Origin: a virus
Virus record (IMG/VR): IMGVR_UViG_3300029892_000129
Coordinates: 1 to 29,936 of that record
Direction: 5' to 3' (one strand)
Length of the DNA stretch: 29,936 nucleotides
The notes beneath the pieces were generated by a model. The model was not told the DNA's origin, made no database searches, and was given only the letters and a program-made list of their open reading frames with translations. A program made the position numbers and the translations under genes. Positions 1 to 29,936 of the stretch are shown piece after piece; position 1 is the stretch's first letter, and the number at the start of each line of letters is the position of its first letter.

Positions 1-861
1 CGACCACGCCGCTGGATGGTGTATGCCGTGGCAACGTTGCTCATCAGCGTCATTGCCGCTTCCCGGCTCTATCTGGGCGCGCACTGGCTGTCGGACGTGA
101 TTGGTGGCCTAAGTCTCGGGCTCGCGTGGGTCTGCTTGCTCGCAATCGCATACTACCGACATCCCGTGTCGGCCCCGCCTTCACGGGGCCTTCCTGGTGT
201 GGTTCTGCTCGCGCTTGCGCTGGCGGGCGGATGGCATGTAATCATGCAGTACTCCGCCGACTTGCAGCGCTATGCGCCACGCCAGATGACCCAAGGCATC
301 GACACGGCGACGTGGTGGCAGACGGACTGGCGTCGCTTGCCGGTTTATCGTCAGGACCTCGAAGGGGAGTTCGAACAACCCCTCAACGTGCAATGGGCAG
401 GAGCGCTGAGCGATTTGCAACGGACGCTTGAGGCACAGGGTTGGCGTGAACCTGTTTCCTTGGATGCCCGCACAGCTTTGCGCTGGTTGGCGCCAGACAC
501 AACGCTGGAGGAATTGCCCCTCCTTCCCCAGGTCCACGATGGGAAGCACGAGGCGCTGCGGATGATGTTCCCATTGCCTGCGAGCCACGAGGGCCCGCGG
601 GGACTCATCCTTCGTCTTTGGAAGAGCGGCGTGGTATTGGCCCCCGATGGCAATCAGCTTTGGGTCGGTAGCGCCTCATTCGAAAAGCCCGGGCATTTCG
701 CACTACTCACAATTCCTGTCGGAGACCAACGGTATGAAGCGGCGCTTTCAATCCTGGCCCGCTCGATCAAGGCTACAGGGCTCCAATTCGCGAATCGAGA
801 ACGTAACGAAGCCGAGATCCGAACGGCATGGACAGGGGATGTGCTGTTGCTAAGAAATTGA
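1..861 (+). CDS. PAP2-family phosphatase with LssY-like C-terminal domain (5' truncated)
   Basis: The reading frame is open to base 1, so the N-terminus lies outside the window; the first in-frame ATG is at 16 but is unlikely to be the true start. The visible part begins inside the last membrane helices of a type 2 phosphatidic acid phosphatase. The third PAP2 motif is present as SRLYLGAHWLSD, with the expected Ser-Arg, His and Asp. After another membrane segment (around residues 60-80 of the visible part) comes a soluble domain of about 190 residues resembling the LssY C-terminal domain. Such proteins dephosphorylate lipid or isoprenoid phosphates at the membrane, often fused to an N-terminal DedA domain that would lie upstream here. 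It is the only host-like gene in the window, on the strand opposite to the phage late genes, so it marks the chromosomal flank. Confidence 0.85.
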   Translation, partial: RPRRWMVYAVATLLISVIAASRLYLGAHWLSDVIGGLSLGLAWVCLLAIAYYRHPVSAPPSRGLPGVVLLALALAGGWHVIMQYSADLQRYAPRQMTQGIDTATWWQTDWRRLPVYRQDLEGEFEQPLNVQWAGALSDLQRTLEAQGWREPVSLDARTALRWLAPDTTLEELPLLPQVHDGKHEALRMMFPLPASHEGPRGLILRLWKSGVVLAPDGNQLWVGSASFEKPGHFALLTIPVGDQRYEAALSILARSIKATGLQFANRERNEAEIRTAWTGDVLLLRN

Positions 862-1042
862 TGGCGCGGGCAAGCATCGCTGGTTCACGGTCTCGAACCC
901 CTGATAGCCGTAAGTGCGTCGCTTTTTTGCCGGTGCTCCGTATCACCATGCCGAGCTAGCGATGCGACGGCAATAGCCCGAAACCTTGACGACTTATAAA
1001 GCTGCGCGATATGGGTCTCCCAAAGCGCCGATGGTTCGATGC
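862..1042. other. Host-prophage junction, no gene seen
   Basis: This gap of about 180 bases separates the host phosphatase stop codon from the stop codon of the phage endolysin, with the two genes converging. An attachment site is expected here, but it cannot be placed without the other prophage end. A small inverted repeat (GGTTC at 882-886, GAACC at 895-899) follows the host gene; it has no T-run and is a poor terminator. No tRNA gene is visible. Confidence 0.4.
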
Positions 1043-1507
1043 TCAGCAAGACACTATTAGACGAACTTCAGCTTCGCGCCTCACCACCAGTCCCGGCAGT
1101 ACATTCGCTCCGCCATACACCCAGCGCCGCAGTTCCTTGGCCGCGCCCGACCAGTTGCGCTGGTTGATTCGCCGACGCAGCGTCGATGTCTGCAATCGCC
1201 CAGCACCAAGGTTGAATGTGAAATCCACGATTGCTGCGAGCCGTCCTTCGGATTCAGTGGCCAGCACCGGGCAGTAGCGCAGCGTGGCGGCAAGAGCCGA
1301 TTGGAGGTCGCGCGCCAGATAAACCTCGGCTTCTGCCTCCGTGATCGGCGGGTGCTTGGAGTCGCAGAGATGGCCGTACCCAATCGTCCAAAAGCCTGCG
1401 GGGCAGATGTAGGGGACGGCGGTGATCTCGATGCCACGCTTCACCCTGCGCTCGAATCCCTCGAAGCGCTTGGCCAGTTCGATGGCCGTCTGCGGTACCT
1501 CGATCAC
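1043..1507 (-). CDS. Phage endolysin, GH24 lysozyme family
   Basis: A 154-residue muramidase that cleaves the glycan strands of peptidoglycan at lysis. The start chosen is GTG at 1507, whose GTGA overlaps the TGA of the holin gene; reading further upstream would run antisense-like sequence through the holin gene. The GH24 active-site region is clear: Glu16 in FEGFE and Thr41 in GFWTIGYGH. The position usually held by Asp is Cys35 (YICPAG), giving the Glu-Cys-Thr triad found in many phage lysozymes. The Glu-to-Cys spacing is about ten residues longer than in T4 or P22-type enzymes. There is no signal peptide or N-terminal anchor, so export should depend on the holin just upstream. It is the last phage gene before the host flank. 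Confidence 0.9.
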   Translation of the reverse strand: MIEVPQTAIELAKRFEGFERRVKRGIEITAVPYICPAGFWTIGYGHLCDSKHPPITEAEAEVYLARDLQSALAATLRYCPVLATESEGRLAAIVDFTFNLGAGRLQTSTLRRRINQRNWSGAAKELRRWVYGGANVLPGLVVRREAEVRLIVSC

Positions 1508-1980
1508 GGTCGCACCCGGTCGAACACGCGCCCGAGGAACCAGAAGTTCAGCACCCCGGCCCACAGGGCTTGGTCGGCTTCGGTCCAAGCATGGACGATG
1601 GCGACGCCCCAGTCGGCGCCGCCTTCGATGGCAGCCACGAAGGCGGCCGTCTTGGCGGCGCAGTACAGCGCCATGAACCAGTAGGTGATGACTGGGCGGA
1701 CGCTGGAACTCAGAGCATCGGCCCAGTGGACGCCGGTTTTCTCACCCTGGGTGCGAACGGCTTCACGCAGCGTTTCGATTGCCCCCACGTTCCATGCCGC
1801 ATCGGCACCGGTACCGATTTCGTCCATGCGTTGAGCGCCGCGCAGCTTCTCGAACTCGAGCGCCTTGTATTGCATCGCCAGTTCGTGGCCGCGTTCGCCC
1901 TTCCGGTCGAGCCACTTGAGGAGTTCGGGGGCGAGGCGGAAAGCACCGCCGAGCAGACCACCAAGCAGTGTCTCGATCAT
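1504..1980 (-). CDS. Holin of the 3TM gene-transfer-agent type
   Basis: A 158-residue protein starting MIETLLGGLLGG and resembling the GTA_holin_3TM family, which forms pores in the inner membrane to release endolysin. The N-terminus has a short Gly-rich amphipathic segment, followed by a charged helical stretch, then hydrophobic segments near residues 95-120 (PVITYWFMALYCAAKTAAFVAA) and at the C-terminus (LWAGVLNFWFLGRVF). The start ATG at 1980 overlaps the stop of the upstream gene in an ATGA arrangement, and the stop overlaps the GTG of the endolysin, so the three lysis genes are translationally coupled. Confidence 0.8.
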   Translation of the reverse strand: MIETLLGGLLGGAFRLAPELLKWLDRKGERGHELAMQYKALEFEKLRGAQRMDEIGTGADAAWNVGAIETLREAVRTQGEKTGVHWADALSSSVRPVITYWFMALYCAAKTAAFVAAIEGGADWGVAIVHAWTEADQALWAGVLNFWFLGRVFDRVRP

Positions 1981-2276
1981 TGGGCACCTCCGAACACCTT
2001 GAGCTTGATGAGCGCGCCTGCTACCAAAGCCAGCAGGAATCCGGTGGTGACCATCTTGATGACGGTCTGCCACGCGGTGTGCTTGGCGGTGTTGAAGGCA
2101 TCGAGGAGTCCGCGCAGTTCGCGGATGTCGTGGGCGGCGTCGTCACCGTCCAGGCCAACATCGGCCAGGGCACGTTTGGCGCCGCGTTCGGCGGCGCGAT
2201 CCAGAAGGTCTTCGAAGTCCTCCTTGCGCAGGAGGAGCATGTTGTCGACCAGTGCGGGTTGTTGTGGGTCAGTCAT
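1977..2276 (-). CDS. Small membrane protein of the lysis module, DUF6127-like
   Basis: A 99-residue protein beginning MTDPQQPALVDN. A GGAG ribosome binding site lies 8-10 bases before the ATG, and a terminator lies just upstream of the gene. The first 70 residues are charged and helical (RKEDFEDLLDRAAERGAKRA), and the C-terminus holds one hydrophobic segment (MVTTGFLLALVAGALI). The layout, soluble helix then membrane anchor, matches DUF6127 phage proteins of unknown role. Its place directly before the holin suggests a regulator of lysis, an antiholin or a second holin; this is inference. No recognisable Rz/Rz1 spanin pair is present in the window. Confidence 0.7.
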   Translation of the reverse strand: MTDPQQPALVDNMLLLRKEDFEDLLDRAAERGAKRALADVGLDGDDAAHDIRELRGLLDAFNTAKHTAWQTVIKMVTTGFLLALVAGALIKLKVFGGAQ

Positions 2277-2296
2277 AAGGCAGGCTCCAGAAATGC

Positions 2297-2321
2297 AAAA
2301 CCCGCCACTCGGGCGGGTTTT
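2297..2321 (-). terminator. Rho-independent terminator between tail and lysis genes
   Basis: AAAACCCGCC at 2297-2306 pairs with GGCGGGTTTT at 2312-2321 around a five-base loop. On the minus strand the stem is followed by its own T-run. It sits between the DUF2793-like tail gene and the lysis genes. The symmetric A and T runs mean it could also work on the plus strand. Read-through or a separate promoter would be needed for lysis gene expression. Confidence 0.75.
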
Positions 2322-2341
2322 CGGGGTTCCGGGGAAAGCGA

Positions 2342-2695
2342 TCAGATGGCGATGCCGGGACTCCAGCCGGTGGCCTTGTAGGCCGAGAGCACTGCCTCGT
2401 CCTCGACGAAGCAGAGCCAACCGACTTTAGGGATGTGGTATTCCCAGACGCCCGCGATGCGCGCCGCGATCTGATCGGTCTTGCCGCTCCAGACGCCGGT
2501 TGCGCCAGCGGGAATGAGGTAACGGTCGCCGTTAACCGGGCTGGCAGGTGGTGTGGCCAGATCGCGGTCTTTGACCGACAGGCTGACGACGGCGCCCAGC
2601 CGCTTCAGGTTGGCATCCATGCCGGCGCCCCAGCCGCTTTCGCCGAGCGTCCAGCCGTAGTTGAGTCCCAGGTTCGGGTCAGTGATTGCGGGCAT
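2342..2695 (-). CDS. DUF2793-like tail protein
   Basis: A 117-residue protein starting MPAITDPNLGLNYGW, the typical N-terminus of the DUF2793 phage family, which is found at the distal end of tails, often as the start of longer fibres. This copy is short and consists essentially of that domain, ending in GWSPGIAI. The ATG shares one base with the stop of the upstream tip protein (TGATG), so it should be co-translated and probably attaches to the tail tip. The exact role in adsorption is not known. Confidence 0.8.
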   Translation of the reverse strand: MPAITDPNLGLNYGWTLGESGWGAGMDANLKRLGAVVSLSVKDRDLATPPASPVNGDRYLIPAGATGVWSGKTDQIAARIAGVWEYHIPKVGWLCFVEDEAVLSAYKATGWSPGIAI

Positions 2696-4881
2696 CAGAT
2701 GCCTCCGTAGTATTTGTCGTAGGAAAGTCCGTAGCCGGCGCGCTCGAAGGCGATCGAGTGTTTCTGCTGGCTGATCACGCCGGAGCGGTTGGATTCGAGC
2801 TCGATTCGCAGCGCAGCATTGGGTCGGCCAAGACCGGAATCGGCGGTGTCGTCGGCCAGGGTGTAGGTCTGGCTGGTGCCGGTCAGACCGCTGTAGGTAC
2901 GCCGCAGGCTGCCCGCTTCCCCGTAGATGCGCAGCGTGTAGGTCACGCCAGCCTCCGGGCCGATGTTGCCGTTGGTCTGGGACACCAGGCTCACCGTCTG
3001 GCTCAGCCGGTCCCTGTGCGCCCAGGAGATGACCAGGTCACCCTTGGCGACTGCCGGGTAGGCCACGTTGTTTATCTTGACGTTGCCGGGCGGATACGGG
3101 CGATTCTGGCGGCGGTTCATCGCGAGGGAATCGGTGGGAGCCGATGCCAGCGCCAGCGTGCCTTTTCCGGTCACGGTGAGCAGACGAGCATTGACCGTTT
3201 CCCCAGCGGCGTATTCGGTCGGGTCAATGCCTTGCGCGCCATCGGCAAACCAGATCCGGCTGCCTATCGCGTGGCTGACCGGCACGGTATCCATCACGCC
3301 ACGGGTCAGCGTCAGGCTTTGAGTGGTCGTGTTGATCGCGGTGACCAGGACGACTTCGTCGTTGATGTAGGCATAGGTCCCGGTGGCGACCAGATCGATG
3401 TCGAGCTCGCCACTGTAGGTGGCCGTGCTGGTCACCTCTTGCGCGAGGCTGGAAGCCAACACCGCCGTGGGGCAGAACTCGCCCTGGCCGCGCTGGTTGT
3501 AGGTCGATGCCGAACTCGTCTTGCTGTACAGGTCGTAGTTCATGGCGCCCGGTACTGGGCGCCCGCCCAGGGTCTGCAGGAAGCAGTCGGTGGGATCGAG
3601 GTAGGCCAGCTCCGCTGCGGACAGTGCGCGGGCAACGTCCCAGTACGGGGCTTCGACCAGACGTCGGGGTGTGGTCGCCGTCGGCGCGGGAACCGGATCG
3701 GTCCATCCCGTGGGCTGTGAGGCGGTGTAGGCCGCCGAGGGCAGTCCGAACACATCCTCGACCGCGTCGATGCTGATGGCGCCGTTGGTGAGTGAGCCGC
3801 CATCGACGCCTGCAATCCGCATCACCAGACCGGCGATCCCGAGCGCCGGCCACTCCAGCTTGAACACATCACCTGGATAGAGATTCCAGGCTGCGCGGTT
3901 CACCTTCAAGCGGACCTTGGCAAGCGGCGTGGAGACGACGGCCAGATCGCGCATGGCGACCCGGGCAGCAAGGTTGTCCGAGGTAATGCCGGGGTAGCGC
4001 CGTGTCTGCGATACCACGGCACCCTGCGCCTGGATGTTGGCCAGATCCTGGACCGCGATGCTGGTCTCTTTGAAGGTGTCTGGCTTGGTGTAGATGAGCA
4101 CGATCTCGTTGGTCGTCTCACCCCACGCAGCCCGCTGAAAGCTTTCCAGCTCGATGATGTTGTCCGGGTTCAGAACGGGGAGCGTCGAGACGGTGTAGTC
4201 CGCGCGCACCAGCTTCAGGACGAAGCGCCCGGTCGACGGCGAGGTCGTGAGCACGCCGCCGATGTGATCCATGATCTCCTTGATGAACTGCTCGATCTTG
4301 CTCTGCTGCAGCCAGATCATGTTCAGGCCGAACCCTTCGGTGTAGAGCACATCAGCCGTCGCACGAAACGAAGCGTCATCGATGCTGGCCGTCGGATAAC
4401 CCATTCCCCAAGCGGCGTTTGTCAGGCACTCGTAGACGATGTGCGCGGGGTTGGCGGCGCCGCTGATCTCTGACTTTGCGGAGTACCAGTCGCGGAAGCA
4501 GCGCTTCACGCGCACCGCCCAGGGCTTCATGTAGGGGTTGTTCGCGGCGATGTACACCTGCCGCAGAATCAAGCTCAAAATCCCGCGATAGGCAGGCTGT
4601 GGCGAGCCGATCTTCGAGACGAGGTAATCATTCGGTATCTGTGCCGCCTGGCCAAACGCGGCATCGATGGCGCCGGAGACACCGCCTTCGCGCTTCTCGC
4701 CACCGAACAGCTCCGGCATGTTCACCGTGATCCGTCCACTGGCCGTGAGATTGCCGCTCCAGGCCTGGCGCTCGCCGACCTGGATCTCGGTGATGGCATC
4801 GACCGGCCCGTGGCAGATGGCGAGGTGCATCCCCAGGTAGTAGCGGTAACCGACCGTCTGCGATTTGCTGCTACCGCCCAT
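2695..4881 (-). CDS. Tail tip protein, lambda J-like
   Basis: A 728-residue protein that fits the central tail tip (host-specificity) family. The start is MGGSSKSQTVGYRYYLGMHL, with a GAGGTGA ribosome binding site a few bases upstream. The segment NPAHIVYECLTNAAWGMGYP around residues 145-165 is characteristic of J-like proteins. A long mixed beta region follows, and a fibronectin-III-like stretch appears near residues 595-690 before a short C-terminus (YDKYYGGI). It is shorter than lambda J (over 1,100 residues), lacking most of the C-terminal receptor-binding part, so the short DUF2793-like partner downstream may supply part of that function. Its start overlaps the preceding gene by 11 bases. 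Confidence 0.85.
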   Translation of the reverse strand: MGGSSKSQTVGYRYYLGMHLAICHGPVDAITEIQVGERQAWSGNLTASGRITVNMPELFGGEKREGGVSGAIDAAFGQAAQIPNDYLVSKIGSPQPAYRGILSLILRQVYIAANNPYMKPWAVRVKRCFRDWYSAKSEISGAANPAHIVYECLTNAAWGMGYPTASIDDASFRATADVLYTEGFGLNMIWLQQSKIEQFIKEIMDHIGGVLTTSPSTGRFVLKLVRADYTVSTLPVLNPDNIIELESFQRAAWGETTNEIVLIYTKPDTFKETSIAVQDLANIQAQGAVVSQTRRYPGITSDNLAARVAMRDLAVVSTPLAKVRLKVNRAAWNLYPGDVFKLEWPALGIAGLVMRIAGVDGGSLTNGAISIDAVEDVFGLPSAAYTASQPTGWTDPVPAPTATTPRRLVEAPYWDVARALSAAELAYLDPTDCFLQTLGGRPVPGAMNYDLYSKTSSASTYNQRGQGEFCPTAVLASSLAQEVTSTATYSGELDIDLVATGTYAYINDEVVLVTAINTTTQSLTLTRGVMDTVPVSHAIGSRIWFADGAQGIDPTEYAAGETVNARLLTVTGKGTLALASAPTDSLAMNRRQNRPYPPGNVKINNVAYPAVAKGDLVISWAHRDRLSQTVSLVSQTNGNIGPEAGVTYTLRIYGEAGSLRRTYSGLTGTSQTYTLADDTADSGLGRPNAALRIELESNRSGVISQQKHSIAFERAGYGLSYDKYYGGI

Positions 4882-5089
4882 CGTTCACCTCGGAGGCGAT
4901 GCGTTCTCGGGCGGCGGCGACTACGTCCTCGGCCATGCTGTCCCCGGTTGCCAGCAACATGGGCGCTGGCAGCCCCTGGTCGATGAACAGGCTCCAGTCG
5001 AGCTGGTGGCGCGCGAACCACTCCCGCGCGCCACGATTGCAATAGCCCAGGCGACGCATGTCGCCATGGGTCACCAGAATGTCGGTCAT
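4871..5089 (-). CDS. Small conserved phage tail-region protein
   Basis: A 72-residue protein starting MTDILVTHGDMRRLGYCNRG. The ATG at 5089 overlaps the upstream TGA (ATGA) and is preceded by an AGGTGGAAAG ribosome binding site, so this start is preferred to the upstream one at 5140, which lies inside the previous gene. The protein looks globular and helical, without membrane segments. Its position between the hub and the tip protein resembles that of small tail-tip assembly proteins, but I recognise no catalytic motif. Confidence 0.75.
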   Translation of the reverse strand: MTDILVTHGDMRRLGYCNRGAREWFARHQLDWSLFIDQGLPAPMLLATGDSMAEDVVAAARERIASEVNDGR

Positions 5090-5316
5090 TTCTTTCCACC
5101 TTTGGATTTGATCGGCGTGGTACGCAGATCGCCGTACCACACCACGTTGGCGCTCTTCACCAGCACGGTGCCGAACACGACCGGCACGGGACGGCCTTCA
5201 TCGGCGGTCGGCGCATCGAAGTCTTTGAGTTCTGCGGCCTGGGGCTGTGGTGTCTTAGGTTGCAACGCGTACTGAATCAGTACGCTGACGATCAGAACGG
5301 CGATGGCTGCCCACAT
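5086..5316 (-). CDS. Small tail protein with N-terminal hydrophobic helix
   Basis: A 76-residue protein. The first 18 residues (MWAAIAVLIVSVLIQYAL) form one hydrophobic helix, followed by a Pro-rich linker and a small domain containing GRPVPVVFGTVLVKSANVVW. The GRPVPVVFGTV pattern also occurs at the start of some tip proteins, so this may act as a membrane-associated or tip-capping factor. CGAGGG lies six bases before the ATG. It is translated directly before the 72-residue gene and belongs to the tail-tip cluster. No biochemical function is assigned. Confidence 0.75.
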   Translation of the reverse strand: MWAAIAVLIVSVLIQYALQPKTPQPQAAELKDFDAPTADEGRPVPVVFGTVLVKSANVVWYGDLRTTPIKSKGGKK

Positions 5317-5339
5317 GGGAATCCCTCGGCTAATTGGTC

Positions 5340-6149
5340 TCAGTAAATCGGGCTGCCACCGAAGGGATTCTTGGTCGGAATGAACGGGAATCCGCCGAAG
5401 TTGGCGCTGTTGCCGAACTTCGCGTGGCAGGTGTTCAAAGTTCGATCACAGCCGGGGTACAGATAGATGGCATCGCCAATGGCGAGTCCCGGTGGCACGG
5501 CCGACAAGGTGATGGCATCGGCGTTGTGGCCGACGATCATGCGTTTTTCGGTGATGCCGTTGGCTGCCCAGGTCGCGTAGCCGCCCGCAAAGTGCCCGAC
5601 GGCGTACCCTGCAGCGGCCGGAACACTCAGCAAGGTGCCGGCAATCGAGGTGACCGTCCCAGCGACCCGAAACACGACGGCGCTCGCCCCGCACGCCGTT
5701 CCGTAGAGCACATGCGGGCAGTTGCGTTGATACAGCCGCCGCAGGCCGATGCGCTGCAGGCTGGTGTAAACCGGTTCGCAGTTGAGCTCGACGACCGATT
5801 CACGCCATTCCGCGTTGAGCACGCGCCCCATCCACACCGCGACGGTTTCGCCATCACCGCGATGTTGCCGGTACAGCGTGAGCAAGGTGACTTCGGACGG
5901 CGGTGTCGAGATGAATCCCTGGGCAACCTCGACATCGCGCGCAAAGGTGATGCGCAGTCCCGCCTTGCCGATCTCCGTGGTTTGTTCGATGCTGCCGCGA
6001 CTGATCGGCACTGCGCTGTAGCTGTAGGTCGCATACGTCGCATCCTGCGCGGCGCTGGTGTAACGCCAGGTTTCACCGCCTCGGCGAAACTCGTACAACT
6101 CCACTGGACTGCTGGCGTCCGTAGATGCTTCTCGGCTGGCGTAGGTCAT
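5340..6149 (-). CDS. BR0599-family tail hub protein (DUF2163 type)
   Basis: A 269-residue protein of the phage BR0599 family, related to hub proteins of gene transfer agents and siphophage tails. The N-terminal half carries the DUF2163-like beta region. The C-terminal half has the family pattern of cysteines: CPHVLYGTACG (about residues 158-168) and CDRTLNTCHAKFGN (about 232-245), followed by NFGGFPFIPTKNPFGG. In gene transfer agents and some phages related cysteines bind an iron-sulfur cluster, so a metal site is possible here. The ATG overlaps the upstream stop by four bases (ATGA). Confidence 0.85.
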   Translation of the reverse strand: MTYASREASTDASSPVELYEFRRGGETWRYTSAAQDATYATYSYSAVPISRGSIEQTTEIGKAGLRITFARDVEVAQGFISTPPSEVTLLTLYRQHRGDGETVAVWMGRVLNAEWRESVVELNCEPVYTSLQRIGLRRLYQRNCPHVLYGTACGASAVVFRVAGTVTSIAGTLLSVPAAAGYAVGHFAGGYATWAANGITEKRMIVGHNADAITLSAVPPGLAIGDAIYLYPGCDRTLNTCHAKFGNSANFGGFPFIPTKNPFGGSPIY

Positions 6150-7837
6150 GTGTCATCCCGAATGCTTCTGACGGAGATGGACACCTCCGCCATATCGTCA
6201 GTGTGGTGAGCGAGTTCGATGGCATCGCTGTCCAGGCGCACCAGCTTCATGAACGACACATGGCGGATCTGCTCGGGCAGCAGTGCCGCGCCCACCACGC
6301 TGTCGATGGCGATGCTTTCAGTGCTGGGTGTAAGAGCTGTGGCGCCCGTGATGCGCCGGTAGTAGCGGCTGCCGGACGTGGTGGCAATCAGGATGTCGCG
6401 CCGCCCAACGGCGGCCGGCACGTTGGCGGCGTAGGCGCGGTTCTCCACGGTGATGGCCGAGTCGAAGGCGCCGATGGGGCTAACTACCTTCAGGTCGGAC
6501 TGGAAGCTGGGCATCCAGAACGGCGTCAGTCGGCCGGCGCGAGCGGCCAGCCAGGACCGGAACGACGCGATCGCGGCGCGTCCGCTGATCAGCCAGCGAT
6601 GCGTCCGGCGCACGGTGCCAATCCCTGACAGGTCATCGATGGCGCGTCGGCCCGTCAGAAAATCCAGCTCGTTGAGCTTGCGGGCGTAGTCGGTATCGAC
6701 GTCCTCGGTCCAGTTGGTCGCGGTGAGCAGGACGGGGTAGCCACGGTAATCCAATGTCTCGGTGGCAGCGGGCAGCAACCACTCGTCCTCGAGCTGGAAG
6801 CGGACCGTGGCCCGGCCGATGGCATCGCTCAAGTAGGTCAGGCCGAGTTCGTTCTGCACCCGTGCAGGCTGGACAGGCAGGATCTTGGTGCCAACCGGCC
6901 AGGTCGAATCCAGCGGGCTCTTGATGGTCAGCGACGTGGGCAGGACCGCCGTGATCTCGGCGAACTCGGATTCCGTTGCCAGAACCAGTCCCACCAAGCC
7001 GCCGACGGCAAAGTCTCGAAGCGCAGTCGTCACGGCAATGGACGTCGCGCCGGCAGGAATGGGGTTTGCTGCAAGCGCGACATCAGTCCAAAGCGGCAAG
7101 CCAAACACCCGTGCCTGCCAGGACAGCAGCAGGTTCTCCATCTTCACGCGCTCGGTGTCCGAGCCGACCAGAGCGCTGTACTCGAAGCTGCGCCTGGCCC
7201 CAGCACGTAAGCGCACGCGCTGCTCAAAACCAGCATGAGACTCCATCACATCGGTGAGCCATTCCAGCCGTTCGACAACTGGCTGTACCCAGTTCGGCGC
7301 AAAGATCCAACCGACGATGCGACGCCCGGTCGCCTGCAAGGTGGAACTGTCGAGGGCAAACGCGAAAACGAACGTCGCGTTCACAGTAGGCGGCCCATTC
7401 GGCGTGACCGCGAGCGTATAGAGCCGCGATTCATTGGCGGCAAACACGGTCGGCGCCGGCGCTGGACCGGTCAGCGTCATGCCTTCCGCACCGGTGGCGG
7501 TGATCGAGGCCAGGTTGTTCGGTGTCAGCCTCGCATTCCAGACCTCGATCGTGCGGCTCTGCTCCGATGCCAGGCTGCCGAGGTTGATGCGCCCGGGCAG
7601 CAGGTGCACGCGGAAGTAGTAGTCCTCGAAGTAGCTCGGCACCCGCATGCCGGTCAGCGCCCGCTGCGCAGGCACCGAGATGTCGGCGGTGTAGCTCCGT
7701 GCGCCTCTCTCAGCTCGTGGCGTATCGCTGGCGGTGTACGGATAGATCGCGGCAACCTGATACCCGTCAGCGCTCAGGAGTGGGTTCAATGAGCCTGCCT
7801 GGGCGCGATCGAGCACCATGCCTGTCAGGACGGGCAT
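6146..7837 (-). CDS. Large distal tail protein
   Basis: A 563-residue protein with mainly beta-type composition. It lies between the two virion proteins and the BR0599-type hub, the position of a distal tail or baseplate protein that connects the tape-measure end to the hub. The central part (EQRVRLRAGARRSFEYSAL, around residues 205-225) resembles tail proteins that carry paired tube-like domains. Its C-terminus (RLDSDAIELAHHTDDMAEVS) ends just before the hub ATG. The start ATG at 7837 has a GAGAG motif about eight bases upstream and a 33-base gap after the previous gene. I cannot assign it to a named family with certainty. Confidence 0.7.
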   Translation of the reverse strand: MPVLTGMVLDRAQAGSLNPLLSADGYQVAAIYPYTASDTPRAERGARSYTADISVPAQRALTGMRVPSYFEDYYFRVHLLPGRINLGSLASEQSRTIEVWNARLTPNNLASITATGAEGMTLTGPAPAPTVFAANESRLYTLAVTPNGPPTVNATFVFAFALDSSTLQATGRRIVGWIFAPNWVQPVVERLEWLTDVMESHAGFEQRVRLRAGARRSFEYSALVGSDTERVKMENLLLSWQARVFGLPLWTDVALAANPIPAGATSIAVTTALRDFAVGGLVGLVLATESEFAEITAVLPTSLTIKSPLDSTWPVGTKILPVQPARVQNELGLTYLSDAIGRATVRFQLEDEWLLPAATETLDYRGYPVLLTATNWTEDVDTDYARKLNELDFLTGRRAIDDLSGIGTVRRTHRWLISGRAAIASFRSWLAARAGRLTPFWMPSFQSDLKVVSPIGAFDSAITVENRAYAANVPAAVGRRDILIATTSGSRYYRRITGATALTPSTESIAIDSVVGAALLPEQIRHVSFMKLVRLDSDAIELAHHTDDMAEVSISVRSIRDDT

Positions 7838-7870
7838 GTCAAAGCTCTCGGTTGAGGTGAAGGTGGAGGA

Positions 7871-8803
7871 TCAGGGGCCGTCGTAGCGGACGGCCATCGC
7901 GATCGTTCCCGAGTGGGTCGCGCCGTTGTAAGGCGACGCGGCTCGGCTCGCGGTGTTTTTTCGATACACCGGCGCAATGAACCAGCGCTCCGAGCCGAGC
8001 GTCAGGATCTGGCCGTCATCGATGTTGTCGTTGCGGGTCATCCGCAAATGCGGAAGCTCGGCGACGTGCGACCAGAAGCTGGAGGGCTGCGCCGCCATGA
8101 TGTGGATGCGCGTCAGCACGGCCTCTCCGTTCCAGTTGTTCGGCTGGGTCAGCAGCAGCGTGGGAACCGAGATGGTGGCGCGGGCATTATTTGGATTCGC
8201 CGTGGAGACGCCCACGGGGTTGTTCCACCAGCCGTGTCCGTTGAAGTTCAGGTAGATCGAGCTGTTCTGGACACCAGTGGTGTCGTTGGATTGCCAGAAC
8301 GGTGCGCCCGAGGTGTTGCCGCCACCGCTGCCTGTGCTGCCATTCGAGTCGATCGCCACACCGGCGCTGGTGCTGATGTCGGAGGTCGCAGTGCCCCAAT
8401 GCCACACGGCGTTGCCGAGCACGCCAAAGCCGCGGGCCTGGCCGATCGCCAACCATTGCCACCACATCACCTGGTAGTTGACGGCCACGATGATGTCGTC
8501 CGGGGCCGTGTGCACGAAGATGTGGTAGGTCACCGGGTAGCTCAGCAGCGTGTTGCCCGCTTGCCCCAGCCGGTTGGTGATGCCGACCAGTTTAGCAGCC
8601 GGCGTGCTCAGGGTGGCGCCGGAGTAGCCAAGGGCGGCCTGCACCAGGAGGTTCAAGCCGCTGACCGTCAGGCGACCGTAGATATCGCCCTTGTAGAGCA
8701 TGCTGTTGCCGGCGTCCCAGGACCAACCGTTGTCGGTTCCGGCAGTGACCACGGCATTGAGCAGATCGTTGGCGCTGTTAGCCAGTCCGGTGACGTAAGG
8801 CAT
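7871..8803 (-). CDS. Phage virion protein, paralogue 1
   Basis: A 310-residue protein starting MPYVTGLANSANDLLNAVV. The start at 8803 is chosen because its ATG overlaps the upstream stop as TGATG; the longer frame upstream is an arginine-rich shadow of the neighbouring gene. The protein is Trp-, Gly- and Asn-rich, with a serine/glycine linker near residues 150-165. It shares layout with the next upstream gene: an N-terminal helix, a central segment where an IxVxVN strand precedes a Gly-rich turn, and a C-terminal strand pair. It probably forms part of the tail tip or side fibres. The function is inferred from location only. Confidence 0.7.
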   Translation of the reverse strand: MPYVTGLANSANDLLNAVVTAGTDNGWSWDAGNSMLYKGDIYGRLTVSGLNLLVQAALGYSGATLSTPAAKLVGITNRLGQAGNTLLSYPVTYHIFVHTAPDDIIVAVNYQVMWWQWLAIGQARGFGVLGNAVWHWGTATSDISTSAGVAIDSNGSTGSGGGNTSGAPFWQSNDTTGVQNSSIYLNFNGHGWWNNPVGVSTANPNNARATISVPTLLLTQPNNWNGEAVLTRIHIMAAQPSSFWSHVAELPHLRMTRNDNIDDGQILTLGSERWFIAPVYRKNTASRAASPYNGATHSGTIAMAVRYDGP

Positions 8804-9633
8804 CAGGAGAGCTCCAGCGCGATGTAGTCGCCAAACGACGTGCGGCCGACGTCCTGGATGACGACGTAGTTCTTGCCGTCGATGACGAGGGTGTTCTCGA
8901 CGACGTTGTCGAAGCCGGTGATGTGGTAGATCCCGTCCAGAGCGCCGTAGATGTTTCCGGAGTCGTAGAGCATCACCGGATAGAGTGCGTAAGTGGTTTC
9001 CGCCGGTCGGCAGGCATTGGCCATCGTCGATTGGCCCCAGGGCGTGGCGAGCGGCGCCTTCCAGGTGCCGTCGTTGAAATGCATGCGCAGGTTGTTGCGA
9101 TTGCCTTTCCACGGCATGGTGTGGGTCGTCTCGGAGTAGCGCGTGGCCGATGCGCTGGTCAGCATGCCGGCCGCGAATAGCGGCTGGGGGTATTGGCCCG
9201 GTGACGCATAGGGGAAGAACTTGCCCATGCCGAACGATTCGTAGACCGGGGTGCCGACCTTCATCGCCACATTCAGCCGCTGTCCGTTGACGGAGAGCCA
9301 GTAGTCGATGCGCTGGTTGTGCGCGGGCACACCAAGTACCGGCGAGATGCCCGGCTGGGTCAGGAACGAGTTGGCCGCGACATAGCCTTTCATGGTTGCC
9401 ACCGCCAGGTTGTAGTAGTCCGCGTTGCTGTCCTGGTAGCAGTAGACCCCACAGAAGATCTGCTCGGTACCGGACAGGCCGGGTGCCATCATCAGCAGTT
9501 CGCGGTTCGTGATGGCGGTGTCGTAACGGAGGATGGTCCAGCCCTCGGCCAGGCAGACGTCGCGAATCGTTTCGAGCATCTGCTGGTGGGCGAGCATCAT
9601 CGTGTTGTCGACGAAGCCGACGTAGGCAGTCAT
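8803..9633 (-). CDS. Phage virion protein, paralogue 2
   Basis: A 276-residue protein starting MTAYVGFVDNTMMLAHQQML. AAGGA sits eight bases before the ATG, and a 29-base gap follows the tape measure gene. After a helical N-terminus the protein is beta-rich with many aromatic residues; the segment YWLSVNGQRLNVAMKVGT (about residues 112-130) matches the layout of the central region of the next gene. Gene order (tape measure, these two, large tail protein, hub) places it at the distal tail. No enzymatic motif is visible. Confidence 0.7.
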   Translation of the reverse strand: MTAYVGFVDNTMMLAHQQMLETIRDVCLAEGWTILRYDTAITNRELLMMAPGLSGTEQIFCGVYCYQDSNADYYNLAVATMKGYVAANSFLTQPGISPVLGVPAHNQRIDYWLSVNGQRLNVAMKVGTPVYESFGMGKFFPYASPGQYPQPLFAAGMLTSASATRYSETTHTMPWKGNRNNLRMHFNDGTWKAPLATPWGQSTMANACRPAETTYALYPVMLYDSGNIYGALDGIYHITGFDNVVENTLVIDGKNYVVIQDVGRTSFGDYIALELS

Positions 9634-9663
9634 GTGTGTGGTCCTTGCTGGATCGGGTTTCTG

Positions 9664-12351
9664 TCAGCCCAGCACCTGCCGCACCGCGCCCGCGTTGCGC
9701 TGCAGGATGTTGAGAATGGTTTTTTCGCCCGAGGACGAGTTCAGGTAATCGGCGGCCATCGCCGGGTCGATGACGTTGACGATACGCACCGCTTGTCCTT
9801 GTGCCTGCTGGGGCGTTGCTTCCGGCACCAGACCACCGGCGGCAAAGGCCAGGGTGTGGCCGGAAACACGCGGCCCGGACGACAGGCCGTTGATGGAGTG
9901 CAGGAAATCCACGCCGACCCGTTTCACCGCAGCGGCATTCATGACGAATTCACCGGCGGAGAGACGCGCCGGGATCGAATCCGAGGTCGAAGTGCCAGGG
10001 CCAGTCACCAAGCCACCCGAGGCGAACTTCTTCGTATTCCCGAGCAGCCCCATCACCGCCGCGACCATGGCAACCATCGCCGCTATCGCAAGCGCCGGCC
10101 CCACATAGGGGATGGATGCTTGCGAAGCCGCCGCACCGGCGCCCGCCTTGGCGGCGTCCATCGAGACCACGGCAGTGGTTTCCGCCGATTTCTGCGCAAC
10201 GGTCGTGGCGCTGGCCGCTGCATCCACGGCCTGTTCCTGCTGCACGAAGCCCAGCTTGAGCGCCAGCATCCGTGCCTGCATGGCGATCCACTGCTGGAAA
10301 GGCTGAATGACGATCTGCTGCAAGAAGGCGTCGGCCACTTGCTGGAAGATAGTGGCGATAGCGCTGCGCCAGGTTTGCGCACCGGTGATCATTCCGTTGA
10401 GGGCACCGCCAAAGCTCTCGCCGATGCGGTTCCACAGTGGAGCCATTTCATCGACGACCAGCTTGGTGCGTTCCAGTTCGTTGCGCCATGCCTGTACCCG
10501 AACGACCGCATCGGGGCCGATGGCTTGCGCCGCCTGCTGCATGGTCGGCAGCAGCCGCTCCATTTCGGTGGCCGATTGCTGCTGCAGGGTGACGATCTGC
10601 TGACGGGCCTGGGCCTCGGTCAGCAACCCCGCCTGCTGCTGCGTCTGAATGGCTTCTTGCGCATTGCGCAGTCGCTCGGTCACCAGCCGCCACTCGACTT
10701 CCAGCGCCGCCAGGTTGGCTTGCGCCGCTTTCACGTCGATCAGCCGATCGATCAGTGAAACGCCGTCGGCATCGCTCTCGGCCAACAGTCGGGCCCTCAA
10801 ATCTCGGTAACCGCGCTCGATCGCGGCTCGACGGTCGGCGGCACTGGATTGCCCGGTGATCTGCGCCAGTTCCTCTCGGGCCTGGGTCAGCGCATCGGCC
10901 AATTCGCGCTCGGCATCGGCGGCCTTGCGCGCGTTCGCGACTTCGACATCCGCTCGTTTGTTGTTGAGCACGATGAGATCGGCCTCGATCTTCGCTACCT
11001 CGGCTTTGGCTTTGAGTCGCGCGCCCTCATCAGATCCCGATGTGGCGATACGCTGTTGCTCCACCAGCAAGGATCGCGTGCGGGCGATCTCGGCATCGAT
11101 CTCGCGGGTTTCCAAGGCGCTCTTGGCGGCGTAGTAGTCCGCCAACGAGATCAAGCGCCCATCGAGCGCCTCGTCGAGGTCGCGTGATTGCCGATCCAGC
11201 GCATCTTTGAGCAGCTTCAGTTCGGCATCGGCCAGTGCCTTGGCCAACGCCAACCGGGTAGCCCCGTTGTCTCCGGAGGCCCTTCCTGGAGTGCGCAGAC
11301 GATCGATCAAAGTGGGATCGGCAACGATCGCCGGCGCACGCACTTCGATCGGCTTCGGGTCGAACAGGCTGTCGCGGAAATCGGCGAGTTCGTCCAGGCG
11401 CTGAACCAGGCTGCCCTTGATTTCCGTGATAATGGCTTTCGCGCCGGACACGTTGCCCGACAGCGCCTCGACGGCGGCCGCCATGCCGGCCCCAATGGCT
11501 TCGCCCAGCGCCACGAAGGCCTTGCCGACGGTGACGGCACCCAGCGCCAGGGTTTTCAGGACCAGGACCACGCCGTCCAGGATGGCGCGCAGCGAACCGC
11601 CCTGTTTGGCCGACTCCACCATCCCATTGGCCATCTCGTTCATGGCCGGCAGGAAGGCTTCGATGACCCGGTTACCGATGCTGGAGATCGCCAGCCGCAC
11701 CTTGGCGAGCGAGTCGTTGAACACCTCGGCCTGCACGGCGGTGTCGCCGCCAATCTGCACGCCCAGCGCCTGCAGTTCGGCAGTCAACGCTTCGACGCCA
11801 TCCCGCCCCTGATTGAGGAAGGGAATGAGGTCGGCGCCCGACTTGCCGAATAGATCCACCGCAAGCGCCGTCTTTTCGGCACCGTCGGGCATCGCCTTGA
11901 AGCGGTCGGTCAGATCGAGCAGAACCTGATCCGTCGCGCGCAGCGTCCCATCCTGGTTTTGGATGGTGACGCCAATCGCAGCGAAACTACGCGCAGCCTC
12001 GTCCGATCCGGTCGCGGCATCCAGCATGCGGGTGGCGAGCTTGCGCAAACCACCTTCGAACTTCTCTCCCGAGACGCCGGCGAGATCCGCGACCGGGATC
12101 AGGGTGGACAGCGACTCGACGGTGATCCCGACCCGCTGCGACAGCTTGGACAGGGAGTCCGCCGAGTCGAGCGAGGCCTTGACCATTGCGCCGAGACCGG
12201 CTGCCGATACGGCCAGACCCAGCGTGCCGAGCAATCCATTGATGGATCGCGCGGCGTTGCCCAAATCGCCCAGATTGCGCTTGATCGAATCGAAGGCGCC
12301 ACGGGTCTGGTCGACGGCTGTGATCAGGAGTTGGGCGCGGTTGTTGGCCAT
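9664..12351 (-). CDS. Tail tape measure protein
   Basis: An 895-residue protein that sets tail length and occupies the tail lumen. The N-terminal 300 residues contain the tape-measure domain of the PhageMin_Tail type (GLGAMVKASLDSADSLSKLSQR at about 52-73). Residues of roughly 370-620 are strongly charged, Gln/Ala-rich and predicted coiled coil (DAERELADALTQAREEL). A hydrophobic segment, YVGPALAIAAMVAMVAAVMG, lies at about 748-770 and may insert into the host membrane at DNA ejection. At about 0.15 nm per residue a tail near 130 nm would be expected, a rough family-based estimate. The ATG overlaps the preceding stop by one base. Confidence 0.92.
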   Translation of the reverse strand: MANNRAQLLITAVDQTRGAFDSIKRNLGDLGNAARSINGLLGTLGLAVSAAGLGAMVKASLDSADSLSKLSQRVGITVESLSTLIPVADLAGVSGEKFEGGLRKLATRMLDAATGSDEAARSFAAIGVTIQNQDGTLRATDQVLLDLTDRFKAMPDGAEKTALAVDLFGKSGADLIPFLNQGRDGVEALTAELQALGVQIGGDTAVQAEVFNDSLAKVRLAISSIGNRVIEAFLPAMNEMANGMVESAKQGGSLRAILDGVVLVLKTLALGAVTVGKAFVALGEAIGAGMAAAVEALSGNVSGAKAIITEIKGSLVQRLDELADFRDSLFDPKPIEVRAPAIVADPTLIDRLRTPGRASGDNGATRLALAKALADAELKLLKDALDRQSRDLDEALDGRLISLADYYAAKSALETREIDAEIARTRSLLVEQQRIATSGSDEGARLKAKAEVAKIEADLIVLNNKRADVEVANARKAADAERELADALTQAREELAQITGQSSAADRRAAIERGYRDLRARLLAESDADGVSLIDRLIDVKAAQANLAALEVEWRLVTERLRNAQEAIQTQQQAGLLTEAQARQQIVTLQQQSATEMERLLPTMQQAAQAIGPDAVVRVQAWRNELERTKLVVDEMAPLWNRIGESFGGALNGMITGAQTWRSAIATIFQQVADAFLQQIVIQPFQQWIAMQARMLALKLGFVQQEQAVDAAASATTVAQKSAETTAVVSMDAAKAGAGAAASQASIPYVGPALAIAAMVAMVAAVMGLLGNTKKFASGGLVTGPGTSTSDSIPARLSAGEFVMNAAAVKRVGVDFLHSINGLSSGPRVSGHTLAFAAGGLVPEATPQQAQGQAVRIVNVIDPAMAADYLNSSSGEKTILNILQRNAGAVRQVLG

Positions 12352-12992
12352 CAGGATTTCGTCAGTTCTTTTTGGATTGCGCTTGCCAAACGCGGCAGGG
12401 AGCGCTGCACGGCACCGGTCAGGTCCAGTCGCCGCTTGAGGGAAACGGACTTGACCAGCACGGCGATCGGGATCTCCTGGCCGCGTTTGATCTGTTTGGC
12501 TCCGGTGCGCCCACGCTCGGCCCGCTTGAAGCGGTTGAGTTGGGACGCGTTTTCACGGATGTTCTCGGCCATCAAGATGACCTTGCCGTTCTTCTCGACG
12601 AAAAAGGCATTGCCTGATCGCAGCAGACCATCGATGACGGCCTTGAACCGTTTTGGTCCGATTCGGCCCGGAAGCAGAGGGATCAGCAGATTGCCGGAGA
12701 CCGTTCCGCCTTTTTCATGCAGCCCGAGCCAAGGGATCTTGCTGCCGATCAGCAAGGCCGGCAGACGATCGGTCTTCTTGTCCAGCACCTTGGCCTGCAT
12801 CGAGGAGACGAAGCTGTTGCGCTTGACGTTGAAGGCGCCGCGCATCTGTGTGCGCGCTGCGTCGCGTACTTCGCGCCCACCCGATTGCATGCCGCGCTTC
12901 AGCGCCGCGCGAATGGCATCGCGACGCTCGGTGGACCAGGCATTGAATTGCCGGGCATCGAACAGCCCGGCAGTCGTCAGATCAATCCGCAC
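12351..12992 (-). CDS. DUF6441-like minor tail protein
   Basis: A 213-residue basic protein, rich in Arg and Lys (for example FKRAERGRTGAKQIKRGQ near residues 155-172). It matches in size and place the DUF6441 family that sits between tail chaperones and tape measure in related phages. The start is GTG at 12992, overlapping the end of the T frame by 11 bases, with no better ATG downstream before conserved-looking sequence begins. It may help tape measure loading or tail initiation; that role is inferred from position. Confidence 0.75.
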   Translation of the reverse strand: MRIDLTTAGLFDARQFNAWSTERRDAIRAALKRGMQSGGREVRDAARTQMRGAFNVKRNSFVSSMQAKVLDKKTDRLPALLIGSKIPWLGLHEKGGTVSGNLLIPLLPGRIGPKRFKAVIDGLLRSGNAFFVEKNGKVILMAENIRENASQLNRFKRAERGRTGAKQIKRGQEIPIAVLVKSVSLKRRLDLTGAVQRSLPRLASAIQKELTKS

Positions 12993-13173
12993 GGTCCAAC
13001 TCCCGCTGCAATCGTTCGATGGATCGCTTGTCGCCCTGGCAGGCCACAGCGGTCAGGCCCAGAAGCAGGCTCGCGTGCTCGCGATCCCGTTGTGTTTCCG
13101 CATCGAGGAACGCAGTCAGCTGTGCCAGCGTGTAGTCCAGGACATCCGGCAGTCGGTGTCCGGCGTGGATCAA
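12982..13173 (-). CDS. Tail assembly chaperone T segment, probably made only as a GT frameshift fusion
   Basis: This frame encodes at least 63 residues with clear coding character (GHRLPDVLDYTLAQLTAFLD, then a helical Gln/Arg-rich end). It lies in the -1 frame relative to the preceding chaperone gene and remains open through that gene's entire 3' half. As an independent gene it would have to start at TTG 13173, overlapping the upstream TGA, with no ribosome binding site. The slippery heptamer at 13266-13272 offers a better route: a -1 shift there gives a fusion of 101 upstream residues plus 94 residues of this frame, 195 in total. That is the arrangement of gpG and gpGT in lambda, where the fusion binds the tape measure and recruits tail tube protein. 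Confidence 0.75.
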   Translation of the reverse strand: MIHAGHRLPDVLDYTLAQLTAFLDAETQRDREHASLLLGLTAVACQGDKRSIERLQRELDRAD

Positions 13174-13568
13174 ACGGTGGATGGCGTGAGCCCAGCCAAG
13201 GGACCGCTCATTTGCGCGTTGATCCGGGCGGCGGCGTGCTGGATCGTCGGCACCACCCGCTGCACGAAAAAATCCGCATTCACCTCGAACAAGGTGGTGG
13301 CCAGACGTATGGCATCGTCCACCTCCAATGCCGCGACCCAGTCCTGGGGCTGGCGCGAGGCCACGGCGATTGCCGTAATCAGCGCTTCGCCGTGGTCGGC
13401 CAGCAGCTCGAGCCAGTCCGGCTCGCCGTCGACCAGTCGGTGAGCGAAGGGTCGAACCGCAGCGAGCAGCGCCGGGATTTCGCCGACGCGGATCGGTGTG
13501 ATCGCCAATTCGACGCCCGCTATCTCCATGGATTGCGGGGTGGGAGGAAATGCATCGAAGTCGCTCAT
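13170..13568 (-). CDS. Tail assembly chaperone G-like protein (DUF6631-like)
   Basis: A 132-residue acidic, helical protein starting MSDFDAFPPTPQSMEIAGVE. The ATG at 13568 follows AGGTGA by five bases; a GTG one codon upstream is less likely. The segment IAGVELAITPIRVGEIPALLAAV resembles the N-terminus of DUF6631-type phage proteins, though I am not certain of the family. Position between the tail tube gene and the tape measure, and an overlapping downstream frame, identify it as the G-type tail chaperone. Its message carries the frameshift signal at 13225-13272. Confidence 0.8.
   Translation of the reverse strand: MSDFDAFPPTPQSMEIAGVELAITPIRVGEIPALLAAVRPFAHRLVDGEPDWLELLADHGEALITAIAVASRQPQDWVAALEVDDAIRLATTLFEVNADFFVQRVVPTIQHAAARINAQMSGPLAGLTPSTV
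13225..13272 (-). promoter_or_regulatory. Programmed -1 ribosomal frameshift signal
   Basis: On the minus strand the heptamer T TTT TTC spans 13272-13266 and is in the correct phase (GAT TTT TTC in the G frame), a canonical X XXY YYZ site. After a six-base spacer, CGGGTGG (13259-13253) can pair with CCGCCCG (13231-13225), forming a seven-base-pair stem with one G-T pair. The shift direction moves ribosomes from the G frame into the T frame. Heptamer, spacer and stem all fit known frameshift elements. Confidence 0.75.
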
Positions 13569-13576
13569 CACTCACC

Positions 13577-14329
13577 TCACAGCAGCACGATGCGGCCGAA
13601 CTGGCCCAGGTCACCGGTCGCGGGTTTCAGCGTGTCGGCCAGTACCTGGCCCGACAGCTCGAACTTGAGCAGCTCGTCGGTGATGACCGAGAGCTCCTTG
13701 GCCGGATTGATCGCCACGCGGTAGAGATCGATCACGACTTCGCGGTTGCCATCCGCCGTGTTCAGACCCTCGAAGCGCACCCAACGCTCTGGCAGCGGCT
13801 GGGTGAACATCGCCGTGCTCTGTGCTGCGCCGTAGGCGTAGTCGACCTTGAATGGCTCGACGTAGGGCCCGCCGGTAGTCTTGTCGTTGATCGCCAGCGA
13901 ACCGTGCTTGGCATTGAGGGTGTACTGAGCTGCCGGCAGTGTCTTGGGCGTGGCCGTGGAATCCTTGACTACGACCGTCGACACATTCTGCTTGGCCAGC
14001 AGGTAGAGGCTGCCCAGGGTGACGGGATTGGGCAGCGCTTCGGCGGTGACCGTGCCGCTGACCTGGTCGGTGGTCGTGCCGTACAACGCCAAACCCAGGT
14101 TGACCGCGATCAGCTCTTCCAGCGTGCAGGCGAACTCGCCCTTCTTGGTCTTGATCAGCTGCAGGTCGGTCAGACGCTGGCCACTGGTGGACTCCTGGTG
14201 CTCCAGGGTCTCCACCGAGAGAGAGACCTTGAGCTCGGGCACATTGCCCACGTAGTTCAAGCCCTGGGGCTTGCCGGTGATGTCGCGGGCGCCGATGTAA
14301 ACGCGCCCCTGTCCAGAAAAGTAAGGCAT
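13577..14329 (-). CDS. Major tail tube protein
   Basis: A 250-residue protein starting MPYFSGQGRVYIGARDITGK. It has the beta-rich composition of siphophage tail tube subunits that polymerise into hexameric rings around the tape measure. The pattern YVGNVPELKVSLSVETLEHQ (residues 26-45) and the following TDLQLIKTKKGEFACTLEEL are typical of the family. Length is in the usual range. It lies between the head-tail completion genes and the tail chaperones, the standard place. A GGGAGAC ribosome-binding-like sequence precedes the ATG within the end of the small upstream gene. Confidence 0.88.
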   Translation of the reverse strand: MPYFSGQGRVYIGARDITGKPQGLNYVGNVPELKVSLSVETLEHQESTSGQRLTDLQLIKTKKGEFACTLEELIAVNLGLALYGTTTDQVSGTVTAEALPNPVTLGSLYLLAKQNVSTVVVKDSTATPKTLPAAQYTLNAKHGSLAINDKTTGGPYVEPFKVDYAYGAAQSTAMFTQPLPERWVRFEGLNTADGNREVVIDLYRVAINPAKELSVITDELLKFELSGQVLADTLKPATGDLGQFGRIVLL

Positions 14330-14331
14330 GG

Positions 14332-14511
14332 TCAGTCTCCCTTGCGTGTGATGGGTTGCGATTTGCCGGTCGACTCTTGGAGTCCATCAGCGGCTTTGGC
14401 GACGCCAGCGCCGATCAGCCAACGTCCCGTGGCTTCGTCGATGTCCAGCACATCACCAGACGCCAAGCTGGTGCCGGCATGGGTATGGGGTTTCAGTAGT
14501 TCGATGTTCAT
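14332..14511 (-). CDS. Small phage protein, DUF7210-like
   Basis: A 59-residue gene found by reading the gap between the tail terminator and tail tube genes. The ATG is at 14511 and the TGA at 14332, two bases before the tail tube start. The product begins MNIELLKPHTHAGTSLASGD and continues DVLDIDEATGRWLIGAGVA, a pattern I associate with DUF7210, small phage proteins of unknown function with a beta fold. The tight spacing on both sides and good coding character support it as real. A role in tail tube assembly is only inferred. Confidence 0.75.
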   Translation of the reverse strand: MNIELLKPHTHAGTSLASGDVLDIDEATGRWLIGAGVAKAADGLQESTGKSQPITRKGD

Positions 14512-14518
14512 CGTTGGG

Positions 14519-14944
14519 TTATCCAGTTCGGGTCAGATCAATTGCGTGGGTGCGGTAGCGGATCTCGTAGCGGGATGGCAACGCCACGGCTCCGGCGTCA
14601 GCGTCCTCCGGGTCCCACTCGCAATCGACTTCGCGGACGGCCAAAGCAAGGCCACCGAGATTGGTGTCGCTCATCAGCGCTGTGTGGGCAGCGACCACCG
14701 CCAGATCGGCTTGGTCGAAGGCATCGTCCCCACGGGCCACGGCTACCAAACGGACCATCAGCAATCGGTCGACGAGGTTGTTGGCATGCGCCGTGATGCT
14801 GTCGCCTTCGGCAAATACCAGCAGTGCGGGGCTGGCCTCTCGCGTCACCGGCACGGTCGGAAACCGTAGAACCGGGACAGGCGCCACCGCAGAAATCAGA
14901 CGTGCGACGACCTCCCGCAAGATGCGCTCGCGGATGGAGTTCAT
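14519..14944 (-). CDS. Tail terminator / minor tail protein, gpU-like position
   Basis: A 141-residue protein starting MNSIRERILREVVARLISAV. The N-terminal amphipathic helix followed by a beta-rich domain (LLMVRLVAVARGDDAFDQAD) is the usual layout of tail terminator proteins, which cap the tube and connect it to the head. It lies between the head-tail joining gene and the tail tube gene, matching lambda Z/U. Twelve bases separate it from the upstream stop. The family assignment rests mainly on layout and order, not on a diagnostic motif. Confidence 0.7.
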   Translation of the reverse strand: MNSIRERILREVVARLISAVAPVPVLRFPTVPVTREASPALLVFAEGDSITAHANNLVDRLLMVRLVAVARGDDAFDQADLAVVAAHTALMSDTNLGGLALAVREVDCEWDPEDADAGAVALPSRYEIRYRTHAIDLTRTG

Positions 14945-14956
14945 GAACGGGAGTCC

Positions 14957-15241
14957 TCAGAGTCGAGAAAGTGAAGCGCGCTTTTCGCTGCCGTCGCCGA
15001 TGCTGCGGATATCGCGGACGCGGTAATCGCTGCCACCGATGGCGACGGTGTCGCCTGCTGCCAGGCTCGGCAACGCCGAGGCTGGAAAATGCATGGTGTA
15101 GTCGGTGGACAGGGCGAGCCCATCGAGTACGGTTTCGTCTGGCGAGCGGAAGTCGACAGCGACGGTTTGACCATCGACTTCCGCATCCACCAGCAAGCCA
15201 GATCGTGCAGCGGCGTCGTAGAAATCCTCGATGCGCAGCAT
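14957..15241 (-). CDS. Head-tail joining protein, FII-like
   Basis: A 94-residue protein starting MLRIEDFYDAAARSGLLVDA. The ATG at 15241 overlaps the capsid stop codon (TGATG); the longer frame upstream is an Arg-rich shadow of the capsid gene. The C-terminal half (AAGDTVAIGGSDYRVRDIRS) is a small beta barrel segment as in lambda FII and Gifsy-2-type connector proteins, which attach the tail to the filled head. Gene order directly after the capsid gene agrees. Confidence 0.75.
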   Translation of the reverse strand: MLRIEDFYDAAARSGLLVDAEVDGQTVAVDFRSPDETVLDGLALSTDYTMHFPASALPSLAAGDTVAIGGSDYRVRDIRSIGDGSEKRASLSRL

Positions 15242-16242
15242 CACACCGTCAGCTTCACGAGCACACCGGGACGGTGGCACATGGGTAGCGGGTTGGACTG
15301 GGTATGCAGATCGGTACCCCGATCGAACTTGCGCGGCTCCTGCTTGGCATAGAGCGTCTGCCCGATGGTGTTGACCGTCTCGTTGAAGTCGGCCGGCGCG
15401 AAGTAAGTGCCAAAGGTATCCACCGTGCCCAGAGGGAAGGCATGCGCCTCGCCAGCCGCGATGAAGCGACGGGTGGTGCCAGACGGATCGGTCGCCTGTC
15501 CGCGATACTCCTCGAAGGTGATGCCGGCGTAGGTGAAGCCACGGCGCACGTCGTTGATCAGGATCGCGCCCTGCTGCCAGTTTTCGAAGGCCTTCTCGAC
15601 CTTGGCATGACCGGTCAGCGCGGTGAAGAACTCGGGCGAGCACAGGCAGTGCACGCCGCTCATGAACTCGCCCTTGAGGTTGTCCTCGATCGCGGCCAGG
15701 GTCGCGAGGCATTTCGACTTCACATTGGTGCCGGCGTTGCCGAGGTCAAAAGCGATGGTCTGCGGCGTGATGTCGAACTCGTCGAACAGGTCGTACAGCA
15801 CAGAGCCGTCGGCATCGAGAATGACACCCTTGAGCGCACCCATGCGCAGGTGTTCCAGCGTGATCGCATGCTTGTTGCGCATGGTCTCCAGGTGGCGTGC
15901 GATGACGCCTGCGACGGCTTCCGTTTCGGTCTCCGAGCCAAAGGCGCGGATGCCCTGAACTTCCTCGGGCAGGACGACATCGTCGTGCGGGATGTGCGGG
16001 ATCACGAACGAGCGCAGGGTTCGCTTTCCTCGTACACCGACCGTGCCCGGCGCGCCCGGCGGCAGCGTGGGTAGCAGGTTCAACACGCCGTTCATCTCCT
16101 CGACGATGACCTGCCGCTGGCGCACCGGCTTGGCCGGCATCAGGCCCAGGTCCTCGATGCGGCCGTAGCGGTTGGGAAGAATGTTGATGGCCGCCGTGAG
16201 CGCTGCCATCGAGAACGCGGGATTGGTAAAGGGGTTCTGCAT
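15241..16242 (-). CDS. Major capsid protein, lambda gpE family
   Basis: A 333-residue protein starting MQNPFTNPAFSMAALTAAIN. It matches the phage major capsid E family: the N-terminal arm, then GRIEDLGLMPAKPVRQRQVI, the HIPHDDVVLPEEVQGIRAFG segment (about residues 83-102), the helical spine region (RNKHAITLEHLRMGALKGVI), and a C-terminal CHRPGVLVKLTV. This HK97-fold protein assembles the icosahedral shell. Length is close to that of lambda gpE (341 residues). It directly follows a gpD-like decoration gene, as in lambda, with a 15-base gap. Confidence 0.92.
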   Translation of the reverse strand: MQNPFTNPAFSMAALTAAINILPNRYGRIEDLGLMPAKPVRQRQVIVEEMNGVLNLLPTLPPGAPGTVGVRGKRTLRSFVIPHIPHDDVVLPEEVQGIRAFGSETETEAVAGVIARHLETMRNKHAITLEHLRMGALKGVILDADGSVLYDLFDEFDITPQTIAFDLGNAGTNVKSKCLATLAAIEDNLKGEFMSGVHCLCSPEFFTALTGHAKVEKAFENWQQGAILINDVRRGFTYAGITFEEYRGQATDPSGTTRRFIAAGEAHAFPLGTVDTFGTYFAPADFNETVNTIGQTLYAKQEPRKFDRGTDLHTQSNPLPMCHRPGVLVKLTV

Positions 16243-16257
16243 GGTGTGTCTCCTAGA

Positions 16258-16635
16258 TCAGGCAGCGATTCGGACGAGGACACCACGCGCTTCGAGCTGA
16301 GCGATCGCGGTGGTCTTCTCGGTGGGGGTGATGGCGACCGGCCACACCAAGGCATGGCTGGCGACGATGGCGTGGCGGGTGATCAGCAGCGCGTCCTCGC
16401 GGTCGATCAGGGTCGCGTCCACATCGGCGGCGAGCACGCCAACTGCGTTCTCTGTGCCGTCGGTGGCAGCCGGGTCGAGTGCTTTCAGCTTGCCGGTCGT
16501 GCTGTCGCGGCCGACGATGGTGCCGAGCACCAGGTTCTGGCCGGCAGCGACCGTGGTCAGGTAGCGTGAATAAAGATTCGGCGCCTCGTACTTGAGGAGA
16601 TCACCGAGGTTGTTGGTTTCCGAAATGGCAGGCAT
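16258..16635 (-). CDS. Head decoration protein, gpD-like
   Basis: A 125-residue protein that should bind as trimers to the expanded capsid and stabilise it. The N-terminus MPAISETNNLGDLLKYEAPN is followed by the conserved pattern AAGQNLVLGTIVGRDSTTGK and, near the end, a VGVLAADVDA segment typical of gpD-like proteins. It starts three bases after the scaffold/protease stop codon. Position between protease and capsid genes agrees with lambda C-D-E. Confidence 0.9.
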   Translation of the reverse strand: MPAISETNNLGDLLKYEAPNLYSRYLTTVAAGQNLVLGTIVGRDSTTGKLKALDPAATDGTENAVGVLAADVDATLIDREDALLITRHAIVASHALVWPVAITPTEKTTAIAQLEARGVLVRIAA

Positions 16636-16638
16636 GGC

Positions 16639-17007
16639 TTACTCCTTCGTGGCGAGTTTTTTGACGGCGGCAACGACCGGGCTGCTCTCCGGTCGCATGG
16701 TGGTTCCCGCATCGGCGGTGATGCGCGAGGCAATCTCAGGTTGTTCGGCGCGAGCCTCGAGCAGTGCGCGGCGGACCTGAGCCTCGGTCATCCCGGAGGC
16801 AAGGAACTCCGCCGTGCGCTGCGGTGTACCGGCGATCAGGCAGACCTCGGCAATGGCTTGTGCCTCGATACGGCCGTTGGTGGTCGCACCGGTGATCAAT
16901 GCGGCCAAGGGCGGTGCTGCGGGCTCTTGCGCTGGTGTATCTGCCGGGTCTGGCGTGATCTCCGTATCGGGGTCGTCCAGAGGGGACTGCTGTTCTTGAT
17001 CGGTCAT
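16639..17007 (-). CDS. Nested scaffold protein, Nu3-like (in-frame internal start)
   Basis: Within the protease gene an in-frame ATG at 17007 has a good ribosome binding site (GGAG, six bases upstream). Translation there would give a 122-residue acidic, Pro- and Ala-rich protein beginning MTDQEQQSPLDDPDTEITPD and ending in a helical Lys/Glu tail. Lambda makes its Nu3 scaffold from exactly such an internal start in gene C, and the sequence after this ATG has the expected composition. The protein would guide capsid assembly and be degraded. Production is inferred from the start signal and the lambda precedent. Confidence 0.6.
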   Translation of the reverse strand: MTDQEQQSPLDDPDTEITPDPADTPAQEPAAPPLAALITGATTNGRIEAQAIAEVCLIAGTPQRTAEFLASGMTEAQVRRALLEARAEQPEIASRITADAGTTMRPESSPVVAAVKKLATKE

Positions 17008-17958
17008 GGTCTGCTCCAAATGAGAGTGTTGATGGCTGGGAATCTGATGGTTGGCGTTCAGTGCCACGGGCGAGGCGCGGGCTTGTGGGCGGCGCTTCGC
17101 GGTATTGGCACTGGGTGTCGCCAGTCGGCGTTGGGCATCCAGCGCGTTGGAGAACTCGACCAAGACCTGGTCGAAACTCATCACGGCGTCGGCCAGTCCT
17201 GTGGCGACCGCCGCATCCCCGAAGATCAAGCCTGCTTCCGTCGCCTGCACGGCATCGCTGTCCAGACCGCGCATCCGCGCGACTTGGTCGACGAAGATCC
17301 CGTACAGCCGATCAACCTCCGACTGCAGGGTGGTGGCCGCTTGTGGCGACAGCGGTGCATGGGGAGAGAAGTCGTTCTTGTGGTGACCGGCGTAGATCGC
17401 CGTGTAGGCAACCCCGTCCTTGGCATCCTTGACGGACTGGTCGACGTGCAGGGCAATGACACCGATGGAGCCAACCCCAGCGGTTTGGGACAGGGTCAGG
17501 CGCGATGCAGCGGCCGCGATGGCGTAAGCCGCCGAGTACGCTGAGTCGTTGGCATGCGCCCAGACCGGCTTGATGTCGTTGACGGCGCGAATCCGTTCGG
17601 CCAGCTCGAACACGCCACCGGCCTCGCCGCCGGGGGAGTCGAGGTCGAGCAGGATGCCGTTGACCTGTGGGTCCGCGAGTGCCGCGTCGAGCCGTGCAGC
17701 GATCTCGCCATAGGAGGTCAGGCCGGAAGCCGCCTCCAGCCCCATTGCCCGTCGCACCAGGGTGCCGTGTACTGGGATGATCGCGATACCGAGCTGCCCA
17801 GCCGAGGCGCTGGCCTTTGGGGCGGGAAGCGGGACGGCGGCATCGATGTCCGGCAGTCCGATGCGCGGGCCGAGTACGGACAGGATCACATCCAGTTTCG
17901 AGCGCGCAATGAGGAGCGGCGTCCCGTAGAGACGGGACGCCAGGTGTACAAGCTGCAT
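16639..17958 (-). CDS. Head maturation protease, S49 (SppA-like), lambda gpC-like
   Basis: A 439-residue protein with an S49 peptidase domain in the first 270 residues. HGTLVRR (about 64-70), LDLDSPGGEAGG (104-115), the nucleophile region with Ser142 in YSAAYAIAAAA and the candidate general base Lys194 in GHHKNDFSP are all visible. The enzyme cleaves scaffold and portal proteins during head maturation. The C-terminal third is the scaffold domain, which may also be made separately. It begins directly after the portal stop codon. Confidence 0.9.
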   Translation of the reverse strand: MQLVHLASRLYGTPLLIARSKLDVILSVLGPRIGLPDIDAAVPLPAPKASASAGQLGIAIIPVHGTLVRRAMGLEAASGLTSYGEIAARLDAALADPQVNGILLDLDSPGGEAGGVFELAERIRAVNDIKPVWAHANDSAYSAAYAIAAAASRLTLSQTAGVGSIGVIALHVDQSVKDAKDGVAYTAIYAGHHKNDFSPHAPLSPQAATTLQSEVDRLYGIFVDQVARMRGLDSDAVQATEAGLIFGDAAVATGLADAVMSFDQVLVEFSNALDAQRRLATPSANTAKRRPQARASPVALNANHQIPSHQHSHLEQTMTDQEQQSPLDDPDTEITPDPADTPAQEPAAPPLAALITGATTNGRIEAQAIAEVCLIAGTPQRTAEFLASGMTEAQVRRALLEARAEQPEIASRITADAGTTMRPESSPVVAAVKKLATKE

Positions 17959-17959
17959 A

Positions 17960-19444
17960 TCAGTTGTCCTGGGGTTCTTGCGCTGCAGACGGGGTGGCCG
18001 TTGCGATGGGCGCTTTGTCGTGGCGCGGGTCGGAATCGAAAACCAAGCCGAGCTCGTCGGCTCGTTGGTTGTCGGCCGCGATCTCGCGGTCGATGTCTTC
18101 GGCGTCGTAGCCGAAGGCCGAAATGGCTTCGGAGCGTGAAAGCAGTCCGGCGCGAATCGCAGTGAGCATCGCGTCGAACTCCTTCTTCGGGTCGACCCAC
18201 TGCCAGCCCTGCGGAATCCACTTCACGGCGAGGTAGTCCCGTTTGTGATCGCTGAAGCCGGGCAGATCGAGTGCGCCTTCGAGCGCGGCTTGTTCCATCC
18301 ATGCCCGCCAGATCGGTCGGCAGAGCTGATGAACGATCACGCCATGCTGGATGGCTTCACAGCGGCGGCGAAACTCCAGCAGGCCGGCCCGGATCGAGGA
18401 GTAATTCACCTGCGTGAGATCCCCGGTCAGCATCTCGTAGGTGATGCCCATTGCGGCCGCTACCGCCCGGAACTGCATGCGCAGGAACTCGGCGTAGCTG
18501 GCCCCGACGTCTGCCGGCTGGCTGAACTTGACGTCCTCTCCAGGCTCCAGGAGCTGCATGGTCCCGGGTTCCAGTCCGGCGAGGGACACGCCGTTGGCAT
18601 CCGCCAGCCCTTCGCCCATGAGGTTGTCCTCGGGCGCCAGGCGGGTGATGAAGCCAGCGAACATTGCTGCCGTCTTCTTGCGAACCAGTTCGGCGTCGTC
18701 GTACTGATCCAGCTCATTGAGCTTGACCAGTGCCCGCGCCAACCAGGGCTCGCCCCGGATCTGGCCAGGGCGAAGCGGACGGAACAGGTGGATGATCTCG
18801 GAAGCTGGCACGCGCACGGTATCCATGCCGCCGGTGCCCGACATCGGCGCCAGCGTCCCGTCGCCGGGATGCGAGCGATACAGGTGGTAGGCGACGCGAC
18901 GCCCGAGACGATCGAACTCGATGCCAGCCCGCACCACGTTGCCGGACGGAAGCTCAAGATTCATCGTCGTGGGCAGATGCTCGGGTTCCAGCACCTGAAG
19001 TTGCAGGCCGACTGCCAGACCATCTTCGGGTCGGCGATAGCGCAGTCGCACCAAGACTTCTCCGCCTTCCAGCATGGCCCGGCAGGCAAGTGCCTGCAGA
19101 CCGTAGAAGTCGGTCACGCCAGCCGCGTCCGCATCGCTGCACCAGTCCCACCAGAGGGCGTGAATGGATTCGCGCAGCGCGTTGTCCGCAAGCATCGACT
19201 GCGGCTTGATGCCGGTGCCGATCGCGTTGGCGACGAAGGCCTCCACACCGGCGGCAGCCCATGCGTTGCGCCGGACCAGATCACGGCTCTTGGCTCGGAG
19301 TTCATTCTGTGTGAAGGCCAGAGCGGCGACCGCACCAGGGTTGCCGACTTGCCAGGCGATCGCACGTCGACCGCCGCCGATACCGTCATAGGTGGGTGAC
19401 GTACCGCCGAACAGGCCGCGTCGAAGTTTTCCGAACCAGCTCAT
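17960..19444 (-). CDS. Portal protein, lambda gpB family
   Basis: A 494-residue protein of the lambda-type portal family that forms the dodecameric ring for DNA entry and exit. Typical patterns include the N-terminal RDLVRRNAWAAAGVEAFVAN (about residues 53-72), the FYGLQALACRAMLEGGEVLV region, EIIHLFRPLRPGQIRGEPWL and, near 340, MGITYEMLTGDLTQVNYSSI. Length is a little below that of lambda gpB. Its ATG overlaps the gpW stop by one base and its stop is one base before the protease start. Confidence 0.93.
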   Translation of the reverse strand: MSWFGKLRRGLFGGTSPTYDGIGGGRRAIAWQVGNPGAVAALAFTQNELRAKSRDLVRRNAWAAAGVEAFVANAIGTGIKPQSMLADNALRESIHALWWDWCSDADAAGVTDFYGLQALACRAMLEGGEVLVRLRYRRPEDGLAVGLQLQVLEPEHLPTTMNLELPSGNVVRAGIEFDRLGRRVAYHLYRSHPGDGTLAPMSGTGGMDTVRVPASEIIHLFRPLRPGQIRGEPWLARALVKLNELDQYDDAELVRKKTAAMFAGFITRLAPEDNLMGEGLADANGVSLAGLEPGTMQLLEPGEDVKFSQPADVGASYAEFLRMQFRAVAAAMGITYEMLTGDLTQVNYSSIRAGLLEFRRRCEAIQHGVIVHQLCRPIWRAWMEQAALEGALDLPGFSDHKRDYLAVKWIPQGWQWVDPKKEFDAMLTAIRAGLLSRSEAISAFGYDAEDIDREIAADNQRADELGLVFDSDPRHDKAPIATATPSAAQEPQDN

Positions 19445-19665
19445 CAGGTGGCCTTCCGGGTCGTGACGCGGATCTGGCGCGGAGCTCCCGGCCAGAGACC
19501 GGTGGCGACGGCGTCATCGAACAGACCGCGCTTGACCTCGCGAATGGCGGCAGCCAGCTCCTCGACGGTTCGGTATTCGATGGTCTTGTCGCCGAAGCTA
19601 ACGCGGCGCTCGCCCTTGGCCAGTGCGGCTTCGAGCGCATCGAGTTGGGATTGCGTGTAGGCCAT
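19444..19665 (-). CDS. Head-tail joining protein gpW
   Basis: A 73-residue protein of the gpW family: MAYTQSQLDALEAALAKGER, then VSFGDKTIEYRTVEELAAAI, a fold of two helices with a short hairpin. gpW closes the portal after DNA packaging and prepares the connector for tail attachment. It overlaps the genes on both sides by one base. In lambda it directly follows terminase; here two fibre-like genes separate it from terminase. Confidence 0.88.
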   Translation of the reverse strand: MAYTQSQLDALEAALAKGERRVSFGDKTIEYRTVEELAAAIREVKRGLFDDAVATGLWPGAPRQIRVTTRKAT

Positions 19666-20057
19666 CAGCGATACACCACCAGGTTGATCTCGGTGGAGTC
19701 GGCAAACGACGTCGCCATCGTGGCGCAGGCGACATCAACGTATTCGGTGGTTTTCTGGTCGGCGGTGGCACGCGCGATGGCGATGCGTTGCGTGCCGTTG
19801 TCGGTGCTACTGCGGGCCAGCGCAATCCAGGCGTAGTTCGTGTCCGGCATCGGCTGGGTGAAATGGACGCGATAGCGACCGGTCGCCAGGCGTTCCACGC
19901 TCATCACGTTGCGAGTGCTGTGCATCACCATCTGGCTATTGACGTAGCCGAAGCTCACCCACACGCGTGCGAGACCCGGATGCGAGCCATCGATCTTGTT
20001 TTTAACTTCGATGCCAATGCGCGCGGCGAGGGATGCGATACGGTCGGAAAGCGACAT
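19665..20057 (-). CDS. Fibre-like protein with receptor-type beta domain, in head module
   Basis: A 130-residue protein with an N-terminal helix, MSLSDRIASLAARIGIEV, followed by a beta-rich domain (ARVWVSFGYVNS, then GRYRVHFTQPMPDTNYAWIA). This strand pattern, AxVWVxF ... YxVxFxxxMPDxNY, is widespread in phage fibre and spike tips. It lies between the terminase and gpW genes, where tail fibre genes are not expected, so it may be a head fibre or connector appendage. Its N-terminal helix resembles that of the neighbouring gene, which suggests a shared anchoring site. The function is inferred. Confidence 0.75.
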   Translation of the reverse strand: MSLSDRIASLAARIGIEVKNKIDGSHPGLARVWVSFGYVNSQMVMHSTRNVMSVERLATGRYRVHFTQPMPDTNYAWIALARSSTDNGTQRIAIARATADQKTTEYVDVACATMATSFADSTEINLVVYR

Positions 20058-20548
20058 CAGACCAGTGCTCCTTCGAACACCGCCACGAAGTCAGTGTCGG
20101 CGTCCCCGATAGCGCTGAGTGCAATCGCTCCGATGTTCTCGCGCGCCTGCTGTTGCTCGATCACTGTCAGCGTCTGCGCAGCATCGAAGCGCACGCGGTT
20201 GTTGACGGCGGCAAGCAGCGCATCGAGGCCGCTGGTTCCGTCCTGGAGTAACTGCTGGATCTCGACCAAGGTGTCATAGGCAGCATCGGCACCACCAAGA
20301 ATCTCGGCCTTGAGGGTGTCCAGCAGCGTGACGATCTTCGACGATGAGTAGGTCGTGGTCAGCGCCACGTTGGCGTCGTCGATGCCGGTACCGCTGAGAA
20401 CGGCGGACTGGAGCTCGTTGATGGCCGCCACCAGACTCGACTTGTCGGTGGTTGTCAGGCTCGCCAGCGTGCCGGTCTTGCTGTTGAGCGTGTTGAACTC
20501 CTGTGCGATGCGAATCACCAGGCTCTCGATACGGGTCTGCAAACTCAT
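20057..20548 (-). CDS. Fibre-like coiled-coil protein, in head module
   Basis: A 163-residue protein starting MSLQTRIESLVIRIAQEF. This ATG at 20548 is preceded by GAAGGA with a suitable spacer; an upstream start at 20578 overlaps the terminase end and is less likely. The sequence contains the motif TTTDKSSLVAAINELQSAV (about residues 28-46), common in fibre and virion structural proteins, followed by helical heptad-like repeats (TLVEIQQLLQDG, LDALLAAVNNRV). It should form a trimeric stalk. With the next gene it makes a two-gene fibre unit between terminase and gpW. Confidence 0.75.
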   Translation of the reverse strand: MSLQTRIESLVIRIAQEFNTLNSKTGTLASLTTTDKSSLVAAINELQSAVLSGTGIDDANVALTTTYSSSKIVTLLDTLKAEILGGADAAYDTLVEIQQLLQDGTSGLDALLAAVNNRVRFDAAQTLTVIEQQQARENIGAIALSAIGDADTDFVAVFEGALV

Positions 20549-20565
20549 GGGATGTCCTTCTTCGT

Positions 20566-22527
20566 TCAGGAGAGCCAACGGCTGCGCACCAACTGGCGTG
20601 CGCGGCGACCTGGCCCAGAAGCAGCGAGGCCACCGCGTTGGGTGGCCTCGTCAGTCGTTGTCGTAGTGGTGGGGTCGGGTGGATCGTCCATCCCCAGCTG
20701 TCGCTCCAGCTCGCGCCAATGACGTTCGTCGAAGCGATCCAGTCCCGCCGCCGAAGCAGCGGCGCGTGCATAGACGTAGCAGTCCAGTGCTTCGTTGCGC
20801 TCTCGCATCTTTTGCCACTCCCGGATGGGAAAGCCATTCCGGTCGCGGCGGGTGATGAGCTGTTCTGCGCAGAGCTGCTGGATGAACTCAGCATCTACGT
20901 GGGGCAGATGGATGAATCCGGCTGGATAGATCGCGGTGATGCCGTCTTCGGCCACATCTGCCGATTTGCGCAGGTTGTTGTAGAGCTCGAGCTTGGCAAT
21001 GCCGACCGCGACCGAGAACACCTTGATGCCTCGACGCAGCTTCTTGCCACCCTTCGAGATATCCACGGCGGTGGGCGTCCCGATCAGAGCTGCACCGCGC
21101 GCGACGCCTTTGACCGCCATGACACGCGGGTCCCGACTGGCCCGCACGAAGGAATAGGCCTCTTGGGTGGCAAACCCCGTGTCCACGGCAAACCGTGCCA
21201 GCGGCAGTGCCGCGCCGGATGCATGCGTCCAGTTCTCCGCGAGCAGATCCGCCAGTTGTTTCCAAACCGCGTCGCGGGCCGTATCGCCCATCAACACGCG
21301 ATGCTCGACCAGCCAGGATTCCTTGCCGCGCCCGAAGGCCCAAATCGAAGCCTCGATGCGGTCCTTCTGTACATCGGCGCCACCCACCAGGAGCAGCCCA
21401 CCGGGAGGGATCGATCCGACCGGGTAGTCCTCGCGTCGCTCGACAAGACGCTGCCAATCCGGTGCTTCACCTTCCTCGACCCAGGTCTCACCCAGTTCCG
21501 TGTTCTTGAACGTCTTGATGGCCGCCGCCGATCCTGACTCCTTGCTCACGGCCAGTTCCCACGCGACGGCGATTTCGCGCCAACTGCGCCAGCCCACCGG
21601 GCTGTAGAGCGACGACAAATGGAAGCCTGCGGTCTTGGCTCCGTTCTCTGGGGCCAGTGCGCGCCACTCGCCGTGTTCCAACATCCAGGTCTTGTGATGC
21701 TCCGAAATCGGTGCGTCGCAGGACTCGCAGACATAGGCGGCGCTCTCCGGCTGGCCTTTCTCCCATCGCAATTGTTCGAAGCGCAGCCACTGGCGATGCG
21801 AGCAATGCGGGCATGGCACAAAGTAGCGGCGCTGATCGGATGACTCATATTCGCGTTCGATGGCGCTCGCCCCAGAGATCGTCGGCGTCGAGACGATGAA
21901 GATCTTGCGCCGGGCAAAGGTGCGCGTGCGTGCCTCGGCCAGTGAAATCGCATCGCCTTCGCCCTCGACGTCCAGAGGATAGCCATCCACCTCATCGAGG
22001 AACAGGTATCGGACAGGCATCGACCTCAGTCCGACCGCGCTGTTGGCACCGGTCATGACCAGGACGCCACCCCGGAACTCCTTCGCGAGAATGGTGTTGC
22101 CGGAGTCCCGGCTCCTGGCCGGGGCAATCAACTCGGCCAGAACACCCGACTCCTCGATCAGGGGGTCGATCCGCTGCTTGGAGTTGCGCTTGGCCATCTC
22201 CACTGTCGGCCAGACCGCCATCATTGGACCTGGCGCGTGGTGGATCACGTAGCCGATCCAGTTCGAGCCCATCTCGGTCGCGCCAAGCTGAGCGGCCTTC
22301 ATGAACACCACGCGCTCGACCGGCGAGGTCGGAGACAGGCAGTCCATGATCGCCTTCAGGTACGGCGTGCGACTGGTGCGCCAGCGTCCCGGCTCGGCGG
22401 ACGCCTTGCTGGAAAGCATCCGGTGCCGATCCGACCATTCGGACACGGTCAGCAATGGGTCCGGCGTCAGTCCTTCGCGCCAAGCGCGCTCGATTTCCGC
22501 CGCGCCTTCGTAGTCCACGTCTAGCAT
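20566..22527 (-). CDS. Terminase large subunit, lambda gpA family
   Basis: A 653-residue packaging motor and nuclease. The ATPase part shows a Walker A-like KAAQLGATE (77-85) and Walker B LFLDEVD (175-181). A zinc-ribbon follows with Cys239, Cys242, Cys267 and Cys270. The nuclease part carries acidic motifs in VGGADVQKDR, FAVDTGF and NEALDCYVYARA. The C-terminus is variable, with a run of Thr. It cuts concatemeric DNA at cos or pac sites and pumps it into the head. The ATG overlaps the small subunit stop by one base. Confidence 0.95.
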   Translation of the reverse strand: MLDVDYEGAAEIERAWREGLTPDPLLTVSEWSDRHRMLSSKASAEPGRWRTSRTPYLKAIMDCLSPTSPVERVVFMKAAQLGATEMGSNWIGYVIHHAPGPMMAVWPTVEMAKRNSKQRIDPLIEESGVLAELIAPARSRDSGNTILAKEFRGGVLVMTGANSAVGLRSMPVRYLFLDEVDGYPLDVEGEGDAISLAEARTRTFARRKIFIVSTPTISGASAIEREYESSDQRRYFVPCPHCSHRQWLRFEQLRWEKGQPESAAYVCESCDAPISEHHKTWMLEHGEWRALAPENGAKTAGFHLSSLYSPVGWRSWREIAVAWELAVSKESGSAAAIKTFKNTELGETWVEEGEAPDWQRLVERREDYPVGSIPPGGLLLVGGADVQKDRIEASIWAFGRGKESWLVEHRVLMGDTARDAVWKQLADLLAENWTHASGAALPLARFAVDTGFATQEAYSFVRASRDPRVMAVKGVARGAALIGTPTAVDISKGGKKLRRGIKVFSVAVGIAKLELYNNLRKSADVAEDGITAIYPAGFIHLPHVDAEFIQQLCAEQLITRRDRNGFPIREWQKMRERNEALDCYVYARAAASAAGLDRFDERHWRELERQLGMDDPPDPTTTTTTDEATQRGGLAASGPGRRARQLVRSRWLS

Positions 22528-23063
22528 CAGTCCACTCGAGGGCGCAGTTCGCCCAGCTCTTGCAGGTGCTCGCGCACTGCGGCCTCCAGTGCCACGTGCA
22601 TGGCGTGCGGATCGACATCGAGCCTGGCAGCCATCTGCGCCGAAATGCGCGCGGGCCAGTTAAGCCACGCATCGCGCTCGGAGCGCGCCAGCTTGAACAC
22701 ATGCGCAATGGCCTGTGGCCGATCGACCAGCTCTCCTTTTAGGCGGGCCAGTCGCACCTTGTTGGTTTGCGCCTTGACCACTTCGTTGACCGTGCGTGCC
22801 TGCAGCAACGAAGTGCCACCAGTAGGCAAGGCAGCAGGCCCGTCGCTCGACGGTGTTCCGGTCTCCGGCACGACCACTTTGGCCGCCTTGGCACGAGTGC
22901 CTGCCTTGGGCACATCCGAGTTGCGCGCCCACTCGCGATCCGCCCGGTCGGCATCGATGGTTCCGTCAGGTTCCGGCGTGATGCGCCCGGCTCGAATCGC
23001 CTTGTGAACAGCGGTGTCGGTCACGCCGCGGTGCCGGGCGTATGCGCGTATCGAAATGCCCAT
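22527..23063 (-). CDS. Terminase small subunit / DNA-recognition protein, Nu1-like
   Basis: A 178-residue protein with an N-terminal helix-turn-helix (SIRAYARHRGVTDTAVHKAI, residues 3-22) followed by GRI and an acidic linker, as in Nu1-type small terminase subunits that recognise the packaging site. The C-terminal half is helical and charged and should contact the large subunit. The start is uncertain: ATG at 23063 fits the family N-terminus but its AAGGAG is 15 bases away; a TTG at 23087 would add eight residues but lies on the edge of that same AAGGAG. It stands at the head of the late minus-strand operon. Confidence 0.82.
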   Translation of the reverse strand: MGISIRAYARHRGVTDTAVHKAIRAGRITPEPDGTIDADRADREWARNSDVPKAGTRAKAAKVVVPETGTPSSDGPAALPTGGTSLLQARTVNEVVKAQTNKVRLARLKGELVDRPQAIAHVFKLARSERDAWLNWPARISAQMAARLDVDPHAMHVALEAAVREHLQELGELRPRVD

Positions 23064-23103
23064 GGTGAGAACCGGCGGCTCCTTCAATCATTTGATCGTC
23101 ATT

Positions 23104-23181
23104 CCTCTGGATTGAGCTTGGCTTCCATCTGGAACAGCGCGTTCATGGCATCACCATCAACGACGCCGTCAGGAGACGCAC
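23104..23181 (+). promoter_or_regulatory. Repeated leader element, copy 1
   Basis: This leader precedes the 62-residue gene. GCTTGGCTTC lies at 23116-23125, six variable bases follow, then GAACAGCGCGTT starts at 23132, exactly 50 bases before the ATG. GGCTTC and GAACAGC can form a short stem with two bulged bases around the variable loop. AGGAG seven bases before the ATG is the ribosome binding site. Two further copies precede the next two genes. Confidence 0.65.
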
Positions 23182-23370
23182 ATGACCAAGCAAACCGACA
23201 AAGCCCTGGAAAACCTGCTGCAGCAAATCGCGCTGGACCACCTGTTCATCGACACCCTGGAGACCCGCAACAGCGATCGCCTGGACTTCCACGAGGTCAG
23301 CGTCTGGGGCGTCAAGAGCGCCCTGATCGCCGCCTATGAGGCGGGCCAGCAAGCCGCCAAACAGGACTGA
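23182..23370 (+). CDS. Small DUF6900-like protein
   Basis: A 62-residue protein starting MTKQTDKALENLLQQIALDH and containing RLDFHEVSVWGVKSALIAAY, a pattern I associate with DUF6900. Proteins of this kind occur in prophages and mobile elements; no biochemical role is known to me. It is small, acidic and helical and could bind another protein. The gene runs on the plus strand, opposite to the phage operons, and is the first of three cassette-like genes each with the same leader. AGGAG precedes the ATG by seven bases. Confidence 0.85.
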   Translation: MTKQTDKALENLLQQIALDHLFIDTLETRNSDRLDFHEVSVWGVKSALIAAYEAGQQAAKQD

Positions 23371-23453
23371 GAAAGAAGCAGAAGACGCTTGGCTTCACTC
23401 CCGAACAGCGCGTTCATCAGGTCACGCCATCAACCACTCCAGAGGAGCTGCAC
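23371..23453 (+). promoter_or_regulatory. Repeated leader element, copy 2
   Basis: The second copy has GCTTGGCTTC at 23387-23396 and GAACAGCGCGTT starting at 23403, 51 bases before the next ATG. The loop bases between the two blocks differ from those in copy 1 although the spacing is the same. The 18 bases before the core (beginning GAGAAAGAAGCAG) also match copy 3. Near the start codon, CTCC and GGAG flank AGA and could form a small hairpin over the ribosome binding site. Confidence 0.65.
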
Positions 23454-23975
23454 ATGAACACCACCCAACTGACCCCGGCCCAGCACGCGATCCTGGCCTA
23501 CGCCCTCGAACATACCGGCGGCAAGATCGACTGGTTCCCCGACAACATCAAAGGCGGCGCACGCAAGAAGGTGCTCGATGGCCTGTTCAACCGCGCCCTA
23601 ATCACCACCGACGGCACCGACTGGTTTGTCGCTGCCGAGGGCTACGATGCGATGGGTCGCGCTCGACCCGTACTGGCGCCCCTGGATACCGATCCCGAGA
23701 TCGAGGCCGCCGTGTCTGCAGCCGAGGCCGAGTGGGCCAAGGACGCGACCACTGAGCAGGCCAAGCCGCGCACCCGCGAGAACAGCAAGCAGGCGGAAGT
23801 CATCCGGATGCTGCAACGCCCCGAGGGCGCCACGATTGCCCAGATCTGCATGGCCACCGGCTGGCAGGCGCACACGGTGCGCGGCACCTTTGCCGGAGCC
23901 TTCAAGAAGAAGCTCGGCCTGGCCATCGTCTCGGACAAGGCCCCGGGTGGTGAGCGGATCTATCGGATTGCCTGA
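23454..23975 (+). CDS. DUF3489-like protein
   Basis: A 173-residue protein. The N-terminal 60 residues (LTPAQHAILAYALEHTGGKI, then KKVLDGLFNRALIT) look like a small helical winged-helix unit. After an acidic linker (about residues 75-105), the C-terminal 65 residues, RENSKQAEVIRMLQRPEGAT to GERIYRIA, resemble the DUF3489 domain, itself a winged-helix-like unit. Two such units suggest DNA binding and perhaps regulation of the cassette or of host genes; this is inference. The ribosome binding site is GAGGAG. It is the second of the three leader-bearing plus-strand genes. Confidence 0.85.
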   Translation: MNTTQLTPAQHAILAYALEHTGGKIDWFPDNIKGGARKKVLDGLFNRALITTDGTDWFVAAEGYDAMGRARPVLAPLDTDPEIEAAVSAAEAEWAKDATTEQAKPRTRENSKQAEVIRMLQRPEGATIAQICMATGWQAHTVRGTFAGAFKKKLGLAIVSDKAPGGERIYRIA

Positions 23976-24071
23976 TCAGAAAGATCGAGAAAGAGGCCAA
24001 GACACGCTTGGCTTCTCAATCGAACAGCGCGTTACTACGGGTGTCGCAACGATCACCCCAAGGAGCCAACG
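23976..24071 (+). promoter_or_regulatory. Repeated leader element, copy 3
   Basis: The third copy has GCTTGGCTTC at 24006-24015 and GAACAGCGCGTT-like sequence from 24022, 50 bases before the ATG (GTTA instead of GTTC after the core). The six loop bases again differ. AAGGAG is the ribosome binding site. The upstream stretch GAGAAAGAGGCCAAGAC matches the same part of copy 2. Confidence 0.65.
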
Positions 24072-24440
24072 ATGAACGCCACCAACCAAATCCCTGCCAC
24101 CCAGAACGAAGAATGGGGCTTCTGGGGCACGATGAACGAGCATGCCAGCGTCGGATGGCCCCTGGCGATGGCTGCCATCTCGGACGCCACCAGCCAACCC
24201 CTCGAATCGGTTCGAGTCTTCCTTGACAGCCGCCACGGGCGCCACTTTGCCGACGACGTCGAGAACGGGCTTTACGAGGGCAAGGGCCTGGCGGACGCGA
24301 TCAACGCCGCCACCCAACGCTGGATGGGCTGGACGATTGGCCGCCAGACCAGCAAGCAGTTCGGCATCCCGCGCGGCCTGCCTTACCTGACGGGCTTCGT
24401 GATTCACTGCGAGATCGTCGAGGAATCGCTGGTCGCCTGA
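24072..24440 (+). CDS. Unknown 122-residue cassette protein
   Basis: A 122-residue protein starting MNATNQIPATQNEEWGFWGT. It is rich in Trp, with WGFWGT near the N-terminus, VRVFLDSRHGRHFADDVENG in the middle (about residues 47-66) and TQRWMGWTIGRQTSKQFGIP (about 85-104). The conserved-looking core and good codon use indicate a real gene. I do not recognise a named domain. It is soluble, with no membrane segment, and is preceded by the third leader copy. Its 3' end overlaps the end of the convergent methyltransferase gene by 37 bases. Confidence 0.82.
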   Translation: MNATNQIPATQNEEWGFWGTMNEHASVGWPLAMAAISDATSQPLESVRVFLDSRHGRHFADDVENGLYEGKGLADAINAATQRWMGWTIGRQTSKQFGIPRGLPYLTGFVIHCEIVEESLVA

Positions 24441-25672
24441 TCGAACAACACGCCATCCGACTCTCGGGTGGCCTGCTTGCCTGTCCAGTCCTGCCAGCGG
24501 CGCACGATTACATCCACGTACTTCGGATCGAGTTCGATCAGCCGCGCCAACCGCCCTGACTTCTCGGCGGCGATCAGCGTCGTGCCGGAACCGCCAAAGG
24601 GGTCGAGCACCACGTTGCCGGGTCGGCTCGAATTGCGGATCGCGCGCTCAACCAGCTCCACCGGCTTCATGGTCGGGTGCAGGTCGTTCTTCTGCGGCTT
24701 CTTGATGTGCCAGACGTCGCCCTGATCGCGGTCGCCACACCAGTGACGTTGCGCGCCTTCGGGCCAGCCGTAGAGGATCGGCTCATATTGGCGCTGGTAG
24801 TCGGCACGACCCAGCGTAAAGGTGTTCTTGGCCCAGATGATGAACGTCGACCACTTGCCACCGGCAGCACGGAATGCGGCCTGCAGCACGTCGAGTTCAC
24901 TGGAGGACATCGCCACGTAGATCCCGCCCCGGCAGTGCGCAATGGTTGGCGTCAAAGCCGCCAGCAGGAAGTCGTAAAAGCCGTCACCGAGGTTGTCGTT
25001 CAGGATCGCGCGATCCTTGCCGCGCATCTTGTCCTTGGCGCTGTTGGCGTAGTTCACGTTGTACGGTGGGTCGGTGAAGACCATGTCCACCGGATCGCCG
25101 TTGAGAACCCGGTCGTAGCTTTCGGCCACGGTGGAGTCACCGCACAGCAGGCGGTGACCGCCGAGTAGCCAAACGTCACCCGGGCGTGAAATTGGCCTCT
25201 CACTGATCTCGGGCACAGCATCGTCGTCGGTTTCGCCCTCAGCATCTGGCTCGTCGCCAGCCATCAACTCGGCCAACGCGTCGGCATCGAAGCCGGTGAG
25301 CGACAGGTCAAAGTTGTCGTCCTGCAGGGCAGCGATCTCGATGCGCAGCATCGCGTCGTCCCACCCGGCGTTTTCAGCGATGCGGTTGTCCGCGATGACC
25401 AGTGCTCGGCGCTGGGTCGGCGTCAGGTGATCGAGCACGACCACCGGCACCACTTCCAATCCGAGTTTCTGTGCAGCGGCCAGCCGCCCGTGCCCGGCGA
25501 CGATGACGCCATCGCTGCCTGCCAGGATCGGGTTGGTGAAGCCGAATTCGGCAATCGACGCAGCGATCTGCGCCACCTGATCGTCTGAATGGGTGCGTGC
25601 GTTGCGGGCATAGGGCAGCAGCTTGGCTGTCGGCCATTGCTCGATCTTGTCGGCAAACCAGGAGGCGGTCAT
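24404..25672 (-). CDS. ParB-domain DNA methyltransferase with DPPY motif, probably adenine-N6
   Basis: A 422-residue fusion. Residues 10-110 form a ParB/Srx-like nuclease domain (NPILAGSDGVIVAGHGRLAA, with the GHGR motif). After an acidic linker, residues 165-405 form a DNA methyltransferase: catalytic DPPY at 201-204 and the SAM-binding DPFGGSGTT at 357-365. Motif order (catalytic before SAM) is that of the beta class, and DPPY usually marks N6-adenine methylation. The ATG at 25672 overlaps the stop of its paralogue (ATGA). No restriction endonuclease gene is seen beside it, so it likely protects phage DNA against host restriction or modulates packaging or gene expression. Confidence 0.9.
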   Translation of the reverse strand: MTASWFADKIEQWPTAKLLPYARNARTHSDDQVAQIAASIAEFGFTNPILAGSDGVIVAGHGRLAAAQKLGLEVVPVVVLDHLTPTQRRALVIADNRIAENAGWDDAMLRIEIAALQDDNFDLSLTGFDADALAELMAGDEPDAEGETDDDAVPEISERPISRPGDVWLLGGHRLLCGDSTVAESYDRVLNGDPVDMVFTDPPYNVNYANSAKDKMRGKDRAILNDNLGDGFYDFLLAALTPTIAHCRGGIYVAMSSSELDVLQAAFRAAGGKWSTFIIWAKNTFTLGRADYQRQYEPILYGWPEGAQRHWCGDRDQGDVWHIKKPQKNDLHPTMKPVELVERAIRNSSRPGNVVLDPFGGSGTTLIAAEKSGRLARLIELDPKYVDVIVRRWQDWTGKQATRESDGVLFDQATSDSSTISQ

Positions 25673-27081
25673 TGCGCGGCCCCCATGGTGGCCAGACGTT
25701 CGTTGACCACCTCGTCGAAGGACTGGACAGTGGCCAACAGCGTGACGGGCACACCGGGGTGGTTCTGCTGGAAGCGCTTGATGGCGACGTCCACATACTC
25801 CGGCGCGATCTCGACGCTGCGACACACACGACCGGTGCGCTGTGCAGCCAGCATCGTGGTCCCGCTGCCGCCGAAGGGTTCGAACACGATGTCACCGGCC
25901 TCGGTGTAGGCCTCGATCACGAACTCTGGCAGCGCCACCGGGAATACGGCTGGGTGATCGATGTCCTGCCCGATCTTGCCCTTGTGGCGCATCACCCGGA
26001 TCACCGAGTCAGGAATCCGGGTGTCCTGTGTCGGTTGGCCCTTGTGCGTCCAGCCGCCGACCTCGCCATCTTTGCCGCGCATTGCCGTGGATGAGCCATC
26101 GGCACGCAGATGTGATTCCTGGCCGGCGTGCTTGCAGGGCACGATCTTGTTCGGCTTGCGGCTCTGGCGGTTGAAGTGGAAAACGAACTCGAAGCTCGGC
26201 GCGAAGCGGCCCGCCCAGTCGCCCGGCATCCCCGGCCCCTGATCCCAGACGTACCACGCGAAGCGCCGCCAGCCTTGTGTACGCATCCAGCCGAGCCACG
26301 CGTCCCAGTACGGGATGACTTCGTTGTCACGGTGGATCAGCCCGAGGTTGACCAGCACCTGTCCGTCGTCCGCCATTGGCACCTTGGCGAACACGCCGCG
26401 CATCAGGCCATCCCAGTCGGCGATGCCGTCGGAGGTGTAGTCGCGCTGATTGCCGTAGGGCGGCGAGGTGAAGCACAGCCGTGCCAAGTCACCCTGCATC
26501 AGAGCGGCGACCACGGTCGGATCGGTGGCGTCGCCACAGATCATGCGGTGCGGCCCGATGGCCCAGACATCGCCGGTGCGGGACACTGGCACCATGGGTG
26601 CTTCCGGCACGTCGTCGGCCGCGTCCGGTGCATTGGCGTCATCGTCCTGGTCGGCATCACCGGTGACGCCGTCGTCGGCGAGCAATGCCTCGATCTCAGT
26701 CTCATCGAAGCCGGTCAGTGCAAGGTCGTACCCAGCGTCGGACAGCTCGGCCAATTCCAGCGCCAGCAGTTCCTCGTTCCAGCCCGCATCGAGCGCCAGC
26801 CGATTGTCGGAGATGACGTAGGCGCGTTTCTGTGACGGTGACAGATGAGCAAGTTCGATCACCGGGACTTCATCGAGTCCCAGCTTGCGCGCGGCGGCCA
26901 TGCGGCCGTGACCGGCGATGATGCCGTTGTCACCATCCACCAGGACCGGATTCGTCCAGCCGTACTCCACGATGCTGGCGGCGATCTTGGCCACCTGCTC
27001 GTCGGTGTGCGTGCGCGGATTGCGGGCATAGGGGATCAGCGCCTCGACCTTGCGGTACTCGACGTTGAGCGTGTTCAGAAT
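25669..27081 (-). CDS. ParB-domain DNA methyltransferase with SPPY motif, probably cytosine-N4
   Basis: A paralogue of the next gene with the same design: ParB-like domain (NPVLVDGDNGIIAGHGRMAA), acidic linker with many Asp, and methyltransferase domain with SPPY at 206-209 and EPFGGSGTT at 401-409 (numbering from the start at 27081). SPPY is typical of cytosine-N4 enzymes, though assignment by motif is not absolute. The start is unclear. No ATG, GTG or TTG lies between the hairpin and the conserved region; ATT at 27081 or CTG at 27078 follow GAGGA at four and seven bases. A TTG at 27159 would require translation through the terminator-like hairpin. The C-terminal 40 residues are a helical extension. 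Confidence 0.88.
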   Translation of the reverse strand: MLNTLNVEYRKVEALIPYARNPRTHTDEQVAKIAASIVEYGWTNPVLVDGDNGIIAGHGRMAAARKLGLDEVPVIELAHLSPSQKRAYVISDNRLALDAGWNEELLALELAELSDAGYDLALTGFDETEIEALLADDGVTGDADQDDDANAPDAADDVPEAPMVPVSRTGDVWAIGPHRMICGDATDPTVVAALMQGDLARLCFTSPPYGNQRDYTSDGIADWDGLMRGVFAKVPMADDGQVLVNLGLIHRDNEVIPYWDAWLGWMRTQGWRRFAWYVWDQGPGMPGDWAGRFAPSFEFVFHFNRQSRKPNKIVPCKHAGQESHLRADGSSTAMRGKDGEVGGWTHKGQPTQDTRIPDSVIRVMRHKGKIGQDIDHPAVFPVALPEFVIEAYTEAGDIVFEPFGGSGTTMLAAQRTGRVCRSVEIAPEYVDVAIKRFQQNHPGVPVTLLATVQSFDEVVNERLATMGAAQ

Positions 27082-27093
27082 CAGTTCCTCGAA

Positions 27094-27128
27094 AAAAGGA
27101 AACCCGCCGACGGGAAACCGTGGGCGGG
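27094..27128 (-). terminator. Terminator-like hairpin before the methyltransferase operon
   Basis: CCCGCC (27103-27108) pairs with GGCGGG (27123-27128), and inside it ACGG (27110-27113) pairs with CCGT (27118-27121) around four bases. On the minus strand the stem is followed by TTTCC and six more T, a full rho-independent terminator. As it lies upstream of the methyltransferase genes and downstream of the replication-side genes, it would end that transcript or act as an attenuator. Confidence 0.75.
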
Positions 27129-27154
27129 CTCGTGATACGTGCTGGATGGGCGGG

Positions 27155-27189
27155 TGCAAACTGCAAACCCTGCAAACCTAGGTTTGCAG
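27155..27189. repeat. GCAAAC half-site cluster with 20-base palindrome
   Basis: TGCAAAC occurs three times in direct orientation at 27155-27161, 27162-27168 and 27171-27177, then once inverted. The last two form the perfect palindrome CTGCAAACCTAGGTTTGCAG at 27170-27189. The array lies upstream of the minus-strand methyltransferase operon. The pattern, a dyad operator plus tandem half-sites, is typical of a repressor or activator binding region, inferred from structure alone. Confidence 0.7.
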
Positions 27190-27196
27190 TCTGACG

Positions 27197-27433
27197 CTAA
27201 AAAAGCGCCGCGCTCGCGCCCCCCGCATTGCTTGGTGGCCAGGAAGGACCCGTGGCAGCAGGTCGTGGCCATCGCGAGCCGGAAACGACGAAGGCCACAG
27301 ACTGTGCTGTGGCCTTCAGACGTACTTCGCTCGCGAGATTAGCCGTAATACTAGCGAAAAAACCTCCAGATGTTGCACGCCGAAAAGGCGTCAAAACCCG
27401 CAGCGTTCCGCAAGATTCCGAGTGGCTTTGCAA
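27197..27433 (-). CDS. Possible 78-residue small protein (doubtful)
   Basis: This frame starts with TTG at 27433, ten bases after the stop of the DUF6362-like gene, with a weak GAGAAC upstream. The product is Ser- and Ala-rich, with the segments FFASITANLASEVRLKATAQ and SVAFVVSGSRWPRPAATGPS. Similar sequences turn up as hypothetical proteins in other prophages, but that may reflect conservation of the DNA or RNA structure, since the frame runs across a perfect hairpin. It ends in the T-run of a possible terminator. Confidence 0.25.
   Translation of the reverse strand: MQSHSESCGTLRVLTPFRRATSGGFFASITANLASEVRLKATAQSVAFVVSGSRWPRPAATGPSWPPSNAGGASAALF
27290..27317. other. Perfect 11-base-pair hairpin
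   Basis: GAAGGCCACAG at 27290-27300 pairs exactly with CTGTGGCCTTC at 27307-27317, leaving a six-base loop (ACTGTG). No T-run follows on either strand, so it does not look like a simple intrinsic terminator. It may be a protein-binding site, an RNA stability element or part of a small RNA. Confidence 0.6.
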
Positions 27434-27443
27434 CGGTTCTCAA

Positions 27444-27860
27444 CTACACGCAACGTCCGCGCGAATTGGCGACCGCGGCATGTCTCCTCGCGGCTTGCAG
27501 CTGCTCGACCACGATCGCCAGTGCCGCCTGCCAACGACGCCAGGCAGTGGTCCGGTCACAGGCGAAGCGGCAACAGACTTCTTTCCACGGGTACCGCTGC
27601 GCCCGCATCCAGACCAGGTGTCGCTGTTCCTCTTCCAGCCACTGGACCCACCGCATGGTCTCCAGCATCCGGTCGATGGCCGCAGGGTCGGGAGGAAAGC
27701 GGTAGACCGGCGGCTCAGCGCCGAGGTTTTCCCATGGCATGCGTTTGATCGCCGGCCAGCAGTTGAAGTACCCCTGCACGCGGACCGGAGGAAGGCGGTG
27801 GGCGGTTCGTGCGGCCTCGATGAACCGGTCGGCCACGGTCTCGATCGTCCACTCAGCCAT
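27444..27860 (-). CDS. DUF6362-like protein with helix-turn-helix
   Basis: A 138-residue protein starting MAEWTIETVADRFIEAARTA. It resembles DUF6362: conserved N-terminal helix, a GYFNCWPAIKRMPWENL segment (about residues 30-46), then a C-terminal helix-turn-helix of sigma-like type (WKEVCCRFACDRTTAWRRWQ, about residues 92-111). Phage proteins of this kind may act as late-gene or replication regulators; that is inference. Its ATG overlaps the end of the preceding gene by eight bases. Confidence 0.82.
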   Translation of the reverse strand: MAEWTIETVADRFIEAARTAHRLPPVRVQGYFNCWPAIKRMPWENLGAEPPVYRFPPDPAAIDRMLETMRWVQWLEEEQRHLVWMRAQRYPWKEVCCRFACDRTTAWRRWQAALAIVVEQLQAARRHAAVANSRGRCV

Positions 27861-28065
27861 GTCGACGCTCCTTCGCCCCGTACAGCCGATCGCCGATCCG
27901 GCGCAGCAGTTCGCGTTCGACCCAGTCGAGTCGCGCGTCGTCGGGCGAGATCACGAGGATCTGCTGGTCGCGCCAGCCCTCACGCTTGATCTGCTCCGGA
28001 TCGGGGCGCGGATCGGGGTGCAGTCGAGCCAGGGCACAGCGGTAGGCGGGAGTCGGAACCTTCAT
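27853..28065 (-). CDS. Small phage protein of unknown function
   Basis: A 70-residue protein starting MKVPTPAYRCALARLHPDPR. The ATG at 28065 is preceded by AGGAGG seven bases upstream, a strong ribosome binding site; an upstream start at 28146 lies inside the RuvC-like gene. The sequence GWRDQQILVISPDDARLDWV followed by ERELLRRIGDRLYG has good coding character. I do not recognise a domain. It is positioned between the resolvase and the DUF6362-like gene, in the same operon. Confidence 0.75.
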   Translation of the reverse strand: MKVPTPAYRCALARLHPDPRPDPEQIKREGWRDQQILVISPDDARLDWVERELLRRIGDRLYGAKERRHG

Positions 28066-28066
28066 C

Positions 28067-28528
28067 TCACACCTCCTGTGTCTCGACGGCCCAGTGCAGG
28101 AGTGCAATGGCATCGGCTTCGTTGTCGTCAGCCGGTGCGTGGCCACGCAACCGGGCGGCGCTGATCATCTGATCCTTGTTCGCGTTGCCCTTGCCGGTGG
28201 CGTGCTTCTTGATCGTGCCTACCGGAACGCCTTGGTACGGGATCTGGTGGTGCTCGCACCATGCGGTGAGGTGGGCCATGAACCCGCCGTAGGCGTGAGC
28301 TGCATCGACCCCGGCGTGGCGGCGCACCTCCTCGAAGTACACGGCGTCGATGCCGTCGCAGGACTGCTTGATCTCGGTGAGCCAGCGTTTGAATCGCAGG
28401 TAGCGCATGCCGCCACCCTCGAAGCGTTGCGGCTTGAAGGATTCCGATCCGCTGGTCACTGCGCCATCGCGGTCGCGCAGCGCCCAGCCTGTCTGGGTGC
28501 CGAGATCCAGTGCCAGGATCGAGGGCAT
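28067..28528 (-). CDS. RuvC-like Holliday junction resolvase
   Basis: A 153-residue RNase H-fold nuclease that cleaves branched DNA during phage replication and before packaging. Catalytic residues are visible: Asp8 in LALDLGTQTGWAL, Glu66 in VYFEEV, and Asp135/Asp139 in DDNEADAIALL; KGNANKDQM is also family-typical. The start at 28528 fits the family N-terminus but has no good ribosome binding site. The frame stays open upstream to an ATG at 28846, which has GGAGG six bases before it and overlaps the preceding stop (ATGA). A 259-residue product with a 106-residue, repeat-derived extension is therefore possible. Confidence 0.87.
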   Translation of the reverse strand: MPSILALDLGTQTGWALRDRDGAVTSGSESFKPQRFEGGGMRYLRFKRWLTEIKQSCDGIDAVYFEEVRRHAGVDAAHAYGGFMAHLTAWCEHHQIPYQGVPVGTIKKHATGKGNANKDQMISAARLRGHAPADDNEADAIALLHWAVETQEV

Positions 28529-28571
28529 GGATGGCCGCCGATGATCTGAGCCCGGGTGGCCGGCAAGCCCT

Positions 28572-28613
28572 CTACGTAGGGTGGAGGGACCCTCTGGTCC
28601 CTCTCCTACGTAG
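28572..28613. other. Long two-part hairpin
   Basis: CTACGTAGG (28572-28580) pairs with CCTACGTAG (28605-28613), and after a small internal loop AGGGACC (28585-28591) pairs with GGTCCCT (28596-28602) around CTCT. Each outer arm itself contains the palindrome TACGTA. There is no T-run. It lies just upstream of the RuvC-like start on the minus strand and may be a binding site or an RNA structure controlling translation of that gene. Confidence 0.7.
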
Positions 28614-28630
28614 TAGGAGGGGGAGTTTTC

Positions 28631-28825
28631 GCCAACTGGAGAACGGGAGAAATTCCAGCAACCACGCGGGTTTGCGCCAGTTGGCAAGTTGGCAGCGTTA
28701 CCAACTGCCAACTGCGGGTCATTTCCCGCATTACCCTGATTTACCTGGACTTTCAGTTGGCAGGGGTTTGCCAACTGCGGGAAGTTGGCAAGGAAATGGG
28801 TGCAGTTGGCAACGGCGCTGCCAAC
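28631..28825. repeat. Cluster of GTTGGC/GCCAAC half-sites
   Basis: Within about 195 bases GTTGGC appears at 28680, 28688, 28756, 28784 and 28805, and its complement GCCAAC at 28631, 28707, 28770 and 28820; a variant ACCAAC lies at 28700. Most are extended to CAGTTGGCA or TGCCAACTG. The array is next to a RepA-like replication ATPase, so it may be an origin with initiator-binding repeats or an operator region. It contains no independent gene that I can support, apart from the possible RuvC extension. Confidence 0.7.
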
Positions 28826-28842
28826 TGCCGATTGGGCAATGT

Positions 28843-29936
28843 TCATGAGGCCTCCGGGTCGTTCAGTTCGTCGTGGTAGACCCACACCTCGGGGTTCTCG
28901 ACAGGCATCGAGGCGCCGGAATGCGGGCACTTGTAGTGGGTCGGGAGCACCGTGTACTCGCGCATCGGCAACTCGCCGGTGGCCGTGTCGACTTCGCCCG
29001 CTGGCATGCGCAGCACCATGCCTTCGACGCAGAGATAGCCGAACTTGGTGCGGCCGCTTGACGGCAGACCGTAGTCCGCAGCGTTGCGGAAATATTTGAT
29101 GTAGCCCTGCGTCGAGAGCGCGGAGAGGCGCTCGCGGATGGTGCGCTCGCCGCCCAGCCCCGCCTTGCCCTCGAAGCTTTCTGCAAACTGGTTGGCGGTG
29201 TAGCAGCGCCCCTGGGCCGCCTCGTCGAACAGGATCTGCAGGATGGCGTCGCGCTTGCGGCGGCGCTCGGCATCCAAGCGCTCGCCGTAGTCCTTCATCA
29301 CCAGCCGCTCGTTGGCATCGACCTCGCGCCACTCGCCGTTGATCTTGTCGACATGCCTTTGCGGGATACCTGCGCCGTTGCGCAGCTCAAAGATCAGCTG
29401 GCGGGTCGTTCTGGTCTCGTCGGGCCTGAACAACAACATCCCGGTCGAGTAGTAGCCGCGCAGACTTCCCGCGCCGGCCAGTGCCTGGAACGGGTCCTCC
29501 TCGAACTGCTTCTTGCCGAGCTTCTTGGTGTGGTGGGCGAGGATGACGCCGGCGTCCGGATTCACTGCCTGGCGAATGCGCTCCACCCGCTGGGACAGGA
29601 AGAACAGCATGGCGCCGTTGTCGTTCTCGCCACCGGCGTCGCCGCCATCGAACACGTTGCGGATCGGATCGATGGCGATGATGTCGGGAGGCTCGCCGCC
29701 GAAAGCCTGCGCGATCGCCGGGATCACCTGCGCCAGTCCCGCGTCATCGAGCACCAGCCGCAACTGCGGTGTGGCGACGAAGTTGGCGCGAGCATCCAAA
29801 AGCCGGTGTGATGGCAGGCGCACGTCCTTCACGCGCTCGCGCAGGTAGTGGTACTGGACTTCGGCCTGCAAATAAAACACCCGCAGCGGGCGCGGCGGCG
29901 TCATGGCGAGGAAGGTCGCGCCCGCGGCCATGTGCG
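28843..29936 (-). CDS. RepA-like AAA ATPase, replication protein (5' truncated)
   Basis: The frame runs to the right edge, so the N-terminus with the Walker A motif is outside the window. The visible 364 or so residues include a Walker B-like segment (PPDIIAIDPIRNVFDGG) and GVILAHHTKKLGKKQFEEDP with the conserved His pair, as in RepA/AAA_25 hexameric helicases. LFELRNG-type strands (RQLIFELRNGAGIP) follow, and a C-terminal winged-helix-like region (TANQFAESFEGKAGLGGERT, then IRERLSALSTQGYIKYF) may bind DNA. It probably unwinds DNA or loads the helicase at the phage origin. The gene ends in the ATGA overlap that begins the frame leading into RuvC. Confidence 0.82.
   Translation of the reverse strand, partial: HMAAGATFLAMTPPRPLRVFYLQAEVQYHYLRERVKDVRLPSHRLLDARANFVATPQLRLVLDDAGLAQVIPAIAQAFGGEPPDIIAIDPIRNVFDGGDAGGENDNGAMLFFLSQRVERIRQAVNPDAGVILAHHTKKLGKKQFEEDPFQALAGAGSLRGYYSTGMLLFRPDETRTTRQLIFELRNGAGIPQRHVDKINGEWREVDANERLVMKDYGERLDAERRRKRDAILQILFDEAAQGRCYTANQFAESFEGKAGLGGERTIRERLSALSTQGYIKYFRNAADYGLPSSGRTKFGYLCVEGMVLRMPAGEVDTATGELPMREYTVLPTHYKCPHSGASMPVENPEVWVYHDELNDPEAS

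Follow-up and report, generated by a model that had tools for sequence, protein, structure and literature searches.

Several described systems come close to the arrangement reported here. The phage lambda promoters pI, pRE and paQ are weak promoters activated by a single protein, CII, which uses TTGC direct repeats around the −35 region. In the mobile element ICEclc, one 27-bp motif is reported to be common to eight of nine bimodal promoters, and BisDC is proposed as their element-encoded activator (PMC9286271). Phage morons are recognized by a sigma-70 promoter and a rho-independent terminator, according to published criteria (PMC5567305).

The element described below resembles the ICEclc transfer-competence promoters in that one motif runs across the regulon promoters of a mobile element, a likeness of description rather than of compared sequences, but ICEclc is a conjugative element. 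As with lambda CII, one activator would couple the integrase to other lysogeny genes; the element here, in contrast, is built of a −35-like block and a conserved spacer block. Like morons, the genes are small, run against the late genes and each have their own promoter-like element, but by consensus scan they have neither a sigma-70 promoter nor a rho-independent terminator, and their start signal is common to the integrase. The Acidithiobacillus phage AcaML1 (JX507079) is related and carries the element four times, once before a DUF2924-recombinase pair, but its annotation table lists no such feature and some of its cluster genes are in tight operons without an element. The literature that we searched, which covered few subscription papers, contained no description of the element. 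Regulon-wide promoters of mobile elements are already known, and the element would be a further example unless the factor that reads it turns out to be a novel one in kind.

The window, by which we mean the whole stretch of phage DNA that was analysed (29,936 bases), encodes a gpA-type terminase, ParB-type methylases, a RuvC-like resolvase and a primase/helicase gene. Its nearest record among those compared is a prophage region of Pseudomonas indica NBRC 103045, with 95.2% identity across 20,501 of the 29,936 window bases. The named phage genes lie on the minus strand, and three small plus-strand genes occupy the interval from the terminase small subunit to the methylases; this cluster is oriented opposite to the late genes in the window, in AcaML1 and in one further record (G032). 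The pattern GCTTGGCTTC-N6-GAACAGCGCGTT has three exact copies in the window, all on the plus strand (23116–23143, 23387–23414 and 24006–24033), and a mean of 0.00 copies in 100 dinucleotide shuffles of the window with up to three mismatches allowed. An earlier reading of the sequence alone had pointed out these shared blocks before three same-strand genes, the variable loops between them (CATCTG, ACTCCC and TCAATC), and a second block whose start precedes the ATGs (at 23182, 23454 and 24072) by 50, 51 and 50 bases, all of which we find as it described. The three open reading frames (ORFs) are members of real families, DUF6900, DUF3489 and PHROG 8020. The features of the region are as follows.

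22527–23087, minus strand: terminase small subunit, divergent from the cluster (phrog_57, E 2.5e-35)
23116–23146, plus strand: element copy 1, GCTTGGCTTC-CATCTG-GAACAGCGCGTTCAT, exact match; −35-like TTGGCT at 23118–23123, −10-like GTTCAT at 23141–23146
23153, plus strand: putative +1 of copy 1 (A), placed from the element architecture
23182–23370, plus strand: gene 1, DUF6900 protein of 62 aa (Pfam PF21841, E 4.5e-27; phrog_2555)
23387–23417, plus strand: element copy 2, loop ACTCCC, exact match; −35-like block at 23389–23394, GTTCAT at 23412–23417; begins 16 nt past the gene 1 stop
23424, plus strand: putative +1 of copy 2 (A), placed from the architecture
23454–23975, plus strand: gene 2, DUF3489 protein of 173 aa (Pfam PF11994, E 7e-32)
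23995–24013, no strand assigned: inverted repeat GGCCAAG-ACACG-CTTGGCT, overlapping the left block of copy 3; minus-strand terminator-like site at 24012–23996
24006–24036, plus strand: element copy 3, loop TCAATC, right end GTTACT, exact match; −35-like block at 24008–24013, −10-like block at 24031–24036
24043, plus strand: putative +1 of copy 3 (G), placed from the element architecture
24072–24440, plus strand: gene 3, mainly helical protein of 122 aa (phrog_8020, E 2.7e-48; AF2 mean pLDDT 86.0)
24404–27159, minus strand: two ParB-like/N6_N4 DNA methylase genes, opposite to the cluster (Pfam PF01555)

The AF2 model of gene 3 gave no fold match with E ≤ 0.001, and PADLOC returned no match for the three window genes. 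By consensus scan there is no plus-strand terminator-like site between the genes, the only one on that strand lying within gene 3; terminator-like sites of the kind seen at 24012–23996 also turn up in shuffled sequence. An upstream inverted repeat, GAAGCCAAG...CTTGGCTTC (at least 8 of 9 matches), accompanies 26 of 180 non-redundant element copies versus 2 of 180 shuffled upstream regions. This repeat is real, yet it belongs to a minority of copies and was rejected as the element itself; it overlaps the left block, and read on the opposite strand it resembles a terminator that would stop antisense transcripts coming from the methylases.

Copies of the element were found well outside the window, in at least 120 stretches by a pattern scan of IMG/VR and in at least 117 by a scan of one genome per species. 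The fetched loci contain at least 351 gene-linked copies, of which at least 180 are non-redundant; this set was drawn from IMG/VR and genome-scan loci, AcaML1, one plasmid locus and the window, and excludes copies without an ORF and ribosome-binding site, scoring below 15, or too close to a contig end. The core is GCTTGGCTT-N11-AGCGCGTTCAT, with almost fixed spacing, in an element of about 30 bases. Over the non-redundant copies the near-constant core reads GCTTGGCTT-N11-AGCGCGTT[C/A][A/C]T, where positions 16–25 and most of the left block lie within the scan patterns and are constant partly by construction, and where the near-invariance of the CAGCGCG block is partly imposed by scans that required GAACAGCGCG. 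GAA at positions 16–18 was asked for by the scans yet falls outside the most constant core (G 82, A 83 and A 92% over the 180 copies).

The spacing inside the element and to the gene is also nearly constant. Among the fetched loci a loop of six gave at least 335 matches and loops of 3–5 or 7–10 gave none (at most two mismatches in 25 positions), although the originating IMG/VR pattern scan had allowed loops of 3–10. A relaxed scan gave at least 396 GCTTGGCTT-AGCGCGTTCAT matches at gap 11 versus one in reversed sequence, and at the remaining twelve gaps in the range 5–17 it gave 59 versus 30 reversed, many of those listed being the same copies in another register. Rare spacing variants exist, namely one loop of five among 281, a gap of 10 instead of 11 (L032) and the shortened copy L405 considered below; these would be tolerable for a promoter, but not for a strict site. 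A co-directional ORF follows 353 of 367 copies (14 have none), and in 228 of those 353 the ATG lies 64–67 bases from the element start. Scored by weight matrix, reversed sequences reach at most 2.0, and the middle half of the copies score 47–56.

The sequence-only reading had explained the blocks as a structured RNA leader with a constant stem. The pairing itself is possible, but over five pairs and not six. In an alignment of 79 rows (A1, a hand-picked diverse part of the 180 copies plus the window copies), 94.7% of the cells of the proposed stem are paired versus 94.2% after shuffling, a value reached by 54 of 500 shuffles, and the covariation score of the stem is reached by 46 of 500. One pair carries double changes (two cells), values that 301 and 109 of 500 shuffles reach. 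The compensatory changes that had been proposed as a check are not clearly above shuffles: stem covariation is in slight excess, within the range of related sequences. A17 is replaced by C in 20 of the 180 copies with its pairing partner unchanged. An alternative GAAC/GTTC hairpin has zero covariation over the 79 rows, and the GAAC-N5-GTTC dyad does not survive in copies that read GTGAAT, GTCAAT or GTTACT while retaining GAAC. The RNAalifold consensus (−1.19 kcal/mol, no compensatory pairs) is not a stable fold, the three window leaders adopt three different folds (z −1.28, 0.20 and −1.42), and an Rfam cmscan of 20000–29936 found nothing above the gathering score, its four weaker matches (E 0.36–4.5) all lying elsewhere. 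A structured RNA was rejected on covariation and folding, and the stem-loop reading is not supported. It had been added that a structural role would be unlikely if the leaders lacked covariation and were confined to recent duplication within one phage lineage: clear covariation is indeed absent, but the element is far wider than one lineage.

Two signatures that lie outside the search patterns connect the element to transcription. Positions 36–38 are pyrimidine (95%), purine (87%) and pyrimidine (95%) in 347 copies found by pattern alone. The corresponding values are 99/87/95% in the 180 non-redundant copies and 100/82/90% when each of 36 downstream families contributes a single copy (19 of the 180 copies, which have no family label, being left out), both sets having been selected with a matrix that spans these positions. 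The purine is missing in some small families (11, 15 and 19). Upstream, A-tracts occur at −4, −15 and −26 from the element, a period of about 11 bp, and their periodicity is 0.072 compared with a maximum of 0.026 in 2000 shifted controls (123 upstream-non-redundant copies). If position 37 is taken as +1, the A-tracts are at −41, −52 and −63, the first T of TTGGCT falls at −35, GTTCAT covers −12 to −7, and a leader of about 29 nt results, the ATG lying some 29 bases past the putative start. RNA polymerase alpha C-terminal domains favour and touch DNA at such A-tract positions.

TTGGCT matches the sigma-70 TTGACA at four of six positions, and the spacer of 17 bp lies within the sigma-70 range of 16–18 bp. 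The −10-like hexamer is a poor one for sigma-70: it has G at −12 and T at both −11 and −7 (99% each), which gives the T that sigma-70 calls for at −7 but not the A at −11. A consensus scan of 22900–24500 found no sigma-70 promoter. A plain sigma-70 promoter was rejected on the T at −11 together with this empty scan. Sigma-54, with the consensus GG-10-GC, was also rejected: ten bases past the GG there is G (82%) and then A (83%), not GC, the GA having been asked for by the scans. RNA polymerase by itself does not account for the CAGCGCG block.

On these sequence grounds, we consider it probable that the element is a DNA-level promoter core plus control site, each occurrence being one copy of the start signal of a prophage regulon. 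It would act as double-stranded DNA, with TTGGCT in the −35 place, GTTCAT in the −10 place and a 17-bp spacer between them, and transcription would begin at the purine seven bases past GTTCAT. The resulting 5' leader, about 29 nt long, would contain little beyond the ribosome-binding site. Because the −10 hexamer is unfit for sigma-70 and CAGCGCG is conserved in the spacer, we infer a dedicated reader, an activator or an alternative sigma factor, of phage or host origin. The asymmetric conserved core, whose parts keep a nearly fixed distance of some two helical turns, and the several copies per prophage would also suit an operator for a repressor or anchor, dispersed over the prophage in the manner of stoperators, with the promoter elsewhere or in the form of a poor sigma-70 site. 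The fixed ATG distance and the pyrimidine–purine–pyrimidine (YRY) signature at one position, however, tie the element to a transcription start, and the consensus scan offers no alternative promoter; we think such an operator quite unlikely.

The promoter interpretation gains from where else the element is found. When 37 element-bearing records were searched whole, many held, among the matches listed, a further element kilobases away from the cluster. Places of this kind, when read, show a DUF2924 gene (L246, E 1.2e-44) with a serine recombinase gene behind it (L247, Resolvase E 7e-38). In element-bearing records, the element is upstream of 65 of 66 assessable DUF2924 genes, the last one having a copy 2 bp shorter. 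Stated more strictly, at least 56 of 67 DUF2924 genes above the cut-off have an upstream element with at most one mismatch, 55 at 85–110 bases before the domain and one at 342, the element places being those among the matches listed and, for AcaML1, from a separate scan. Of the other 11 genes, nine have elements scoring 10.9–44.1 (reversed maximum 2.0), one has the shortened copy and one lies at a contig start. In that shortened copy (L405; G023:C101) the right block is 2 bp short (CAGCGTTCAT), the sole spacing change among the DUF2924 copies, and it is possibly decayed.

Eight DUF2924-recombinase regions of 5 kb each have one element heading the operon and no second one scoring above 8. In AcaML1, gp32 (DUF3489-like) follows close behind an element-led ORF with no element of its own. 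In the eight regions and in AcaML1 the element heads transcription units, not inner cistrons. An unannotated element-led ORF that by eye is DUF6900-like also occurs in AcaML1, at about 22,209 to 21,970 of JX507079 on the minus strand (element at 22,274), opposite the terminase small subunit gp33.

An association with DUF3489 genes had been suggested as a check: 47 of 54 element-bearing records contain DUF3489, and none of 26 element-free genomes does; for DUF2924 above the cut-off the figures are 46 of 54 and 0 of 26. The 54 records are the 37 searched whole plus 17 more exact-match genomes, with G188 and the one-mismatch-only genomes left out; the 26 were hand-picked from the first part of the Burkholderiales list and are mostly the larger ones. 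With this shared membership of cargo genes and integrase operon observed in the records, we infer from sequence a common timing: the two would be switched together, in a regulon spread over a family of prophages, and over certain other mobile elements, whose integration relies on a DUF2924-associated serine recombinase.

These operons bear on a role in RNA that needs no fold. Transcripts might pass through the element, where a protein or small RNA would bind single-stranded bases and control the translation of each cistron. Such unstructured recognition would not require covariation, and it would sit well with the co-directional ORFs at mostly one distance, with elements that begin only 16–30 nt past the preceding stop and with a stem covariation score a little over shuffles. 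No stem is clearly kept by compensation, however, the inner cistrons of the integrase operon lack the element, the phased A-tracts and start-like YRY are unaccounted for, and the consensus scan shows no separate sigma-70 promoter for the cluster. We regard an mRNA leader as unlikely.

The downstream proteins, mostly below 200 aa, form 51 clusters without blastp similarity to each other; 24 clusters have at least two members, and some of the small ones are doubtful ORF calls. The suggestion of a modular expression signal for cassette genes is supported by this range of proteins and the near-constant distance to the ATG. Judged by the record titles of the genome-scan matches listed, the hosts are mostly beta- and gammaproteobacteria. 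In 300 sampled Burkholderiales genomes, 46 have a match with at most one mismatch versus 3 with a match to the reversed pattern; 19 have an exact match, one of which (G188) is doubtful and was treated as chance. Among 136 fetched element loci, with the window itself outside the scanned set, 110 adjoin a terminase, portal, methylase or other gene of the window phage. The element is not confined to one phage.

Some of the cargo is of a different kind. A high-scoring element leads a DUF499 ATPase gene in Caldimonas caldifontis (L252; PADLOC DUF499 match, 1462 bits), and another stands before an ORF judged by eye to be of a similar DUF499 type in Candidatus Nitrospira defluvii (L253), so that defence cargo may come under the same signal. 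A further element-led gene encodes a 96-aa protein of no known function. In a Lysobacterales MAG (L228), a lone minus-strand element (score 46) at about 2405 has no clear gene downstream and, by eye, HTH-like and lolA-like host genes on either side.

One pair of contigs, L018 and L030, differs by a 655-bp stretch holding an element-led gene in place of 45 bp, between flanks that are 92–94% identical. Its right edge lies 21 bp upstream of the CTTGG of the next element, which indicates that gene and signal moved together. This replacement with one edge near an element, and the differing gene sets behind the same element, would be expected of a site at which gene cassettes are moved by recombination and expression is only a secondary effect. 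Yet the element has no conserved dyad, it also heads the integrase operon in nearly all element-bearing records having one, and ordinary homologous recombination between repeats would account for gain and loss. Integron attC sites of the usual type have the core GTTRRRY with inverted repeats; the corresponding core here is mostly GTTCAT or GTTACT, unlike GTTRRRY, and attC was rejected. Overall, a recombination site seems very unlikely.

Two sister classes are related to the promoter-like element. Class B, common in IMG/VR, has AGAGCG in place of AGCGCG; its at least 35 non-redundant copies mostly precede the same protein families, named by eye, with DUF2924-like genes first (15 of 34 with an ORF), and its +1 purine is down to 69%. 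Class C, in alphaproteobacterial-type phages, is GACTTC-N9-CAGAGCGGTC; in 7 of 14 stretches it precedes a DUF2924-like gene by much the same distance, the others being one cut by the locus end and six chance-like; by eye, the start signature is visible in some copies only. Among nine alphaproteobacterial DUF2924 loci from whole genomes, two have a class C element and seven do not. These distributions suggest, tentatively, that the integrase site is older than the cargo sites.

A broader, tentative reading, which we hold possible rather than probable, is that these elements form an undescribed class of start signal (−35-like CTTGGCTT, spacer CAG[C/A]GCG, −10-like G[T/G]TCAT), with a dedicated factor travelling with DUF2924-serine recombinase elements of alpha-, beta- and gammaproteobacteria. 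It would have been first an integrase control site and later have spread by copying to tens of cargo genes, one of them for anti-phage defence, and any captured gene would thereby join the regulon. If this is true, the regulon of these temperate phages and their relatives, a large and little-studied group, is marked by a short signal that can be searched for; the signal shows which small unknown genes act alongside the integrase, and gives a handle on the controlling factor. It would also provide a motif-based route to cargo, such as the DUF499 gene of Caldimonas, that is missed by homology to known phage genes.

No trans factor is common to all element-bearing records, as 3 of the 54 (G018, G025 and G281) are without both DUF3489 and DUF2924. 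DUF3489 is one candidate reader, DUF2924 another, and a host factor a further option. In the AF2 model of DUF3489 (mean pLDDT 81.3, pTM 0.41) the N-terminal part is winged-helix-like, and the C-terminal part also looks like a winged helix from its predicted secondary structure. Foldseek gave no match to this model at E ≤ 0.001, and a DUF3489 profile found nothing among the sequences of solved structures (best E 0.79). VIA-align of residues 1–72 gave Z 9.7 to the C-terminal part of RuvB and about 8 to MarR-type regulators, in a comparison that barely covered the rest of the protein and where Z near 8 is possible by chance. The model thus gives only a hint of DNA binding.

Directly upstream of the −35-like block, some DUF2924 copies (L254, L403, L404, L405 and L409) carry a string like AGAGAAGTT or AGCGAAGTT, and members of the alphaproteobacterial class (L394, L414, L423 and L427) have GGAGACAGTT or GGAGAAAGTT at that place.
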